A stretch of 64,000 bases of DNA from Azospirillaceae bacterium (GTDB lineage Bacteria > Pseudomonadota > Alphaproteobacteria > Azospirillales > Azospirillaceae): contig JAPWJW010000001.1 of the NCBI GenBank assembly GCA_028283825.1, forward strand, positions 1,984,001-2,048,000, given 5' to 3'. The notes below the pieces were generated by a model. The model was not told the origin of the DNA. It was given only the letters and a program-made list of their open reading frames with translations, and ran no database searches. Below are positions 1 to 64,000 of this stretch, piece by piece. A program made the position numbers and the translations under genes. How positions within the stretch are numbered: the first letter of the stretch is position 1; each line of letters starts with the position of its first letter.

Positions 1-649
1 CGGCAGCCTGACGCGGGTGAAGACCTATCAGCTGACCGCCTACAGCGTCTGGCGGCCGGACTTCGCCGACCATCGCCTGTCGGTCGAGGGCCAGGTCAGC
101 CTGGGCTACAACGATTACAACCAGCGCCGCTGGATCGACTTCCTGGGTGCGCGCGCCAACGCCGATTACGGTGGGGAACAGTACCTGGGCAAGATCACGG
201 TGGGGTATGACCTGCCGGTCACCTCACGCCTGACCCTGACCCCGCAATGGAGCCTGCGGGCCGTGCGCCTGACCAACGACGACTATAGCGAACATGACGC
301 CGGTGTCGCCGACCTGGCCGTCAATGCCCAGGTGATCAACGGCCTGACGCAGGAACTGGGCGCCCGGATCACCACCAGCCTGGACACCCCCCTAGGCCGC
401 CTGTCGCCCGACCTGCGCCTGGTGTGGGAGCATGAGTACCTGAACGGCCCGGTCGCCGTCACCGGGGTGATGGCCGGCGTGGGTTTCGCCGCTGCGTCAG
501 GCCAGGCGGCGGCGGACGGCCTGGGCATCAATCTGGGCGCCACGTTGGAACAGGGCGACCACGTCACCCTGCGGCTGGAATATTCCGGCGACCTGCGCCG
601 CGATTACCAGAGCCACGCCGGCATCCTGCGCGCCAGTTGGGGCTTCTGA
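1..649 (+). CDS. Autotransporter beta-barrel, C-terminal part (5' end outside window)
   Basis: The reading frame is open from base 2, so this is the 3' end of a longer gene; the GTG at 17 is internal. The about 216 visible residues alternate polar and hydrophobic positions, as expected of membrane beta strands, for example around YSVWRPDFADHRLSVEG and LRLVWEHEYL. The protein ends in a terminal phenylalanine (ASWGF), the signature that the BAM machinery recognises in outer-membrane barrels. Known family behaviour: such a C-terminal domain inserts in the outer membrane and carries an N-terminal passenger to the surface. The passenger is not visible, so its role cannot be stated. A second, complete autotransporter is encoded at 30.7-33.7 kb. 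Confidence 0.75.
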   Translation, partial: GSLTRVKTYQLTAYSVWRPDFADHRLSVEGQVSLGYNDYNQRRWIDFLGARANADYGGEQYLGKITVGYDLPVTSRLTLTPQWSLRAVRLTNDDYSEHDAGVADLAVNAQVINGLTQELGARITTSLDTPLGRLSPDLRLVWEHEYLNGPVAVTGVMAGVGFAAASGQAAADGLGINLGATLEQGDHVTLRLEYSGDLRRDYQSHAGILRASWGF

Positions 650-655
650 CCGGTG

Positions 656-689
656 GGCGGCTGCGTTATGACATCCCATCGCAGCCGCC
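656..689. terminator. Stem-loop after the autotransporter gene
   Basis: A perfect 10-bp stem (GGCGGCTGCG paired with CGCAGCCGCC) with a 14-nt loop begins seven bases after the stop codon at 649. No T-run follows, so it may be a weak or Rho-assisted terminator or an mRNA 3'-end stabiliser. Confidence 0.45.
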
Positions 690-707
690 ACGGATCCGTT
701 CCACGCC

Positions 708-2003
708 ATGCACCTGCCCCACCACCCCGACGCCTCCGCGCCCGTCATCGTGGAGATCGATCCGGAACAGACCCTGGTCCGCATGGGGCGGCTGCTGGAG
801 CGGCTGGGCCGGCCGCAGGACCGCCTGCCCCCCGTGGTGCACGTCGCCGGCACCAACGGCAAGGGCAGCACCATCGCCTTCCTGCGCGCCATGCTGGAGG
901 CGGCGGGGCACAAGGTCCACGTCTACACCAGCCCCCACCTGGTGCGCTTCAATGAGCGCATCCGGCTGACGGGCCGCCTGATCGGCGACCAGGAACTGCT
1001 GGCGTTGATGGAACGCTGCCAGGCCATCAACGGCGACGATCCCCTGGGTGGGTTTGAGCTGACCACCGCCGCGGCATTGACCGCCTTCGCCGAACAGCCG
1101 GCCGATGTGGTGCTGCTGGAAACCGGCCTGGGCGGCCGGACGGACGCCACCAACGTGGTGGACCGCCCCGCCGTCACCGCCATCACCCGCATCTCCTTCG
1201 ACCATATGCAGCATCTGGGCGGCACGCTGGCTCAGATCGCGGCGGAGAAGGCCGGCATCTTCAAGCCCGGCTGCCCGGTCGTGCTGGGCCCCCAGGCGGA
1301 CGCCGCCGTCCTGGCCGTGCTGCGCGACCGCGCAGCGGCCGTGGGCGCCCCCCTGGCGCCGGACTGGCAGATCAGCCGCCGGGCGGGCGGCTTCCGTTTC
1401 GACAGCGCGGCGCGCGGCGTGGACCTGCCGCCGCCGGTCCTGCCCGGCCTGCACCAACTGGCCAACGCCGGCACCGCCATCGCCTGCCTGGCCCACCTGC
1501 CCCTGGCGGCGCCGGATGAGGCGGTGGCGCGCGGCCTGCTGACGGCCGACTGGCCCGCCCGGCTGCAGCACCTGACCCAGGGCCGCCTGCCCCGCTACCT
1601 GCCGCCCACCTGGCAGCTGTGGCTGGACGGCGGGCATAACGACAGCGCCGGCCAGGTGCTGGCGGCCCAGGCCGCCGCCTGGCGCCAGGCGGACGGCAAG
1701 CCGCTGGACCTGGTGGTGGGCATGGTGGCGGACAAGCGGCCAGTGGATTTCCTGCGCCCCCTGGCCCCCTTCGTCCGCCGCCTGATGGCCGTGACCATCC
1801 CGGGCACGGACGAACGCACCCTGGACGCCAATGCCATCGCCGCCGCCGCCACGGCCGCCGGCGTGGCGCAGGTGGAGGTGGCGGGCGGCATCGCTGACGC
1901 CCTGGCCCGCCTGGGCGCCCAGACCTTCCCGCCCGCCCGCGCCCTGATCTGCGGATCGCTATACCTGGCGGGGGCGGCCCTGTCGGAAAACGGCGCATGC
2001 TGA
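708..2003 (+). CDS. folC: Bifunctional dihydrofolate synthase / folylpolyglutamate synthase FolC
   Basis: FolC joins glutamate to dihydropteroate and then extends the gamma-glutamyl tail of folates, using ATP in the cytoplasm. The 431-residue length is normal for the family. The P-loop GTNGKGST lies at residues 48-55, followed by the typical YTSPHLVRFNERIRL block and, further on, the ETGLGGRTDATN and ITRISFDHMQHLG blocks of Mur-ligase-like enzymes; WLDGGHNDSA marks the C-terminal domain. The ATG at 708 is taken because it precedes the conserved N-terminal region. The gene overlaps the start of the next LysR gene by 7 bp, so the two are probably cotranscribed. Folate synthesis is a housekeeping function and the gene looks intact. 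Confidence 0.95.
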   Translation: MHLPHHPDASAPVIVEIDPEQTLVRMGRLLERLGRPQDRLPPVVHVAGTNGKGSTIAFLRAMLEAAGHKVHVYTSPHLVRFNERIRLTGRLIGDQELLALMERCQAINGDDPLGGFELTTAAALTAFAEQPADVVLLETGLGGRTDATNVVDRPAVTAITRISFDHMQHLGGTLAQIAAEKAGIFKPGCPVVLGPQADAAVLAVLRDRAAAVGAPLAPDWQISRRAGGFRFDSAARGVDLPPPVLPGLHQLANAGTAIACLAHLPLAAPDEAVARGLLTADWPARLQHLTQGRLPRYLPPTWQLWLDGGHNDSAGQVLAAQAAAWRQADGKPLDLVVGMVADKRPVDFLRPLAPFVRRLMAVTIPGTDERTLDANAIAAAATAAGVAQVEVAGGIADALARLGAQTFPPARALICGSLYLAGAALSENGAC

Positions 2004-2935
2004 TCGAGAACCTGACCGACATCACCATCTTCATCCGCGTGGTCGCCACCGGCAGCCTGTCGGCCGCGGCACGGGAGCTGGACCTGTCGCTGGCGGTGGT
2101 GTCCAAGCGCCTGGCACGGCTGGAGGAACGGCTGGGCGTGCGCCTGGCCAACCGCACCACCCGCCGCTTCAGCCTGACGGACGAAGGGGCGGAGTTCCAT
2201 GAGCGCTGCGTGCGCATCGTGGCGGATCTGGAGGAGGCGCAGGACCATGTCGCCAGCCGGCGGCGCACCGCCACCGGCCTGCTGCGCGTCACCGCCACCG
2301 CCGCCTTCGCCCGCCGCCACATCGCGCCGCGCCTGCACCGTTTCCACACCCAGTATCCGGACGTGCGGGTGCACGTGCAGGTCAGCGATACGGTGGTGGA
2401 TCTGGTGGAGGCCGGCATCGACATCGCCATCCGCCAGGCGGCCCTGCCCGACAGCAGCCTGATGGTGCGCTGGCTGGCGCCCAACCACCGCGTGCCCTGC
2501 GCCACGCCTGACTACCTGGCCCAAAATGGGGAGCCGGCGACGCCGCCGGATCTGCTGCGCCACCGCTGCATCGTGCTGGGCGACCCGCCGATGAGCACCT
2601 GGCGCTTTCACTGCCGCGAGGCCGACAACGACCCGGTGGCGGTGGAAATCCAGCCGGTGATCCTGACCAACGATGGCGAGGTCGGGCACATGGCGGCCCT
2701 GGCCGGGGCCGGCATCGTGCTGAAGTCCATCTGGGACGTGGCCGACGACCTGGCGGCCGGGCGCCTGCGGGCCGTGCTGTCCAAATACTTCTCACCCGCG
2801 CCGGCCATCCAGGCGGTCTATCCCGCCGGCCGCCACACCGCCGCCAAGCTGCGCGCCTTCCTGGATTTCCTGGCGGCGGAACTGAAGGCCGACCCCAGCT
2901 GGCCCCTGGCCCAGCCGCCCTTACCCCGGGGTTGA
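1997..2935 (+). CDS. LysR-family transcriptional regulator
   Basis: This 312-residue protein has the usual LysR layout: a winged helix-turn-helix at about residues 8-65 (SLSAAARELDLSLAVVSKRLARLEERLGVRLANRTTRRFSLT) and a periplasmic-binding-like effector domain from about 95. The N-terminal pattern and the phrase ATAAFARRHIAPRLHRFH are typical of the DsdC/CrgA-type subgroup that often controls neighbouring oxidoreductases. Its start lies inside the end of folC, so translation is probably coupled. It converges with the next LysR gene and the two coding ends overlap by 15 bp. No obvious target lies beside it on the same strand, so the regulon is unknown. Confidence 0.9.
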   Translation: MLIENLTDITIFIRVVATGSLSAAARELDLSLAVVSKRLARLEERLGVRLANRTTRRFSLTDEGAEFHERCVRIVADLEEAQDHVASRRRTATGLLRVTATAAFARRHIAPRLHRFHTQYPDVRVHVQVSDTVVDLVEAGIDIAIRQAALPDSSLMVRWLAPNHRVPCATPDYLAQNGEPATPPDLLRHRCIVLGDPPMSTWRFHCREADNDPVAVEIQPVILTNDGEVGHMAALAGAGIVLKSIWDVADDLAAGRLRAVLSKYFSPAPAIQAVYPAGRHTAAKLRAFLDFLAAELKADPSWPLAQPPLPRG

Positions 2936-3856
2936 TATCTCCGCCCCCAGGGCAGCGATGCGGTCGCGCAGCCAGCGCTGGGCGGGATGGGCGTCGTTGC
3001 GCCGGTGCCAGGACAGGGCGAAGGGCACCGCCGGCAGGTCCAGCGGCGGCGGCAGGATCGTGAGGTCCGCCGCATGGCCCGACGCCCGCACCACCCCGCC
3101 CATCAACGTCGCCACCATGTCCGACCGCGCCACCAGCAGCGGGGCCGCGTACATGTGCGGCAGGGTCAGGGCCAGCCGGCGGCGCAAGCCGCGCTTGGCC
3201 AGGGCCGCGTCCACCACGCCGAAGCGGTCGCCCTCGGGCGAGACCAGCAGGTGCGACAAGCCCAGGAAGGCGTCCAGGTCCCAGGGCGCCGATACCGCCG
3301 GATGATCCCGGCGCAACACGCAGACGAAACGTTCCTGGAACAGCGGCCGGCCGAGGATGCGGCCCGCGGGCGTCGGCGGCACGCCGATGGTCATGTCGGC
3401 CGCCCCGCCGTCCAGCAGGCCGATGGCCTCATCCCGGGCGTTGAAGGTGCGGATGCGCACGCTGATGCCGGGCGCCTGGTCCCGCAGCAGGGCCACCAGG
3501 CGGGGCAGCAGGACAAAGGCCGCATGGTCCGACAGGCCCAGGGTGAAGGCCACGGTGGAGGTGCCGGCGTCGAAATCCTGGGTGTAGTCCAAGGTGCGCT
3601 GGATGGCAGCCAGCGCGTGGCCCAGCGGCTCCGCCAAATCCAGGGCGCGCGGGGTGGGTTGCAGGCCGTGCGGGGACCGCACGAACAAATCATCCTTCAG
3701 CAGGGCGCGCAGGCGGGCCAACGCGGCGCTCATCGCCGGCTGCGTCCGGCCGATGCGGATGCCGGCGCGGGTCACGCTGCGTTCCGCCATCAGGGCGTCA
3801 AACGCCACCAGCAGGTTCAGGTCGATGCCATGTAAATCCATGTGGTGGATAATCAT
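2921..3856 (-). CDS. LysR-family transcriptional regulator (NodD/SyrM-like subgroup)
   Basis: A 311-residue LysR protein. The N-terminus contains the pattern DLNLLVAFDALMAERSVTRAG...RTQPAMSAALARLR, characteristic of the NodD/LinR-like branch, followed by a LysR substrate-binding domain. The first ATG is at 3856; an in-frame ATG at 3841 (MDLHGIDLN) is equally possible, since neither has a strong Shine-Dalgarno sequence. It is divergent from the ester cyclase and oxidoreductase genes at 3940-5327, with 83 bp between the starts. By the usual LysR arrangement it probably controls that pair, though this is inference from position only. Its 3' end overlaps the neighbouring LysR gene. Confidence 0.88.
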   Translation of the reverse strand: MIIHHMDLHGIDLNLLVAFDALMAERSVTRAGIRIGRTQPAMSAALARLRALLKDDLFVRSPHGLQPTPRALDLAEPLGHALAAIQRTLDYTQDFDAGTSTVAFTLGLSDHAAFVLLPRLVALLRDQAPGISVRIRTFNARDEAIGLLDGGAADMTIGVPPTPAGRILGRPLFQERFVCVLRRDHPAVSAPWDLDAFLGLSHLLVSPEGDRFGVVDAALAKRGLRRRLALTLPHMYAAPLLVARSDMVATLMGGVVRASGHAADLTILPPPLDLPAVPFALSWHRRNDAHPAQRWLRDRIAALGAEISTPG

Positions 3857-3939
3857 GGATATCCCATATTGATTTCAAGCATGGCCTGAGGCTGGCTACG
3901 CTTCGCCCTGACATCAACATCAGTGCGGAGACATCCCCC

Positions 3940-4407
3940 ATGCGGGACCATGATCAACCCCCGGAAATCCTGGGCATCCCGGCGGCGGACGCGGCCGCCG
4001 TGACGGCGCTGTACCGCGCCTTCAACACGGGCGACACCGTCCTGCTGGACAAGGTCCTGGCCCCGGACTGGCAGGACATCCCCCTGGCGCCGCACCAGCA
4101 ACCGGGCCGCGACGGGCTGAAGCCCCTGATCAATGAGTTCCGCGCCGCCTTCCCCGACATGCGCATCCAGGTGCTGGAGATCATCGGCGTGCCCGGCCGG
4201 GCCGCCATCCGCGCCGTCATCACCGGCACCCACACGGGCGCCTGGTTCGGCGTGGCCCCCACGGGAAAGCCGTTCCGCATCCCCATCCACGAATTCCACC
4301 ACCTTCAGAACGGCACGGTCACCCACACCTGGCATCTGGAGGATTGGTTCGGCTGGCTGTTCCAGGTGGGTGCCTGGCCGGCCGTCAAACAGGAGATCAC
4401 CCCATGA
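3940..4407 (+). CDS. SnoaL-like ester cyclase family protein
   Basis: A 155-residue protein with the SnoaL/NTF2-like alpha+beta cone fold. Recognisable segments are ALYRAFNTGD near the N-terminus, the block PGRDGLKPLINEFRAAFPDMRI, and GTHTGAWFGVAPTGKPFRIPIHEFHHLQNGTVTHTWHLEDW. These match the ester cyclase family that includes polyketide cyclases. The substrate is unknown; many members are small-molecule isomerases or cyclases of uncertain function. The stop codon overlaps the ATG of the following oxidoreductase (ATGA), indicating coupled translation. The pair is divergent from a LysR gene and probably forms a LysR-controlled unit. Confidence 0.82.
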   Translation: MRDHDQPPEILGIPAADAAAVTALYRAFNTGDTVLLDKVLAPDWQDIPLAPHQQPGRDGLKPLINEFRAAFPDMRIQVLEIIGVPGRAAIRAVITGTHTGAWFGVAPTGKPFRIPIHEFHHLQNGTVTHTWHLEDWFGWLFQVGAWPAVKQEITP

Positions 4408-5327
4408 AGGCCTTTCAGCTTCCCGGCTATAACCTCGCCCCGGCCTGGGCCGACATCCCGGAGCCGGTGGCCGGCCCGGGTGAGGTGCTGGTGCGCATCA
4501 AGGCCGCCGCCCTGAACCCGCTGGACCTGAAGCTCCAGACCGGCGCCATGCAGGCCTATTTCCCCCTGGCCTTCCCCTACACCCAGGCGTCGGACTTCAG
4601 CGGCACGGTGGAACAGGTGGGTGCCGGCGTCGGCCAATGGCGGGTGGGCGACCAGGTGGTCGGCCGTACCCCGCCGCCCCAGGGCGGCGCGCTGGCCAGC
4701 CTCATCGCCGTGTCGGCCGACCTGCTGGCGCCGGCGCCCAAGTCGTTACCGTTGGTTGAGGCCGCCGGCATCCCCACCGCCGCCGCCACCGCCTGGCAGG
4801 CACTGTTCGAGGTGGCGGACCTGAAGCCGGGGCAGACCGTGCTGGTGCATGCCAGCGCCGGCGGCGTGGGCAGCTTCGCCGTGCAGTTCGCCCGGGCCCG
4901 GGGCGCCCGCGTCATCGCCACCGCCTCGGGCACCGGCCTGGACATGGTGCGCGCCCTGGGCGCCGACCAGGTGATCGATCACCGGTCGGAGGATTTCGCC
5001 GCCCGCGTGACCGACGTCGACGTGGTGCTGGACACCATCGGCGGTGAGACGCAACAGCGGTCCTTCGCCGTGCTGCGCCAGAGCGGCATCCTGGTGGCGG
5101 CGGCGTCACCGCCCAATGAAGCCCTGGCCAAGGCCCACAACGTCCGGGCCGCCTTCGTCTTCCTGACCCTGGACGGCGCCCGCCTGGCCCCGCTGGTCGC
5201 CATGGTGGATGACCAGCCGCTGACGGTGCTGATTGACCGGGTCGTGCCGTCGGCCGACGTGGAGCAGGCCTTCCAGCACCTGGCCAGCGGCCGGGCCAAG
5301 GGCAAGATCATCGTTACGATATCGTAA
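4404..5327 (+). CDS. Zinc-independent quinone oxidoreductase-like MDR (alcohol dehydrogenase superfamily)
   Basis: A 307-residue medium-chain dehydrogenase/reductase. The N-terminal GroES-like domain (PGEVLVRIKAAALNPLDLKL, DFSGTVEQVGAGV, WRVGDQVVG) is followed by a Rossmann domain with AGGVGS at residues 152-157 for NAD(P)H binding, and the C-terminus ends in the typical ASGRAKGKIIV. The cysteine ligands of zinc alcohol dehydrogenases are absent, which fits the quinone oxidoreductase branch that reduces quinones or activated double bonds. The start at 4404 is chosen because its ATG overlaps the upstream stop (ATGA). The partner is the ester cyclase-like gene. The structured repeat copy 1 lies just downstream. 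Confidence 0.88.
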   Translation: MKAFQLPGYNLAPAWADIPEPVAGPGEVLVRIKAAALNPLDLKLQTGAMQAYFPLAFPYTQASDFSGTVEQVGAGVGQWRVGDQVVGRTPPPQGGALASLIAVSADLLAPAPKSLPLVEAAGIPTAAATAWQALFEVADLKPGQTVLVHASAGGVGSFAVQFARARGARVIATASGTGLDMVRALGADQVIDHRSEDFAARVTDVDVVLDTIGGETQQRSFAVLRQSGILVAAASPPNEALAKAHNVRAAFVFLTLDGARLAPLVAMVDDQPLTVLIDRVVPSADVEQAFQHLASGRAKGKIIVTIS

Positions 5328-5347
5328 TATTATAGACACGCCAGCGG

Positions 5348-5501
5348 CATGAGGCTTCGGCTCATGCGGTGTAGGCCGCGACTGCGGCCGCCGGAGCTTT
5401 CCGGGGAGCGATAGCGGATCGGAAAGCGAGGACAAGGCAAGGGCCCGGATGGGCCCGCCCGCCGATTGAGGGGGCGGTTGATCGGTCACGATCAACCGCC
5501 A
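5348..5501 (+). repeat. Structured intergenic repeat, copy 1 (complete, with GTCA-loop hairpin)
   Basis: This copy fills most of the space between the convergent oxidoreductase and sensor kinase genes. From 5' to 3' it has a hairpin GCATGAG/CTCATGC (5348-5368), GTA plus stem GGCCGC/GCGGCC, the island GCCGGAG, stem GCTTTCC/GGAAAGC around an 18-nt loop, the island GAGGACAAGG, stem GGGCCC with loop GGAT, a CGCCC stem ending in TTGAGG, and an 11-bp terminal hairpin GCGGTTGATCG with loop GTCA. The same order recurs at 23718-23871 (reverse), 25655-25785 and 49226-49348, with compensatory base changes in the stems. I do not recognise it as a named family. Confidence 0.85.
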
Positions 5502-5507
5502 CAAGTA

Positions 5508-6596
5508 TCAGGCTCGCGGCAGGATGATCTCAAAGGCAACGCCGGTGGGTTTCACCGGCTCGGTCTTGACGTCGCCGCCGTGGGCGCGGGCGATGGCCTG
5601 GACCACGGCCAGGCCCAGGCCGGTGCCGCCGCTGATGCGGGCGCGGGATTCGTCCGCCCGCCAGAAGGGGTCGAAGACGTAGGGTTCCATGCCCGGCGGC
5701 AGGCCCGGCCCCTGGTCGGCCACACGCAACAGCACATGGTCGCCCACGGCCCGCGTCTCCACCCGCACACGGCCGGGGGAGGCATAGCGGCGGGCGTTTT
5801 CCAGCAGGGCCAGCAGGGCCTGGCGCACGCGGGCGCCATCGGCCACCACCAGGACGGGGGCCAACGCCGTATCGATGGCCAGGCCGGCGGCGGCGCAGGT
5901 GGGCCCCACCATGGCCACCACGGCCGCGGCCTCCACCGCCACGTCCACCTGTTCGCGCCGCAGATCCAGCCGGCCGCTTTGCGCCAGGGTCAACAGCTTC
6001 AGGTCATCGACGATGCGGGTCAGCAAATCCACCTGCCCCACCAGGCCCCGGAAGGCCGCCATGTCGGGCTGGAAGACGCCGTCGGCATAACCCTGCAAAC
6101 GCCCGCGCAGGATGGTCAGCGGCGTGCGCAGTTCATGGGCGATGGCCACATTCCAGGTGCGCATCTCAATGGCCGCGCGCTCCAGCTGGGCCGCCATGGC
6201 GTTGAAGTCCTGGACCAGCTGCTTGGTTTCCTGGAAGGAATTGCCGTCCACCCGCGCCCGGGCCGTCAGGTCGCCACCGGCGATGCGCTGGGCCGCCCCC
6301 GCCACCGCGTCCAGCGGCGTGATCAGCCGGCGGGCGAAATTCACGGCCGCCCGGGCCGCCATGGCGACACCGACCATGCCCAGCGCCGCCGTGACCGTCC
6401 AATCCAGCACATGCTGCCAGATTTCCGGCGGATGGTGGGTCAGTTCGGGCCACAGCCGGAACATCACGGTGAAGAAGATGGTCAGGCCCGTGGTCATGAA
6501 GACCAGGGCCAGGCCGGTCACCGCCGCCATGGAATGCACCAGCTGACGGTTCAGGCCCGTCGCCCGCGTCCAGCCCACCATGTCCCTCAATGCCAT
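5508..6596 (-). CDS. Two-component sensor histidine kinase (AdeS/BaeS-like), last gene of RND efflux operon
   Basis: A 362-residue inner-membrane kinase with transmembrane segments at about residues 24-46 and 66-84 and a short periplasmic part between them, then a HAMP region (about 85-140), the H-box AIAHELRTPL with phospho-acceptor H154, and an ATPase domain with N (LLALLENARRYA), G1 (VADQGPGLP) and G2 ([10 protein letters not shown]) boxes. It lies 16 bp downstream of the OmpR-type regulator gene and, with it, at the end of the RND pump unit. This matches the known pairing of AdeRS with AdeABC, though the order differs. It probably senses a substrate of the pump or envelope stress. Confidence 0.9.
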   Translation of the reverse strand: MALRDMVGWTRATGLNRQLVHSMAAVTGLALVFMTTGLTIFFTVMFRLWPELTHHPPEIWQHVLDWTVTAALGMVGVAMAARAAVNFARRLITPLDAVAGAAQRIAGGDLTARARVDGNSFQETKQLVQDFNAMAAQLERAAIEMRTWNVAIAHELRTPLTILRGRLQGYADGVFQPDMAAFRGLVGQVDLLTRIVDDLKLLTLAQSGRLDLRREQVDVAVEAAAVVAMVGPTCAAAGLAIDTALAPVLVVADGARVRQALLALLENARRYASPGRVRVETRAVGDHVLLRVADQGPGLPPGMEPYVFDPFWRADESRARISGGTGLGLAVVQAIARAHGGDVKTEPVKPTGVAFEIILPRA

Positions 6597-6612
6597 GCGA
6601 CGTCCCTTAAGA

Positions 6613-7305
6613 TCAAACCCCCGGGCCCAGGCGATAGCCCACGCCCCGGACCCCTTCCATGAACCCGCCGACCCCGGCGGCCTGCAATTTACGCCGGATG
6701 TTGCTGGCGTGGCTGTCGATGGTGCGTTCCAGCGTGTCGCTTTCCGGCAGGCAGGCGTCGATCAGTTCCGCCCGCGTGAAGGCGCGCGTGGGCGCCCGCA
6801 TCATGTGGGCCAGCATGCGGAATTCCGTCAGCGTCAGGTCCAGGCGCTGCCGCCCCGCATCATTCGCCACCACCGCCATGTGGGCGGTGAGGTCCAGTTC
6901 CAGCGGGCCCAGGCGCAGCAGGGTCTGGCCCTCGGTCGATCGCGTGCGGCGCAGCACCGCCTTTACCCGCGCCACCACCTCCAGCGGGTTGAAGGGCTTG
7001 ACGATATAGTCGTCGGCGCCGATGCGCAGGGCCTGCAGCTTGTCCAGATCCTCGCTCAGCGCCGTGACCATGATGACGGGGGTGTCGCCGCGCCGGCGCA
7101 GTTCGGCCAGCACCTCATACCCGTCCACCTTGGGCATCTTCACGTCCAGGATGACCAGGTCGGGCGGCAGGGCACGGTGCAGGTCCAGCGCCACCTGGCC
7201 GTTGATGGCCGTGACGGTGCGCAGCCCCTCCCGCTCCAGATAGCCTTGCAGGATGCTGGCGATCTCCGGCTCGTCCTCCGCGATCAGCACCAATGCGTCC
7301 GTCAT
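6613..7305 (-). CDS. OmpR-family response regulator of the RND efflux operon
   Basis: A 230-residue regulator. The receiver domain has the acidic pair near AEDEP, phospho-acceptor D54 (ILDVKMP), the threonine/alanine switch MVTAL and the lysine of IVKPFNP. A C-terminal winged helix follows (LTLTEFRMLAHMMRAPTRAFTRAELI ... RTIDSHASNIRRKL ... GVRGVGYRL). It is most similar in style to BaeR/AdeR regulators of multidrug efflux. It sits 16 bp from both the outer-membrane channel gene upstream and the kinase downstream, so all five genes are likely one transcript. Self-regulation of the pump operon is inferred from that layout. Confidence 0.92.
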   Translation of the reverse strand: MTDALVLIAEDEPEIASILQGYLEREGLRTVTAINGQVALDLHRALPPDLVILDVKMPKVDGYEVLAELRRRGDTPVIMVTALSEDLDKLQALRIGADDYIVKPFNPLEVVARVKAVLRRTRSTEGQTLLRLGPLELDLTAHMAVVANDAGRQRLDLTLTEFRMLAHMMRAPTRAFTRAELIDACLPESDTLERTIDSHASNIRRKLQAAGVGGFMEGVRGVGYRLGPGV

Positions 7306-7321
7306 GACCGTTCCCTCGCCC

Positions 7322-8752
7322 CTACTTTATACCACCGCCCAGCACCTGATAGAGCGTGACGAGATTGCTGGCGTCCGTCAGTTGGACCGACACCAGGGTC
7401 TGCTGGGCGGAATACAAGGTCCGCTGGCTGTCCAGCGCGTTCAGGAAGGTGTTGCTGCCCTGCTTGTACAGGGCCAGCGCCAGGTCGTAGCTGGTCTGCG
7501 CGCTTTTCACCGTGGCCTGCTGGGCGTCCAGCTGTTCGGCGATGGTGCCGCGGCGAGCCAGGGCGTTGGCCACCTCTTCAAACGCCGTCTGGATGGCCTT
7601 CTCATAGCTGGCCACGGCCGACTGCTGTTGCGCCTTGGCATAGTCCAAATTGCCCTGGTTGGCGCCGGCATCGAAGATGGGCACGCTGGCCGACGGCGTG
7701 AAGCTGAACGCCTGGGAATGGGCGTCGAACAGGTTGCCGAAGGCCGAACTGGCGTAGCCCGCCGCCGCCGTCAGGCTGACGGTGGGGAAGAAGGCGGCGC
7801 GGGCGGCACCGATGCTGGCGTTGGCCGATTTCAGCGTATGTTCGGCCGACAGCACGTCCGGCCGGTTCAGCAGCACGTCGGAACTGATGCCGGCCGGCAG
7901 GGCCGCCAGGGTGAAGGTGTGCCCCTCGATCCCGTCCGGCAGATGCGCCGGGTCCACCGGGCCGCCGGTCAGGATCTCCAGCGCGTTCAGGTCCTGCGCC
8001 ACCAGGGTGGTGTAGTTGGCCACATCCGCGCGGGCGGTCTGGAAGGTGGTCTCCGCCTCCGCCACCGTCAGGCGCGTGTCCACGCCGATGGACAGGCGCT
8101 TGCGCGTCAGGTCCAGCGTCTTTTGCGCGCTGTCCATCGTCGCTTGCGCGATGCGCAGCAGGCTTTTGTCGGACGCGTAGGTGATGTAGGCGGTCGCGAC
8201 CTCGGAGATCAGGGTGATGCGGGTGGCCCGCGCCGTCTCCTCCTGCGCCAGATAGGTTTCCAGTTCCGCCCGGGTCAGGCTGGCGACGCGGCCGAACAGG
8301 TCGAGTTCGAACGCGCTGATGCCGATGTTGGCGGCCAGGGTTTTGCTTTCCACCCGGCTGGCGGCGGCACCCGTGCGGGTGTAGCCGCCCTCGCCATTGG
8401 CGGACAGGGTCGGCAATTGCGCCGCCTGCTGCACATGGTAGGTCGCCTTGGCGGCCAGCACGTTCTGGATGGCGACGCGCAGGTCACGGTTGTTGTCCAG
8501 CGACTGGCCGACCACGGCCCGCAAGCCGTCATCGACGAAGAAGTCCTGCCACCCCGTCTCCGCCACCGGCTTGGCGGCATCGGCCGCAGGCTTGGCATAG
8601 GCCGCCCCTTGCGGGAAGGTGGCCGGCACGGGTGCGGCCGGCCGCTGGTAATCGGGATCGAAGGAAATGCAGCCGGACAGCAGGCCCAGGGCCGCCGCAC
8701 CGGCGGCCAGGCGCAGGGCCAGGCGGGCGCGTTTCATATCAGGCCGCGACAT
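7322..8752 (-). CDS. RND efflux outer-membrane lipoprotein (OprM/AdeC/NodT family)
   Basis: This is the TolC-like channel of a tripartite pump. The N-terminus is a lipoprotein signal with lipobox LLSGC about 28 residues in; the mature protein carries the duplicated helical-barrel pattern of the family, such as LDNNRDLRVAIQNVLAAKATYHVQQAAQLPTL and the later ARAAFFPTVSLTAAAGYASSAFGNLF. The ATG at 8752 overlaps the stop of the pump gene (ATGA); an ATG at 8737 directly before the signal (MKRARLAL) is an alternative. It is about 476 residues long, normal for the family. Together with the adaptor and pump encoded upstream it would span the periplasm. Confidence 0.92.
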   Translation of the reverse strand: MSRPDMKRARLALRLAAGAAALGLLSGCISFDPDYQRPAAPVPATFPQGAAYAKPAADAAKPVAETGWQDFFVDDGLRAVVGQSLDNNRDLRVAIQNVLAAKATYHVQQAAQLPTLSANGEGGYTRTGAAASRVESKTLAANIGISAFELDLFGRVASLTRAELETYLAQEETARATRITLISEVATAYITYASDKSLLRIAQATMDSAQKTLDLTRKRLSIGVDTRLTVAEAETTFQTARADVANYTTLVAQDLNALEILTGGPVDPAHLPDGIEGHTFTLAALPAGISSDVLLNRPDVLSAEHTLKSANASIGAARAAFFPTVSLTAAAGYASSAFGNLFDAHSQAFSFTPSASVPIFDAGANQGNLDYAKAQQQSAVASYEKAIQTAFEEVANALARRGTIAEQLDAQQATVKSAQTSYDLALALYKQGSNTFLNALDSQRTLYSAQQTLVSVQLTDASNLVTLYQVLGGGIK

Positions 8753-11700
8753 CACGCGCCCTCCACAGGGGATTCGGGTTGGGGGGCGTTGCCGTGCTTG
8801 GCCGCGAGATCGCCGCCGAACAGCTTGCGCACCAGGACGTAGAACAGCGGCACCAGGAAGATGGCCAGGACGGTGGCCGAGATGACGCCGCCGACGACGC
8901 CGGTGCCGATGTCGTTCTGGCTGCCGGCGCCGGCACCGGTGGCGACGGCCAGCGGAACGACGCCCGCCACGAAGGCCAGCGAGGTCATCAGGATGGGGCG
9001 CAGGCGCAGCTTGGCCGCCTCGATCGCCGCCTCCACCGTGGGCATGCCCCGCTTTTCGGCGGCCTCGGCGAATTCCACGATCAGGATGGCGTTCTTGGCG
9101 GACAGGCCGATGGTGGTCAGCAAACCCACCTGGAAATAGATGTCGTTGGACAGCCCGCGCAGGGTGGCGGCCGCGACCGCCCCCAGCACGCCCAGCGGAA
9201 TGACCAGCATGACCGACACCGGGATGGACCAGCTTTCATACAGGGCGGCCAGGCAAAGGAAGACCACCAGGATGGAGATGCCGTACAGCATGGGCGCCTG
9301 CCCGCTGGACAGCCGTTCCTGATAGGACAGGCCGGTCCATTCGAAGCTGTTGCCGGCCGGCAGCTGGCCCACCAGCTTTTCCATGGTGTTCATGGCGTCG
9401 CCGGAACTGGTGTCGCCGGCGGCGCCGCCCTGGATTTCCACGGCGGCCAGGCCGTTGTAGCGCTGCAACTGGGGCGAGCCCATTTCCCAGCGCGACTGGG
9501 CGAAGGCGGTGAACGGCGCCATCGTGCCGCTGGTACCCCGCACGTACCAGGCCGACAGGTCCTCCGGCGCGGAACGGTAGGGCATGTCGCCCTGCAAGTA
9601 GACGCGCTTCACGCGGCCACGGTCGATGAAGTCGTTGACGTAGGTGCTGCCCCAGGCGTCGGTCAGCGTGGCGGTGACGTCGCTGACCGACAGGCCCAGC
9701 GCCTGGGCCTTGGCCTGGTCGATGTCGATCTTCAGCTGGGGGGTGTCGTCCAGGCCGTTGGGGCGGACGGCTTGCAGGGTCGGGTCCTTGGCGGCCAGGC
9801 CCAGCAACTGGTTACGGGCGGCCATCAGGCCAGCGTGGCCCTGGGTGCCGTTATCCTGCAACCACATGTCGAAGCCGTTGGACTGGCCCAGCCCCTGGAT
9901 GGACGGGGGGATCAGCGCGAAGACCTGGGCGTCGCGGACGGCCGACAGGTTTTTCATGGCGCGGGCGGCGATGGCCTGGGCCCGCTTTTCCACGCCGGGC
10001 CGATCACTCCAATCCTTCAGCGCCAGGAAGGCCATGCCCGCGTTCTGGCCGGAGCCGGCGAAGCTGAAGCCCGCCACCGTGAACACGGCCTTCACCGTGT
10101 CCTTCTCCTCCTCCATGAAATACTTCTCAAGGGTGCGGGCCACCTGGTCGGTGCGGGCGTAGGTCGCCCCCACCGGCAGGGTGTACTGCACCATGACCGA
10201 TCCCTGGTCCTCATCGGGCAGGAAGCTGGTGGGCAGGCGCACGAATAGCAGCGCCATGGCGCCGACGATGACGGCATAGGCCAGCATGAAGATCACCGGT
10301 CGGCCGATCAGGCCCACCAGGCGGCGGGCATAGCTTTCCTGCCCACGGTCGAAGTTGCGGTTGAACCAGCCGGCCAGGCCCTTGGTATGCTCATGCCCGT
10401 TGGCCTTCAGCAGGCTGGCGCACAGGGCCGGCGACAGGGTCAGCGCCACCACCACCGACAGGGCCATGGCCGAGACGATGGTGATGGAGAACTGGCGGTA
10501 GATGACGCCCACCGACCCGCCGAAGAAGGCCATGGGCAGGAACACCGCCGACAGCACCATGGCGATGCCCACCAGGGCGCCGGTGATCTCCCCCATCGAT
10601 TTGGCGGTGGCGTCGCGGGCCGACAGCTTTTCCTCGCGCATGATGCGCTCGACGTTTTCCACCACGACGATGGCGTCGTCCACCAGCAGGCCGATGGCCA
10701 GCACCATGGCGAACAGGGTCAGGGTGTTGATGGAATATCCCGCCGCCGCCAGCACGCCGAAGGTACCCAGCAGCACCACCGGGACGGCGATGGCGGGGAT
10801 CAGCACGGCGCGCCAGCTTTGCAGGAAGACGAACATCACGATGACCACCAGGATGATGGCCTCGATCAGCGTCTTGATGACCTCATGGATGGACAGCTTC
10901 ACGAAGTCGGTGCTGTCGCGCGGATAGGCGATCTTGTAGCCGGTGGGGAAGCTCTTGGACATGGCCTGCACCTTGGCCTTCACCAGGGCCGCCGCCTTCA
11001 TGGCGTTGGCGCCCGAAGCCAGCTGCAAGGCGATGCCCGAGGCCGGATGCCCGTTCAGGCGGGTGCTGACGCTGTAATCCTCGTCCCCCAGCTCCACCCG
11101 CGCCACGTCGCTGACCCGCACGGTGGACCCGTCGGTCAGCGTCTTGACGACGATGTTGCGGAACTGGTCGGGCGTCTGCAGCCGCGACATGGCGGTGACG
11201 GTGGCGTTCAGCTGCTGTGTGGCGGCGGAGGGCCGCGCGCCGATCTCACCCGCCGTGACCTGAGTGTTCTGTTCCTCGATCGCGGTGGCAACGTCGGACG
11301 GCATCAGGGCGTAGCTGTGCAGCTTGTGCGGATCCAGCCAGATGCGCATGGCGTATTCGGCGCCGAACACCCGGGTGGTGCCGATGCCGTTGATGCGGCT
11401 CAACGGGTCCTGAAGGTTGCTGACCAGCCAGTCCGACACGTCGGCGCTGCTGCTCTTGTCCGTCTCGTCATAGATGGCGACGACCATCAGGAAGTCGGTC
11501 TGCGCCTTGGCGACGGTGACGCCCTGCTGCTGCACCTCGGTCGGCAGGCGGCTGTTGGCCTGCGAGACCTTGTTCTGCACCTGCACCTGGGCCGTGTCGG
11601 GGTCGGTGCCCTGCTCGAACGTGACGCTGATGCTGGCGCTGCCGCTGGAACTGCTGGAGGAGTTGAAATACAGCAGGTGATCCAGGCCGGTCAGCTGTTG

Positions 11701-11901
11701 TTCCAGCACCTGGACGACGCTGCTTTCAACCGCTTCGGCCGAGGCGCCGGGGTATGTGGCGCTGATGGAAACGGACGGCGGCGCGATGTCGGGATATTGC
11801 GACACGGGCAGCGTGTTGATCGCCAGGATGCCGGCCAGCATGATGACGATGGCGATGACCCACGCGAAGATGGGCCGGTCGATGAAATAGCGTGCGAACA
11901 T
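8752..11901 (-). CDS. RND efflux pump, inner-membrane transporter (AcrB/MexB/AdeB family, HAE1)
   Basis: A full-length 1049-residue RND transporter. It begins MFARYFIDRPIFAWVIAI, the standard HAE1 start, and contains the proton-relay aspartate pair in TM4 (GLLVDDAIVVVENVER), the large porter loops, and the motif GTFGVLAAAGYSINTLTLF. The second half repeats the layout (YFQVGLLTTIGLSAKNAILIVEFAE). It exports hydrophobic or amphiphilic compounds using the proton gradient. The adaptor gene ends 6 bp upstream and the channel gene overlaps its stop. Substrate specificity cannot be read from the sequence, though the operon resembles AdeABC with AdeRS more than classical acrAB-tolC. Confidence 0.96.
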   Translation of the reverse strand: MFARYFIDRPIFAWVIAIVIMLAGILAINTLPVSQYPDIAPPSVSISATYPGASAEAVESSVVQVLEQQLTGLDHLLYFNSSSSSSGSASISVTFEQGTDPDTAQVQVQNKVSQANSRLPTEVQQQGVTVAKAQTDFLMVVAIYDETDKSSSADVSDWLVSNLQDPLSRINGIGTTRVFGAEYAMRIWLDPHKLHSYALMPSDVATAIEEQNTQVTAGEIGARPSAATQQLNATVTAMSRLQTPDQFRNIVVKTLTDGSTVRVSDVARVELGDEDYSVSTRLNGHPASGIALQLASGANAMKAAALVKAKVQAMSKSFPTGYKIAYPRDSTDFVKLSIHEVIKTLIEAIILVVIVMFVFLQSWRAVLIPAIAVPVVLLGTFGVLAAAGYSINTLTLFAMVLAIGLLVDDAIVVVENVERIMREEKLSARDATAKSMGEITGALVGIAMVLSAVFLPMAFFGGSVGVIYRQFSITIVSAMALSVVVALTLSPALCASLLKANGHEHTKGLAGWFNRNFDRGQESYARRLVGLIGRPVIFMLAYAVIVGAMALLFVRLPTSFLPDEDQGSVMVQYTLPVGATYARTDQVARTLEKYFMEEEKDTVKAVFTVAGFSFAGSGQNAGMAFLALKDWSDRPGVEKRAQAIAARAMKNLSAVRDAQVFALIPPSIQGLGQSNGFDMWLQDNGTQGHAGLMAARNQLLGLAAKDPTLQAVRPNGLDDTPQLKIDIDQAKAQALGLSVSDVTATLTDAWGSTYVNDFIDRGRVKRVYLQGDMPYRSAPEDLSAWYVRGTSGTMAPFTAFAQSRWEMGSPQLQRYNGLAAVEIQGGAAGDTSSGDAMNTMEKLVGQLPAGNSFEWTGLSYQERLSSGQAPMLYGISILVVFLCLAALYESWSIPVSVMLVIPLGVLGAVAAATLRGLSNDIYFQVGLLTTIGLSAKNAILIVEFAEAAEKRGMPTVEAAIEAAKLRLRPILMTSLAFVAGVVPLAVATGAGAGSQNDIGTGVVGGVISATVLAIFLVPLFYVLVRKLFGGDLAAKHGNAPQPESPVEGA

Positions 11902-11907
11902 GGGCCG

Positions 11908-13119
11908 TTACTTCCCGCCGTTGTTGGTGGCGGGGGCGGCCGGTGCCGCGGCCGTGGCATCCACCGGCGTCACGGTCTGGCCGGCCTTCACCTTCTGCAG
12001 GCCATCCACGATCAGGCGGTCGCCGTCGTTCAGGCCCTTGGTGACCAGCCACTTGTCACCGACGGTGCGGTCCACCGTCAGGTCGCGCTGTTCCACCTTG
12101 TTCTGCGCGTCCAGCACCAGGGCGATGGGCTCACTCTTGGCGTTGCGGGACACGCCCTGCTGCGGCGCCAGGATGGCGGTGGGCAGCACGCCCTCCTCCA
12201 CCGTGGTGCGCACGTACATGCCGGGCAGCAGCATTTCCTGCGGGTTGGGGAACTGGGCGCGCAGGGTGACCGCACCGCTGTCCTCATCCACCGACACCTC
12301 GGCGAACTTCAGCGTGCCGGGCGTGGCGTAGTCGGACCCGTCCTCCAGCGTCAGGCCGACCTGGGCGCTGGCGGCGTTCAGGCCGCCGGCCTGGCGCTGG
12401 CGCTTCAGCTTGGTGGCCTCGACGCTGGCCTGGGTGATGTCGACGTAGATGGGGTCCAGCTGGGTGATGGTGGCCAGTGTGGTGGTCTGGTCGGCCGTGA
12501 CCAGCGCGCCCTCGGTGATGGAGGACCGGCCGATGCGGCCGGAAATGGGGGCGGTGATCCGGGTGTAATCCAGGTTCACCTTGGCGGCCTTCAGGGCGCC
12601 CTTGTCGGTGATGATGGTGGCCAGGCCCTGCTGGTAGGCGGCCTTGGCATCATCGTAATCCTGGCGGCTGACGCCCTCGATCTTCACCAGTTCGGCGTAG
12701 CGGTCGGCCTTGGCCTTCAGGGTGATCAGGTCGGCCTCGGCATTGGCCAGCGTGCCCTGCGCCTGCTCGTACGCCGCCTCATAGGGGGCGGGGTCGATCT
12801 GGTACAGCACCTGGCCCGCCTTCACCATGCTGCCTTCCTCGAACAGGCGCTGCTTGATGATGCCGGTCACCTGGGGCAGCACGGCCGAGACGCGATAGGC
12901 GGTGGTGCGGCCGGCCAGTTCGGTGCGCAGCGGCACGGCCTGCGCGTGCAGGGTGACGATGCCCACCTTCTGCGGCGGCGGTGGCGCCTGCTCCTGCTTC
13001 TTCTCGCAGGCGGCCAGGGCCAGCAGACCCAGCACGGCGGCGCTGGAACGGGACAGGGCCCGGCGGGGCGGCAGGGTCAGCGGCAGGGTGGTCAATCGCT
13101 TCAACATCTCGGTCGTCAT
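11908..13119 (-). CDS. RND efflux periplasmic adaptor (membrane fusion protein, AcrA family)
   Basis: A 403-residue lipoprotein adaptor. The signal ends in the lipobox LALAACEKK; the mature part shows the barrel-sandwich and hairpin pattern of AcrA/MexA: LAGRTTAYRVSAVLPQVTGIIKQRLFEEGSMVKAGQVLYQIDPAPYEAAY, then an alpha hairpin, then TRITAPISGRIGRSSITEGALVTA. The open frame extends further upstream, but the ATG at 13119 directly precedes the signal peptide and has an AGG just before it, so it is preferred. It is the first gene of the five-gene pump and two-component operon and would link the inner-membrane pump to the outer-membrane channel. Confidence 0.94.
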   Translation of the reverse strand: MTTEMLKRLTTLPLTLPPRRALSRSSAAVLGLLALAACEKKQEQAPPPPQKVGIVTLHAQAVPLRTELAGRTTAYRVSAVLPQVTGIIKQRLFEEGSMVKAGQVLYQIDPAPYEAAYEQAQGTLANAEADLITLKAKADRYAELVKIEGVSRQDYDDAKAAYQQGLATIITDKGALKAAKVNLDYTRITAPISGRIGRSSITEGALVTADQTTTLATITQLDPIYVDITQASVEATKLKRQRQAGGLNAASAQVGLTLEDGSDYATPGTLKFAEVSVDEDSGAVTLRAQFPNPQEMLLPGMYVRTTVEEGVLPTAILAPQQGVSRNAKSEPIALVLDAQNKVEQRDLTVDRTVGDKWLVTKGLNDGDRLIVDGLQKVKAGQTVTPVDATAAAPAAPATNNGGK

Positions 13120-13302
13120 CCTGACGGTTTCCGGGCCCCGCTTCCCCCTGCGCCCCCAATGGGCGCGCAGGGAAAAATAGAGAGGGAGCCGATGATTCCG
13201 AGATGGGTTACCGGAGATTTGTTGAGAAAGTGTGGAGAAGCGATCCACGGCGCGTGATTACCCCGTCCGGGGGAACAGGGTTGCCATGCAGGTCGGGAGG
13301 GG

Positions 13303-14475
13303 TTAGCAGGCCGCCGCCACCTTCAGGCCGGCCGCCCGCCGGTCCTGCATCCAGCCGGCCACGGCCAGCAACAGGCCGCCAAGGGCCACGGCCGCACCGG
13401 CCAGGGCCACCACCTCATACCCCAGGCCGCCATCGATCACCATGCCGCCCAGGAAGGCGCCGCCGGCGTTGCCCAGGTTGAAGGCGGCGATGTTGAGGGA
13501 GGCCGCCAGGCTGGGCGCGTCGCCCGCCTTTTCCAGCACCCGCATCTGCAGCGGCGGCACGGTGGCGAAGGCGGCGATGCCCCAGACGAACAGGGTGGCG
13601 ACGGCCGCGATGGGGTTGTGCATGGTGACGGCGAAGCCGGCCATGATCAGGCCCAGCGCCGCCAGGACGCCGACCAGCGTTGGCATCAGGGCCCGGTCGG
13701 CCAGGCGGCCGCCCAGGATGTTGCCCAGGGTCAGACCCAGGCCGAACACCAGCAGGGCGGAGGTGACGGCGGTGGGCGACAGGCCGGCGGCATGTTCCAG
13801 GATGGGGGTGATGTAGGTAAAGACGGCGAAGACGCCGCCGAAGCCCAGCACGGTGGTGCCCAGCGCCACCAGCACCGCCGGCCGCTTCAGCACCGCGATC
13901 TCATCCCCCAGGCTGCCCTGTTCCGTCGTCGCCACCGGCGGCACCAAGGCGGCAACGGCGGCGGCGGCCACCAGGCCCAGGCCGGCCACGGCCCAGAAGG
14001 TGGCCCGCCAGCCGAAATGCTGGCCGATCAGGGTGCCCAGCGGCACGCCCAGGATGTTGGCCAGGGTCAGGCCGGTGAACATCAGCGCGATGGCGCTGGC
14101 CCGCCGTTCCGCCGGCACCAGACTGGCCGCCACCACCGATCCGATGCCGAAGAACGACCCGTGGGTGAAGGAGGCGACGATACGCGCCACCATCAGCACG
14201 GTATAGTTGCCGGCCACCGCCGCCAGGCCGTTGCCCAGGATGAACAGGCCCATCAGGGCGATCAGCAAGGTCTTGCGCGGCACGCGGCCGGTGGTGGCGG
14301 TCAGCAGGGGGGCCCCCACCACCACGCCCAGGGCGTAGCCGGTGATCAGCATGCCCGCCATGGGGATGGACACGCCCAGGTCCAGGGCGACGTCGGGCAG
14401 CAGGCCCATGATGACGAATTCGGTGGTGCCGATGGCAAAGGCTGCGGCCGCCAAAGCGAACAGGGGAAGTGGCAT
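13303..14475 (-). CDS. MFS transporter, DHA1 family (AraJ/YdhP-like exporter)
   Basis: A 390-residue protein with 12 predicted membrane segments. The first helix reads FALAAAAFAIGTTEFVIMGLLPDVALDLGVSIPMAGMLITGYALGVVVGAP, a hallmark of the AraJ/YdhP/Cml group of drug and sugar efflux permeases; the conserved RI/FTHGSFFGIG segment lies in TM4-5. It is divergent from the short-chain dehydrogenase gene at 14703, and a 7-bp inverted repeat lies between them. A related exporter with the same opening motif is encoded at 17976. The substrate is unknown. Confidence 0.9.
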   Translation of the reverse strand: MPLPLFALAAAAFAIGTTEFVIMGLLPDVALDLGVSIPMAGMLITGYALGVVVGAPLLTATTGRVPRKTLLIALMGLFILGNGLAAVAGNYTVLMVARIVASFTHGSFFGIGSVVAASLVPAERRASAIALMFTGLTLANILGVPLGTLIGQHFGWRATFWAVAGLGLVAAAAVAALVPPVATTEQGSLGDEIAVLKRPAVLVALGTTVLGFGGVFAVFTYITPILEHAAGLSPTAVTSALLVFGLGLTLGNILGGRLADRALMPTLVGVLAALGLIMAGFAVTMHNPIAAVATLFVWGIAAFATVPPLQMRVLEKAGDAPSLAASLNIAAFNLGNAGGAFLGGMVIDGGLGYEVVALAGAAVALGGLLLAVAGWMQDRRAAGLKVAAAC

Positions 14476-14528
14476 GATGACTACTCCGGGCGATGCCTTC
14501 CGCCTGGGCCCGATATAGGGGCTGGCGG

Positions 14529-14549
14529 GATTGGTTCATGCCACCAATC
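14529..14549. promoter_or_regulatory. Inverted repeat, candidate operator between MFS and SDR genes
   Basis: GATTGGT and ACCAATC form perfect 7-bp arms separated by 7 nt. The site lies 54 bp upstream of the MFS start and about 150 bp upstream of the SDR start. Spacing and symmetry fit a dimeric repressor such as a MarR/HxlR/TetR type, but no such regulator gene is adjacent. Confidence 0.35.
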
Positions 14550-14702
14550 TTGTTGTTTCCGCACGCGCGAAAAAGCGGCCTGTCGCAGACACACTCTTCA
14601 CGATTTGGAAAGAGTACCTTGGCATCAGCAGCCATTCTTCGCGACCCCGCCGAATGCTAAACCGAAGCCCATGATCGCGCTTGGTAAAAAGGACGCCCGG
14701 AA

Positions 14703-15428
14703 ATGTTCGACCTGACTGACAAGCATGTGCTGGTGATCGGCGGCACCTCGGGCATCGGCCTGGCCACCGCCCAGGCGGCCGCCACGCTGGGCGCCCGGGT
14801 CACGGTGGCCTCGCGCAACGCCGACCGTGTCGTGGCGGTGGCGGCGGACATTGGCCGGGGTACGGAAGGCCGGCCGCTGGACATCCTGGACGACGGCGCC
14901 GTCGCCGCCTTCTTCCAGGCGGGCCGCACCTATGACCATATCGTGGTGTCCGCCGCCCGCACCAGCCGGGGCCCGGTGGCGGAGATGCCGCTGGCCGACG
15001 CCTACGCCTCATTGAACTCAAAGTTCTGGGGCGCGTATCGCGTGGCCCGCGCCGCCGCAATGGCCGACGCCATCAACCCCGGCGGGTCGCTGACCCTGGT
15101 CTCGGGCTATCTCGCCATCCGGCCCAAGAAGGGGGCGGCGCTGCAGGCGGCCATCAACGCCGCACTGGAGGCGCTGGCCAAGGGCCTGGCGCTGGAACTG
15201 GCGCCGGTGCGGGTCAACGCCGTCTCCCCCGGCTTCGTCGACACGCCCCTGTGGGGCGACGCCCCGGCGGAGGAGAAGGCCGCCCGCCTGGCGGCCGTGG
15301 CCAAGGGCCTGCCCGCCGGTCTGGCCGGCCAGGGCGACCACATCGCGACGCAGATCATCGCCGGCATGGTGAACCCCTACCTCAGCGGCAGCGTCACCTA
15401 TGTCGACGGCGGCGGCGCCCTGGTCTGA
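14703..15428 (+). CDS. Atypical short-chain dehydrogenase/reductase lacking the YxxxK active site
   Basis: A 241-residue SDR-fold protein. The NAD(P)-binding motif GGTSGIGLA lies near residue 13, and the serine region (LTLVSGYLA) and the VRVNAVSPGFVDTPLW block are present. At the position where the catalytic YxxxK should follow, 13 residues after the serine, the sequence reads LQAAIN, so both tyrosine and lysine are missing. Family knowledge: a few SDRs of the Lin1944-like type also lack the usual tetrad. It may bind a nucleotide without classical catalysis, or use other residues. It is followed 38 bp later by a second SDR with an intact active site and appears cotranscribed with it. Confidence 0.85.
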   Translation: MFDLTDKHVLVIGGTSGIGLATAQAAATLGARVTVASRNADRVVAVAADIGRGTEGRPLDILDDGAVAAFFQAGRTYDHIVVSAARTSRGPVAEMPLADAYASLNSKFWGAYRVARAAAMADAINPGGSLTLVSGYLAIRPKKGAALQAAINAALEALAKGLALELAPVRVNAVSPGFVDTPLWGDAPAEEKAARLAAVAKGLPAGLAGQGDHIATQIIAGMVNPYLSGSVTYVDGGGALV

Positions 15429-15466
15429 GCCCGCCATCAATTCCCATAAATCAGGAGAAAACCATC

Positions 15467-16258
15467 ATGAAAATCGACGTCAGCGGCCAGACGGCCATCG
15501 TCACCGGCTCCACCGCCGGCATCGGCTTCGGCATCGCGCTGGGCCTGGCCCAAGCGGGGGCCGCCGTGGTGCTGAACGGCCGCAGCCAGGCCACCGTCAC
15601 GGCGGCGGTGGCCAAGCTCAGCGACCTGGTGCCGGGCGCCGACATCCGCGGCGTCCCCGCCGACCTCAGCACGGCGGAAGGCTGCGCCACCCTGGTGGCG
15701 GTGGTGCCCGACGCAGACATCCTGGTCAACAACACCGGCATCTTCGAGCCCAAGGGCTTCTTCGACATCCCGGATGAGGACTGGACCCGCTTCTTCGATG
15801 TCAACGTCATGTCCGGCGTGCGCCTGTCCCGCGCCTACCTCAAGGGCATGCTGGAGCGCAACCGCGGCCGCATCATCTTCATCGCCTCGGAATCCGGCCT
15901 GAACATCCCGGTGGAGATGATCCACTACGGCTTCAGCAAGACGGCCCAGCTGGCGGTGTCGCGCGGCCTGGCCAAGCTGACCCAAGGGACCAACGTCACG
16001 GTCAACGCCGTCCTGCCCGGCCCCACCCTGTCGGACGGGGTGGAGACGATGCTGAAGGACGCCATCACCGAGGGCAAGACGGCCGAGGAAGCGGGGGCGG
16101 AGTTCGTGAAGGCCCACCGCCCGACCTCGCTGATCCAGCGCCTGGCCCGGGTGGAGGAGGTGGCGAACATGGTGGTCTACGCCTGTTCCCCCCTGGCATC
16201 CGCCACCAATGGTGCCGCCCTGCGCGTCGACGGCGGCGTGGTGGACTTCATCGCCTGA
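15467..16258 (+). CDS. Short-chain dehydrogenase/reductase (classical SDR)
   Basis: A 263-residue oxidoreductase with the cofactor motif TGSTAGIG near residue 14, the NNTG motif (LVNNTGIF), the catalytic serine in FIASESG and YGFSK as the YxxxK. The C-terminal DGGVVDFIA end is typical. The open frame extends upstream, but the ATG at 15467 follows the purine-rich stretch AGGAGAAAACC and aligns with the normal N-terminus. It follows the atypical SDR by 38 bp and precedes an exported hydrolase by 33 bp, suggesting a three-gene unit. The substrate is unknown; it probably acts on an alcohol or ketone in the cytoplasm. Confidence 0.9.
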   Translation: MKIDVSGQTAIVTGSTAGIGFGIALGLAQAGAAVVLNGRSQATVTAAVAKLSDLVPGADIRGVPADLSTAEGCATLVAVVPDADILVNNTGIFEPKGFFDIPDEDWTRFFDVNVMSGVRLSRAYLKGMLERNRGRIIFIASESGLNIPVEMIHYGFSKTAQLAVSRGLAKLTQGTNVTVNAVLPGPTLSDGVETMLKDAITEGKTAEEAGAEFVKAHRPTSLIQRLARVEEVANMVVYACSPLASATNGAALRVDGGVVDFIA

Positions 16259-16291
16259 CCTGTCGACGTTGAGAGAAGGGCCATCCCGACC

Positions 16292-17308
16292 ATGCGCTTG
16301 ATGACCACCGCCGCCCTGTTGTCCACCCTGGTGCTGACACCCCTGGCGACGAAAGCCGCCACCGTCCCGCCGGCGGCGGTGGAACCCATCGGCATCGCGC
16401 TGGAGGGATGGCCCTATCCCTTCCCGGTCGGCTATTACGAGTTCACGGTGGAGGGCCAGGTCCTGCGCCAGGCCTATATGGACGTGGCCCCCACCGGGAA
16501 ACCCAACGGCCGCGTGGCCCTGCTGCTGCATGGCCGCAATTTCCCGGCCAGCTATTGGGAAAAAACCATCCGCGCCTTCGCCGCCGACGGCTATCGCGTC
16601 ATCGCCACCGACCAGATCGGCTTCGGCAAGTCGTCCAAGCCCGACCTGCCCTACAGTTTCGATTTCTTCGCCGCCAACACCGCCGCCCTGCTGGACAGCC
16701 TGGGCGTCAAACAGATTGACTTGGTGGGCCATTCCATCGGCGGCATGCTGGCCGCCCGCTTCACCCGCACGTATCCGGAGCGGGTGCGCCGCCTGGTGCT
16801 GGAAGCACCCATCGGGCTGGAGGATTACCGCATGACGGTGCCGCCGGTGACCGACGCCTTCCTCTATGATCGCGAGTACGGCCTGACGGCCGACGCCTAC
16901 CGCGACTTCCTGAAGAACAGCTATTCCATCTCCGTGCCCGTGGCGGAGATCGAGCCCTTCGTGACCATCCGCGAACGGCAAAAGGCCAGCGGCGAATATC
17001 CGCGCTGGGTGAAGTCCTTCATCAAGTCCTACCAGATGATCCACGACCAGCCGGTGGTGCACGAATACCCACTGATCAAAACACCCACCCTGTTCATCAT
17101 GGGATCGGCCGACCACAACGCGCCCGGCAAACCCTACACCACCAAGGAACTGGGTGCCGGCATGGGCCGCAACGCCGATAACGCCAAGGCCATCGCCGCA
17201 TCCATGCCGGACGCGCAGGTGGTGGTGTTCGACGGCGTCGGCCATTTGCCGCATTTCGAGCGGCCGGACGATTTCAACCAGGCGGCGCTGGGTTTCTTCG
17301 ACCGCTGA
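16292..17308 (+). CDS. Exported alpha/beta hydrolase
   Basis: A 338-residue serine hydrolase with an N-terminal signal peptide (MRLMTTAALLSTLVLTPLATKAA), so it probably acts in the periplasm. The nucleophile elbow is GHSIGG, the acid is probably the aspartate in FIMGSADHNAP, and the base is the histidine in GVGHLPHFE. The HGRNFPASYWEKTI segment forms the oxyanion hole. The arrangement resembles epoxide hydrolase or haloperoxidase-like esterases; the specific substrate is not evident. It is the third gene of the unit starting at 14703. Its stop codon directly abuts the end of the convergent gene at 17309. Confidence 0.88.
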   Translation: MRLMTTAALLSTLVLTPLATKAATVPPAAVEPIGIALEGWPYPFPVGYYEFTVEGQVLRQAYMDVAPTGKPNGRVALLLHGRNFPASYWEKTIRAFAADGYRVIATDQIGFGKSSKPDLPYSFDFFAANTAALLDSLGVKQIDLVGHSIGGMLAARFTRTYPERVRRLVLEAPIGLEDYRMTVPPVTDAFLYDREYGLTADAYRDFLKNSYSISVPVAEIEPFVTIRERQKASGEYPRWVKSFIKSYQMIHDQPVVHEYPLIKTPTLFIMGSADHNAPGKPYTTKELGAGMGRNADNAKAIAASMPDAQVVVFDGVGHLPHFERPDDFNQAALGFFDR

Positions 17309-17653
17309 TCACAGATCGTCGTAGATATTGCCCTCGCCCTTTTGCGGGGCCGGCGCCTGCCGGGCCTTTTCCGCCTGCTGGCGCGCCTCCGCCCGCACGG
17401 CGGCCAGCGGCCGGTCATCGACCAGCGCGTCATCGACATCCGGGCCCGGATCGCTTTCAGGCTTCACGCCGGCGTTGCGCAGCCATTCCCCGCACCAGTC
17501 GGTGGACATGGTGGTGGGGAAGACGCCGGCCGGCGCGCGGTCCGTCACCACCGGCGGATAGCGCCGGCACTGCCCCTTGGGGCCCCGTTCGCGCACGCCG
17601 CCGCCCAGCCAATGGCGGCAGGTATAGCAAATATCGGAACGGCGGACGGCCAT
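17309..17653 (-). CDS. Small cysteine-rich hypothetical protein
   Basis: About 114 residues when started at the ATG at 17653; a GTG at 17686 would add 11 residues. The N-terminal half holds DICYTCRHW, then a third cysteine (GQCRRYPP) and a fourth (TDWCGEW), a spacing that could bind one zinc or iron ion. The C-terminal half is charged and rich in Ala, Glu and Lys/Arg, ending in NIYDDL, and is probably disordered or helical. No signal peptide is present. I do not recognise a named family. It lies between two genes on the opposite strand and seems to be a stand-alone unit. Confidence 0.65.
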   Translation of the reverse strand: MAVRRSDICYTCRHWLGGGVRERGPKGQCRRYPPVVTDRAPAGVFPTTMSTDWCGEWLRNAGVKPESDPGPDVDDALVDDRPLAAVRAEARQQAEKARQAPAPQKGEGNIYDDL

Positions 17654-17975
17654 GGGTTCAGGCTTTCGGGCTGCGGGACCGCCCACTTTATATCATGGCC
17701 CGACGGGCGGGGCGCAAATGCCATCTGCCCTTTGCCGGACGCGACCCGATTTCAGCATGCGCCGCAATCGCTTGCGAATAAAACGCAACAATATTGTTCT
17801 GGAAAACTTCGCCAAACAAATGAGACAGTGTCCCTGGCATTATCAAACAGAATTGGGAATGGAAAATACGATCTATGGCTGCATGGCTTCGCGAAGAATG
17901 CAGCCAAACGTATCCGCTTGATTTTCAATTCACCCGATTTTTCCGACCCATTATCCGGCAGATGACGACAATACA
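17654..17975. other. Non-coding, AT-richer leader region upstream of the second MFS gene
   Basis: This stretch is clearly less GC-rich than its surroundings from about 17750. It contains an 8-bp inverted repeat GGCTGCAT (17877-17884) and ATGCAGCC (17898-17905) with the palindrome TTCGCGAA in its loop, about 70 bp before the MFS start. A short open frame (MRRNRLRIKRNNIV..., ending at 17921) overlaps it and could be a leader peptide, but it has no clear ribosome binding site. The base composition hints at acquired DNA or at a regulated promoter. Confidence 0.4.
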
Positions 17976-19181
17976 ATGAAAGCCACATCCGCAAGCGCCA
18001 ATCCACGCAAGCCGGGAATTGTGCATTTGGCCCTGGCCATGGGCGGCTTCGCCATCGGCACGACCGAATTCGCGACCATGAGCCTGCTGCCGTTCATGGC
18101 GCGGGATCTGCACGTCAGCGAACCCGTGGCCAGCAACGTCATCAGCGCCTATGCCCTAGGGGTGGTGGTCGGGGCCCCGGTTTTCGCCGTCCTGTTCGCA
18201 CGCATGGCGCGACGGTCCCTGCTGGTTCTTCTGATGCTGTTGTTCGGCGCCGCCAATCTGCTGTCGGCGTTCGCCTCGAATTACGAAACCATGATGCTTT
18301 TCCGTTTTCTGAGCGGCCTGCCCCATGGCGCCTATTTCGGAATCGCGGCGCTGGTCGCCTCGTCGGTGGTGCCGCCCAACAAGCGGACCGCCGCCGTCGG
18401 GCGCGTGATGCTGGGCCTGACGGTGGCCACGGTGGTAGGCGTGCCGCTGGCCAATGTGCTGGGGCAACTTGCCGGATGGCGCTGGGGTTTCGGCATCGTG
18501 GCGCTTCTGGCCTGGACGACCGTCCTGCTGGTCTTCCGCTTCGCGCCCTATGAGGACGCGCGGGCGGACGCCAGTTCCCGGCGGGAGCTTGGCGCCCTCA
18601 AGCAGCCCCAGGTCTGGCTCACCCTGGCGACCGGCGCCATCGGATTTGGCGGCGTCTTCGCCGTGTACACCTATCTCGCCTCCACCATCATCGAGGTCAC
18701 CCATCAGTCCGCCGCCGCCATTCCCGCCGTTCTGATGATTTTCGGCATCGGGATGACGTGCGGGAATCTGGTGATGCCCCGGTTCGCGGATCGGGCCCTC
18801 AAGACGACGGTGACCGCCATGATCCTGATGATGGGCGCGATGCTGGCGCTGTACGCCCCCGCCGCGAAGAACATCGTCACGCTTTCGCTGGACATGTTCG
18901 GCCTGGGCTTCAGCGTATCCCTCGCCACCATGCTGCAAACCAGGCTGATGGATGTCGCCGGCGACGCCCAGGCGTTGGCCGCCGCCTTGAACCATTCGGC
19001 GTTCAACACGGCGAACGCCCTGGGGCCGTGGCTGGGCGGCATGGCCATCACCGCGGGATTCGGCTGGACTTCGACGGGCTGGGTTGGTGTCGCGCTGGCC
19101 GTGGGCGGCCTGGTGATCTGGGGGGCGTCCTGCCTGCACGCGTCACCGGGACGGCGACTGGCGGAAGATGCCCGCCCCTGA
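17976..19181 (+). CDS. MFS transporter, DHA1 family
   Basis: A 401-residue, 12-helix exporter. After a short basic N-terminus it reads LALAMGGFAIGTTEFATMSLLPFMARDLHVSEP, clearly related to the MFS gene at 13303, and has the conserved FRFLSGLPHGAYFGIAAL segment. It ends with a basic, non-membrane tail. The two exporters flank the SDR pair and hydrolase but on opposite strands. Codon use is a little less GC-rich than in neighbouring genes, which together with the AT-rich leader suggests independent acquisition rather than local duplication. Substrate unknown; relatives export sugars, amino acid derivatives or drugs. Confidence 0.9.
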   Translation: MKATSASANPRKPGIVHLALAMGGFAIGTTEFATMSLLPFMARDLHVSEPVASNVISAYALGVVVGAPVFAVLFARMARRSLLVLLMLLFGAANLLSAFASNYETMMLFRFLSGLPHGAYFGIAALVASSVVPPNKRTAAVGRVMLGLTVATVVGVPLANVLGQLAGWRWGFGIVALLAWTTVLLVFRFAPYEDARADASSRRELGALKQPQVWLTLATGAIGFGGVFAVYTYLASTIIEVTHQSAAAIPAVLMIFGIGMTCGNLVMPRFADRALKTTVTAMILMMGAMLALYAPAAKNIVTLSLDMFGLGFSVSLATMLQTRLMDVAGDAQALAAALNHSAFNTANALGPWLGGMAITAGFGWTSTGWVGVALAVGGLVIWGASCLHASPGRRLAEDARP

Positions 19182-19335
19182 CAACCGTTCCGGTCAGCCG
19201 CCGAACCGTCTTTCAGCCCGTCCATGCGCCCCCCGCGCTTGAAGGGGGCCTCAAGGCTCACTAGTCTTCAGTCCTCCCTTCGGGGCCGGTCGGGCGGGCT
19301 GGACCCGACCCTTGGCAAGATGGAAGACGACCTTG

Positions 19336-20334
19336 GTGGACATACGCGACGGTTTCATTGGAACGATCGGCAACACGCCCCTGATCCGGCTGGAAGCCGC
19401 CTCCAAGGCCACGGGCTGTGAGATTCTGGCCAAGGCGGAGTTCCTGAACCCCGGCGGGTCGGTCAAGGACCGCGCCGCCCTGGCCATCGTGCGCGACGCG
19501 GTGGAGCGGGGCGTGCTGAAGCCCGGCGGCACCATTGTCGAGGGCACGGCCGGCAACACCGGCATCGGCCTGGCGCTGGTGGGCAATGCCTGGGGCTTCA
19601 AGACCGTCATCGTCATGCCCGAGACGCAGAGCCAGGAAAAAAAGGACATGCTGCGCCTGATCGGCGCCGATTTGCGCCTGGTCTCCGCCGTGCCCTACAA
19701 GGACCCGGGCAACTACGTCCATGTCAGCCGCCGCATCGCGGAGGAACTGGCGGCGACGGAGCCGAACGGCGCCGTCTGGGCCAACCAGTTCGACAATCTG
19801 GCCAACCGTGAGGGCCACCGCGCCACCACCGGCGTGGAGATCTGGGAACAGACGGGCGGCAAGGTCGACGCCTTCACCTGTGCGGTGGGCACCGGCGGCA
19901 CGCTGGCCGGCATCGCCCTGGCCCTGAAGGACCGCAACCCCAACGTCCGCATCGTCATGGCCGACCCGCTGGGCAGCGCGCTGTACAGCTGGAAGAAGAC
20001 GGGGGAACTGGTCTCGACCGGTACCTCCATCACCGAGGGTATCGGCCAGGGCCGCGTCACCGCCAACCTGGTGGACGCCCCCATCGACGACGCCGTGCAG
20101 ATCCCGGATGAAGAGGCGCTGCCCATCATCTTCGACCTGGTGAAAACCCAGGGCCTGGTGGTCGGCGGGTCCAGCGGCATCAACGTCGCCGCCGCCATCC
20201 GCGTGGCGCGCGACTTGGGGCCCGGCCACACCATCGTGACCGTACTCTGCGACTTCGGCACCCGCTATCAGTCCAAGCTGTTCAATCCGGAGTTCCTGAA
20301 GGAACGGAACCTGCCCAGCCCGGATTGGATGTGA
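19336..20334 (+). CDS. cysK: Cysteine synthase A (O-acetylserine sulfhydrylase)
   Basis: A PLP enzyme forming cysteine from O-acetylserine and sulfide. The N-terminal signature IGNTPLIRLE, the PLP lysine in PGGSVKDRAA (K44), the substrate loop GTAGNTGIG, and GTGGTLAG for phosphate binding are all present. Length about 332 residues is normal. The conserved region begins very close to the start; GTG at 19336 or TTG at 19333 are the likely initiation codons, with GGAAGA upstream; a TTG at 19312 would add 8 residues. It heads a unit with sulfurtransferase, GNAT and FUSC genes, placing it in cysteine and sulfide metabolism. Confidence 0.92.
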   Translation: MDIRDGFIGTIGNTPLIRLEAASKATGCEILAKAEFLNPGGSVKDRAALAIVRDAVERGVLKPGGTIVEGTAGNTGIGLALVGNAWGFKTVIVMPETQSQEKKDMLRLIGADLRLVSAVPYKDPGNYVHVSRRIAEELAATEPNGAVWANQFDNLANREGHRATTGVEIWEQTGGKVDAFTCAVGTGGTLAGIALALKDRNPNVRIVMADPLGSALYSWKKTGELVSTGTSITEGIGQGRVTANLVDAPIDDAVQIPDEEALPIIFDLVKTQGLVVGGSSGINVAAAIRVARDLGPGHTIVTVLCDFGTRYQSKLFNPEFLKERNLPSPDWM

Positions 20335-20348
20335 GGAAGGATCAGATC

Positions 20349-21200
20349 ATGACCGAGAGCGCGCTGGTCAGCACCGAATGGCTGGCCGATCACCTGGCCG
20401 ACACCGACATTCGCGTGGTGGATGCCAGTTATCACATGCCCAACGTCGCCCGCGACGCGAAGGCGGAGTTCGCGGACCGGCACATCCCCGGCGCCGTCTT
20501 CTTCGAGATCGACGCCATCGCCGACAAGACCATCCCCCTGCCCCACATGCTGCCCACGGCGGAGGCGTTCGCCAAAGCCACGGCGGATCTGGGCATCGGC
20601 CGCGACAGCACGGTCGTCGTCTACGACGTCTATGACCTGTTCAGCGCCGCCCGGGTGTGGTGGACCTTCCGCACCTTCGGCCACGACAAGGTGTTCGTCC
20701 TGGATGGCGGTTTCCCCAAGTGGCTGGCCGAGGGTCGCCCGGTGGAATCCGGCCCCGCCCAGCCCAAGCCGGCGGGGGAGCCCATCGCCGCCCGCCTGAA
20801 CCCGGCGCTGGTGCGCAGCGCCGACGCCGTGCGCGAGAACATCGACCGCAAGGTGGAGCAGGTGGTGGATGCCCGCAGCCAGGGCCGGTTCGAGGCGACG
20901 GCGCCCGAACCCCGCGCCGGCCTGCGCGGCGGCCACATCCCGGGCAGCCGCAACGTGCCCTTCACCGACCTGATCGCGGACGGCCGCCTGAGGCCCACGG
21001 ACGAACTGGCCGCCCGCTTCCAGGATGCCGGCGTGGACGTGAACCGCCCGCTGGTCACCAGCTGCGGCAGCGGCCTGACCGCCGCCATCCTGGCCCTGGC
21101 GCTGCATGAGATCGGCCAGCCCGACGTGGCGGTCTATGACGGGTCGTGGACCGAGTGGGGCGGCCGGACCGACCTGCCCGTCGCCACCGGCCCGGCATGA
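20349..21200 (+). CDS. sseA: 3-mercaptopyruvate sulfurtransferase / thiosulfate sulfurtransferase
   Basis: A 283-residue protein with two rhodanese domains. The N-terminal one (VDASYHMP, HIPGAVFFEID, VYDVYDLFSAARVWW) lacks a catalytic cysteine, as is usual; the C-terminal one has C239 in the loop CGSGLTA, the 3-mercaptopyruvate-type sequence. HIPGSRNVPF and the WTEWGGR end are typical of SseA. It transfers sulfur from 3-mercaptopyruvate to acceptors such as cyanide or thioredoxin. The gene lies 14 bp after cysK and overlaps the next start codon (ATGA). The pairing suggests one transcript for making and breaking down cysteine-derived sulfur. Confidence 0.93.
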   Translation: MTESALVSTEWLADHLADTDIRVVDASYHMPNVARDAKAEFADRHIPGAVFFEIDAIADKTIPLPHMLPTAEAFAKATADLGIGRDSTVVVYDVYDLFSAARVWWTFRTFGHDKVFVLDGGFPKWLAEGRPVESGPAQPKPAGEPIAARLNPALVRSADAVRENIDRKVEQVVDARSQGRFEATAPEPRAGLRGGHIPGSRNVPFTDLIADGRLRPTDELAARFQDAGVDVNRPLVTSCGSGLTAAILALALHEIGQPDVAVYDGSWTEWGGRTDLPVATGPA

Positions 21201-21826
21201 CCATGGCCCTTGAGCGCTGGGTCCTGCCCGACGACCTGCCGGCGGGCAAGCTGCCGGTCACCGTCACCTATCTTGAGATGCCGGAGCCGCCGGCCGGGCC
21301 GGAACGACCCCGGCCGGCCGGGGTCGACGGCCCGGTACACGCCCGCAACTGCCCGCCGGCCTACTACCGTTTCCTGTACGACACGGTGGGCGATCCCTGG
21401 CTGTGGGAATACCGCCGCCGCATGGCGCCGGAACGGCTGGCCGAAATCCTGGCCGATCCGGCGGTGGAGGTGCACGTCGTTTCCATCGAGGGCGTGCCCG
21501 CCGGCTATATCGAGCTGGACGCGGAAAAGCTGGCCCAGGACGGAACCATGGACGTGGCCTATTTCGGCCTGATGCCCTGGGCCATCGGCCACGGCATCGG
21601 CCCCTGGCTGCTGGACTGGGGCATCCGCCGCGCCTGGGCCCGGCCCGGCGCGCGACGCCTGACGGTGAACACCTGCACCTTCGACCACCCGTCGGCCCTG
21701 GGGCTGTACCGGAAGATGGGGTTCCGCCCGCTGCGGACGGAGGACAAGCTGGTGGACGACCCACGGCTGACCGGCCTGCTGCCCCTGACGGCGGCGGCGC
21801 ATATTCCGCTCGCCCGCACACCATGA
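21197..21826 (+). CDS. GNAT-family N-acetyltransferase
   Basis: A 209-residue acetyltransferase. The acetyl-CoA region is visible at VAYFGLMPWAIGHGIGPWLLDWGIRRAWA, where QxxGxG/A is replaced by AIGHGIG, followed by LTVNTCTFDHPSALGLYRKMGFRPL, the strand-helix typical of the fold's C-terminus. The ATG at 21197 overlaps the upstream stop, and its own stop overlaps the FUSC start, so it is translationally coupled on both sides. The substrate is unknown. Its place in a cysteine unit makes a thiol or amino acid derivative a reasonable guess, but this is only inference. Confidence 0.85.
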   Translation: MTMALERWVLPDDLPAGKLPVTVTYLEMPEPPAGPERPRPAGVDGPVHARNCPPAYYRFLYDTVGDPWLWEYRRRMAPERLAEILADPAVEVHVVSIEGVPAGYIELDAEKLAQDGTMDVAYFGLMPWAIGHGIGPWLLDWGIRRAWARPGARRLTVNTCTFDHPSALGLYRKMGFRPLRTEDKLVDDPRLTGLLPLTAAAHIPLARTP

Positions 21827-22950
21827 CGCTGCCGGCCTTCCTGCGCGCGTCGGAATTGCGCCTGGCCTTCCGGGTCACGGTGGCGGGCACGGCGGCGCTG
21901 GCCACGGCCCGCGTCTTCCACCTGCCCCAGGGGTATTGGGCGGTGATCACCGCCATCATGGTGATGCAGGCCAGCATCGGCGGGTCGATGAAGGCCGCCA
22001 TGGACCGTTTCGCCGGCACCCTGTCGGGGGCGGCCTGGGGGGCGGTGGTCGCCACCTTCGGCCGGCATGACAACACCGCCGACATCTGCCTGACCCTGGC
22101 CGCGGCCATCGCCCCGCTGGCCTGGGTGGCGGCGCGCAACCCCATGTACAAGCTGGCACCGGTCACGGCCATCATCGTGGTGCTGACCTCCGCTGGCAGC
22201 ACCGAAAACTCGTTCATGCTGGCGCTGGACCGGGTGCTGGAAATCATCATCGGCAACGTCATCGGCCTGGCCGTGGCCCTGTTCGTGCTGCCGTCGCGCG
22301 CCCATGGCGTGGTGCTGACCGCCGCCGCCAAGGTGGTGGATTTGAGCGCCGACATGCTGGACACCCTGCTGGACCCCGACCTGACGGATGAAGGGCGCCA
22401 GGGCGTGCCCAAGCGCCACGCGCAGTTGTGGGGCGCCCTGCGCCCGCTGGAAACGGCGGCGGAAGAGGCCCAGCGGGAGCGCCGCACCTGGCTGGGCGAC
22501 CAGTATGATCCGGCCCCCCTGGTGCGCACGCTGACCCGCCTGCGCCACGATCTGGTGATGGTCAGCCGCGCCACCGCCAACCGGGGGGCGGAGGGGACCG
22601 CCGGCAAACGCCTGGACCCGACACAAGCCGAGGTGCGGGTGCTAGGCGTGGAATTCCTGAAAGGCGTGGCGGCATCCCTGCGCAGCAAGACCGCCCCGCC
22701 GGATATCGAGCCGGTACGGGCGGCGACACGCGCCTATCTGGACATGGTCCAGACCCTACGGTCGGAAGGCGTGCTGCGCGAACTGCCGCGCGGCGTGACC
22801 GGGCAGATCTTCACCCTGTCCTTCGCGCTGGAGCAGATGGCCCAGGATCTGGGCGACCTGCATGCCCGGGTGGACGAGGTCAAGCCCGCCACCCGGCGGG
22901 AGGACAAGAAAGAAGAGGTCCTCCCCACGGAACCGAAGGCCAGCGCATAA
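21823..22950 (+). CDS. FUSC-family inner-membrane protein
   Basis: A 375-residue protein with an N-terminal block of about six membrane helices (LRLAFRVTVAGTAALATARVF, GYWAVITAIMVMQASIGGS, FVLPSR) followed by a long cytoplasmic helical domain. The helix block with QGYWAVITAIMVMQ is the hallmark of the FUSC family, related to fusaric acid resistance and aromatic acid exporters (AaeB). The C-terminus is highly charged (TRREDKKEEV). The start overlaps the GNAT stop. It is probably an exporter or permease for a small organic acid connected with the upstream enzymes, though only the family is supported by sequence. Confidence 0.85.
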   Translation: MTLPAFLRASELRLAFRVTVAGTAALATARVFHLPQGYWAVITAIMVMQASIGGSMKAAMDRFAGTLSGAAWGAVVATFGRHDNTADICLTLAAAIAPLAWVAARNPMYKLAPVTAIIVVLTSAGSTENSFMLALDRVLEIIIGNVIGLAVALFVLPSRAHGVVLTAAAKVVDLSADMLDTLLDPDLTDEGRQGVPKRHAQLWGALRPLETAAEEAQRERRTWLGDQYDPAPLVRTLTRLRHDLVMVSRATANRGAEGTAGKRLDPTQAEVRVLGVEFLKGVAASLRSKTAPPDIEPVRAATRAYLDMVQTLRSEGVLRELPRGVTGQIFTLSFALEQMAQDLGDLHARVDEVKPATRREDKKEEVLPTEPKASA

Positions 22951-22974
22951 GCACGACCTTCGGCGCCAAGGGCC

Positions 22975-23355
22975 TTACCGGGCGGTATCGGCGACCTGCT
23001 CGTCCGGCACGCCGGAGAAATCGCGAGCCACGACCTTCAGGTCATGGATGGTGCGCTGATAGCTGCTGTCGATGGCGGCGCGGCCATCAGGCGTCCAGCC
23101 GATGGGGCTGCGGGCGCTGAGGCCGTTCAGGCAGGCCAGGCGGGCTTCGGCGGCCTTGCCATAGGCACGCACCTGGCTGGCTGCGGCCTCGACCTCGGCC
23201 TTGGAGGCCGTGGTGGACAGATGGTTCACCGGAGCGGCGGGCGCCTTGCCGCAGGCGCGGTCAACCCCCAGGGACTGGGCCATGGCGGGCGTCGCGGCGG
23301 CGGCGATCAAGCCACCGAGAACCAGGGCGGCGAAGGTGCGGGAGGCAGAGGCCAT
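22975..23355 (-). CDS. Secreted two-cysteine hypothetical protein, paralog 1
   Basis: A 126-residue protein with a clear signal peptide (MASASRTFAALVLGGLIAAAATPAMAQ). The ATG at 23355 is chosen because GGAG lies 7 nt before it; an ATG at 23361 is also possible. The mature part begins DRACGKAP and has a second conserved cysteine in KAAEARLACLNG, followed by a 40-residue tail. The same pattern (D.ACG.AP..., then Y..KA.AR.ACL.G) occurs in the next gene upstream on the same strand (23881-24180), so the two are diverged tandem duplicates. The two cysteines could form a periplasmic disulfide. No named family is recognised. Confidence 0.75.
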   Translation of the reverse strand: MASASRTFAALVLGGLIAAAATPAMAQSLGVDRACGKAPAAPVNHLSTTASKAEVEAAASQVRAYGKAAEARLACLNGLSARSPIGWTPDGRAAIDSSYQRTIHDLKVVARDFSGVPDEQVADTAR

Positions 23356-23510
23356 GATCATACTCCGATAACAAAAGGTTGGCCTTGGGACCGCGCCCTC
23401 CCCCCACGATTGGTTTGATGCGAAATGCTGATTTCGCAAACGCACAGCATTCATTGTGCGCTGCAAAAACTCTAGGAATGCCCAATTGGGATGTCAACCA
23501 AAGCAACCCG

Positions 23511-23528
23511 GATGTTATCGATAACATC
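23511..23528. promoter_or_regulatory. Perfect 18-bp palindrome, LacI/GntR-type operator candidate
   Basis: GATGTTATCGATAACATC is a perfect inverted repeat in an AT-rich tract about 155 bp upstream of the 23355 start codon. The form TGTTATCGATAACA resembles operators bound by LacI-family regulators. No LacI-type regulator gene is in the window, so the controlling protein would act in trans. Confidence 0.5.
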
Positions 23529-23629
23529 AGCAGTGAACATAATGGCAAGTCTTTGTGCCTAAAAGAGATTTACGACACAGTTCGGTTAATATGCGATAAT
23601 GCGCAGCCCACCATGCGCGTATCGCAGGG

Positions 23630-23669
23630 CAAAGAAAAAGGGTGGCCGGGACACCGCCCGGCCACCCTT
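23630..23669 (-). terminator. Rho-independent terminator of the 23881-24180 transcript
   Basis: A perfect 13-bp stem AAGGGTGGCCGGG / CCCGGCCACCCTT with a 6-nt loop is followed on the minus strand by TTTTTCTTT. It lies downstream of the gene at 23881-24180 and of repeat copy 4, so that repeat would be inside the transcript's 3' untranslated region. Confidence 0.85.
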
Positions 23670-23717
23670 CATTCTTTCGCAGACGCACAAAAGTTGCACT
23701 GACTGATCTTATACGCG

Positions 23718-23871
23718 CGGTATTTGAACGTGACCGTTCAAATACCGTCCCTCAAGTGCCGGGCGCGACCCTCCGGCCGCTTGGCTTCCTCAGTTTCCAG
23801 TCCACTGCGTTCCCCGGAAACTTCCGGCGGACGCTGTCGCGTCCTACAGCGACACGAGTCAGATTCTCGTG
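23718..23871 (-). repeat. Structured intergenic repeat, copy 4 (complete, reverse orientation)
   Basis: On the minus strand the order is: hairpin CACGAG/CTCGTG, GTA plus stem GGACGC/GCGTCC with loop GACA, island GCCGGA, stem AGTTTCC/GGAAACT, island TGAGGAAGCC, stem GCGGCC/GGTCGC with loop GGAG, a CGCCC stretch ending in ACTTGAGGG, and a 13-bp terminal hairpin with loop GTCA (23718-23747). Compared with copy 1, paired bases change on both sides of several stems. It is in the sense orientation relative to the gene that ends at 23881. Confidence 0.85.
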
Positions 23872-23880
23872 CCGCTGACC

Positions 23881-24180
23881 TTACTCGCCGGACGGCGCCG
23901 GGGTCGGGCCGGTGCGGCTGGTGTCGGAAGCCGCCGCCTCGTCCTTGCCCTTCAGGCAAGCTGCGCGGGCCTTGGCCTTGGTCGCGTAAGTTGCCATCGC
24001 GGCCTGGAAGGCGTCGCCATCAATGCTGGCGACCGGATGGGACAGATAACCCAGCGGCAGCTTGGGCGCCGGGCCGCAAGCATCAGCGGCAAACCCAACG
24101 GCGGACCAGGACAGGCCCGCGGCCAGGGCGGCGCCGGCCAGGGTGAGCTTGCGGAGGGCTGTCTGGGGCATGACGGTCAT
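23881..24180 (-). CDS. Secreted two-cysteine hypothetical protein, paralog 2
   Basis: A 99-residue protein starting at the ATG at 24180, which has GAGGAG 7 nt upstream; the open frame begins at 24195. The signal peptide is LRKLTLAGAALAAGLSWSAVGFAA. The mature part starts DACGPAPKLPLGYLSHP and carries the second cysteine in YATKAKARAACLKGK, matching paralog 1 at 22975-23355. The C-terminus is short and rich in Ala, Ser, Thr and Pro, unlike the longer tail of paralog 1. Function unknown; presumably periplasmic. The transcript runs on through repeat copy 4 to the terminator near 23630. Confidence 0.72.
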   Translation of the reverse strand: MTVMPQTALRKLTLAGAALAAGLSWSAVGFAADACGPAPKLPLGYLSHPVASIDGDAFQAAMATYATKAKARAACLKGKDEAAASDTSRTGPTPAPSGE

Positions 24181-24331
24181 CGGTCGTCTCCTCATCGGTT
24201 GTTATCCACAACTGAAAGCGGCACACCGCCCACGGAGCCGGTGGCGCAAAAGTTGCCGGACGGTTACCTTAGCCGCCAGGGAAAATGCCGTGCTGTGACA
24301 AGGCGATGGCTATATCGGAAGGGGCAAGGAC

Positions 24332-25655
24332 ATGCGGCTTATGGGGAAGACTCTGGTTTCTGTGATCGCACTGGGCACGGGCCTGATGCTGGGAGCACCC
24401 GCGCAGGCCGGCGACCGGGAACAGGCGCAGGCCACGGTGGACACCCGCGCCGCGGCGGAACAGCCCAAGATCATCGCCTGGCGCCGCGACATCCATGAGC
24501 ATCCCGAACTGGGCAACCAGGAGACGCGCACCGCCGCCCTGATCGCCAAGCACTTGAAGAGCCTGGGGCTGGAGGTACGCACCGGCGTGGCCAAGACCGG
24601 CATCGTCGCCGTGCTGAAGGGCGGCAAGCCCGGCCCGGTCGTGGCATTGCGCGCCGACATGGACGCCCTGCCCGTCACCGAACAGGTGGACCTGCCCTTC
24701 GCCTCCAAGGTGAAGACCCAGTACAACGGGCAGGAGGTGGGCGTGATGCACGCCTGCGGCCACGACACCCACGTCGCCATGCTGATGGGCGTGGCCGAGG
24801 TGCTGGCCGGCATGAAGGACCAGCTGCCCGGCACCGTGAAGTTCATCTTCCAGCCGGCCGAGGAAGGCCTGCCCAAGGGGGAGGTCGGCGGTGCCGAACA
24901 GATGCTGAAGGAAGGCGCCTTCGCCGACCCCAAGCCGGACGCCGTGTTCGGCGTGCACGTCATCTCCACCCTGCACACCGGTGACGTGGGGTATCGCCCC
25001 GGCCCCTTCATGGCCTCGGCCGATGAGTTCGTCGTCACCGTGCACGGCAAGCAGAGCCACGGCGCCCTGCCCTGGACCGGCGTCGACCCCATCGTCACCG
25101 CCTCGCAGATCGTGCTGGGTTTGCAGACCATCGAAAGCCGGCAGATGGAGGTGATCAAGGAGCCGAGCATCCTGAGCGTGGGCAGCATCCACGGCGGCAA
25201 CCGCAACAACATCATCCCGGACACCGTCACCCTGAACGGCACCATCCGCACCTTTGATGAGGGCATGCGTGCCGATATCGACAAGCGCCTGCGCCGCACC
25301 GTGGCCGGCATCGCCGAATCCGCCGGCGCCACCGCCGACGTGGACATCATCAAGGGTTATCCCGTCACCTACAACAACCCGGACCTGACGGCCAAGATCT
25401 GTGCCCACCCTGCAACGCGTGGCCGGCGCGGAGCATGTGAAGCTGATCGACAAGGTGACCCCGTCGGAGGATTTCTCCTTCTTCGAGCAGGCCGTCCCCG
25501 GCGTCTATCTGTTCGTCGGCATCACCCCGCCGGAAACCGACCTGTCCAAGGCCGCCAGCAACCATTCGCCCAAGTTCTATGTGGATGAGGCGGGCCTGAG
25601 CGTGGGCGCCCGCACCCTGGCCCACCTGGCGGTGGATTATTTGTACGGGATGTAG
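24332..25655 (+). pseudogene. Exported M20-family amidohydrolase, frameshifted near 25400
   Basis: The first frame encodes a signal peptide and most of an M20 amidohydrolase (metal-binding RRDIHEHPELGNQE, ALRADMDALPV, MHACGHDTHVAMLMG, FQPAEEG, then the dimerisation domain HGKQSHGALPWTGVDP). After NNPDLTAKI it loses homology. The second frame, from 25401, continues with PTLQRVAGAEHVKLIDKVTPSEDFSFFEQAVPG and ends at 25655 with the normal C-terminus. One extra base near 25400 explains the break (AAGATC-T-GTGCCC). Restored, the protein would be about 440 residues, normal for hippurate hydrolase-like or amino-acid deacylase members. It is either a recent inactivation or an error in the sequence. 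Confidence 0.88.
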
Positions 25656-25785
25656 CACGGGGGCCGGAGGCCCCGTGCGCCAGGCCGCGACCGTGGCCGC
25701 CGGAGGTTTCCGGGGAGCGGACGCGGACTGGAAACCGAGGACAAGCCCAGCCCGCGGATGCGGGCGCCCGGCGCTTGAGGGCGCT
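25655..25785 (+). repeat. Structured intergenic repeat, copy 2
   Basis: It starts at the last base of the amidohydrolase TAG stop codon. It has hairpin GCACGGGG/CCCCGTGC, stem GGCCGC/GTGGCC with loop GACC, island GCCGGAG, stem GGTTTCC/GGAAACC, island GAGGACAAG, stem CCCGC/GCGGG with loop GGAT, and stem GCGCCC/GGGCGC around GGCGCTTGA. The terminal GTCA hairpin seen in copies 1 and 4 is missing. Confidence 0.85.
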
Positions 25786-25803
25786 TCATAACCACGCATC
25801 GGT

Positions 25804-25844
25804 GGCATGACGGCATACGGCAGCGCCCCCGCTTCCGTCATGCC
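25804..25844. other. 10-bp stem-loop upstream of metC
   Basis: GGCATGACGG pairs with CCGTCATGCC across a 21-nt loop, ending 51 bp before the proposed metC start. It may be a terminator without a T-run, an attenuator, or a decayed terminal hairpin of the neighbouring repeat. Confidence 0.4.
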
Positions 25845-25895
25845 GGCCATGGTGCGAAGATGGTCGCCATTTTGACATATCTGATCGCGCCATCC

Positions 25896-27074
25896 ATGTC
25901 CGACGACACGAAAAACCCCGCCACCCTGCTGGTCCATGCCGGACGCAACCCGCTGGACAATTACGGCGTGGTCAACGTGCCGCCGTATCGGGCGTCCACC
26001 ATCCTGTTTTCCTGCCTGGATGAACTGGAGGGTTATGATCCGGAGCATCGGGCGCCGCGCTACGGCCGGCGGTCCACGCCCAGCAGCCTGGCGTTCGAGG
26101 ACGCGGTGGCGGCATTGGAGGGCGGCGACCGCGCCGTGGTTGCCAGTTCCGGCCTGGCCGCCGTCACCACGGCGCTGATGGCCTATGCCGAGGCCGGCGG
26201 GCACCTGCTGGTGGCCGACACGGTCTATGGCCCCTCGCGCGACTTCTGCGACAAGGTGCTGACCCGCCTGGGCGTGACGGTGGAATATGTCGACGCCATG
26301 ATCGGCGCCGACATCGCCCACAAGCTGCGGCCCGAAACCAAGGCCATCCTGCTGGAATCCCCCGGTTCCCTGACCTTCGAGGTGCAGGACATCCCGGCCA
26401 TCGCTCGTGCCGCCCATGACAAGGGTATCGCCGTGCTGGTGGACAGCACCTGGTCGGCCGGCATTTGCAGCAAGCCGCTGGAACTGGGCGCCGACGTCGT
26501 CATCCACGCCGCCACCAAGTACTTCGTGGGCCACGCCGACGCCACCGTGGGGGTCATCGTCGGCACGCGCGAGGCCTGGCAGCGCATCAAGAACACCGCC
26601 CTGCAACTGGGCCAGAACGTGGGGGGCGACGATCTGTACCTGGCGATGCGGGGCCTGCGCACCCTGGCCGCCCGCATGGCCCGCCACCAGGAAACCGCCC
26701 TGGCCATCGCCCATTGGCTGAAGGGACGGGATGAGGTTCAGCGCGTGCTGCACCCAGCCTTCGCCGACTGCCCCGGCCATGACATCTGGAAGCGCGATTT
26801 CACCGGATCCAGCGGCCTGTTCACCGTGGAACTGAAGAAGCAGCCGCGTGCCGCCGTCGCCGCCTTGGTGGACGGGATGGAACAGTTCGGCATGGGCTTC
26901 AGCTGGGGGGGCTTCGAATCCCTGATCCTGCCCACCGACCCGCGCAAGATCCGCACCGCCACCCCCTGGTCCGGCACCGGCACCCTGATCCGCCTGCATG
27001 CCGGGCTGGAGGATGCCGACGATCTGATCCGCGACCTGGAAAAGGGCCTGAACCGCATGAAGGCCGCGCAATGA
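25896..27074 (+). CDS. metC: Cystathionine beta-lyase (PLP-dependent trans-sulfuration enzyme)
   Basis: A 392-residue Cys/Met-metabolism PLP enzyme that cleaves cystathionine to homocysteine, pyruvate and ammonia. The PLP lysine is K208 in [17 protein letters not shown]; the pattern [24 protein letters not shown] and the [22 protein letters not shown] block are typical of the MetC rather than the MetB/MetZ branch. The ATG at 25896 ([11 protein letters not shown]) fits family N-termini; the ATG at 25860 would add 12 residues. The stop overlaps the hisI start (ATGA), so the two genes are coupled although their pathways differ. Confidence 0.9.
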
Positions 27075-27541
27075 CCACCCTTGAGACGAACGACGTGACT
27101 TACCCCCTGCCCGCCGAGGCGGTCGATGCCACGCTGGCCGCCGTGACCTTCGACGCCAACGGCCTGGTGCCCGCCATCGCCCAGCAGTTCGATACGGGCG
27201 AGGTGTTGATGATGGCGTGGATGAACCACGCCTCCATCGCCGAGACGCTGGCCACCGGCCGGGTCTGTTATTGGTCGCGCTCACGCCAATCCTTCTGGCG
27301 CAAGGGCGACACCTCGGGCCAGGTGCAGCACCTGAAGGAACTGCGGGTGGACTGCGATGGCGACACCCTGCTGCTGCTGGTGGACCAGACGGGTGTGGCC
27401 TGCCACACCGGGCGCCGGTCCTGTTTCTACCGCGCAGCAAACGCGGACGGGCTGGCGACCATCGCCGACGTGGTGACCGATCCGCTGGCGCTTTACCCTG
27501 AACAAGCCCACGGTCACGGCCATTCCCACGAAAAAACTTAA
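27071..27541 (+). CDS. hisI: Phosphoribosyl-AMP cyclohydrolase
   Basis: A 156-residue enzyme of histidine synthesis that opens the adenine ring of phosphoribosyl-AMP. The metal site is visible as DCDGD (residues 94-98, Mg/Zn ligands), and C111 and C118 in [12 protein letters not shown] provide further zinc ligands; [16 protein letters not shown] is the classic family signature. It is a single-domain HisI, not fused to HisE. The C-terminus ends in a histidine-rich tail (HGHGHSHE) that is not part of the fold. It overlaps metC rather than lying in a his operon. Confidence 0.95.
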
Positions 27542-27664
27542 AAAGCCAACGATCCGGGACGCTGTGTCCGATTGACGGCGCCCGCGCCGTCGCCGACCAT
27601 CGCCGCTTGTGCGGCTTGAACCGGTTTTTGGGCGGAACCGGCGACGCCTGCGGGGGATGACGGC
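27542..27664. other. Intergenic hairpins between hisI and the hybrid kinase
   Basis: Three short stems follow hisI: GACGGCG/CGCCGTC (27574-27591), GCCGC/GCGGC (27603-27616) and CCGGTT/AACCGG (about 27620-27641). They may end the metC-hisI transcript, but none has a convincing T-run. Confidence 0.35.
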
Positions 27665-30625
27665 ATGACGGGCGTAAATCGGGGCGTGGGGAGGGAGCCG
27701 GGGCGGGTTGCCGGTCGCGTGCATGGCATGGCGCAGCCCACCACGCTGTTCATGGTACCGACCACGGCCCGGCAACGGTCGGCGGGCCTGGCGGTGGGCC
27801 TGGCCCTGTTCGTGCTGTTCCTCATTGGTGAACTATACGCCCGTGTGCCGGCCGGCGACATTCCCGGCATCCTGCCGGCCTATGCCACCATCATCCTGAT
27901 TTGCGACCTGCTGACCGCCTTCCTGATCGGCAGCCAGTTTAGCCTGGACGGCCAACGGGCCCTGCTGTGCCTGGTGGGGGGCTACGTCTTCTCCGGCGCG
28001 ATGGCGGTGGCGCAGGTGGCCTTGCTGCCTGGCGCCTTCACCGAGCGGGACGCCAACGGCGCCCTGTCCCAGGCCGCCCTCTGGGTCTACATGGCCTGGC
28101 ACCTGGGCGTGCCGCTTTGCCTGCTGGCCTTCACCACCCTGCATAAATCCCCCAATCCCATTCCCGCCGGCCGGCGCCAGATCTGGCTGCTGGTGGCCGC
28201 CTGCGGTGGGTTGGCCGCCGCCATCGGCATCGTGCCGGCCATCCTGTCGGCCGTGGGTCCCGTCCTGCCCAAGGGCATCATCGACAACAGCTATAACCTG
28301 GATCTGCCGGTCCGCCTGGTCTACGGGCTGGTCATCGTCGCCAACCTGGCCGCCCCCCTGGTCCTGACCGCCCGCACCCGTATCCGGACGGTGGGCGATT
28401 TGGGCCTGGTGATCTCCGCCGTGGCGCTGTGCCTGGACACGCTGCTGAACGCCATGGCGCAGAACCGCTTCACCATCGGCTGGTACCTGGGCCGGGCGGA
28501 CGGCGCCTTCGCCAGCGCGATCGTGCTGATCCTGCTGCTGGCGGAAATGGTCAGCCTGCATCGTCGCGTCCACGTCCAGAACAGCCAGTTGGCCAGCCAG
28601 CGCAAACGCCTGCTGGCCTTGACCGGCGACCTGGACCGGGCGCGCCGCACGGCGGAGGATGCGCAACGGGTCGCCGAACGGGCCAACGCCGCCAAGTCGG
28701 ACTTCCTGGCCAACATGAGCCATGAGATCCGCACCCCGATGAACGGCGTCACCGGCATGGCGCAAATCCTGCTGGACACCCCCCTGACCACGCAGCAGCG
28801 GGGATACGCGGAAATCATCCGCGACAACGCCGACGCCCTGCTGGCGGTCATCAACGACATCCTGGACGTCTCCAAGCTGGAGGCCGGCAAGGTCACGTTG
28901 GAGCGCGTCCAGTTCAGCCTGGACGAACTGGTGGATGGTGTCCTGGCCATCCTGGGACCCAAGGCGCGCGACAAGGGGCTGGAGATCGGCGCCCTGGTCC
29001 ATGAGAACGCCAGCGGCGTCTGGTGGGGCGATCCCACCCGGCTGCGCCAGGTGCTTCTGAACCTGGTGGGCAACGCCATCAAGTTCACAGGCCGTGGGTC
29101 GGTGGCGGTGGACGTGCACCTGCTGGGCGACGGCCCGGCGGGACCGGAACAGACCCGTCGCCTACGCATCAGCGTCCAGGACACCGGCATCGGCATCGAT
29201 CCGGCGCAGGTGGGCCAACTGTTCCAGATGTTCGAACAGGCCGACACCTCCATCACCCGCCGGTTCGGCGGCACTGGCCTGGGCCTGGCCATCAGCCGCC
29301 AGCTGGTGGAACTGATGGGCGGCGGCATCCAGGTGGACAGCCGCCCGGGCGAGGGCGCCACCTTCTGGTTCGACGTGCCGCTGGAACGGGCGCCGGCGCC
29401 CAGCCGGGTCACGGCCGCCCCGGCCAACCGCCTGCGCGACCACCGCGCCCTGGTGGTGGACGACACCCCCGTCAACCGCCTGATCCTGGTCCATCATCTG
29501 ATGACCTGCGGCATGGTGGTGGATGAGGCGGCCGGCGGCCCCCAAGCCCGCGCCCTGCTGCTGCAGGGCATGGCCGGCACCGCCGCCCTGCCCGACGTCA
29601 TCCTGATCGACCACCACATGCCCGAATTGGACGGCCCCGGCCTGGCCGCCTGGATCCGCGGCCAGCCGGCACTGGCCGGCGTCCGCCTGCTGCTGGCCAG
29701 TTCGCTGGAGGCCGGGGTGCATGACGGCCTGTTCGACGCCGTAGTGCCCAAGCCCATCCGCCGCCCCCAGTTGCTGGACGCCCTGAACCAGGCCTGCGGC
29801 CTGGCCGATACGCCGCGGGCGGCACCGCCACCCGATGTCCCGGCGGTGCCCCGTGCCGGGGCCGCCAACCGCATTTTGGTGGTGGAGGACAACCCAACCA
29901 ACCAGACGGTGGCCACGATCCTGCTGGAAAAGGCGGGTTATCAGGTGCAGGTGGCCGAGGATGGCGCCCAGGCGCTGCGCGCCTGCGTGCAGGGGCGGTT
30001 CGACCTGATCCTGATGGACGTGCAGATGCCAGTGATGGATGGCATCGAGGCCACCCGCCGCATCCGGGCGCTGGATGGCCGGGACCCGCCCATGCCCATC
30101 ATCGCCATGACGGCCAACGCCATGAGCGGCATGCGTGAGGATTACCTGGCGGCCGGCATGGACGACTACATCTCAAAACCGTTCAAGGCCGACCATTTGC
30201 TGGAGGTCGTGTCCCGCTGGCTGGCGGCGCGGACCCCGCGGGAAGCCCCGCCGCCGGACGCGGCCACCCTGCTGCTGGAACCCACGGTGCTGGCCCGGCT
30301 GGAACGGACGGTGCCGCCGGGCGACTTCCACGCCCTGGTGGAGGGCATCGTCAGCCGCGGCCGCGACCGCCTGAACGCCGTCCTGGACCTGGCCGACGGC
30401 GACGCGCCGGCGGCCTTGCGCGATGCCGCCCGCGACCTGGCCGCCATGGCCGACAGTTGCGGCCTGATCAGCCTGGCGCACCAGGCCCGCCGCCTGGGCG
30501 ACGACATCGATGCCGGCGGCGGCACGGTGGATGCGCTGGCCGCCTTGGCCGAGGTGGGACCGCGATCCTGGGACGCCCTGCGCGGACGTTTCCTGGACGC
30601 CCCCGCCACCCAGGCCCGGGCCTGA
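27665..30625 (+). CDS. Hybrid sensor histidine kinase with MASE-type membrane sensor, two receivers and a degenerate HPt
   Basis: A 986-residue multidomain kinase. The N-terminal about 300 residues form 7-8 membrane helices, like a MASE4-type integral sensor. Then follow a coiled coil, HisKA with H353 ([12 protein letters not shown]), an ATPase domain ([30 protein letters not shown]), receiver 1 with D649 ([12 protein letters not shown]), receiver 2 with D785 ([13 protein letters not shown]) and a C-terminal four-helix HPt-like domain. In the last, the expected AHxLKG reads [12 protein letters not shown], so the phospho-accepting histidine is missing. The signal path therefore probably needs a separate HPt or acts through receiver 2. 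No partner regulator is adjacent. A bidirectional terminator follows. Confidence 0.9.
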
Positions 30626-30642
30626 CCCGCGCTCCCCAAAGA

Positions 30643-30672
30643 AAAAGGCGGCCCTGGATGGGGCCGCCTTTT
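30643..30672. terminator. Bidirectional Rho-independent terminator
   Basis: A 12-bp stem AAAAGGCGGCCC / GGGCCGCCTTTT with loop TGGATG. The T-run on the plus strand and the A-run (GAAAAA) on the other side serve the convergent hybrid kinase and autotransporter genes. Confidence 0.9.
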
Positions 30673-30697
30673 CACATGACCGGACCGGTAATCCGGA

Positions 30698-33691
30698 TCA
30701 GAAGCGGAACTTGCTGACGAAACGGGCGTCGTAGCCGATGAAGCCATGGCGGTCTTCGCCGCCCAGTTCCAGACCGATGTCGGAATAACGGTTGCCGCCC
30801 GAAATGGTCAGGCGGGCGATGGGGCCGCCGCCAACCATGCTGTCCGGCACCAGGGTGAAGCTGGACCCGCCGGCGAAGTTGGCGACCGTGTCGCCGGGAC
30901 CGTCACCGAACACCTGCTTCCAACCAACGGTCAGCGCCGGCTTCCACTGGAAGTCGCCACCGAACTGGGTGCCGAAGGTCAGGCTGGCTTCGGCGTTGCC
31001 CTGCTGGCCCGTCCGCGAGTTGATGTTCAGGTCCAGGGCGTCGCCGCCGCCGCTTTCCTGATGGGCGCCGTCATACAGCAGGAAGTAGTCCAGCGACGCG
31101 TTCGGCCGCACGAACATGAAGCCCAGCGATTGCTCATAACCCAGGCCGACATGGGCATCACCCATGTAGCCGGACCAATGGGCGCTGGCCTGGCGCTCGA
31201 AAGCGACATCGTCGCTGTCCGTGCCATCGAAGGCGCGCGTGCTGCTGAAGCGGATGTAGCCGGCGTTCACGCTGGCGTTGGCCAGCAGCCCGCCCAGGCG
31301 ATCACGCCAATAGGCGCCGCCGGTGAAGACTTCACCCTTCACCTGGTTGCTGCTGGAGGAATCGGGGTCGTTGACGGCGGTGATCATGTACGAGGTGGCC
31401 AGACCGACGATGCCGACGTTCTGGACCGACTTCTCATAACCGCCCATCAGGGCGACGCCGTTGCCGTTGTAGCCGGGGCCCTGATTCCGGTTCTGCGACA
31501 CGGCGAAGCCCAGTTCCTGCACCCAGGCGCCCCGCTGTTCGTCCCGCATGGCGACGCTGGGATCGCCCTCGGTCCGCGACAGGGCCATCATGCCGCGGTT
31601 CAGCAGCTGGAAGGGACCGCCGTTGTAGTCCGGCAGCATCTTCTCATACAGGCTGCCGAAGCTGTTCTGGGTCGTCGCGTTGAAGAACGCGTCGGAGATT
31701 TCCGTGTCCTTGTCGAAGGCGCCGTAGATGGCGTTGAACGCGCTGGCGCCCACGGTGATGCCGGCCTCGGCCGCCGTGCGCCGCGCCACGTTGATCGACA
31801 CGGTGCCGGCCGTGGTATCGGTGGCGATGTTGGCCTTGTACCAGTAGGACACATCGCCCAGCAGCGACTGGTCCACCGCGCCGACGTTCAGGCTGCTGGC
31901 CTTGATGACGGTGAAGGTGGTGGTGTCGGTCACCTTGCTCTTGAAGATCAGGCCGATCTTGGCGCCGCTGTCGATGGTGGCCGTACCGGCCACGTTGAAC
32001 ACGGTGTTGGTGCCGTTGGCCGGGTCGGCGGTGAAGTCGATCTCACCCGTCGACCCCACGGTCAGCGACTTCATGCTGATGGCGCTGGCGCTGGTGTCGC
32101 GCAGCTTGCCGCTGATGGTGGCGGTCAGCGTGCCCTCGCTGGTCAACGCGCCATAGTACGTGGCACCGCTGTCGATGGTCAGGGTGTTATCGCCGCTGCC
32201 GTAGGCCAGGGCGCCGGTGACGGTGCCGGCGGTCAGGTTCACCGTGGCGTCGCCCGAGCCCAGCAGGATGTCACCGGTGATGGTGCCACTGTTGTTGATC
32301 GTCACGCCGGTGGTGTTGGCGCGCAGGTCCAGGGCGATGGCCTCGCCCGTGACCGCGGTGTTGTCGTCGCCCAGGCTGACCTTGGCCAGGATGGTGCCGC
32401 TGTTGTTGACCAGGCTCAACGTGCCGGAGGCATCGTAGACGGCCACGGCGTTGCCGGTCACGGCCGAGACGCTGCCGCCGTAGCCGCCGACATACGCCGC
32501 GACGCTGCCGACCACGTTCAGGCTGTTGACCGTGGCGCCGGCGGCGATGGAGATGGCGGTGGCCTGCGAGTTCTGGCTGATCACCGTGCTGCTGAGACCG
32601 CCGGAGACCGCGATGTCGGTCACGGTGGCACCGGAGCCGATCAGGATGCCGGTGGAGGCCGCCTGGTAGGACAGCGTCGTGATGCTGCCCGACAGGCTGA
32701 GGCCGCCGTCCACCAACACGTCCCCGCCCAGACCACCGATCTGGACGCCGGTGGTGCTGAAGCCGTTGTAGACACCGCTGGAGACGATGGCGCCCGCCAG
32801 CAGCAGGCCGCGGGTGTCACCCGGGTAGGCACCCATTTCCAGCGTGCCGCTGGTGCCGCCGATGACGATGGAGGGGGCCGAGCCGTACGAGCTGACGACG
32901 GCCGTCGATTCGATGTACAGGCCGCCGGTGACGGTCTGGGAAATGCTGATGGCAGCACCGCCCTGCAGTTCGTCATTGGCCGTCAGGGCCTCAAAACCGG
33001 CGGTGGTGGTGGGACGGGTGGTGGACAGGTAGCCGGTGGAGGTGATGCTGCCCGTGACGTCCACCGCACCTTGGGTCACGCCATCCAGCGCCACGCCCAC
33101 CGAGCCGGTGCCCAGCATGCTGATGGAACCGGAAATGGTCATGGTGCCGGCGGTGACGGCCGTGGTGTGGACACCGTAGGAATTGTTGCCGGTGACCGAA
33201 ACCGTGCCGCTGACCGTCGTGCTGCCGTCCACTTCCGTCGCCAGCAGGATGCCGGCGCTGTCGTTGCCGCGGACGGTCAGGGTGCCGGAAACGCTGATGT
33301 CGCCGGTGAACGCGCCGGTGCCCGACGCCCAGATGCCGTAGCGGTTTTCCGCCGTGGTCAGCGGGATGGTGGAACTGACGTCGGTGTCGGTCAGGGTCAG
33401 GGTGCCGCTGACGCCGATGGTACCGCTGTTGCCGCCCTCAAGCAGGATGCCCGTGGTGTTGCTGTTGCCGGTAATGGAAACGGTGCCGGACACGGAAAGC
33501 GCATTGTTGCTGTCCACCGTGACGGCGGTGCCGCTGCCGGGGCTCAGCGTGCCGGAGATGATGAGGTCACCGGTGTTAGAGGTCAAAACCCCCGTCGAGG
33601 AGGACCCGGACATCGTCGTGTCCGCATGAAGGTCGGTCAGGGCGGCGAAGCACAGGGGCGCAGCGGCCACCGGCGCGAGGAAGCGCTTCAT
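30698..33691 (-). CDS. Autotransporter (type Va) with repetitive beta-helical passenger
   Basis: A 997-residue surface protein. A signal peptide (MKRFLAPVAAAPLCFAALTDLHA) is followed by a passenger of about 680 residues rich in Gly, Ser, Thr and Val, built of repeated short strands such as ISGTLSPGSGTAVTV, VSGTLTLTDTD and VSGTVSVTGNNSYG, the pattern of a right-handed beta helix. From about residue 720 the protein turns into a 12-strand barrel (MRDEQRGAWVQELGFAVSQNRN to the end) and finishes with a terminal Phe (SKFRF). The passenger has no visible protease triad or adhesion motif, so adhesion or biofilm function is only a family-level guess. Confidence 0.9.
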   Translation of the reverse strand: MKRFLAPVAAAPLCFAALTDLHADTTMSGSSSTGVLTSNTGDLIISGTLSPGSGTAVTVDSNNALSVSGTVSITGNSNTTGILLEGGNSGTIGVSGTLTLTDTDVSSTIPLTTAENRYGIWASGTGAFTGDISVSGTLTVRGNDSAGILLATEVDGSTTVSGTVSVTGNNSYGVHTTAVTAGTMTISGSISMLGTGSVGVALDGVTQGAVDVTGSITSTGYLSTTRPTTTAGFEALTANDELQGGAAISISQTVTGGLYIESTAVVSSYGSAPSIVIGGTSGTLEMGAYPGDTRGLLLAGAIVSSGVYNGFSTTGVQIGGLGGDVLVDGGLSLSGSITTLSYQAASTGILIGSGATVTDIAVSGGLSSTVISQNSQATAISIAAGATVNSLNVVGSVAAYVGGYGGSVSAVTGNAVAVYDASGTLSLVNNSGTILAKVSLGDDNTAVTGEAIALDLRANTTGVTINNSGTITGDILLGSGDATVNLTAGTVTGALAYGSGDNTLTIDSGATYYGALTSEGTLTATISGKLRDTSASAISMKSLTVGSTGEIDFTADPANGTNTVFNVAGTATIDSGAKIGLIFKSKVTDTTTFTVIKASSLNVGAVDQSLLGDVSYWYKANIATDTTAGTVSINVARRTAAEAGITVGASAFNAIYGAFDKDTEISDAFFNATTQNSFGSLYEKMLPDYNGGPFQLLNRGMMALSRTEGDPSVAMRDEQRGAWVQELGFAVSQNRNQGPGYNGNGVALMGGYEKSVQNVGIVGLATSYMITAVNDPDSSSSNQVKGEVFTGGAYWRDRLGGLLANASVNAGYIRFSSTRAFDGTDSDDVAFERQASAHWSGYMGDAHVGLGYEQSLGFMFVRPNASLDYFLLYDGAHQESGGGDALDLNINSRTGQQGNAEASLTFGTQFGGDFQWKPALTVGWKQVFGDGPGDTVANFAGGSSFTLVPDSMVGGGPIARLTISGGNRYSDIGLELGGEDRHGFIGYDARFVSKFRF

Positions 33692-34172
33692 TTGCTAGAA
33701 AATCCTGCCTGTTCAGACGAGTGGGGGGCGGTTGGCCGGTCGGGATATTGGTTGGGGCGTGGGATGGGCGGCAGCGTGCCGGGTTAATCGGGTTGCGGTC
33801 CTGTGTTGGGCAGGCCCGGGATTACGGCCCTTACGGACCGTATTACACGGGCCTGTCGTCGAAACCCGGCGGCCTGTTTTCGTAAAAATTCGCGTATCCG
33901 CAATTTTTTTCCACCCTGCCGGCAGAGGGCCGGTACCTCGAAGCCATGGCGCCCGCACGTTAGCGATTGCCGCGGCTGATACGCTGGACAAATCGTCGCG
34001 GATAGGGGCGAACCGCAAAATTGTCCGGATGGGCGACATCTGGGCAACGCCTATCCATAATCACCAGAAACCGGTATCGCCCGCCGGCATTTGCAACTGG
34101 CGGGGGTTCCGCGCCCTAACGTAAGGTTCATCACCCCATCTGCCGGGGCCGGCCGCTGGAGAACGGGACCGC
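33692..34172. other. Intergenic region upstream of autotransporter and hypothetical gene
   Basis: A 481-bp divergent region. It has an 8-bp inverted repeat CAGGCCCG (33811-33818) and CGGGCCTG (33848-33855) enclosing a second imperfect pair around TTACGG. An AT-rich tract near 33880-33910 (GTAAAAATTC, CAATTTTTTT) is the best candidate promoter zone for the autotransporter. No gene is evident. Confidence 0.45.
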
Positions 34173-34526
34173 ATGAAGGAACTTCGCTGCATCGTCTTCA
34201 CCGACCGTGAAGTGGCCACCGCCGTCGCCGAGCGGCGGCGCAAGATCAATGAGGCCATGCCCGACGGCACGATCACCGGCGTGGAATACACGGTGGACCG
34301 GGGTGTATCCGCCCGCCTGACCCTGGACCATCAGGGGGCCGGCGGCGATCTTTCCATTCCGGAGCAGGAATTGCAGGCGGCGCTGGTTGCCTATTGCATG
34401 GCACGTGGCGTTCCCCTGCCGGTCGTCGCCGACAAGGCGCTGTACGTCATCAAAGACCGCGCCACCCTGATGATCACCATGAATTTCCGCAAGCCCGCGC
34501 GCCTGGTGGCCCTGGGCATGGAATAG
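34173..34526 (+). CDS. Conserved-looking small cytoplasmic protein of unknown function
   Basis: A 117-residue soluble protein without signal peptide or membrane segment. The sequence has good coding character and alternates likely strands and helices: ELRCIVFTDREVATAVAERRRKINEAMP, then a hairpin-like ITGVEYTVDRGVSARLTLDHQGAG, a helix with QELQAALVAYCMARGVPLP, and YVIKDRATLMITMNF. The ATG at 34173 has GAACGGGA upstream. It converges with the flagellin gene, the two sharing a hairpin terminator. I do not recognise the family. Confidence 0.7.
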   Translation: MKELRCIVFTDREVATAVAERRRKINEAMPDGTITGVEYTVDRGVSARLTLDHQGAGGDLSIPEQELQAALVAYCMARGVPLPVVADKALYVIKDRATLMITMNFRKPARLVALGME

Positions 34527-34552
34527 CCCGCAGGAATGCGGAACAGAAATGA

Positions 34553-34588
34553 AAACGCCCGGGTGGAGGGGGATCCACCCGGGCGTTT
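34553..34588. terminator. Terminator between hypothetical gene and flagellin
   Basis: A 15-bp perfect stem AAACGCCCGGGTGGA / TCCACCCGGGCGTTT with a 6-nt loop. On the minus strand it continues TTTTCATTTC, making it a strong intrinsic terminator for the flagellin gene. Confidence 0.88.
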
Positions 34589-34641
34589 CATCATAGCCAG
34601 GCCGCCCGGATGGGGCGTCATGCCCCATCCGGAACCGACGG

Positions 34642-36492
34642 TTAGAACAGCTTCAGGATGGCCTGCTGGCTCTGGTTGGCCAGCGACAGGGTGGTGACGC
34701 CCAGCGACTGGCGGGTCTGCAGGGTCAGCAACTCGGCACCGGCCTTGTTCTGGTCGACCTGCACCAGGCTGTCGGCGCCGTCGGTCAGCACGTTGTTGAA
34801 GGCGTCGGTGAAATCCGACCGGGTCTGGATGACGTTCAGGTTGGTGCTGAGCGTCTGGCCTGCCGACCGCAACTGGGTGGTGGCGTACGTCAGCTGCGCC
34901 ACCGCCGCGTCGATGTCCGAGCGGTCCAGGAAATCGTTCTGGGCATAATCCAGACGCAGTCCCTGGCCGTTGGTGGTGACGTTGGCCGACTGCACCGTCA
35001 GCGTGTTGGTATTGGTCTCGTTGAACTGCACCAGCAGGTCGTTCTGGGTGTTGGCCGGCGTCTGCTGCGTCGTCGTCATGTTGGCGAAGCCGCTGGCCGA
35101 AGCCGCCTGCATGATGTCGGACGAATTGACGTTGATGCGGACCGTGCCCGTGGTGAACGACATGGCGTTCTCACCATCCGCCAGCTTGGCGGCACCGCGG
35201 TCGTTGGCGGCGGAACGGGTGATGGACACGCCATTCAGCGAGGTCGCGGTGACGGCGATGTCCACGTCCTTTTCCACGGTGGAGACACCGTTGCCGGCCG
35301 TGCCCAGGCCTTCCAGCGTGGTGCGGTCAACCGTGAAGGATACGACCGAGCCGGAAGAGAACGAGACGGAAATGTCCTTGGTCAGCGCGTTGGTGGCGGA
35401 ACTGCCCAGCGTGAAGCTGTTGGAGGTGCCGTAAGAGCCGCTGGCCGTGATGGTGAAGCTGGTGCTGCTGGCGGCGTAGGTGATGGTGAAGCCGGAGATC
35501 TGCAGCCCGGCGCTGACCTTGCCGCTGAGGGCCGCGGCGACGGCCTGCTGGCGGGCGACCGGCGAGGGGTTGCTGACGTCGCCGGCGGAAGCGGTGTAGC
35601 TGAAGGCGCGGCCGTTGACAGTGACGTTGAAGGTGTCGCCCTGGTCGATGTTGCCGGTGATGTTCACCGCCGAGACCTGCGGCGTGCCGGACACGCCGGC
35701 GGTCTGCAGGTTGTTGGTCGCCGCCTGGGTGTTGTCGAAGAAGGTGACGGAGCGGGACTCGTCGCCTTCGGTGATGACCACCGTGCGGGTCTGGCCCACG
35801 GCACCGCGCACCTCGACCGACACGTCGGAGAAGTTGCCGGAAGTGGTGCTGAGCGTGCCGGAAATCTTCAGGCCGAACAGGCCGCGTGCGTCCTCGGCCG
35901 TGGCGATGTCGCCGGCATTGCCGGAGATGTCGCCGGTACCGGACACCCGGATGGAATAGGTGTCGGAGGTGGTGACGTTGGTGACGCGGCTGTTGGACAG
36001 GCCGGTGATGGAGTTGACCGTGGCGCGGGAAACCGAGGTGGCGTCATAGGACTCGCCATTGCCGGCCAGCAGGTTCTTGCCGCCGTAGCCGCTGTCGCCC
36101 GCCAGCTTGTCGATCTGGTCCTTGATGGCATTGAACTGGGTGGCCAGCGACTGGCGGGTGGCGATGGCCGCCGGGTCATTGCCCAGGTTGGAATAAGCCG
36201 ACGTCGTCAGGCCCTTGGCCTGGTCGATCAGCGACTGGATGGAGGTGATGCCTTCGTTGCCGGCCTTGATGGTGCTGATGGCCTGGCCCATCGCGTCCTT
36301 CAGCGTGGACAGATCGCTGGCCCGCTGGTTCAGACCCTGCGCGGCGAAGAAGGCCGTGGGGCCGTCCAACGCGCTGTTGATCTTGTTACCGGTGGACAGC
36401 TGCGCCTGGATCTTGTCGATCGAGCTGTTGGTGTTCTGCAACAACAGCAGGTTGGAACGCATTGCCGAAGAAAGCGCGATTTCGCTAGACAT
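34642..36492 (-). CDS. Flagellin with expanded central domain
   Basis: A 616-residue filament subunit. The N-terminal D0/D1 helices (SSAMRSNLLLLQNTNSSIDKIQAQLSTGNKINSALDGP...) and the C-terminal helices (LRSAGQTLSTNLNVIQTRSDFTDAFNNVLTDGADSLVQVDQNKAG...LANQSQQAILKLF) are conserved. Between about residues 145 and 480 lies a large Ser/Thr/Val-rich variable region that would form surface-exposed outer domains. The ATG at 36492 is favoured because AGGAG lies 7 nt before it; the ATG at 36495 is adjacent. No other flagellar gene, chaperone or FlbT/FlaF gene is nearby. A sigma-54-like promoter lies about 260 bp upstream and a terminator follows at 34553. Confidence 0.93.
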   Translation of the reverse strand: MSSEIALSSAMRSNLLLLQNTNSSIDKIQAQLSTGNKINSALDGPTAFFAAQGLNQRASDLSTLKDAMGQAISTIKAGNEGITSIQSLIDQAKGLTTSAYSNLGNDPAAIATRQSLATQFNAIKDQIDKLAGDSGYGGKNLLAGNGESYDATSVSRATVNSITGLSNSRVTNVTTSDTYSIRVSGTGDISGNAGDIATAEDARGLFGLKISGTLSTTSGNFSDVSVEVRGAVGQTRTVVITEGDESRSVTFFDNTQAATNNLQTAGVSGTPQVSAVNITGNIDQGDTFNVTVNGRAFSYTASAGDVSNPSPVARQQAVAAALSGKVSAGLQISGFTITYAASSTSFTITASGSYGTSNSFTLGSSATNALTKDISVSFSSGSVVSFTVDRTTLEGLGTAGNGVSTVEKDVDIAVTATSLNGVSITRSAANDRGAAKLADGENAMSFTTGTVRINVNSSDIMQAASASGFANMTTTQQTPANTQNDLLVQFNETNTNTLTVQSANVTTNGQGLRLDYAQNDFLDRSDIDAAVAQLTYATTQLRSAGQTLSTNLNVIQTRSDFTDAFNNVLTDGADSLVQVDQNKAGAELLTLQTRQSLGVTTLSLANQSQQAILKLF

Positions 36493-36981
36493 CATTCATC
36501 TCCTTTTGAGCTGCCGAGGGGCGGCCGTTTGGGCCGGTCTGATCCTTCTGGCGCGAGCAAGCTGGTGGGTGCCGTACACACCGAAAACGCCACCCGCCCG
36601 TAACGAGGAGGGCCTGGGTCCCCGTCTCCAGGCGGCGGCCGCTCACCAGCCTGTGGCTTGGGGCGGACCGTCCGGTTCTGCCGGGGGCGTTTGCTGGTAT
36701 GGACGCCATCAACCTCCTCTGATGGACGGGTTAAGTTCGCCGTCACATCCGCAGAAAGCGTGCCAACCGGCCTGCAGATGATTATGTCTTTGTAAGTAAA
36801 CGCATTTCTTGGGAGGGCCCCATTAAGTTCGCGAAAATGCAATGGACGTAATTTTCCGCCCGCCCGGTCAAATTTGCCGAGTTGCAAATGTTCAGGAGGA
36901 CGGGATTTCCCAGTCAGTGCCAGGATTTGGGCCGCTCTAAGCGGGCCGCCGGGCGTCGCGGCGCTCCGCTTTGAAGGGCGT
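36493..36981. other. Long flagellin upstream region
   Basis: A 489-bp gap without a convincing gene. It contains the sigma-54-like promoter at 36751-36766 and hence a predicted 5' untranslated leader of about 245 nt for the flagellin mRNA. The strong ribosome binding site AAAGGAG sits at the end of this leader. Confidence 0.6.
36751..36766 (-). promoter_or_regulatory. Sigma-54 (RpoN) promoter candidate for flagellin
   Basis: On the minus strand the sequence TTGGCACGCTTTCTGC has the obligatory GG and GC separated by exactly 10 nt and matches the TGGCACG-N4-TTGC consensus at all but one position of the -12 box. The transcription start would be near 36739. Flagellar genes are often RpoN-dependent in proteobacteria. 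Confidence 0.65.
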
Positions 36982-37704
36982 TCAGGCGCCCAGGGCGGCG
37001 TAGCCCGATGCCACCGGCTGCCGGGCGCGCCACCGCTGCATCAGGTTGCGGCACTCCTCCGCCAGCGCGAGGCGCTGGGGAAGATCGGCGACAAGCGCCG
37101 GCGGAAAGCGCCGGACCAATGCCGCCGTCGGCGCCGCGTCAACGGCCAGGACCACGCGCTGGGCCGCACCCGGATTTTCCACCTGGTGCGGCATGGAGAA
37201 GTCACCGGCCCAGAACCGGCCCGGCGGATAGGCTGCGGCCTCATGCCCGACCCAGGTCACGGCGTCGGCCGGCACGACCAAGGGCAGCAGCAGGCGGCAC
37301 AAGGGCAAATGCAGGGCCTGGTTGTCGAAATGCCACGGCAGAGTGCCGCCGGGCGCCTGGCGCAACAGGGCGACCTGCTGCACCTCCCCGCCCCACCCGT
37401 CCAGCAGGCGGGCGACGGACGGCATGAGCGCCAGGGCCGGCGTCGCCGCTGACGGCCGGCCATCGATGCGTTCCAGCAAGGTTATGGCCGACCAACTGCC
37501 GTCATGTTCGTAATGGGCGCGCCCTTCGACGCCGAGGCTCCGGTCCAGCATGGCGAACTCGGCCAACAGCGGGGCGGGATCGACCGCCCCATCCATGGGC
37601 CCGTGCAACATCAGGCCGCAGCCCGCCGTCCGTTCCTGCCATGAATGCACCGCCACCCCCAAAAAGCCGCAACCCGTGATGGAATTATCCCTGGGCAGTG
37701 GCAT
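36982..37704 (-). CDS. Aspartyl/asparaginyl beta-hydroxylase-like 2OG-Fe(II) oxygenase
   Basis: About 240 residues. The iron-binding set of the aspartyl/asparaginyl beta-hydroxylase fold is visible: HxD in LPWHFDNQALHLPLCRLLLPL (H125, D127 counting from the ATG at 37704) and a distal histidine in FSMPHQVENPG (H173), with the 2-oxoglutarate arginine in AAQRVVLAVD (R183). It should hydroxylate a protein or amino acid side chain using 2-oxoglutarate and oxygen. A GTG at 37716 or a later ATG (LMLHGPMDG) are alternative starts. It lies upstream of flagellin on the same strand but is separated by almost 500 bp, so a link is not shown. The target is unknown. Confidence 0.78.
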   Translation of the reverse strand: MPLPRDNSITGCGFLGVAVHSWQERTAGCGLMLHGPMDGAVDPAPLLAEFAMLDRSLGVEGRAHYEHDGSWSAITLLERIDGRPSAATPALALMPSVARLLDGWGGEVQQVALLRQAPGGTLPWHFDNQALHLPLCRLLLPLVVPADAVTWVGHEAAAYPPGRFWAGDFSMPHQVENPGAAQRVVLAVDAAPTAALVRRFPPALVADLPQRLALAEECRNLMQRWRARQPVASGYAALGA

Positions 37705-37755
37705 ATGCACTGACACTGGTCAAGTCCATGCGGCTGTCATCACTTCATTAAGAAT

Positions 37756-37783
37756 CAGAGCCGCCCCCTTGAGGGCGGCTCTG
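37756..37783 (-). terminator. Stem-loop terminator after the beta-helix gene
   Basis: An 11-bp perfect stem CAGAGCCGCCC / GGGCGGCTCTG with loop CCTTGA lies about 20 bp after the stop at 37802. The following minus-strand bases ATTCTTAATG give only a weak T-run. Confidence 0.7.
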
Positions 37784-37801
37784 ACAGCCAAGGTGCGACG
37801 C

Positions 37802-39808
37802 TTACTGGATGACACGCACGTTATAAGCCACCGCGACGGGAGCCGCAGCCAGGCCCGACAGGTTGCACACCTTGACGGTCACCGTGCCGGAAGCGGACAC
37901 GTAACCCCCGACCGAGAAACCATTACCGGGGTCGGACCCGGCCGGCGTCGCGATGACGGCCATGGCGGTCGTCGCCCCGCTCACCGACACTGTCCCCGTG
38001 GCACAGGTGGCATTGGCCAAGGAAGTTCCGCCGATGCTGCCGGTGGTCGCGGTCAGAACCGGGTACAGGGCCCTGCCGTTGGATTGCAGATTACCCGTGA
38101 CGTTGAAGGTCGCCGTCGTCCCATCAAACGACAGGGACATCGGGAAGTTGGTCGTCGCCTCATTGGACGGGGCGAAACCCCACCAATAAGAGCCGGCAGT
38201 GGTGGTCGTGTCCGCACCCAGGTGTAGGAAGCGCGTCTGGGTCCCGTTCTCCTCCATCACCCCCATATTCGGGGCATAGGGACCGAAGAATTGGCCGGTC
38301 ACCCCGAACGCCTGGGGGAATTTTGTGAAATTCGTCGTCGTGGCATGCAGCGTCGTCAGGTTCGCCGTCGTCGCCGTCAGGGCCGTGGCGCTGACGGATG
38401 CGACAGTATAGGGATGCTGATGGAACGAAATTACGGTCCCGCCCTGTTCATAATCGATGACGTCATTCGCATTCACGGCGCCGCCGAAGGTGACGGCACC
38501 GCCCGAGCTGGAATACCCATGGCCTTGCACGACATTCAGGCCGCTGGAGGCGAAGAAATTGAAGGGGGTATAGACATTGTACCCAAGGAATTCGTTGCCA
38601 TAGATCTGGTTGTTCAACACGTTCGCGGTCGTGGTTCCCAGGCATATGGCGTAGGAGTTGTTGCCGGCGGTGGAAACATTGTGGGTGAAGCGGCTGTTTG
38701 CGACGATGTTGTCCGACCCGGATATGTCGAACATGCAGGTGCCTTCCGTGGTGGCGAAACTGGCATAGATGCTCAGCTGCGACACATTGTTGCCGCTGGT
38801 CAACTTGACCTGCCTGCGCCCGCCTTCCAGGTCGGACATCGACATCTTGACGCCGCCGTTTAGGCACGCCTGATAGGCTACGCGGTTGGTGGCGGTGGCG
38901 GCATGCCAGCCATGGATGTGCATCGCGTTGGAAGACGTGTCGAACTGGAAACCACAGTACGTGTTGTCGGCGAGTTGGCTGGCATCAACGGCATAGAGAT
39001 CGGTATAAAAGCCGTCACTGGGTCCTTGGAACCAGTAGCCCCTGGCACCGGCCGTCAGAACCCAATTGTTGTCATAGGTGCTCTCGTACCCAACAGACAG
39101 GGCCTGCGCACGCGCGACGCTGCCGCCGGTTCGGATGCCGTTGCCGTAGACGTTGCGAACAACGTTCCATTCGACCTTCTCATGGGCACCGTATAGCGAA
39201 ATGCCGTTCTGGAAATCAGGGTTGGCACCCGCAGTCTGGTTGGTGCTGTTACCGTCGATGGTGCAACCGTGGATGTAGACGTTGTGGGCGCCATCCGACG
39301 ACGTGCCGCCAATGAGCGTCTGGAAATTCTGGGATTCGATGACCGCCGTATTCGCCCCAGCCTTCAGCATGATGACCGGGTCGCCGACGCACATCAGCTC
39401 GGTGCCAGTCACCGGCACGATCGGGGAGTCGACCATGACCGCCTTGCCGGTGTTGTAGATCACCACCGCCGCACCGCCCTTCGCCGCCGCCGCGGCGATG
39501 GCGCTGTTGATGGCGGCGGCATCGTCGGTCACGCCGTCCTGTTTCGCACCATAATCCTGGACATTCAACGTATCAGCGAAACGGCTGGACATCGTACGGG
39601 CGGTATTGGCGCCACTGGCAACCGCAGACGCCGCGGATATGACCCCTGTGTAGCCGTTGGCGTCAATGGTGGCCTGGCCAACCCCGCCGATCTGCGCCGT
39701 CAGCGCGTCGGCCGTCGGACCGGTCACCCAGCCGGTCTGCGCCCTTCCCGCCTGCGGGATGCAGAAAACCGCCGCCACCAGCGTGGCAGCGCGTAAGTAT
39801 TTTCGCAT
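37802..39808 (-). CDS. Exported right-handed beta-helix (pectate-lyase-superfamily) protein
   Basis: A 668-residue protein with a signal peptide (MRKYLRAATLVAAVFCIPQAGRA). ATG at 39808 is chosen because AAGGAG lies 8-10 nt before it. The block NVQDYGAKQDGVTDDAAAINSAIAAAAAKGG is the classic start of the Pectate_lyase_3/RHGA family, followed by beta-helix coils (NVYIHGCTIDGNST, NGISLYGAHEKVEWNVVRNVYGNGIRTGG, DNIVANSRFTHNVS). After about residue 450 comes a Thr/Ala-rich region that resembles phage tail-fibre or spike repeats. Catalytic residues are not identified. It could be a polysaccharide lyase/hydrolase or a surface glycan-binding protein. It stands alone between terminators and tRNA-Pro; its base composition is slightly lower in GC than its neighbours. 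Confidence 0.8.
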   Translation of the reverse strand: MRKYLRAATLVAAVFCIPQAGRAQTGWVTGPTADALTAQIGGVGQATIDANGYTGVISAASAVASGANTARTMSSRFADTLNVQDYGAKQDGVTDDAAAINSAIAAAAAKGGAAVVIYNTGKAVMVDSPIVPVTGTELMCVGDPVIMLKAGANTAVIESQNFQTLIGGTSSDGAHNVYIHGCTIDGNSTNQTAGANPDFQNGISLYGAHEKVEWNVVRNVYGNGIRTGGSVARAQALSVGYESTYDNNWVLTAGARGYWFQGPSDGFYTDLYAVDASQLADNTYCGFQFDTSSNAMHIHGWHAATATNRVAYQACLNGGVKMSMSDLEGGRRQVKLTSGNNVSQLSIYASFATTEGTCMFDISGSDNIVANSRFTHNVSTAGNNSYAICLGTTTANVLNNQIYGNEFLGYNVYTPFNFFASSGLNVVQGHGYSSSGGAVTFGGAVNANDVIDYEQGGTVISFHQHPYTVASVSATALTATTANLTTLHATTTNFTKFPQAFGVTGQFFGPYAPNMGVMEENGTQTRFLHLGADTTTTAGSYWWGFAPSNEATTNFPMSLSFDGTTATFNVTGNLQSNGRALYPVLTATTGSIGGTSLANATCATGTVSVSGATTAMAVIATPAGSDPGNGFSVGGYVSASGTVTVKVCNLSGLAAAPVAVAYNVRVIQ

Positions 39809-40259
39809 TATCATCTCTCCTTGGAGCTTGGGGCGCCAAAGTCCGAAGAGATGGCGTCCCAAGATCTAAACCGGCAAATAACGGTGAAGGGGTACTAATC
39901 GGAACAATCGACTTGGTCTTCAATCAGTGGCCCGCACCACTGGGACGACATATATGAGGGGCGGCGAATACGCCGCCCGGGCGTCCGGCAGGAGCAGGTT
40001 GTCCACGGCCTGGCGTGGAAACGCGGCGAACGGATGACACGATCGACGCGCTCCCCGGGATAACCCAGGCATCGCGCCGTCGCGGATCTTCCCGCTATCC
40101 CTCATAAAAGGGAATGGGATAAGAACATAATAGGAACATCATTGGCAAGAATTTTGATGGTGCCTTGTCAAGCGCATCCAATCGTTCCCCATTCGGGCCC
40201 ATCTTTCGTGATTGACCGCGCCTCGGAAAACCGCGTAAACCCTAGCCTCACGATGGGTT
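39809..40259. other. Intergenic region between beta-helix gene and tRNA-Pro
   Basis: A 451-bp stretch with no convincing gene. Near the beta-helix gene is a 12-bp imperfect stem (39827-39838 with 39852-39863, one G-T pair) that would lie in the mRNA leader. Further on is a small hairpin TCCCT/AGGGA near 40099-40112 and AT-richer sequence at 40100-40165, likely the promoter for tRNA-Pro. Confidence 0.45.
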
Positions 40260-40336
40260 CGGGGCGTAGCGCAGTCTGGTAGCGCGACGGTTTTGGGAAC
40301 CGTAGGCCCCCGGTTCGAATCCGGGCGCCCCGACCA
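40260..40336 (+). tRNA. tRNA-Pro (anticodon TGG)
   Basis: A 77-nt cloverleaf. The acceptor arms CGGGGCG (40260-40266) and CGCCCCG (40326-40332) pair perfectly, with discriminator A and an encoded CCA end. The anticodon stem ACGGT/ACCGT frames loop TTTGGGA, giving TGG. The T arm contains GGTTCGAATCC. Confidence 0.97.
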
Positions 40337-40469
40337 TCGTTCCCGGTTTGGCGCCCCCTGCGGGCGACGGCCGGGCCCATCAACCGCCTGCCGGCCCGAC
40401 CGCACGGGCGTGGCGGGCATCGCCCGTTTCGGCGGGTCGATGTATCGATAGACCGGGGACGTTCCAGAG

Positions 40470-40775
40470 ATGCAGGTTCGTATCTATCAGCCGGCCAAGA
40501 CGGCCATGCAGTCCGGCCGCGCCAAGACCCAATCGTGGATTCTGGAATATGAACTGTCCACCGCCCGCCGGCCGGAGCCGCTGATGGGTTGGACCAGTTC
40601 AGGCGATACCCTGAACCAGGTGAAGCTGACCTTCGACACCGTCGAGGAGGCCGTGGCCTACGCCCAGCGCAAGGGCTGGGACTATGAGGTCATCACCCAC
40701 AACGACCGCATCGTCCGGCCGAAGAACTACGCCGACAATTTCCGCGCCGACCGTCCCCGCGTCGGCCGCTTCTGA
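40470..40775 (+). CDS. NADH dehydrogenase (complex I) NDUFS4/NDUFA4-like accessory subunit
   Basis: A 101-residue protein of the ETC complex I subunit family, the bacterial counterpart of mitochondrial NDUFS4 (18 kDa subunit). The conserved pattern is complete: VRIYQPAKTAMQSGRAKTQSWILEYE, MGWTSSGDTLNQVKLTFDTVEEAVAYAQRKGWDYEV and the C-terminal RPKNYADNF with a basic end. It binds at the peripheral arm of complex I on the cytoplasmic side. The family is found in alphaproteobacteria and mitochondria, which supports the taxonomic placement. It stands between tRNA-Pro and tRNA-Arg, away from the nuo operon. Confidence 0.93.
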   Translation: MQVRIYQPAKTAMQSGRAKTQSWILEYELSTARRPEPLMGWTSSGDTLNQVKLTFDTVEEAVAYAQRKGWDYEVITHNDRIVRPKNYADNFRADRPRVGRF

Positions 40776-40826
40776 TCCCCTACCCGACCCCACGTGCCGA
40801 CCCGACCCGGGCTGGCACGTCGGCGT

Positions 40827-40903
40827 GGCCCCGTAGCTCAGTTGGATAGAGCAACCGCCTTCTAAGCGGTAGGTCGCTGGTTCGAATCCAGCCGGGGTCG
40901 CCA
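40827..40903 (+). tRNA. tRNA-Arg (anticodon TCT)
   Basis: A 77-nt cloverleaf with acceptor arms GGCCCCG and CGGGGTC (one G-T pair), discriminator G and encoded CCA. The anticodon stem ACCGC/GCGGT encloses loop CTTCTAA, giving TCT. The T arm is GGTTCGAATCC. Confidence 0.97.
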
Positions 40904-40908
40904 GCTTT

Positions 40909-41832
40909 TCAAGCCTGGCTCTGGTCCTCACCACTATCGCTCCAACCTTGGCGTAGCGCTTCGACCATCAGGGCGAAGGCTGGCGACGCTTGCCGGCGGT
41001 GGGGGTAATAGAGGTGATAGCCTGCCCAAGGCGGGCACCATTCCTCAAGCACGCGACCAAGACGCCCATCGGCGAGATAGGGCTGCGCCAGGTCCTCGGG
41101 CACATAGGCCAGGCCGAAGCCGTCGAGGGCCGCGTCGAGAACCTGGAAGACGCCGTTGAAGACGAGCTGGCCTTCCACGCGCACCTTCAGTTCACGGCCA
41201 TCCTTCTCGAATTCCCAGGCATACAGCCCGCCATAGGTCGGGAAGCGCAGGTTGATGCAATTGTGGCCGACCAGGTCCTGCGGCGTCTCAGGCACCGGCC
41301 GCCCCGCGAAGTACGATGGCGCCGCCACCACCGCGAAACGTACGTCGGGGCCGATCCGCACCGCGATCATGTCCTTGGCGACCTGTTCCCCCCAGCGCAC
41401 GCCGGCGTCGTAGCGCTCGGCCGCGATGTCGGTCAGCCCATAATCAATCGCGATCTCGACCTTGATGTCGGGATAGTTCGCCAGGAACTTCCTCAGCTTC
41501 GGCCAGAGGGCGGACTGGATGGCATGGTCGCCGGCCGTGATGCGGATCGTGCCGGCCGGCTTTTCGCGCAGCCCGCCCAGGGCCTCCAGTTCCGCCTCGA
41601 TCTCCTCGATCCGCGGGGCGGCGGTCCCCACCAGGCGCTCCCCCGCCTCCGTCAGCGAGACACTGCGCGTGGTCCGGGTGAGAAGGCGGACACCAAGCCG
41701 GGCCTCAAGCTGGCGGATGGTCTGGCTCAACGCCGATTGCGAAATGCCGAGCTTGGCCGCCGCCTTGGTGAAGCTGCGTTCCTGCCCCACGCTTATGAGC
41801 GCCCGGAGATCGTCCAGATTGCCCTGTCGCAT
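40909..41832 (-). CDS. LysR-family transcriptional regulator
   Basis: A 307-residue LysR protein. The N-terminal helix-turn-helix reads LRALISVGQERSFTKAAAKLGISQSALSQTIRQLEARLGVRLLTRTTRSVSLTEAG, and the effector domain follows from about residue 90. It is divergent from the cupin/SDR/decarboxylase cluster at 42035-44957, with 202 bp between starts, and is the obvious candidate to control it. The group with AGDHAIQSALWPKLRKF resembles regulators of oxidoreductase genes. Its 3' end lies 6 bp from tRNA-Arg on the opposite strand, so the two genes converge tightly. Confidence 0.9.
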   Translation of the reverse strand: MRQGNLDDLRALISVGQERSFTKAAAKLGISQSALSQTIRQLEARLGVRLLTRTTRSVSLTEAGERLVGTAAPRIEEIEAELEALGGLREKPAGTIRITAGDHAIQSALWPKLRKFLANYPDIKVEIAIDYGLTDIAAERYDAGVRWGEQVAKDMIAVRIGPDVRFAVVAAPSYFAGRPVPETPQDLVGHNCINLRFPTYGGLYAWEFEKDGRELKVRVEGQLVFNGVFQVLDAALDGFGLAYVPEDLAQPYLADGRLGRVLEEWCPPWAGYHLYYPHRRQASPAFALMVEALRQGWSDSGEDQSQA

Positions 41833-42034
41833 TTATTATCCTGGCTTATAGGTTCATGCCGATTATAGCGGATAGTTGAGTCAGCGTCCCGCGCCTAAAT
41901 CTTATCCTGCAACGTGACGAGGGGACTTTGGGGGCGGGCGAGCCCGTCCCCGCCACTGTTCCGGACCGTCGTTGCCGCCCCGTCCACCGCATTGGTGGGC
42001 CGGCGCGTCCAACCGACCGCCAAGGAACGAGACC

Positions 42035-42457
42035 ATGGGAATCGTACGCGCCGGATCGCAGCCGTCCGCCAAAGGACCTGCCGACTATTTCACGGGCACC
42101 GTCCGCATCGATCCGCTGAACAGCCCGCCGGCGCCCGCCCGGGCCCTGACCGCCTACGTCACGTTCGAGCCCGGCGCCCGCACGGCCTGGCACACCCATC
42201 CCCTGGGGCAAACCCTGATCATCACGGCCGGCTGCGGCTGGACCCAATGCGAGGACGGCCCGATCGAGGAGATCCGCGCCGGTGACGTCGTCTGGTGCCC
42301 GCCGGGGCACAAGCACTGGCACGGTGCCACATCGACCACAGCGATGACCCACCTTGCCGTCACCGAAGCCCTGGACGGCAAGGCGGTCGATTGGATGGAG
42401 AAGGTCACCGATGAGCAATACCTCGCCGGTTTGACCAATACGATGACAGGAGCATAA
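42035..42457 (+). CDS. Cupin-domain protein (cytoplasmic)
   Basis: A 140-residue single-domain cupin. Motif 1 shows the metal-binding histidines in [23 protein letters not shown] and motif 2 the final ligand region in [17 protein letters not shown]. No signal peptide is present. The ATG at 42035 has AAGGAACGAG upstream. It is the first gene of a five-gene cluster and is followed 3 bp later by an SDR gene. A close paralog with a signal peptide is the fourth gene (44047-44511), so the cluster encodes the same fold inside and outside the cytoplasm. The substrate is unknown; such cupins may be isomerases, dioxygenases or quercetinase-like enzymes. Confidence 0.85.
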
Positions 42458-42460
42458 CCC

Positions 42461-43225
42461 ATGAACATCTCATTCGCAGGCAAGGTCGCGCTGGTCACCG
42501 GCGCCGCATCGGGCCTGGGTCTTGCGACAGCGACGCTGTTCGCGGAATCAGGCGCCGCCGTGGCACTTGCCGACTGGAACGAAGCCGCCGTCCAGTCGGC
42601 GGCCGCCGACCTGGCGGCCCAGGGGCACCGGGTCATCGCCATCGCCTGCGACGTCGCCGACGACACCCAGGTCGAGGCCATGGTCACGCGGACGGTCGCG
42701 GCCTTCGGCCGCCTGGACGTCGCCTACAACAATGCCGGCGTCCAGAACGTCCTGGCGGAGACGGCCGATACGACGCCAGAGGATTACGACCGCGTCATGG
42801 GCATCAACCTGCGCGGGGTGTGGAGCAGCATGAAGTTCGAGCTGCGGCAGATGCGCCGGCAGGGCGGCGGCGCCATCGTCAATTGCTCCTCCCTCGGGGG
42901 GCTGGTCGGGGGGGCCGAGCGCGGCATCTATCACGCGGCCAAGCACGGGGTCATCGGCTTCACCAAGAGTGCCGCCCTGGAATATGCGGCCCGGGGTATC
43001 CGCGTGAACGCCGTTTGCCCCGGACTGATCTGGACACCAATGGCCGACCAGATGGTCGCCGCCGGCCAGGGTGAAGCCCTCAAGGGCATGGAAAAGATGA
43101 TCCCCATGGCGCGGGTCGGCCGGCCCGAGGAAATCGCGAACACCGTCGTCTGGCTGTGCAGCGACGCCGCCAGCTATGTGACCGGCCAGTCCATCTCGGT
43201 GGATGGCGGCTTCATCATGCGCTGA
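42461..43225 (+). CDS. Short-chain dehydrogenase/reductase
   Basis: A 254-residue classical SDR. The cofactor motif TGAASGLG lies at about residue 12, the NNAG motif in VAYNNAGVQ, the catalytic serine in IVNCSSLGG and the YxxxK in GIYHAAKHG. The C-terminus ITGQSISVDGGFIMR-type end is standard. It probably oxidises or reduces an alcohol or ketone in the cytoplasm. It is the second gene of the cluster led by the cupin at 42035 and is likely controlled by the divergent LysR gene. Confidence 0.92.
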   Translation: MNISFAGKVALVTGAASGLGLATATLFAESGAAVALADWNEAAVQSAAADLAAQGHRVIAIACDVADDTQVEAMVTRTVAAFGRLDVAYNNAGVQNVLAETADTTPEDYDRVMGINLRGVWSSMKFELRQMRRQGGGAIVNCSSLGGLVGGAERGIYHAAKHGVIGFTKSAALEYAARGIRVNAVCPGLIWTPMADQMVAAGQGEALKGMEKMIPMARVGRPEEIANTVVWLCSDAASYVTGQSISVDGGFIMR

Positions 43226-43243
43226 CACGGGCGGTGCACGGCC

Positions 43244-44050
43244 ATGAAATTGAACAGGATCGCGGTCGCGACGGCACTGGCGCTGGTCTTCACCACGCCG
43301 GTTCCGGTGATCGCCGCGCAGGCAAAGGAAGATCACCCCATGACAACCGTATCCGCCCCCAGCTGGGACGACATCCGCGCCGTTTCCCCGGCATTGGAGA
43401 AGTACACCAAGGGCATGCTGCTGGATGAGTTGTGGCACCGCCCGGGCCTGTCGCCGCGCGACCGCAGCATCGTCACCCTGGCGGTCCTGATCACGCGCGG
43501 CCAGACGGTGGAATTGCCCTATCACGTCAACCTGGCGCTGGATAACGGCGTCAAGCCGGCCGAGATTTCAGAGATCGTCACCCACCTGGCGTTCTATTCC
43601 GGCTGGGCCAATGCGACTGGGGCCATCGCGCCGATCAAGCAGGTCTTCGACCGCCGCGGCATCGGCGCCGACCAGTTGCCGCCCGCCTCGCCCCCACTGC
43701 TGCCCCTGGACCAGGCGGCAGAAGACAAGCGCGCGGCGATGGTGGAACAGAACGCGGGCCCGGTGTCGCCCGGCCTGGTCCATTTCACCGGTGAGGCGCT
43801 GTTCCGCGACCTGTGGCTGCGCCCCGGTTTGGCGCCCCGCGACCGCAGCCTGGTGACCATCAGTTCCCTGATCGCGTCCGCCCAAGTGGCGCAGATCACC
43901 TTCCACCTGAACAAGGCCATGGACAACGGCCTGACCAAGGCGGAAGCGCAGGAGGTGCTGACCCAACTGGCGTTCTACGCCGGCTGGCCCAACGTGTTCT
44001 CCGCCGTGCCGGTGGTGAAGGCGGTGTTCGAGGCGCGGGGCCAGCAATGA
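43244..44050 (+). CDS. Exported protein with two carboxymuconolactone decarboxylase (CMD) domains
   Basis: A 268-residue protein. A signal peptide (MKLNRIAVATALALVFTTPVPVIAAQA) precedes two tandem CMD-like helical domains at about residues 45-130 and 175-265, each with a block like LWHRPGLSPRDRSIVTLAVLITRGQTVELPYHVNLALDNGVKPAEISEIVTHLAFYSGW. Neither has the CxxC pair of AhpD, so a thiol peroxidase role is unlikely. Cytoplasmic relatives act on lactones of aromatic catabolism; export is unusual. The stop overlaps the ATG of the next cupin gene, so both exported proteins are coupled. Confidence 0.85.
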   Translation: MKLNRIAVATALALVFTTPVPVIAAQAKEDHPMTTVSAPSWDDIRAVSPALEKYTKGMLLDELWHRPGLSPRDRSIVTLAVLITRGQTVELPYHVNLALDNGVKPAEISEIVTHLAFYSGWANATGAIAPIKQVFDRRGIGADQLPPASPPLLPLDQAAEDKRAAMVEQNAGPVSPGLVHFTGEALFRDLWLRPGLAPRDRSLVTISSLIASAQVAQITFHLNKAMDNGLTKAEAQEVLTQLAFYAGWPNVFSAVPVVKAVFEARGQQ

Positions 44051-44511
44051 AAATGGTCGCCAGCGCGGCCTTGGCGCTCAGCCTGCTGTTCGCGGCGCCG
44101 GCATTCGCCGACAGCATCCAGATCACACCCAACGGAGCCCATCCTTCCCTGAAGGGCTCACCCCAGACCTTCACCGGGTCCGTGGTGGTGGACAGCCTGT
44201 TCAGCACGGCCGATCCGTCGCACGTCAGCGGCGGGCACGTGACCTTCGCCCCCGGCGCCCGGTCCGCCTGGCATACCCATCCGGCCGGCCAGATCCTTAT
44301 CGTCACGGCCGGGACCGGCTGGATCCAGGAATGGGGCGGCGAGAAGCGGGAGATCAAACCGGGGGACGTCATCTGGATCCCGCCGGGGGTGAAGCATTGG
44401 CACGGCGCCACCGCCACCAACGGCATGAGTCATATCGCCATCCAGGACACGGTGGACGGCCGCAATGTCGATTGGCTGGAACAGGTCAGCGACGCGCAGT
44501 ACGGCGGATGA
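44047..44511 (+). CDS. Exported cupin-domain protein
   Basis: A 154-residue cupin with a signal peptide (MKMVASAALALSLLFAAPAFA). Motif 1 is GARSAWHTHPAGQILIVTAGTGW and motif 2 is PGDVIWIPPGVKHWHGA, nearly the same as in the cytoplasmic paralog at 42035, including the C-terminal VDWLEQVSDAQY versus [12 protein letters not shown]. The start overlaps the upstream stop (ATGA). It should act in the periplasm together with the exported CMD protein. The catalysed reaction is unknown. Confidence 0.86.
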   Translation: MKMVASAALALSLLFAAPAFADSIQITPNGAHPSLKGSPQTFTGSVVVDSLFSTADPSHVSGGHVTFAPGARSAWHTHPAGQILIVTAGTGWIQEWGGEKREIKPGDVIWIPPGVKHWHGATATNGMSHIAIQDTVDGRNVDWLEQVSDAQYGG

Positions 44512-44573
44512 CGGGGCGGTGCCGTGGCCCCGGCTGACGCGAACCACCCACCAGCCCCCCCGGGAGACCCGTT

Positions 44574-44957
44574 ATGAAAGGTTGGAGACTTGTCATCATG
44601 GCCGCATCTCTGCTCACCCCGCTTGCCCAGCAACCGGCACTGGCGGCCGAAGGCCCCGTGGTCCGCATCGCGGAACTGGAAATCGATCCGGCGCAACTGG
44701 ATGCCTACAAGGTCGCCGTGAAGGAAGGGATAGAGACGGCCGTTCGGGTGGAGCCGGGCGTGCTCGCGATCTATTCCGTGGCGGTGGAGGGCCATCCCAC
44801 CAGCCTGCGCTTCTTAGAAATCTACGCCAGTGAAGCAGCGTATGAGGCGCACATCCAGTCGGCCCATTTCCAGAAATACTTCCAGGCGACGAAAAACATG
44901 ATCACCGCCCGGACACTGATCCGGACCGATCCGGTCATCCTGGAAGCCAAGCATTAG
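44574..44957 (+). CDS. Exported antibiotic-biosynthesis-monooxygenase (ABM) domain protein
   Basis: A 127-residue protein with a signal peptide (MKGWRLVIMAASLLTPLAQQPALAA) and a single ABM ferredoxin-like domain: VVRIAELEIDPAQLDAYKVAVKEGIETAVRVEPGVLAIYSVAVEGHPTSLRFLEIYASEAAYEAHIQSAHFQKYF. This is the pattern of putative quinol monooxygenases, which need no cofactor. It is the fifth gene of the cluster and the third with an export signal. The TAG stop is formed by the edge of a palindromic element at 44955-45005. Confidence 0.85.
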   Translation: MKGWRLVIMAASLLTPLAQQPALAAEGPVVRIAELEIDPAQLDAYKVAVKEGIETAVRVEPGVLAIYSVAVEGHPTSLRFLEIYASEAAYEAHIQSAHFQKYFQATKNMITARTLIRTDPVILEAKH

Positions 44958-45005
44958 AGCGGAACGCGATCAGGTGGAATCACCTGATCGTGTAAATCCG
45001 CTCTA
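44955..45005. repeat. Palindromic element A (TAGAGCGG...CCGCTCTA)
   Basis: Outer arms TAGAGCGG/CCGCTCTA (44955-44962, 44998-45005) and inner arms CGATCAGGTG/CACCTGATCG (44967-44976, 44981-44990) with loop GAAT. The first three bases are the TAG stop of the ABM gene. The CGATCAGGTG-GAAT-CACCTGATCG core resembles dispersed palindromes I recall from other alphaproteobacterial genomes. It may also act as a terminator. Confidence 0.75.
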
Positions 45006-45020
45006 TCATGAACAGCTTAC

Positions 45021-45056
45021 GAGCAAGATGCGATCATGCCTGATCGCATCTTGCTC
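45021..45056. repeat. Palindromic element B (16-bp perfect stem)
   Basis: GAGCAAGATGCGATCA pairs perfectly with TGATCGCATCTTGCTC around loop TGCC. On the minus strand the element starts TAGAGCAAG, and that TAG (45056-45058) is the stop codon of the TonB receptor. With element A it separates two convergent genes and probably ends both transcripts. Confidence 0.75.
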
Positions 45057-47488
45057 TAATACGTCATGCGCACCGAGAACAGCATGTTGCGCGGATCGCC
45101 GTAGTAGTTGTTGGACCCCGACCAGGTGACGGTCTGGTAATAGCGGCGGTCGGTGATGTTGTTGACCGTCAGCGACGCCTGCCAATGGTCGTCCAGCTTG
45201 TAGCCCACCTGGCCGGAGAAGACGGCGTAGCCGCCGGCCCGCACGCCGTCCGACCCCGTCAGGGAGGATGAGGCCAGGACGCCGCCCCCCACGTTGAACC
45301 GGTCCAAGGGGCCGCCGGTGAAGCGGTAGCTGCTCCACAGCTTGAAGTTATGGTGCGGCGTCACGGCGGCGTTGTAGGCCTGGCCCTGCTGGGTTGCATC
45401 CTTGGCGTACTGGGCGTCCAGATAGGTGTAGCCGGCCGTCAGGTCCCAGCCGGGCAGCGGGCTGCCGCTGACCTCGACCTCCGCCCCCTTGGTCTCCACC
45501 TCACCCGTCGCGATGTAGAAAAAGCTGCCGACGGGGTAGTTGTAGGCGCGGTGGTTGTCCTGCAGGTCGAACAGCGCGCCGGAGATGTTCAGCTTGCCAT
45601 CCATCAGGGCGGCCTTGGCCCCAACCTCATACTGCTCGCCACTGCGCGGTGGCAGGGACCCGCCGCTTGCGGTGGTGGAGGTCTGGGGCACGAACACGTC
45701 GGCATAACTGGCGTACAGCGACACCTCCGGCGTCAGGTCGTAGATCAGGCCGGCATAGGGGGTGGCCTTGTGGTCGGTGGCGCCGGGCGACTCCGTCATT
45801 GCCACGGCCGAGCCATAGTCGCCATTGCCCGAACTGGCGCGGTAATGGGTCAGGCGGCCGCCCAGCACGGCGGTCAGCGGGTCCAGCAGGCTAAGCCGCA
45901 CCTGGCCATAGACGCCATACTGTTCCGTGGCGGTGCGGTAATCGCCGGTCGGCACGTCGTGCGGGTCGGCGAACAGCGGCCCGAAGATGTCCACGCCGGA
46001 GAAGGAACTGCCGCCGTACTGGTCCTTGCTCTCGGTCTTGTCGTAGTTGGCACCGATCAGCAGCTGGTGGGTGCGGCCCAGCAGGTGGAAGGACCCGGTG
46101 GCGTTCACGTCGGCCGCCAGCCAGCTGTAATTCGTGCGGTCGATGGAGGTGCCGTAGTCGGCGGTGTTGGTGGCGGGATCGACACCGCTCTGCGTCGCGG
46201 CATAACGCACGACGCTGTTGGTGTCGCGATAGCGCAGGCTGCCCTGCACCTGCCAATCGCTGTCGAATTTGTGCGTGAGCTCGCCGAAGAATTCCTGGGT
46301 CGTCTGGTTGCCGCGCGTCCAGTCCGGATCGGCGTTGAACGACCGGGAAACGTCCAGCAATTGCCCGTCGGTGTAGCTGGGCAGGCCCTGGGAAATGCCC
46401 TGGCGGTTGTTCTGCTGCAATGTGGCGGACACGGACAGCAAGGTATCCGGCGTCAGGTCGGCATCGACGATGCCATAGGCCGTGCCGGCGCGGGCGTGCG
46501 AGCCCTGGTAAAAGAAGTCCTGGTCCTGGCCGGCAACGACGGCGCGGCCCCGGATGGTGCCGGACGCGTTCAAGGGGCCGGTGATGTCGGCGTCGCCATG
46601 GAAGTCGTTCCAGGAACCGGCGGCGAACCCGCCGGAAACCTGAAAGGTGTCCAGCGGGTGCTTGCGGGCGAAGTTGACCACGCCGCCCGGCTCACCCGAA
46701 CCCTGCAACAGGCCGGCCGAACCCTTCAGCACCTCGATCCGGTCATAGATCGCCAGGTCGAACTGCGGGTTGCCGGTGTCCAGCGAGGCGGTCGACGGCA
46801 CGCCGTCATACTCCGACGACAGGGCATAGCCCCGGGCATAGTATTGGGAGCCCAGATAGGGATTGCCGTTGGTGGCCACCGTGATGCCGGGCACGTAGCG
46901 CATGGCATCCTCAATGGTGAACAGGTTCTGGTCATCCAGCTGCTGCCGGGTCACCACCGACACCGACTGCGGGATCTCCCGCAAGGTCAGCGGCATCTTG
47001 CCGGCCACGGTGGCGGCATGCGCCGCGTAGTCGTGCGTGCCTTCCGAGCGGGCGGCGTCATTGCCGCCCGTGGTGGCGTCGGCGCTGCCTTCCACCTTCA
47101 AGGTGCCCAGCTGCAACGCGGTGTCGCCCGCCTTGGGCGCCGGCACGATCAGTACGGTGTTGGTCCCGGCCGGGCTATAGGTGAAACCGCTGCCGGCCAG
47201 CAGCCGGGCCAGGGCGTCCAGCGGGGCATAGCCGCCCGCGACCCCCGCCGTCCGCGCCGTGCGGATCAACGCCCCGTCCACCGTCACCTGCAAACCCGAC
47301 TGCGCCCCGAAGATCACCAGGGCCGGCGCCAGATCCTGCGCCGGGATGTCGAAACGGCGCTCCGCAGTGGTCTGCGCCAGGGCCATCGGCGCCACTGCCG
47401 GCACGCCCGCCGCCATCACCAGCCAGACCGCCGTCATCATGGCCCGCCGGCCCAACCCCATGCCCCTCATCATCCTATCCCCAATCAT
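45056..47488 (-). CDS. TonB-dependent siderophore receptor with STN signalling domain (FecA/FpvA-like)
   Basis: An 810-residue outer-membrane receptor. After the signal (ending APMALAQ) comes an STN domain (RRFDIPAQDLAPALVIFGAQSGLQVTVD...LLAGSGFTYSP, residues about 45-118), then the plug (LREIPQSVSVVTRQQLDDQNLFTIEDAMRYVPGITV, GEPGGVVNFARKHP) and a 22-strand barrel ending in FSVRMTY. The STN domain marks a transducer that signals to an anti-sigma factor; the FecR- and FecI-like genes lie directly upstream on the same strand. The ATG at 47488 is used, but ATGs at 47473 and 47470 after GGGGATAGG are also possible. It probably imports a ferric siderophore of the hydroxamate/FhuE type; the ligand is inference. 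Confidence 0.94.
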   Translation of the reverse strand: MIGDRMMRGMGLGRRAMMTAVWLVMAAGVPAVAPMALAQTTAERRFDIPAQDLAPALVIFGAQSGLQVTVDGALIRTARTAGVAGGYAPLDALARLLAGSGFTYSPAGTNTVLIVPAPKAGDTALQLGTLKVEGSADATTGGNDAARSEGTHDYAAHAATVAGKMPLTLREIPQSVSVVTRQQLDDQNLFTIEDAMRYVPGITVATNGNPYLGSQYYARGYALSSEYDGVPSTASLDTGNPQFDLAIYDRIEVLKGSAGLLQGSGEPGGVVNFARKHPLDTFQVSGGFAAGSWNDFHGDADITGPLNASGTIRGRAVVAGQDQDFFYQGSHARAGTAYGIVDADLTPDTLLSVSATLQQNNRQGISQGLPSYTDGQLLDVSRSFNADPDWTRGNQTTQEFFGELTHKFDSDWQVQGSLRYRDTNSVVRYAATQSGVDPATNTADYGTSIDRTNYSWLAADVNATGSFHLLGRTHQLLIGANYDKTESKDQYGGSSFSGVDIFGPLFADPHDVPTGDYRTATEQYGVYGQVRLSLLDPLTAVLGGRLTHYRASSGNGDYGSAVAMTESPGATDHKATPYAGLIYDLTPEVSLYASYADVFVPQTSTTASGGSLPPRSGEQYEVGAKAALMDGKLNISGALFDLQDNHRAYNYPVGSFFYIATGEVETKGAEVEVSGSPLPGWDLTAGYTYLDAQYAKDATQQGQAYNAAVTPHHNFKLWSSYRFTGGPLDRFNVGGGVLASSSLTGSDGVRAGGYAVFSGQVGYKLDDHWQASLTVNNITDRRYYQTVTWSGSNNYYGDPRNMLFSVRMTY

Positions 47489-47570
47489 CGTTCATCGACC
47501 TGGACGCGACTGTGTCTCAATCGCGGTTGGTCATTGACGAAACAGGGTCGGCGGATTTTCAAAAAAAGTT

Positions 47571-48515
47571 TCAGGCGGGGGAAATCACCAGCAGCCAGGG
47601 GGTGATGCGCCGCACCTCCGCCCCATGGGGCCGGACCAGGGCACGCACGGCGCCCTCTGGATCGGTCAGGTCGAAACTGCCGGTCACGCTCTGCCCGGCC
47701 AGGCGCTCGTCCGACAGCAGGATGAGGCCGCTGTAATAGGGCCGCAGGGCCGCCACCACCTCGGCCAGGGGACGGTCGATCACCGCCAGCGTACCACGGG
47801 TCCAGCCGCCCACCGTTTCGGGCGGGCGGCGCCCGTCGGCGACCGTGGCGCCGTCCATCGCCAGCCAGTCGCCGGCATGCAGCTCGCGCGCATCGGGGGC
47901 ACCGTCGTACCGGACGCTGACGGCCCCCTCCCGCACCGCCACGGCACCACCCTGCCCCTGGCGCACCACGTCGAAGGCCGTGCCAATGTCGGACGTGGTC
48001 ATGCCGCCGGCCACCACCTGGAACGGGCGGGCCGGATCGTGGGCCACGGCGAAATACCCCTCACCCGCCAACAGGGTGACACGGCGGCCGGTGGGCGAGA
48101 AGTCGATACGGATGGCGCTTTGCGGTGCCAGGGTGACGGTGCTGCCGTCGGCCAGGGCGATCACGCGACGCTCCCCCACCCCCGTCCGCTGATCGGCTGC
48201 CAGGTAGCGGACCAGCGTCGGCGCCAGCAGCGCCAGGACCAGGCAAGCGGCCACGGCGGCCCCCGCCGGCAAGGCCCAGCGCGACCGCTGCCGGACCGGT
48301 GGGAAGGGGGCGACCTGGCCGGTTCCGTGCCGGCCGATCAGTCCCGACACCCGGTTGGCGTGGTGCCAGGCGGCCTCATTCTCCGGCGCCTCGGTCCGCC
48401 ATTGATCGCACCGCGCGCGCAGGGTCGCGTCGGTCGGCGCCTCCGCCAGGCGGATCAGCCAGTCGACCGCCTGGTCCAGCGCGCGGTCGTCGGTGTCGGG
48501 CGGCGCTGCCGTCAT
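47571..48515 (-). CDS. FecR-family anti-sigma factor / sigma regulator
   Basis: A 314-residue inner-membrane regulator. The N-terminal cytoplasmic part has the DUF4880-like pattern (ALDQAVDWLIRLAEAPTDATLRARCDQWRTEAPENEAAWHHANRV), followed by one membrane helix (AAVAACLVLALLAPTLVRYL) and a periplasmic FecR domain (GERRVIALADGSTVTLAPQSAIRIDF...LLAGEGYFAVAHDPARPFQVVAGGMTTSDIGTAFDV). The ATG at 48515 follows GAGGGACCCCG, so it is preferred over the longer frame. It sits between the sigma factor and the TonB receptor genes and should pass the receptor's signal to the sigma factor. Confidence 0.94.
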   Translation of the reverse strand: MTAAPPDTDDRALDQAVDWLIRLAEAPTDATLRARCDQWRTEAPENEAAWHHANRVSGLIGRHGTGQVAPFPPVRQRSRWALPAGAAVAACLVLALLAPTLVRYLAADQRTGVGERRVIALADGSTVTLAPQSAIRIDFSPTGRRVTLLAGEGYFAVAHDPARPFQVVAGGMTTSDIGTAFDVVRQGQGGAVAVREGAVSVRYDGAPDARELHAGDWLAMDGATVADGRRPPETVGGWTRGTLAVIDRPLAEVVAALRPYYSGLILLSDERLAGQSVTGSFDLTDPEGAVRALVRPHGAEVRRITPWLLVISPA

Positions 48516-48613
48516 CGGGGTCCCTCTTGCGGCACGGGTGCGGCCCCGGCCTGGTCGGTCGCTACAGAGACGAAGACACCCGTCCCGATTTTCAGGGGAA
48601 TCGACATCGCCCG

Positions 48614-49126
48614 TCAGGTTCCGCGCGGAACGCGACGGGCGCAATGCTTCAGGCCGTCCGCCACCAGGCCATGCGCCAGCCCCACGGAGATGCCCAGCGC
48701 CGCCGCCACCTCCTTCAGGGTGCGCCCCTCCGCCCGGTGCAGGATCAGGGCGCGGCGGGTGCGTTCCGGCAACTCATCCAAGGCGGACAACAGCTGCCGC
48801 AGTTCGCCGCTGGCCTGGACGGCGTTCTCCGGCGAAGGCGCGTCGCTGGGCACCCTCTCGGCGATGGAAGCCAGGTCGTCGTCGCCCCAGGCGCGCTCCA
48901 GCCGCGCCCGGCGGCGACCGTCGATCGCCAGGTTGCGCACGATGCGGTAGAGGTAGTTCAGCGGCCGGTCCAACGCCCGCGCCGGTTCCGCCTGGTGCAA
49001 CCGCAGCCAGGCGTCCTGCACCACGTCCTCGGCCGAGGCCTGGTTGCCGGTGATGCCGCAGGCATAGGCCACCAGGGCGGCGCGGTGCGCCTCATACAGA
49101 TCCTGGGCCTTGCGGTCGCGTGCCAC
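48614..49126 (-). CDS. ECF sigma factor (FecI-like)
   Basis: A 170-residue sigma-70 of the extracytoplasmic-function class. Region 2 reads LYEAHRAALVAYACGITGNQASAEDVVQDAWLRLHQ and RPLNYLYRIVRNLAIDGRRR; region 4 reads LRQLLSALDELPERTRRALILHRAEGRTLKEVAAALGISVGLAHGLVADGLKHC. It should direct transcription of the siderophore receptor once FecR is triggered by the ligand-loaded receptor. A Fur-box-like sequence lies 25-39 bp upstream of its start codon, so iron repression of the whole unit is likely. The FecR gene follows after 98 bp. Confidence 0.94.
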   Translation of the reverse strand: MARDRKAQDLYEAHRAALVAYACGITGNQASAEDVVQDAWLRLHQAEPARALDRPLNYLYRIVRNLAIDGRRRARLERAWGDDDLASIAERVPSDAPSPENAVQASGELRQLLSALDELPERTRRALILHRAEGRTLKEVAAALGISVGLAHGLVADGLKHCARRVPRGT

Positions 49127-49150
49127 CCCGTCGCCCCCTTACCCCAGCAT

Positions 49151-49165
49151 ATTGCGAATCATTCA
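49151..49165. promoter_or_regulatory. Fur-box-like operator upstream of the ECF sigma gene
   Basis: ATTGCGAATCATTCA contains the inverted repeat GAAT-C-ATTC and the AATCATT half typical of Fur boxes. It lies 25-39 bp upstream of the sigma factor start codon. Context (iron-uptake sigma, anti-sigma and receptor) supports the call. Confidence 0.55.
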
Positions 49166-49225
49166 CAAACGCGCTTGTACCCGCCGTCGGCAATCGGGGC
49201 AAGGGCCGCCTTGCCGGCCCATATC

Positions 49226-49348
49226 AGCGGCATGCCCATGCCGCTGTAGGACGCTCCCCTCGTCCGCCGGAGCTTTCCGGGTAGCGTAGCGGACTGGAAA
49301 GCGAGGACAAGGCCAAGCGGCCGGATGGCCACGCCCGCCGCTTGAGGG
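49226..49348 (+). repeat. Structured intergenic repeat, copy 3
   Basis: It has hairpin AGCGGCAT/ATGCCGCT with loop GCCC, GTA plus stem GGACG/CGTCC, island GCCGGAG, stem GCTTTCC/GGAAAGC, island GAGGACAAGG, stem GGCC/GGCC with loop GGAT, and CGCCCGCCGCTTGAGGG. It ends 3 bp before the 3' end of the DUF885 gene on the other strand, and the terminal GTCA hairpin is absent. Confidence 0.85.
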
Positions 49349-49351
49349 AAA

Positions 49352-51070
49352 TCAACGAGACTGGCCAGCGATCCACCGGTCCATCTGGTCGTGCAGGATG
49401 GCCATGGGCATGGGGCCGTCGTCCAGCAGGGCGTCGTGGAAGGCGCGGATGTCGAAGCGGGCCCCCAGCGCCTGTTCCGCCCGGTGGCGTTCATCCAGGA
49501 AGCGCAGTTCGCCCACCTTGTAGGCCAGCGCCTGGGCCGGCCAGGCGATGTAGCGCTGAGTCTCGCCCACAACCACCCGTTCCGGCAGGGCGGTGTTCTC
49601 CCGCAGGCAGCGTTCCGCCTGGTCGGCACTCCAGCCCTTCCAGTGGATGCCCACGTCCATCATCAGGCGACAGGCCCGCCACATGTCGAAGGACAGGCGA
49701 CCGAAACGTTCATAGGCCGTGCGGTAGACGCCCATGTCCTCGCCCAACTGCTCGGCATAGAGCGCCCAGCCCTCGATGAAGGCCGTCGGTTCGTCCCGGC
49801 GGCGGAAGGCCGGCAGGTCGGTGTTCTCCTGGCTGAGCGCGATCTGCAGATGATGGCCGGGCACACCCTCATGCAGGATCCAGGACGGCAGGCCGAACAG
49901 CGGGTCGCCATAGGATTTGGAGCCGACCACCACCCGGCCGGGCACGCCCTTGGCCGGGTCGCCCAGATCATAGCCGCTGGACGACCCCTCCTGTTCCGGC
50001 GGCTTCTGGCGGATGGTCCAGGTCAAGCGCGGCAGCCGGCCGAACCACAGCGGCAGCAGGCCGTCGATGCGCTTGCCGATCTCACTGGCCTTCTCGACAT
50101 AGGTTTCCAGGTCGGGGGCGTAAAACTGCTTGTCGGTGCGCAGCTTCACCAGGAAATCCGCCATGGTGCCGGTGTAGCCGGTGGCCCGCATGGCCGCCTG
50201 CATCTCACCCTTGATGCGCGCCACCTCGCGCTCACCCAGGGCGTAGACGGCGTCGGGCGTCAGGTCGGTGGTGGTGGAGCGGCGCACGGCGTAGGCGTAA
50301 TAGTCGCGGCCGCCGGGCAGGCTGGCAGCGCCCAAGGCGGCGCGGGCGTGGGGCAGGTACTCCGTCTCGAAGAAGACCACCATCTGGCGCTGCGCCGGCT
50401 TCACCGCCTGTTCCACCGCCGCCAGCGCATCGGCGCGCAAGGCGGCCTGGCGGTCGGTCGGGATGGTGGCGGGCAGGACCTTCAGCGGCGATAGCAACGG
50501 GCTGGCATCCGCCGGCTGGTCGGCCGCCACCTTCAGGATGCCAAGTGCCGAGGCCGCGGTGGGCCGGGGCTGGACGAAACCGGTGGCGATGCCCCGGCGC
50601 ATGTTGTCCGTCTGCTGCGCATAATAGGCCGGCAGGGCGCGCAGCCGCGCGATCCAGGCCTGGGCGTCGGCCTCGGTCCGGATGACGGTGGTGGCGGCGG
50701 CATAGTTGGCGGTGTTGAAGAAGCCGTCGCCATTGTCGAAGGGAATGCGGTCCTCGTCAAACCGGGCGCCTTCCACCAGGATGCCCAGGCGCCAGCCCAG
50801 CAGGCGGCGGGTCAGCGCCTCCTCACCATCCGGTGCGGAGGCCGGCAGATGGTCCAGCCGGTCCTTCAGGGCGGCGTAGGCATGGGCGCGACGATCGGCG
50901 GCGGCCTTGCCCACGTCCGGCCAGCCGGGGCCGTTGTCCGCACTCGTCTCCCGGTCCACAGTGTCGTAGTCGGCGATAAGCTGATCGACGGCGGAGGGCG
51001 CCTGGGCCCGCGCTGGTGGGACGCCCAGGGCAAGCCCCAGAACGCAGAACGCGACCGCCGCACGGATCAT
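49352..51070 (-). CDS. DUF885-family exported protein, putative zinc metallopeptidase
   Basis: A 572-residue protein with a Sec signal (MIRAAVAFCVLGLALGVPPARAQ). The hallmark motif is LHEGVPGHHLQIALSQENTDLP, with H400, E401 and the H406-H407 pair as likely zinc and catalytic residues. C-terminal blocks ALYAEQLGEDMGVY, RACRLMMDVGIHWKGW and RYIAWPAQALAYKVG are typical of DUF885. The family is predicted to be peptidases of the periplasm, but substrates are not known. The ATG at 51070 just before the signal is chosen over the longer frame. A second family member is encoded at 57966-59816 with a different export signal. Confidence 0.88.
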   Translation of the reverse strand: MIRAAVAFCVLGLALGVPPARAQAPSAVDQLIADYDTVDRETSADNGPGWPDVGKAAADRRAHAYAALKDRLDHLPASAPDGEEALTRRLLGWRLGILVEGARFDEDRIPFDNGDGFFNTANYAAATTVIRTEADAQAWIARLRALPAYYAQQTDNMRRGIATGFVQPRPTAASALGILKVAADQPADASPLLSPLKVLPATIPTDRQAALRADALAAVEQAVKPAQRQMVVFFETEYLPHARAALGAASLPGGRDYYAYAVRRSTTTDLTPDAVYALGEREVARIKGEMQAAMRATGYTGTMADFLVKLRTDKQFYAPDLETYVEKASEIGKRIDGLLPLWFGRLPRLTWTIRQKPPEQEGSSSGYDLGDPAKGVPGRVVVGSKSYGDPLFGLPSWILHEGVPGHHLQIALSQENTDLPAFRRRDEPTAFIEGWALYAEQLGEDMGVYRTAYERFGRLSFDMWRACRLMMDVGIHWKGWSADQAERCLRENTALPERVVVGETQRYIAWPAQALAYKVGELRFLDERHRAEQALGARFDIRAFHDALLDDGPMPMAILHDQMDRWIAGQSR

Positions 51071-51327
51071 GTGAGCCCCCTGTTGTGTCAGCCTTATCTC
51101 CGAAGCCTGATGCTTTGGATATTGTATGTCAAATATCTTATCCAATTATCGGCGGCGCATTGCCCCGGGCCGGAGGGCGGCGCCCAACCGTATAAGAGGG
51201 GTACCAGGCAGCCACAGCCCTTCCACGCCGCCACCCCAGAGTCGCCACATTGGCGGCGCATCAGGGGCCATCGGGAAGCATGCCCCCCCTGGGGCGGCGT
51301 CCGATGGTTTCAGTCGAAGAGGAAAGA

Positions 51328-51843
51328 ATGCGTCGTCTGATCGTGTGTGGCCTGGTCATCCCCTGTTGCCTGCTGGCGGGTGCCGGCATGGCGGCCTCGT
51401 CCACCAGCAAACAGCCCCCCGCCAACCAGGAGGCCGGCGCCACCAGCACGCGCATTCCCGACGCCCGAGCGGAGGGGGAGGCCAACCGCCAGACGGTGCT
51501 GGATTTCTATGACGCCTTCTTCAACAAGCACGACCTGTCGGCCGCCGACCGCTACGTCGCCCAGGATTTCAAGGCGCACGATCCAGGCATGGCCGACGGC
51601 CGCCACGCCTTGCAGGACACCTACGCCGAAATTTTCCAACGGTCCCCCCAGGCCAAGGTGGAGGTGGTGCGCAGCGTGGCCCAGGGCGACCTGGTGATGC
51701 TGCACGTCCATAGCATTCCCACGCCCGGCGACCGGGGCGACGCGGTGGTGGACATCTTCCGTGTCGCCGACGGCAAGATCGTGGAACATTGGCGGGTCAG
51801 CCAGCCCGTGCCGGCCACCGCCAACGGCGACGACGTGTTCTAA
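51328..51843 (+). CDS. Exported SnoaL/NTF2-like protein
   Basis: A 171-residue protein with a signal peptide (MRRLIVCGLVIPCCLLAGAGMAAS) and a SnoaL-like domain: NRQTVLDFYDAFFNKHDLSAADRYVAQDFKAHDPGMADGRHALQDTYAEIFQRSPQAKVEVVRSVAQGDLVMLHVHS...AVVDIFRVADGKIVEHWRVSQPVP. The ATG at 51328 follows AAGAGGAAAG. Members are often annotated as predicted SnoaL-like aldol-condensation or ester-cyclase-like enzymes without known substrates. It is divergent from the DUF885 gene, with 257 bp between the starts, and is followed by a methyltransferase gene. Confidence 0.85.
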   Translation: MRRLIVCGLVIPCCLLAGAGMAASSTSKQPPANQEAGATSTRIPDARAEGEANRQTVLDFYDAFFNKHDLSAADRYVAQDFKAHDPGMADGRHALQDTYAEIFQRSPQAKVEVVRSVAQGDLVMLHVHSIPTPGDRGDAVVDIFRVADGKIVEHWRVSQPVPATANGDDVF

Positions 51844-51886
51844 CTCCCGTACACTTCCTCACGTCAGCAGGAGGAAGCGCCGCGCC

Positions 51887-52714
51887 ATGGATGAGACACC
51901 GCCCAAGCTGCCGCCGGGCCTGAGCGGCGTGCCGGAAACCATGCTGTGGACGCTGCACAACCGCGCGGCGGAGGCGATGCGGCCCAACGCCAGCTTCCAC
52001 GACCCCGAGGCCGTCCGCATCTATCAGGCGCTGGCCTATGATTATGAGCGGCACTTCGGCCGGGCCGACGGGTCGCACGCCATGCGCGCCGCCGCCATCG
52101 ACGCCCTGCTGCGCCGCTGGCTGGAAAGCCATCCCGACGGCACGGTGGTCTCATTGGGCGAAGGGCTGGAAACCCAGGTGCGGCGGGTGGACAACGGCCG
52201 CCTGACCTGGCTGACGGTGGATTTGCCGGAAGGCATCGCCCTACGCGACCACTTCCTGCCGCCCACGGAACGGACCCGCCACATCGCCGCCGACGCCCGC
52301 GACCCCGCCTGGATGGACCAGGTGGACCCGTCCCGGGGCGTGCACATCGTGGCCCAGGGCCTGTTCATGTACCTGAAGGAGGACGACGTGCGCCAACTGG
52401 TGACCACGCTGGCCCAGCGTTTCCCCGGGGCGGAACTGGTGTTCGACACCATCCCCGCCTGGCTGTCGCGCCTGACCCTGCGCGGCCTGAACCGCACGGC
52501 GCACTACCAACTGCCGCCCATGCCTTGGGGCATCGACGGGGATGACGTGGTCCGCACGCTGGGCGCCTGGTCACCCCATCTGGCGATGATCGAGACGTTG
52601 GAATACCGCATGCCCCGGGGCCTGCCCCGCCTGATGGATACGCTGTTCCGCCTGACCCCGCCCCTGCGGCACAAGCTGCCGGGGCTGACGCGGGTGGTGT
52701 TCAGTCGGCCGTGA
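51887..52714 (+). CDS. Class I SAM-dependent methyltransferase (LCMT/TcmP-like)
   Basis: A 275-residue O-methyltransferase of the leucine carboxyl methyltransferase-related group (PPM1/TcmP). Recognisable parts are ETMLWTLHNRAAEAMRP at the N-terminus, the SAM motif VVSLGEGLETQVRRVDNGRLTWLTVDLPEGIALR where Gly-rich GxGxxxxxxR appears as GEGLETQVRR, and the post-motif region HIVAQGLFMYLKEDDVRQLVTTLAQRFPGAELVFDTIPAW. The ATG at 51887 has AGGAGGAAGCG upstream. Its 3' end overlaps the convergent EamA gene by 14 bp. Substrate unknown. Confidence 0.88.
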   Translation: MDETPPKLPPGLSGVPETMLWTLHNRAAEAMRPNASFHDPEAVRIYQALAYDYERHFGRADGSHAMRAAAIDALLRRWLESHPDGTVVSLGEGLETQVRRVDNGRLTWLTVDLPEGIALRDHFLPPTERTRHIAADARDPAWMDQVDPSRGVHIVAQGLFMYLKEDDVRQLVTTLAQRFPGAELVFDTIPAWLSRLTLRGLNRTAHYQLPPMPWGIDGDDVVRTLGAWSPHLAMIETLEYRMPRGLPRLMDTLFRLTPPLRHKLPGLTRVVFSRP

Positions 52715-53615
52715 CAGGCACGGGTGCCGGCGCACGCCGCAAACGCTTCGGCCCCAGCACCAGCAGGTTGCCGGCCACCGCCAGGCCCAGCCCGGCGAAG
52801 GCCGCCGGCGACCAGTGATAGCCCTCGAAGAGGGTGGAGATGATCAGCGCCAGGATGGGGATCATGACGGCGACGTAGCCGGCGCGGTCGGCCCCGATGC
52901 GGCCGATCAGCGAGAAATAGGAGAGGAAGGCGACCACCGACCCGAACAAGGCCAGGTAGCTGAGCGAGGCCACGTAGGTGAGGGTGGCCGGAAAGGTGAA
53001 GGTCGCACCGCGCACCAGCGCCACCCCCACCATGAGGGCCGAGCCGAACGCCATGCTCCATGCCGTCACCGGCAGCAGGGGCAGGCCCCGCCGGGCGCCA
53101 CGCTGCACCGTGATGCTGCCCACCGACGCGCTGAAATTGCTGAGCATGACCAGCGCCAGGCCCACGGCCGCCGCCCCGGTCAAGCCCCCCACCCGCAGTT
53201 CGGGCAGGAACAGCAGCACCACGCCGGTCATGCCCACCAACCCGCCCAGCAGCACCAGCGGCCGGATGGGCTGGCGCAGGAAGAGGCGGGCGTTCAGCAC
53301 GTTCATCAGGCTGAGCGCCGACCCCGCCACCGCCACCAGGCCGGAAGGCAGGCGTTCCGTCGCCATGTAGACCAGCAGGTAATTGATCGAGAAATTGAAG
53401 GTGCCGACCATCGCCACCTGCCCCCAGGCGTGCCGGGGCGGGATCAGCCGCTGGCGCCGCAGCACCAGCCAGCCCATCAGCAGTACTGCCGCCAGGCCGA
53501 AGCGGTAGGCCACCGACAGCGCCGGATCCACGGTTCCCAACTGGAACTCGATCACATACCAGGTCGATCCCCAGATGAGGATGGTGGCGAGGTAAAGGGC
53601 CAGGACCTGGGACAT
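52701..53615 (-). CDS. EamA/DMT-family transporter
   Basis: A 304-residue protein with ten membrane helices arranged as two EamA repeats. The N-terminus LALYLATILIWGSTWYVIEFQLGTVDPALSVAYRFGLAA is characteristic of the drug/metabolite transporter family, and the second repeat shows LSYLALFGSVVAFLSYFSLIGRIGADRAGYVAVMIPILALIIS. It is probably an exporter of amino acids or related metabolites. It converges with the methyltransferase gene and is divergent from the flavin reductase gene at 53786. Confidence 0.9.
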   Translation of the reverse strand: MSQVLALYLATILIWGSTWYVIEFQLGTVDPALSVAYRFGLAAVLLMGWLVLRRQRLIPPRHAWGQVAMVGTFNFSINYLLVYMATERLPSGLVAVAGSALSLMNVLNARLFLRQPIRPLVLLGGLVGMTGVVLLFLPELRVGGLTGAAAVGLALVMLSNFSASVGSITVQRGARRGLPLLPVTAWSMAFGSALMVGVALVRGATFTFPATLTYVASLSYLALFGSVVAFLSYFSLIGRIGADRAGYVAVMIPILALIISTLFEGYHWSPAAFAGLGLAVAGNLLVLGPKRLRRAPAPVPVTAD

Positions 53616-53785
53616 GGGAAGGGCAATCCGTCAGCGGCGCGCGCGACAACCTGTCGGCGCGGGCGGCAACGTTAGAGCGACCGTTGCGACCGGCCAATCC
53701 GTTTCTTGTGCCCATGACATTTTTCACCTCCGCCTCGCCCCACATGGGGTAAACCGGTCGCATCATCAGCTTGGGGATCAGCAGC

Positions 53786-54367
53786 ATGGACGGCACGTTT
53801 CTTCCGGTCCCGTTGGAAAAGGCCTATCGGCTGGTCACCCACGGCCCCACCGTGCTGGTGTCGGCCAGCCACGACGGCACCGACGACGTGATGGCGGCGG
53901 CCTGGGCCTGCGCCCTGGACTTCGCCCCGCCCAAGGTGACGGTGGTGCTGGACAAGGCCACGCGCACGCGGGAACTGATCGAGGCCAGCGGCCACTTCGC
54001 CCTGCAAATCCCCACCGTGGCGCAGGTGGATCTGGTGCAGGGCGTGGGCAACGAAAGCCTGCGCGACGCGCCGGACAAGCTGGCCCGCCATGGGGTGGAA
54101 TTGTTCCGCCTGGACGGCCACGTCCCGCCCTTCGTCACCGGCTGCTCCGGCTGGCTGGCCTGCCGCGTGGTACCGGAACCGCACAACCAGCAGGCCTACG
54201 ACCTGTTCATCGGCGAGGTGGTCGGCGCCTGGTCGGACACCCGCGCCTTCCGCGATGGCCACTGGCAGTTTGAGACGGCCGATCCGAAGTGGCGCAGCCT
54301 GCACCACGTGGCCGGCGGCCATTTCTACGCCATCGGCGAGGCGGTGGAGGCCCACGCCGAGCCCTAA
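53786..54367 (+). CDS. Flavin reductase-like FMN-binding protein
   Basis: A 193-residue protein of the flavin reductase/FMN-binding split barrel family. The pattern PLEKAYRLVTHGPTVLVSASHDGTDDVMAAAWACALDFAPPKVTVVLDKATRTRELIEASGHFALQIP matches the family, and KWRSLHHVAGGHFYAIGE is the C-terminal block. The ATG at 53786 is preceded by GGGGA at 8 nt. It probably supplies reduced flavin or acts as an FMN oxidoreductase; the partner is not evident. It stands as a single transcription unit. Confidence 0.88.
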   Translation: MDGTFLPVPLEKAYRLVTHGPTVLVSASHDGTDDVMAAAWACALDFAPPKVTVVLDKATRTRELIEASGHFALQIPTVAQVDLVQGVGNESLRDAPDKLARHGVELFRLDGHVPPFVTGCSGWLACRVVPEPHNQQAYDLFIGEVVGAWSDTRAFRDGHWQFETADPKWRSLHHVAGGHFYAIGEAVEAHAEP

Positions 54368-54527
54368 CCGAAAGGATCTGAACTTTTTCTGTGATCACCC
54401 CGCCCTGTTAGCAACCTGTTCATTTTCGGGGGTGTAAAAATAGCGTCATGAGCTTCCACGAGATTACATCCCGCCACAATCCTTCCACAATAAAGGATCA
54501 GGTTTCGGGGTGTCAGGAGTAGGGATC

Positions 54528-54734
54528 ATGACCGCCGTGTTCAATAAAGACCGCCTGGTGACTTTGACCCTCTGGGTGGTGCTGCTGAGCATCGCCTGGT
54601 CCCTGCCCGTCCTCAGCTACGTCCGTTCCGAGCACGAACGCGCCCTGGTGAAGTCCGGCCACTACTACAAACCCGCCTTCCCGGCGGAGTTCTACGTGAA
54701 CCAGCAAGCCGCCAATACCACCACCCCGCGCTAA
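54528..54734 (+). CDS. Small single-span membrane protein, unknown
   Basis: A 68-residue protein with AGGAG about 9 nt before its ATG at 54528. One hydrophobic segment (LVTLTLWVVLLSIAWSLPVLSYV) is followed by a polar tail with SGHYYKPAFPAEFYVNQQ. It is well separated from the upstream gene and converges with the TonB receptor gene, whose stop lies 12 bp away. No family is recognised. The good ribosome binding site and coding bias make it likely to be real. Confidence 0.6.
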   Translation: MTAVFNKDRLVTLTLWVVLLSIAWSLPVLSYVRSEHERALVKSGHYYKPAFPAEFYVNQQAANTTTPR

Positions 54735-54746
54735 GCCCCGGCACGA

Positions 54747-56813
54747 CTACCATTTGACGCGCACCCCGCCGGACATGATCCGCCCGGGGGCCACGGCCAC
54801 CAAGCCATCGATGCGCCGCCCTGATTCCACCGTCCGGTCGAACAGGTTTTCCGCCGTCGCGAAGACATCCAGATAATCCCGCGCATGCCATGTGCCCGAC
54901 AGGTCGACCGTGACCTTGGGCGCCAGCGACCGCGTGTTCAATCCATCCTCATACTGCTGGCCGCTGGCCTTGGCCCGCGCCGCGGCGGTGAAGGCCTGCG
55001 ACGGGGTCCAGGTCAATTCGGCGCTGCCCTGGTGCAGGGGGCTTTGCGCCAGCCGCTTGCCCACCAGCGCCGAATAGCCGTCGGCGCCCAGCACGGTGGA
55101 CCGGCTCCACAGATAACCCAGGCCCAGATCCAGCGTCGGGTCCAAGGTCCAGGTGGCGCGCATCTCCATCCCCTCCGCCCGCACGCGGTCCAGGTTGCGG
55201 CGCTGGGCGAAGGTGCCGCCCGCCGGCACCACGACGTTGAAGCCCGGCACCGTGCCCGGCCGGTCGGTGACCAGCACGTTATCCACCGCGTCGGTCACGC
55301 CGTCGTGATAGGCGGTCAGGCTGACGACCGGACCGGCGGCGGGCTGCCAGGTGATGCCGGCCTCCGCCCCGACCAGGCGCTCAGGCTTCAGCTGGGCGTT
55401 GGCCTCGATGATGTCGTTGCCGACGCGATAGGGGCGGTACAGTTCATTGATGGTGGGCAGGCGGAAGCCGGTATAGGCGGCGGCGCGCACCGTCCAGGCG
55501 GGATCGACCTTCCAGTCCGCCCCCAGCCGCGCGGTCGGCAATGCCCCGCCGCGATCATCGTAATGGTCATCGCGGGTCAGCAAACCGGTCTTCAGCGACC
55601 GTTCCACCCGGTGGCCGTCGGTCAGGGACCAGCCGTCCAGCCGCACGCCGCCGTGCAAGTCCACGGCCGGCAGCAGCGGCCAGGTCTGTTCCGCGTACAC
55701 GCCCCCCACCAACTGGTCGCCGCCGGCATCGCGGTCGCCCTGGAAGATTCCGGCCACCGGCTGGAACCGTTCATGCGTGGCCCCGCCGGCCCAGCGCAGA
55801 TCGGCGCCCAATTCCGTGCGCCGGCCGTCGCCTTCGTCCACCGTGGTGGCCAGCGAGCCGCCGGCGGACGTGGCCGGCACCCGGTACTGATCCAGCGCCG
55901 GCGTCTCCGCGGTGCGGGTGGCGTTGACGGAGGAGAAGCGGTTCTTGAAGACGTAGCGGCGCAGGTACAGCGTGCCGTGCCAGGGCAGGTCCAGCGGCCC
56001 ATCGGCGTCGGTGAACCGCAGGCTGCCCTCCAGCGCGTCGGTGCCGTTCTCCTGCACGGGCGTGCCGTTGCCGCGATGCTCATGAAAGGCGGAAACGGTG
56101 CCGGCCAGTGCCAGGGGCCCCGCCTCGCCCTTGGCCTTCACATCCACCCAGGCGTCGTCCCAGCCGGCCTGGGTGTCGATGGGCCCGCGCTGGTCGGCGC
56201 GCACCAGGTAGCTGCCGTCGCTGCGGCTGGCGTGCGCCATGATGGCGACGTTACCGGCCACCGCACCGGCCGTCCCCTCGGCCAGGCCGTTGCTGCCGGC
56301 CCGTACCTCCGCCCCGTCCATCGGCTTGGTGGTGATGCGGATGACGCCGTCCAGCGCCTGGTTGCCCCAGGGGCCCGCCCCGCTGCCCTCGGTGATGGCG
56401 ACCGAGGCGACGGATGCGGTGGGCAGGCGGCTCCAGTATACCCAGCCGCCGAAGGGATCATTGACCGGGATGTCGTCCACCAGCACCAGGGTACGGCCGG
56501 CACCATTGGGTCCCAGCGCGCGCAAGGATATGCCCTGCGAGGTGGGGTGGGCGCTGGTGCTGCCCGTACGGCGGAACAGGGAAAAGCCGGGCACGCTGCG
56601 CAAGGCCTCGTCCAGCCGGCGCTCCGGTGCCGCATCCAGCCAGGGGGTGTCCAGCTGTATCGTGCCGTAGATGCGTTCCGTGGCGGCGTCGGGCGGCACG
56701 CGGCCGGTGACGATAACGGTCGGCACATCATTGGCGGACACGTCCTCCGCCCACGCCGGATCGCAAACCAGCCCGGCCACAGCCGCGCCCAAAAGCGCCC
56801 GCCCGCCCCTCAT
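54747..56813 (-). CDS. TonB-dependent outer-membrane receptor (no STN domain)
   Basis: A 688-residue receptor. The ATG at 56813 directly precedes the signal peptide MRGGRALLGAAVAGLVCDPAWA; the longer open frame upstream has no receptor character. The plug shows VPTVIVTGRVPPDAATERIYG as TonB-box region, RRLDEALRSVPGFSLFRR and GPNGAGRTLVLVDDIPVNDPFGGWVYWSRLP, closest in style to BtuB/cobalamin- or heme-type receptors; the barrel ends in GRIMSGGVRVKW. An Irr-type iron control element lies about 92 bp upstream, so heme or iron-linked uptake is likely. The ligand is not proven by sequence. The DUF455 gene starts 33 bp away on the other strand. Confidence 0.92.
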   Translation of the reverse strand: MRGGRALLGAAVAGLVCDPAWAEDVSANDVPTVIVTGRVPPDAATERIYGTIQLDTPWLDAAPERRLDEALRSVPGFSLFRRTGSTSAHPTSQGISLRALGPNGAGRTLVLVDDIPVNDPFGGWVYWSRLPTASVASVAITEGSGAGPWGNQALDGVIRITTKPMDGAEVRAGSNGLAEGTAGAVAGNVAIMAHASRSDGSYLVRADQRGPIDTQAGWDDAWVDVKAKGEAGPLALAGTVSAFHEHRGNGTPVQENGTDALEGSLRFTDADGPLDLPWHGTLYLRRYVFKNRFSSVNATRTAETPALDQYRVPATSAGGSLATTVDEGDGRRTELGADLRWAGGATHERFQPVAGIFQGDRDAGGDQLVGGVYAEQTWPLLPAVDLHGGVRLDGWSLTDGHRVERSLKTGLLTRDDHYDDRGGALPTARLGADWKVDPAWTVRAAAYTGFRLPTINELYRPYRVGNDIIEANAQLKPERLVGAEAGITWQPAAGPVVSLTAYHDGVTDAVDNVLVTDRPGTVPGFNVVVPAGGTFAQRRNLDRVRAEGMEMRATWTLDPTLDLGLGYLWSRSTVLGADGYSALVGKRLAQSPLHQGSAELTWTPSQAFTAAARAKASGQQYEDGLNTRSLAPKVTVDLSGTWHARDYLDVFATAENLFDRTVESGRRIDGLVAVAPGRIMSGGVRVKW

Positions 56814-56845
56814 GATTTCCCCGCCCCGCTTGTGTTCTTGGCCAG

Positions 56846-57787
56846 ATGGCGTCAAAAAACCGCATGGCACCCTACCACGCCCCCAACCTTCCCTCCGCCG
56901 ATACTTTAGAACAATTCCAAAGTAATTCGGTCCCCCAACCGTTGCCGGACAGCCTGGCCGCGGCGGCCTGTCATGTGCTGACCACGGCGGATCCCATGGC
57001 GAAGGTGCGGTTGAGCCGGGGGTACGCCGCCGCCTGGCGGGCGGGCCTGTTGCCCGACACTCCGGGCCCTGTCCCACCAGACCGCCCGGCCCGGCCGGCG
57101 CGACCGGAGCTGAAGCTGCCGCGCGACATGCCCAAGCGGCGCAAGGCCGGCAGCGTGGCGGGCCGCATCGCCCTGCTGCACGCCATCGCGCACATCGAAC
57201 TGAACGCCATCGACCTGGCCTGGGACATCGTCGCCCGCTTCACCACCCTGCCCGACGGCACGGCCCTGCCCCGTGCCTTCAAGGACGACTGGGTGCGGGT
57301 GGCGGATGAGGAGGCCAAGCACCACGCCCTGCTGGCCGACCGCCTGGCCAGCCTGGATGCGGCCTACGGCGACCTGCCGGCCCACGACGGGCTGTGGCAG
57401 GCCAGCGAGATGACCGCCCATGACCTGGCCGCCCGCCTGGCCCTGGTGCCCATGGTGCTGGAGGCGCGCGGCCTGGACGTGACCCCGGCCATGATCGCCA
57501 ATCTGAAGAAGGTCGGGGATGACGACAGCGTCGCCGTGCTGCAGATCATCCATGATGAGGAGATCGGCCACGTCGCCGCCGGCCGCCGCTGGTTCGGCGT
57601 GGTGGCCGAGACACTGGGCGTGGAACCGGCGGAGCATTGGCGGGCCCTGGTGCGCCAATACTTCAAGGGCGACATCAAGCGCCCCTTCAACGACGCCTCA
57701 CGCATCCGCGCCGACTTCCCGCCCGATTGGTACGAACCGCTGGCGCCGGTGGAAACCATCCTGGCGGGCACCGGCTTCACCGACTGA
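56846..57787 (+). CDS. DUF455 ferritin-like protein
   Basis: Up to 313 residues. A four-helix bundle with ferritin-like ligands is visible: HAIAHIELNAIDLAWD, DEEAKHHALLADRL, MVLEARGLDVTP and IIHDEEIGHVAAG provide Glu and His residues for a di-iron site. DUF455 proteins belong to the ferritin-like superfamily, which also holds the tRNA hydroxylase MiaE; the exact reaction is not known. The start is uncertain: ATGs at 56846 and 56864 put the Irr-box match inside the coding region, so a downstream start (TTG near 56942 or ATG at 56996) should be considered. It is divergent from the TonB receptor, and shared iron control is likely. Confidence 0.82.
   Translation: MASKNRMAPYHAPNLPSADTLEQFQSNSVPQPLPDSLAAAACHVLTTADPMAKVRLSRGYAAAWRAGLLPDTPGPVPPDRPARPARPELKLPRDMPKRRKAGSVAGRIALLHAIAHIELNAIDLAWDIVARFTTLPDGTALPRAFKDDWVRVADEEAKHHALLADRLASLDAAYGDLPAHDGLWQASEMTAHDLAARLALVPMVLEARGLDVTPAMIANLKKVGDDDSVAVLQIIHDEEIGHVAAGRRWFGVVAETLGVEPAEHWRALVRQYFKGDIKRPFNDASRIRADFPPDWYEPLAPVETILAGTGFTD
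56905..56921. promoter_or_regulatory. Irr-box (iron control element) match between TonB receptor and DUF455 genes
   Basis: TTTAGAACAATTCCAAA matches the known ICE consensus TTTAGAA-YNR-TTCTAAA at all positions except one (T to C). Irr is the heme-responsive iron regulator of many alphaproteobacteria. The site lies about 92 bp upstream of the receptor start codon. Confidence 0.7.
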
Positions 57788-57801
57788 GGCATGGAGCAAC
57801 C

Positions 57802-57817
57802 GTTACCGATCAGTAAC
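57802..57817. promoter_or_regulatory. Short inverted repeat upstream of the Tat-type DUF885 gene
   Basis: GTTAC and GTAAC arms separated by 6 nt resemble a TetR-type half-site pair. It lies between DUF455 and the DUF885 gene, about 150 bp before the latter's start. No regulator is adjacent. Confidence 0.3.
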
Positions 57818-57965
57818 AAACTGCCCTTGGGCGCCACCCATTGCCCTTGCTACCATCCGCGCCAAGCCGCGCCCCGCGGTTCCCCCCTCCCGCCGTCCGC
57901 CTCCGGGCGGCCCCATCACGGTCCCGATCCATCCCATGACTTCTGAAGCCAAAGCCGGAACTTCC

Positions 57966-59816
57966 ATGACCCGCCGTACCCTGCTGCGCCGCGGCCTGAT
58001 GGCCGGTACCGCCCTGGTGGCGCTGGAGGCCTTGCCGGGCCTGCTGGCGCCTGTCCCCGCCGTCGCGGCGGAGCCGTCGGAAACCGAGAAGGCCCTGAAC
58101 GCCTTCTTCGAGGATTGCTGGAACGAGGATCTGGCCCGCGACCCGCAGCAGCGCACCGTCCTGGGCCTGCCGGGCCCGCACGACAAGTGGACCATTCCGG
58201 ATGAGGCCCACCAGCTGGAAAGCCTGCACCTGGCCGAACAGCGCAAGAAGACCCTTGATGGTTTCAAGACGGCCGAGTTGTCGGCCAGCGGGCAGATCAG
58301 CGCCATCCTGTTCCGCAATGAGTTGCAGCAGACCCTGGACCAGTATCCCTGGCGCAACCACACCTATGTGATCAGCCAGCTGACGGGCCCGCACACGGAC
58401 ATCGCCAGCTTCCTGATCACCTACCACAACATGACCAGCCCGCAGGACGCGGACGATTATGTGACCCGCCTGCAGGGCATCGCCCCCCTGATGGATGTCT
58501 ACATCGCCCGCATCACCAAGCAGGCCGACATGGGCGTCCTGCCCCCGGCCTTCGCGTTCAAGTCCATCCTGGAGGCGGCGCGCAACGTCATCACCGGCAA
58601 GCCCTTCGCCGCGACCGATGTGGTCACCGCCGCGGAAAGCAGCCCCCTGCTGGCCGACTTCACGGAAAAGGTCAACGGCCTGAAGCTGCCGGAGGCCGAC
58701 CAGGCCCGCCTGCGCGCCGCCGCCGAAAAGGCCCTGACGGAACAGGTGCAACCCGCCTTCCAGAAGCTGATCGCCAAGGTCGGCGCGCTGGAGGCCAAGG
58801 CTACCGCCAGCAACGGCGTCTGGGCCTTGCCGGACGGCGAGAAATTCTACCGCTCGCAAGTGCTGCTGATGACCACCCTGCCCCTGGACCCGGCCGCCGT
58901 GCACGCCCAGGGCCTGAAGGAAGTGGCGGCCTTGCAGGATGAGATGCGGGCCATCATGGCCAAGGTCGGCTTCAAGGGCGAGTTGCGCGCCTTCTTCGAC
59001 TATATGCGCACCGACAAGCGCTTCTACGATCCGGCCACGCCGGAAGGCCGCGCCACCCTGCTGAAGCGCGCCACCGACATCATCGACCATATGCGCACGG
59101 ATTTGGACCGGTTCTTCCTGACCAAGCCCAAGGCCCCCATCGTGGTCAAGGCGGTGGAAGCCTTCCGCGAAAAGGCCACGGCCAGCGCCTTCTATGAGCC
59201 GGCATCCCCCGACGGGTCGCGGCCCGGCGTGTTCTACGCCAACCTCTACGACATGTCGGTCAACCCCATCCCCATGCTGGAAAGCCTCTGCTATCACGAG
59301 GGCATCCCCGGCCATCACATGCAGATCGCCATCGCGCAGGAGATGGCGGGCCTGCCCACCTTCCGCCGCTTCATCTGGAACAGCGCCTATGGCGAAGGCT
59401 GGGCCCTGTATGCCGAGCGTTTCCCCAAGGAATACGGCTATTACCAGGACCCGTACTCCGACGCCGGCCGCATCGCGTCGGAACTGTTCCGCGCCGCCCG
59501 CCTGGTGCTGGACACCGGCATCCACCTGAAGCGGTGGACGCGCGAACAGGCCATCACCTACATGAACGCCAACACTGCCAACCCCGAGCACGACAACATC
59601 ACGGAGATCGAGCGTTACTTCGTGTGGCCGGGCCAGGCGCTGGCCTACAAGATCGGCATGAACAAGATCCTGGAACTGCGCGAGGCCGCCAAGGCCAAGC
59701 TGGGCCCCAAGTTCGACATCCGTGCCTTCCACGACACCGTCCTGACCTCGGGTTCCGTCAACCTGCCCGTGCTGGAAACCCTGGTGCAGGATTGGGTGAA
59801 GCGCACGGCCGCCTGA
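57966..59816 (+). CDS. DUF885-family protein with Tat-type signal, putative zinc metallopeptidase
   Basis: A 616-residue paralog of the DUF885 protein at 49352. The N-terminus MTRRTLLRRGLMAGTALVALEALPGLLAPVPAVAA has twin arginines and a mild hydrophobic stretch, typical of Tat export, so the protein may fold with its metal before crossing the membrane. The motif YHEGIPGHHMQIAIAQEMAGLP carries H444, E445 and H450-H451. Blocks YGEGWALYAERFPKEYG, RAARLVLDTGIHLKRW and VWPGQALAYKIGMNKI are conserved. The start at 57966 is preceded by CCGGAAC; an ATG at 57936 is possible. Probable periplasmic peptidase of unknown substrate. Confidence 0.9.
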   Translation: MTRRTLLRRGLMAGTALVALEALPGLLAPVPAVAAEPSETEKALNAFFEDCWNEDLARDPQQRTVLGLPGPHDKWTIPDEAHQLESLHLAEQRKKTLDGFKTAELSASGQISAILFRNELQQTLDQYPWRNHTYVISQLTGPHTDIASFLITYHNMTSPQDADDYVTRLQGIAPLMDVYIARITKQADMGVLPPAFAFKSILEAARNVITGKPFAATDVVTAAESSPLLADFTEKVNGLKLPEADQARLRAAAEKALTEQVQPAFQKLIAKVGALEAKATASNGVWALPDGEKFYRSQVLLMTTLPLDPAAVHAQGLKEVAALQDEMRAIMAKVGFKGELRAFFDYMRTDKRFYDPATPEGRATLLKRATDIIDHMRTDLDRFFLTKPKAPIVVKAVEAFREKATASAFYEPASPDGSRPGVFYANLYDMSVNPIPMLESLCYHEGIPGHHMQIAIAQEMAGLPTFRRFIWNSAYGEGWALYAERFPKEYGYYQDPYSDAGRIASELFRAARLVLDTGIHLKRWTREQAITYMNANTANPEHDNITEIERYFVWPGQALAYKIGMNKILELREAAKAKLGPKFDIRAFHDTVLTSGSVNLPVLETLVQDWVKRTAA

Positions 59817-59941
59817 CCCGCCGCACTGTTCATCCCCTCAACCGGGTTGCCCCCAACGCATAGTCGCAGTGCGGTGAATCCCTCACAAAGAGGTGGTAAC
59901 CCGCGACAGGGGTGGGCAGGGTGCCGCGTATAAGGAAGAAG

Positions 59942-59971
59942 GGGCGGCGACAACCTTTGGTCGCGCCTTTT
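59942..59971 (+). terminator. Terminator candidate after the DUF885 gene
   Basis: GGCGGCGAC pairs with GTCGCGCC (one bulged G) around AACCTTTG and is followed by TTTTC. It lies about 125 bp after the stop codon at 59816. Confidence 0.5.
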
Positions 59972-60003
59972 CGAACGAGAGCTTTGGCAGTTTCAGCGGC
60001 ATA

Positions 60004-60038
60004 GGAAGGGCGGCCCCACGACCGGGTGCCGCCCTTCC
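60004..60038. terminator. Strong hairpin upstream of the GNAT gene
   Basis: An 11-bp perfect stem GGAAGGGCGGC / GCCGCCCTTCC with a 13-nt loop ends 23 bp before the GNAT start. It may be a second terminator of the upstream transcript or a leader hairpin. Confidence 0.5.
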
Positions 60039-60061
60039 GCCTTTATGGCATGCTCCGCGCC

Positions 60062-60637
60062 ATGATCGGCATTCCCACCCTACGCACCCCACGCCTGTTG
60101 TTGCGTCCCTGGACCGCGACGGATCGCGACGCCTTTTGCGCCATGGCCCGGGACCCGGCGGTGATGGAATTCCTGCTGCCCCTGGACCGCGCCGGCAGCG
60201 ATGCCCTGGCCGACCGCATCGACATTCATTTCGACCGTTACGGCTTCGGCTATTGGGCGGTGGAGGTGCCGGAGGTGGCGCCCTTCATCGGTTATGTCGG
60301 GCTGGGTGTGATCGGGCCGGACCTGCCTTTCGCCCCGGCGGTGGAAATCGCCTGGCGGCTGGACAGCCGCCATTGGGGTCAAGGCTACGCGACGGAGGGG
60401 GCCACAGCCGCGCTGGACGCCGCCTTCGGCATCCACAACCTAGATGAGGTCGTCGCCCTGACAGTGCCGGCCAACCGCCGCTCCCGCGCCGTCATGGAAC
60501 GGCTGGGCATGACCCGCGACGCGGCGGAGGATTTCGACCACCCCCGCCTACCCGAGGGCCACGCGCTGCGCCGGCACGTGCTGTACCGCAAACGGCCGCC
60601 TCCGCCCTTAAGCAGCCCAAGGCCCCGTCTTCAGTGA
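60062..60637 (+). CDS. GNAT-family acetyltransferase (RimJ/RimL-like)
   Basis: A 191-residue acetyltransferase with the opening LRTPRLLLRPWTATDRDAFCAMARDPAVMEFL and the acetyl-CoA motif WRLDSRHWGQGYATEGATAALDAAF typical of the RimJ/RimL group, followed by VPANRRSRAVMERLGMT. Such enzymes acetylate protein N-termini or small molecules. The ATG at 60062 fits the family N-terminus; the longer frame to 60026 overlaps the hairpin. Its last 30 bases overlap the 3' end of the convergent FMN-binding gene. Confidence 0.9.
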   Translation: MIGIPTLRTPRLLLRPWTATDRDAFCAMARDPAVMEFLLPLDRAGSDALADRIDIHFDRYGFGYWAVEVPEVAPFIGYVGLGVIGPDLPFAPAVEIAWRLDSRHWGQGYATEGATAALDAAFGIHNLDEVVALTVPANRRSRAVMERLGMTRDAAEDFDHPRLPEGHALRRHVLYRKRPPPPLSSPRPRLQ

Positions 60638-61522
60638 AAAGGGCGAGAAATCACGGAAGGTCCAGCGCAGGGGGATGACCGCCGGCGCCCGCCAGCCACC
60701 GGTGACCGTCAGGCGCCAGAGGCGTTCGGCCCCCCGGAACCGGGCGACCTCATCCCCATCCCACACGATCTCCACCGTGCCGCGCAGTTGCAGAAGATCA
60801 CCGGTGTCGAAGTCCGGGAACAGCATGGCGGCGCGGGGATCCAACAGCAGGTTGCCCAGGGTGTTGAAATATTGGTTGCCGTGGAAATCGGGCACCGTCA
60901 GCACATCGCCGTCCACGCGGATGAAGCCCGGCCGGCCGCCACGATGGCTGATGTCCGCCCCGCCCGCGGCGGTCCCCGCCCCACTGGACGTCGCCACGAA
61001 GAAGGTGTCGGCAGCCAGCACGGCCAGCCGGGCGCCGCGGTCCAGCCCGCGCAGTTCCTGCCACGCCGCCTCGCTCACCGGCGCTGCTTCGACCAGTCGC
61101 CCCTGGATATACTGTGGGCAGTTGCCGAAGCTTTGCCGCACCGACACGCTCAGGCCAGCCGCATCGCGGCCGGCGATGGTGCCATTGGCCCGGTTGCGCC
61201 GGCGGGTGGCCAGGTCGATGCCCAACAGCCCGACGGGCGCACCCGGCATCAGGAACGGGTCCGCCGGGTCACCCGGCACCGGCAGGGTCGCAAGGTGCAG
61301 GGTGTGCGGATCGGGGCTGGTGATGAAGCCGGGCGATCCCGTCAGCAGGGTGGCGATGGGGGCACCCGACGCGTCCACCGTCGCCGCCGGCAGGAAGGGA
61401 AGCATGCCGAAGAAGTCGCGGTGCTGGTCCGGCATGACGTCCCGGATGGCGGCCCCGCCCATCCTCACACCGACCCGGGCCTGTGCCGCCCGCTCACCCT
61501 TGTGGAAAACATCCGTGTCCAA
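60608..61522 (-). CDS. Pyridoxamine 5'-phosphate oxidase-like FMN-binding protein (TTG start)
   Basis: A 304-residue protein of the PNPOx-like split-barrel superfamily. Two barrel-like halves are seen: FFGMLPFLPAATVDASGAPIATLLTGSPGFITSP and VLAADTFFVATSSG...GGRPGFIRVDGDVLTVPDFHGNQYFNTLGNLLLDPRAAMLFPDFDTGDLLQLRGTVEIVWDGDE. The start is taken as TTG at 61522 because AGGGAGGAAGCC stands right before it; no ATG fits. The gene follows a GST gene by 11 bp. This pairing, with a divergent LysR, suggests a small detoxification unit. True PNP oxidase activity is unlikely given the length and fold variation. Confidence 0.85.
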   Translation of the reverse strand: MDTDVFHKGERAAQARVGVRMGGAAIRDVMPDQHRDFFGMLPFLPAATVDASGAPIATLLTGSPGFITSPDPHTLHLATLPVPGDPADPFLMPGAPVGLLGIDLATRRRNRANGTIAGRDAAGLSVSVRQSFGNCPQYIQGRLVEAAPVSEAAWQELRGLDRGARLAVLAADTFFVATSSGAGTAAGGADISHRGGRPGFIRVDGDVLTVPDFHGNQYFNTLGNLLLDPRAAMLFPDFDTGDLLQLRGTVEIVWDGDEVARFRGAERLWRLTVTGGWRAPAVIPLRWTFRDFSPFSLKTGPWAA

Positions 61523-61533
61523 GGCTTCCTCCC

Positions 61534-62172
61534 TTATGCTGAAGGTGGAATGGGCGAAGACGGCATGCCCTTGAAACCGGGCAGCACCTCCACTCGGCGT
61601 AGCCAGGCGTTCAAATGGTCGTAACCCTCCAGCGAAATGCCGCCTTCGGGCGCGTGCGCAACGTAAGAGTAACAGGCCAGATCGGCGATGGTGGGATGGG
61701 TAGCAACAGCCCCCGCCTCGTCCGCCAGATAATGGCGGTCGGCCAGATGAACGTCCATGAAGGGCAGCAGGCGGGCCGCGATGGTGCGCGCCAGCGGCAG
61801 GTGCCCCGGCAGACCCCACTGCACCACCATGCGGGCCGAGCCGGGCCCGTGCCGCACGTCATCCGCCGCGACGGACAGCCAGCGCTGCACCCGGGCCGCC
61901 GCCACGGCCTCCGCCGGCGCCCAGGTCCCGGCGCGATCATAACACCTCGCCAGGTAGACCAGGATGGCGATGCTGTCGGGCACCGCCAAATCCCCGTCCA
62001 CCAGCACTGGGATTTGCCCCAGCGGGTTCAGCGCCAGGAACTCCACCGACCCACGCACGTCCGCATCCGCCGTCACGACCGCATGGGGCAGGTCCAGCAT
62101 GCGCAACAGCAGTTCCACGCGGTGCGTGTGGCCGGATAGCGGCGTGCCGTAAAGGGTGATGGCGGTGGTCAT
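61534..62172 (-). CDS. Glutathione S-transferase family protein
   Basis: A 212-residue GST. The N-terminal thioredoxin-like domain has ITLYGTPLSGHTHRVELLLRMLDLPHAVV, LNPLGQIPVLVDGDLAVPDSIAILVYLA with the glutathione-binding VPDS pattern (here the usual ES is DS), and the C-terminal helical domain shows HPTIADLACYSYVAHAPEGGISLEGYDHLNAWLRRVEVLPGF. The catalytic serine or tyrosine is probably S13. It heads the two-gene unit with the PNPOx-like gene and is divergent from a LysR gene at 62289. Confidence 0.9.
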   Translation of the reverse strand: MTTAITLYGTPLSGHTHRVELLLRMLDLPHAVVTADADVRGSVEFLALNPLGQIPVLVDGDLAVPDSIAILVYLARCYDRAGTWAPAEAVAAARVQRWLSVAADDVRHGPGSARMVVQWGLPGHLPLARTIAARLLPFMDVHLADRHYLADEAGAVATHPTIADLACYSYVAHAPEGGISLEGYDHLNAWLRRVEVLPGFKGMPSSPIPPSA

Positions 62173-62250
62173 GGCGGCTCCGGCGCAGGCACTCTCAAGT
62201 GAGTGGCCCCTAATTTAAGTCTTGCACTGAATGTGCGACAGGCGGCACGA

Positions 62251-62269
62251 ATGAAACTCACCCTTTCAT
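62251..62269. promoter_or_regulatory. Inverted repeat, LysR operator candidate
   Basis: ATGAAA and TTTCAT arms with a 7-nt spacer lie 20-38 bp upstream of the LysR start, and a further ATGAAA follows at 62273. Position in the divergent GST/LysR gap supports an autoregulatory site. Confidence 0.4.
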
Positions 62270-62288
62270 CCAATGAAATGATGATGCC

Positions 62289-63239
62289 ATGGACCGTCTG
62301 GACGAACTGGCCTTGTTCCTGGCCATCCTGGAAACCGGCAGCCTGGCCGCCGCCGGGCGACGGCAGGGTTGCTCGGCCCCCGCCGTCACCCGGGCGCTGG
62401 CAGCGTTGGAGGCGCGGGTGGGCGCCCGGCTGGTGGAGCGCACCACCCGCAGGCTGTCACCGACGGAAGCCGGCCGCGGCCTGGCCGACACCGCCCGCCG
62501 CGTGCTGGGCGACTATGACGAGGCGATGCGGGAGGGGAACGAGGCGGGCCCGCGCGGCCTGCTGCGCGTCACCGCACCCCTGGTGTTCGGCCGCCGCCAT
62601 GTGACGCCGCTGGTCACCAGCTTCCTGGCGGCCTATCCCGCCGTGCGGGTGGACCTGCTGCTGTCGGACCGGCAACTGGACCTGATCGAGGACGGGCTGG
62701 ACGTGGCGCTGCGCATCGGCCGCCTGCCCGACAGCGGACTGGTGGTGCTGCGGGTGGGCCAGGTGCGGCAGGTGGCGGTCGCGGCCCCCGCCTATTTGGC
62801 CCGCCGCGGCATGCCGGTGCGGCCGGACGACCTGGCGGATCACGATGTCATCGCTTCCGCCCCCGCCACCGCCGCCTATTGGGCGGCCGGCCCGCGAACG
62901 GAACCGGTGACGTGGCGCTTTCAGACGGCAGGGCGGGAGCACGCCATCCCCCTGCACCCCCGCCTGGCGGTGAACGAGGTGGAAGCCAAGCTGGAGGCGG
63001 TGCGCGCCGGCCACGGCATCGGCCAGGCCCTGTCCTACCAGGTGGTGGACGACCTGGCGGCGGGCCGCCTGGTGCGCCTGCTGCCGGACCATGAGCGTCC
63101 GCCCCTGCCGGTGCATCTGGTCGTGCCCAGCGCCCGGCATCTGGCGGCCAAGGCCCGCGCCTTCCTGGATCATGCCGCCCCGCGCCTGCGCGCCCTGGAC
63201 GTGCTGCGGGAACCGGACGGCGGCGCCGCGGGCGCCTGA
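62289..63239 (+). CDS. LysR-family transcriptional regulator
   Basis: A 316-residue LysR protein with the N-terminal helix-turn-helix ELALFLAILETGSLAAAGRRQGCSAPAVTRALAALEARVGARLVERTTRRLSPTEAG and an effector domain from residue 90 (GLLRVTAPLVFGRRHVTPLVTSFLAAYPAVRVDLLLSDRQLDLIEDGLDVALRIG). It belongs to the same DsdC/CrgA-like branch as the regulator at 1997. It is divergent from the GST and FMN-binding protein genes and probably controls them; 116 bp separate the starts and contain an inverted repeat. Confidence 0.92.
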   Translation: MDRLDELALFLAILETGSLAAAGRRQGCSAPAVTRALAALEARVGARLVERTTRRLSPTEAGRGLADTARRVLGDYDEAMREGNEAGPRGLLRVTAPLVFGRRHVTPLVTSFLAAYPAVRVDLLLSDRQLDLIEDGLDVALRIGRLPDSGLVVLRVGQVRQVAVAAPAYLARRGMPVRPDDLADHDVIASAPATAAYWAAGPRTEPVTWRFQTAGREHAIPLHPRLAVNEVEAKLEAVRAGHGIGQALSYQVVDDLAAGRLVRLLPDHERPPLPVHLVVPSARHLAAKARAFLDHAAPRLRALDVLREPDGGAAGA

Positions 63240-63293
63240 TATGTGCAAAAATATCGCGCCTACCCGCGGCAATCGGGCCGTTTGATCGGCACC

Positions 63294-64000
63294 ATGCATA
63301 TTTTCCGGCAAGACAAACTCACCCACATGATGGTGCTGGCCGACAGCCACGGGCACAGCTTCCGTCGCGCCGTCGACCTTGGGCTGTTCCCCTCACGGTC
63401 CGTGTCGGTTTGCGCCAACCACGACACGACGGCGGCGGGTCTGCGCAACCCCAACTCCTTCTCCAGGGGCCTCTACCAGTTCCGCACCGTGATCAAGTTC
63501 ATGGAGCGCAGCGATATCCTGGCGATCCAGGTGGGCGAGGTGGATTGCGGCCACCTGATATGGCGGCGCGTCGAGAAGGGCTGGACCTTGGACGAGGCGC
63601 TGGCCGCCTCGCTGGCCGGGTATCAGGGCTTCCTGGATGAGCTTCACGGCATGGGCTTCCACAAGATCATCCTGACCGGCGCCATCCTGCCCCTGCTGAG
63701 CGATGACCAGATCGCCGATGGCGACGAGGCCCGCCGCACCGTCCTGGTCAGCCAGCGCGACCGCACCGACCTGACCCTGCGGTACAACGCGGCCCTGCGC
63801 GACATCGCGCACGAACGCGGCCTGCGCTACGTGGACATCACCGACGACCTGACCGATCCCGCCACCGGCATGGCCGACCCGGCCTACCGGCACCCCCATC
63901 CAGGCGACCATCACCTGGAACTGGAGCGGGGCGCCTATTGCTGGGCCATGGCCTTGGCAGCGGCGCTGGTGGATTACGACCTGCAAGCGCGGCCTGCGCC
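63294..64000 (+). CDS. SGNH-hydrolase-like protein (3' end outside window)
   Basis: A reading frame from the ATG at 63294 stays open to the end of the window, giving 235 residues. It has a good SGNH layout: MMVLADSHGHSF as block I (DSH in place of GDS), IQVGEVDCGHLIW near the position of block III, and HPHPGDHHLELERGAYCWAMALA as block V with the catalytic DxxH-type histidine. No signal peptide is seen. Such proteins are esterases or carbohydrate O-acyl transferases/esterases; the substrate is unknown. It stands 54 bp after the LysR gene on the same strand. Confidence 0.7.
   Translation, partial: MHIFRQDKLTHMMVLADSHGHSFRRAVDLGLFPSRSVSVCANHDTTAAGLRNPNSFSRGLYQFRTVIKFMERSDILAIQVGEVDCGHLIWRRVEKGWTLDEALAASLAGYQGFLDELHGMGFHKIILTGAILPLLSDDQIADGDEARRTVLVSQRDRTDLTLRYNAALRDIAHERGLRYVDITDDLTDPATGMADPAYRHPHPGDHHLELERGAYCWAMALAAALVDYDLQARPA

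Follow-up and report, generated by a model that had tools for sequence, protein, structure and literature searches.

The 64,000-nucleotide stretch of DNA analysed here (the window) contains four copies of a structured intergenic repeat, at 5348-5501 (+), 23718-23871 (-), 25655-25785 (+), and 49226-49348 (+), as the earlier note had reported. A covariance model (R1) trained on 33 copies from the source genome recovers these four copies and no further ones in the window, copies 1 to 4 scoring 119, 102.2, 106, and 95 bits, and the next best match scores 17 bits; because the four are themselves among the training copies, it is the gap to 17 bits that counts and not the scores. The short conserved islands and paired stem segments quoted in the earlier note are correct but its copy numbering follows another order than its list, such that GAGGAAGCC and the stem AGTTTCC/GGAAACT, given to copy 4, belong to 23718-23871, and the stem GGTTTCC/GGAAACC, given to copy 2, belongs to 25655-25785. 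Its placement of all four copies within about 20 bp of a gene's 3' end is about right.

Copy 1 has a core of three hairpins (H1, H2, and H3) and a TTGAGGG tail at 5372-5473 (+), preceded by a 5' terminal hairpin (H0, CAGCGGCATGAG..CTCATGCGGTG; 5341-5371), read from the sequence and also present as a module in the alignment, and followed by a 3' terminal hairpin (H4, GGCGGTTGATCGGTCACGATCAACCGCC; 5473-5500), likewise a sequence reading. The TCA at 5508-5510, beyond the terminal GTA of copy 1, is the complement of the TGA stop codon of a histidine-kinase-like open reading frame (5508-6596, reverse strand); the opposite end of this copy showed no such triplet. Copy 2 lies on the reverse strand with its core at 23748-23846, H0 at 23847-23880, most of which (to 23874) folds on itself, and H4 with a terminal GCGTA at 23712-23747, as judged from the sequence and its fold. 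It is flanked by a duplicated TAA, one at 23881-23883 (-), which is the stop codon of the open reading frame at 23881-24195 (-), and the second at 23709-23711. The core of copy 3 is at 25681-25782 (+) with a 5' hairpin (CACGGGGGCCGGAGGCCCCGTG) read at 25656-25677, and a TAG at 25653 precedes it. The adjacent M20-peptidase gene (24332-25655, +) is seemingly frameshifted near its 3' end: the open reading frame stops at 25588, and sequence resembling the C-terminus of its relatives runs on in another frame to the TAG at 25653. Copy 4 has a core at 49247-49349 (+) and an H0 read from the sequence at 49225-49246, lacks H4, and ends its core 2 bp from the stop codon of an open reading frame on the other strand (49352-51145).

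We define the element strand as that reading TAGG ... TGAGGG. The core is about 102 nt long and has the order TAG, H1, GCCGGA, H2, GAGGAYRAG, H3, NYTGAGGG, where H1 is a 6-bp stem with the loop GACY, H2 is, on our own reading, a long stem with a GGA/GGA internal loop, and H3 has the loop GGAY and an outer GSC/GSC helix. The three core hairpins have fixed loops and linkers, which are conserved across the class, and GTAG adjoins H1 in many copies; H0 and H4 are present in part of the copies, and the terminal sequences vary between genera while the core is kept. A full copy consists of five hairpins on one strand, H0 bearing a TACC end and H4 a GTA-like end. Judged against the 5th percentile of shuffled sequence (one mononucleotide shuffle per copy), the flanking hairpins are stronger than composition predicts: the 5' 45 nt lie below this level in 54 of the 105 copies from the genus and in 36 of the 79 from the class, and the 3' 50 nt do so in 24 of 104 genus copies and 32 of 79 class copies. 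For copy 2 the predicted fold of the element strand is -79.5 kcal/mol (z -5.6) and that of the opposite strand -69.3 kcal/mol (z -4.2). Tandem copies about 104-110 bp apart occur at four loci (L238, L246, L251, and L261) in Telmatospirillum, Azospirillum sp. RU38E, and Phaeospirillum, and the H1 unit (TAGGCCCCGACCGGG and variants) is repeated in a short tandem run before element 112 of g014b (G014:C4).

The covariation of the core stems is strong at every level of comparison. In a MAFFT alignment of the 33 copies of the source genome, 98.7% of stem cells are paired (82.5% when shuffled), 13 of 26 pairs are changed on both sides, and the covariation score is 0.395, compared with 0.123 for shuffled and at most 0.072 for slid controls. 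For 105 genus copies 99.1% are paired (79.3% shuffled) with 17 of 26 pairs doubly changed and a score of 0.457 (0.126 shuffled, at most 0.067 slid), and for 80 class-wide copies (76 distinct) 98.5% are paired with 11 of 15 pairs doubly changed and a score of 0.390 (0.075 shuffled). The latter two alignments were fitted to the model, and the MAFFT alignment gives the same picture; the class-wide set derives from 64 chosen loci, of which those fetched by pattern had a fixed H3 stem, lowering the variety of H3. G·U cells outnumber A·C cells by 138 to 9, or by 54 to 9 if the one pair that is most often G·U is set aside (these are tallies of cells, not of events), indicating that it is the element strand whose ability to fold is maintained. 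The covarying structure proposed in the earlier note is therefore real, strand-specific, and far beyond shuffled or slid controls, and a covariance model built from the copies and run on the genome and its relatives returns a large covarying family.

The source genome (7.16 Mb in five contigs), which we infer to be of the Nitrospirillum type, has at least 150 copies, all scoring at least 93 bits. Two 400-kb samples contain 24 matches on contig C1 (E below 1e-4) and 67 on contig C3 (E up to 0.001, including one truncated by the end of the stretch and one that overlaps a match on the opposite strand), which puts the genome total at several hundred. These densities compare with 16 matches in 795 kb around the regions of relatives matching the C1 sample and 57 in 800 kb of two relatives for C3. 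No replication-strand bias was found on C3 (81 copies) or C1 (36) among the 150 copies listed. Each of seven genus genomes searched, that of the source included, has at least 68 matches, and matches occur in 34 of the 59 Azospirillaceae genomes, spread over 6 of 13 genera. With a cross-genus model (R2) and a limit of E 1e-4, 33 of the 385 genomes of Alphaproteobacteria match; they belong to 20 families, and three families are represented only by matches between 1e-5 and 1e-4. Genera with one exact pattern, among 80 loci listed of 100 stretches, include Niveispirillum, Azospirillum, Aerophototrophica, Telmatospirillum, Paramagnetospirillum, and Nitratireductor. A blastn search with copy 1 gave no plasmid or phage relatives, divergent members used as queries match plasmids of Azospirillum, Niveispirillum, and Tistrella, and one exact core pattern had no match in viral contigs. 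Upstream of the window are long repetitive stretches at about 1804000-1827000 and 1972000-1983000 of C1, with recurring GTGCCGCTGTTGG words, that we guess to be adhesin-like.

The earlier note recognised no Rfam family in the repeat, and at gathering score the window indeed yields two tRNAs alone (Rfam 15), while 12 diverse loci have no Rfam 15 match. Around copy 1 four weak matches appear at E up to 10, among which CC3552 (15.6 bits, cut-off 50) touches H4. Nor did we see the family described in the open-licence literature, subscription journals and other terms being outside the search.

That note also favoured an RNA structure over a simple mobile repeat, and this opposition does not hold, as the family is mobile too. 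In Azospirillum ramasamyi, where full copies span TACC to about GATGATA, the same 3-bp triplet (TGA, TCA, or TAA) stands on both sides of 13 of the 16 full copies that were parsed, whereas shuffling gives a mean of 7.4 and none of 10000 shuffles reaches 13; this count began with 30 loci, of which 14 were without a parsable right end and two were from a second genome (G018), and one locus (L149), misparsed by the script, matches by eye. Two solitary H0 palindromes (L135 and L143) also have TNA duplications. Among the cases listed of 92 empty-like ones in 237 element-by-target comparisons there are at least three clean empty sites in relatives, with the targets TCA, TAA, and TTA (the empty site of the last being TTG). 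Two of these within the genus have the filled form GGGATCA-element-TCAAATGTCC and the empty form GGGATCAGATATCC, and the filled form GTAA-element-TAAGCGCTATGG and the empty form GTAAGCGCTATGG. Copy 3 of the window is absent from the syntenic place in genomes G020, G029, and G001, and G014 carries other sequence there. The element thus inserts into TNA and duplicates it, and it is both mobile and structure-selected. Its left and right ends are alike by eye at 18 of 23 bases in A. ramasamyi and G018, an inverted similarity that is weak in the source genus.

Insertion into TNA also bears on the location of the copies. Genes were predicted in the first 400 kb of the genome with a simple purpose-made gene finder; of 25 matches there, including a weak one (E 0.074), none is internal to a gene, and two reach into a gene end, by 3 and 40 nt. 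Four of the 16 full A. ramasamyi copies lie exactly at the stop codon with which the predicted gene upstream ends, and in one of these four the stop is the TAA of an annotated coding sequence. Both TAA and TGA fit the TNA target, and insertion at such a stop codon restores it, so that copies collect at gene ends; such insertion is evident for some copies and can explain the gene-end location in general. Class-wide, 130 elements with both neighbours within 600 bp (duplicate records left in) include 48 between convergent genes, 37 and 34 in the two co-directional arrangements, and 11 between divergent genes; the background in 400 kb of the source genome is 49 convergent and 49 divergent among 270 gene pairs.

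These observations have to be set against an ordinary MITE, moved as double-stranded DNA by an IS transposase acting on terminal repeats, whose core hairpins, once transcribed, shield or end the transcripts of its neighbours. The hairpins would then be kept in place because they make the insertion harmless or useful. Such an account is in keeping with the TNA duplication and terminal inverted similarity, with the 48 convergent and 11 divergent copies of 130, and with the transcribed three-palindrome repeats between convergent genes noted for Bradyrhizobium in excerpts of PMC5082802. However, the 5'-side gene is off the element strand in 45 of the 130 copies, such that the selected strand is often not read-through mRNA, no T-run directly follows H3 in 29 copies, and it is the terminal sequences that vary between genera and the core that is kept. 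(T-runs stand before the core in some copies lacking H0, such as L002 and L010.) We regard this account as somewhat unlikely, and further evidence on both sides comes from copies shared between species.

We compared elements that occupy corresponding sites in different species and have homologous flanks on both sides, using 65 of the 67 matches of the C3 sample and, for the stems, 142 of 143 aligned copies. Genomes G014 and G020 share 17 such pairs, of which 9 are near-identical, a small class picked after the data had been seen. In these 9, 207 stem pairs are unchanged, 7 broken, 1 a wobble, and 1 compensated, so stem decay in close pairs goes largely uncompensated, which counts against hairpins maintained in place as in the MITE account. 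The other 8 pairs have flanks 85-98% alike, a divergence broadly similar to that of the near-identical pairs, and yet their loop identity of 0.69-0.90 is that of randomly chosen copies (median 0.81, 95th percentile 0.91). Their differing stem pairs include 27 compensated, 13 wobble, and 7 broken, a pattern expected either of unrelated family members or of fast compensation in place. Copies of the source genome compared with G014 or G020 behave similarly, with 164 compensated, 31 wobble, and 16 broken among differing pairs, and the 31 same-site pairs are near random levels of similarity; H3 is shared in 1 (1.0 expected), H1 in 6 (2.5 expected), and outer H3 in 24 (19 expected), with P about 0.02 for H1 and for outer H3. 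H1 is also shared in 2 of the 8 less similar G014-G020 pairs (0.26 expected, P about 0.02), and in several unlike same-site pairs the 3' boundary is the same by eye to within a few bases.

The predominance of compensated differences in the less similar pairs, together with the H0 of one same-site group (G020, G014, and G029) whose pairs are kept, by eye, through changes of C-G to T-A and of G-C to A-T, fits hairpins maintained in place as the MITE account has it, and if the 8 pairs and those of the source genome descended in place and were not replaced, selection does act in place. As the similarity in most of these pairs does not exceed that of randomly chosen copies, in-place compensation is weakened as an explanation of same-site stem differences. 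The evidence leans modestly towards a fold selected during spread more than as an RNA in place, owing to the uncompensated stem changes in the few near-identical pairs. The inference in the earlier note from compensatory change to selection on RNA or single-stranded DNA structure therefore stands insofar as the fold is selected, but stem changes in close same-site copies are mostly uncompensated.

Within the source genome the hairpins vary almost as separate units. Among 135 copies the stem words of H1, H2, and H3 are nearly independent, at most 1.6 standard deviations above shuffled values, with 52 to 664 of 1000 shuffles giving as high an association, the exception being the two parts of H3 (7 of 1000). 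A weak association between hairpin words is possible, five of six values being above the shuffled mean. The nearest in-genome relative of a copy is 90% identical at the median, and at least 95% identical for 4 of 132. Near-independent hairpins with often perfect stems could also arise in a neutral, decaying repeat in which one arm corrects the other through template switching, giving a compensatory look without selection. We consider this very improbable: the close same-site pairs have 7 broken and 1 compensated change, and the class-wide loops and linkers and the excess of G·U over A·C need selection.

We prefer to see here a mobile, TNA-duplicating, strand-folding element whose fold serves its spread and whose copies are replaced in place, a reading in which our confidence is about even. 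The covariation and the excess of G·U show that the element strand must be foldable. Folding would be required during spread or when an existing copy is overwritten, the folded form being single-stranded DNA or RNA presumably bound by an enzyme supplied in trans; settled copies would decay and be replaced by other family members, and hairpins may be exchanged as whole units. A stronger version, in which a class-wide element spreads and overwrites copies via a folded single strand that an enzyme recognises, with its five hairpins exchanged as cassettes, such that the covariation reflects a mobile intermediate and not a host RNA, we think unlikely. Target duplication and terminal repeats usually denote double-stranded transposition, which needs no folded core, and they count to that extent against a folded-strand reading.

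Two kinds of enzyme acting on a folded strand can be weighed directly. Movement of single-stranded palindromes by a Y1 (TnpA_REP) transposase, as in REP/RAYT systems, would suit the high copy number, the intergenic palindromes, the GTAG beside H1 in many copies, and the single-strand folding, but the source genome has no match to the Pfam profile Y1_Tnp (PF01797), for which 5 of 14 controls including Escherichia coli are positive, and a 3-bp target duplication, present here, is not expected of IS200/IS605-type transposition. We rejected REP/RAYT for the source genome on this lack of a PF01797 match and hold it to be quite improbable. Retro spread, with an RNA copied by a reverse transcriptase following nicking of the target, would account for a strand-specific fold and for the possible replacement of whole copies at existing sites, and the source genome has 11 RVT_1 matches. 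In contrast, no RVT_1 match is found in Niveispirillum cyanobacteriorum (71 element matches) or A. ramasamyi (42, many near-identical). Since a reverse transcriptase is matched in the source genome and unmatched in these two copy-rich genomes it was discarded as the mobiliser, and this route too is very unlikely.

Searches with the Y1 and RVT_1 profiles, of neighbour clusters, and of terminal-repeat loci revealed no mobilising enzyme. Clustering of the neighbouring proteins of 193 elements gave no recurring transposase in the 18 largest clusters (2-6 members each), which on our own reading look like ordinary, unrelated genes. No autonomous copy is present in 28 loci read of the 33 terminal-repeat matches in A. 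ramasamyi, and one large insert among those loci is a separate IS; a terminal-repeat scan of 400 kb gave many chance matches among the matches listed. At one A. ramasamyi locus (L131, near 1448403 of C1) what we read as an IS5-like element, its transposase reading split between frames, lies within the H0 of one copy with TTA on both sides. On our preferred reading the repeat, about 100-175 bp long, is a mobile element that is not autonomous.

The repeat is a MITE/REP-like kind of element. REP and BIME sequences with their RAYTs are high-copy palindromes with mosaic modules and single-strand folding, from which the present family differs in the 3-bp duplication and in a source genome with no Y1 match. 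RIME of Sinorhizobium is another palindromic mosaic lying between genes in Alphaproteobacteria; model R2 finds nothing significant (best match 18.7 bits, E 0.076) in a 100-kb stretch of S. meliloti pSymB assumed to contain RIME. Related kinds (CIR, Br-REP, RIME, and MITEs) are treated in PMC2229807, PMC10969869, PMC1273637, and PMC5082802, and the following comparisons draw on excerpts of these. Br-REP1 of Bradyrhizobium is situated among three palindromes at about 200 sites in 3'-UTRs, with an example between convergent genes (PMC5082802), and the present family resembles Br-REP1 and Br-REP2 as an alphaproteobacterial repeat. The Br-REP1 consensus CCGGAATCTCGAGATTCCGG, however, contains GAATC in its central palindrome (PMC5082802), whereas GANTC is present in none of 33 cores here, and the excerpt of PMC5082802 describing Br-REP mentions no target duplication such as that found here. 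CIR of Caulobacter and Brucella, about 110 bp long, reported to be strictly intergenic, and conserved between alphaproteobacteria, has an RNA structure of separate arms and is defined by GANTC at the loop and two arms (PMC2229807, PMC10969869), in contrast to the three hairpins of the present core. Identity with either CIR or Br-REP1 is thus rejected, as 0 of 33 cores contain GANTC; it occurs within 60 bp of the core in 9 of 25 copies. MITEs such as Correia/NEMIS, RUP, and ERIC are shorter than 200 bp, mostly non-coding, and mostly intergenic, with target duplications and terminal repeats (PMC2229807, PMC10969869), and the present family shares their size, intergenic location, and target-site duplication (TNA, 13 of 16 parsed), with ends that are alike by eye in A. 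ramasamyi and G018. It departs from the MITEs described there in its class-wide multi-hairpin core with strand-specific covariation, in its unconserved terminal sequences, and in that an autonomous partner was not found.

Covariation is the usual proof of a functional RNA, and here it is near-perfect in mobile DNA, a warning that an intergenic motif may be abundant and covarying and yet be a mobile element. The hairpins seem to vary as units, and close copies to decay where they stand. The family provides a system in which to seek the mobiliser, and TNA stop codons offer a simple account of its clustering at gene ends.
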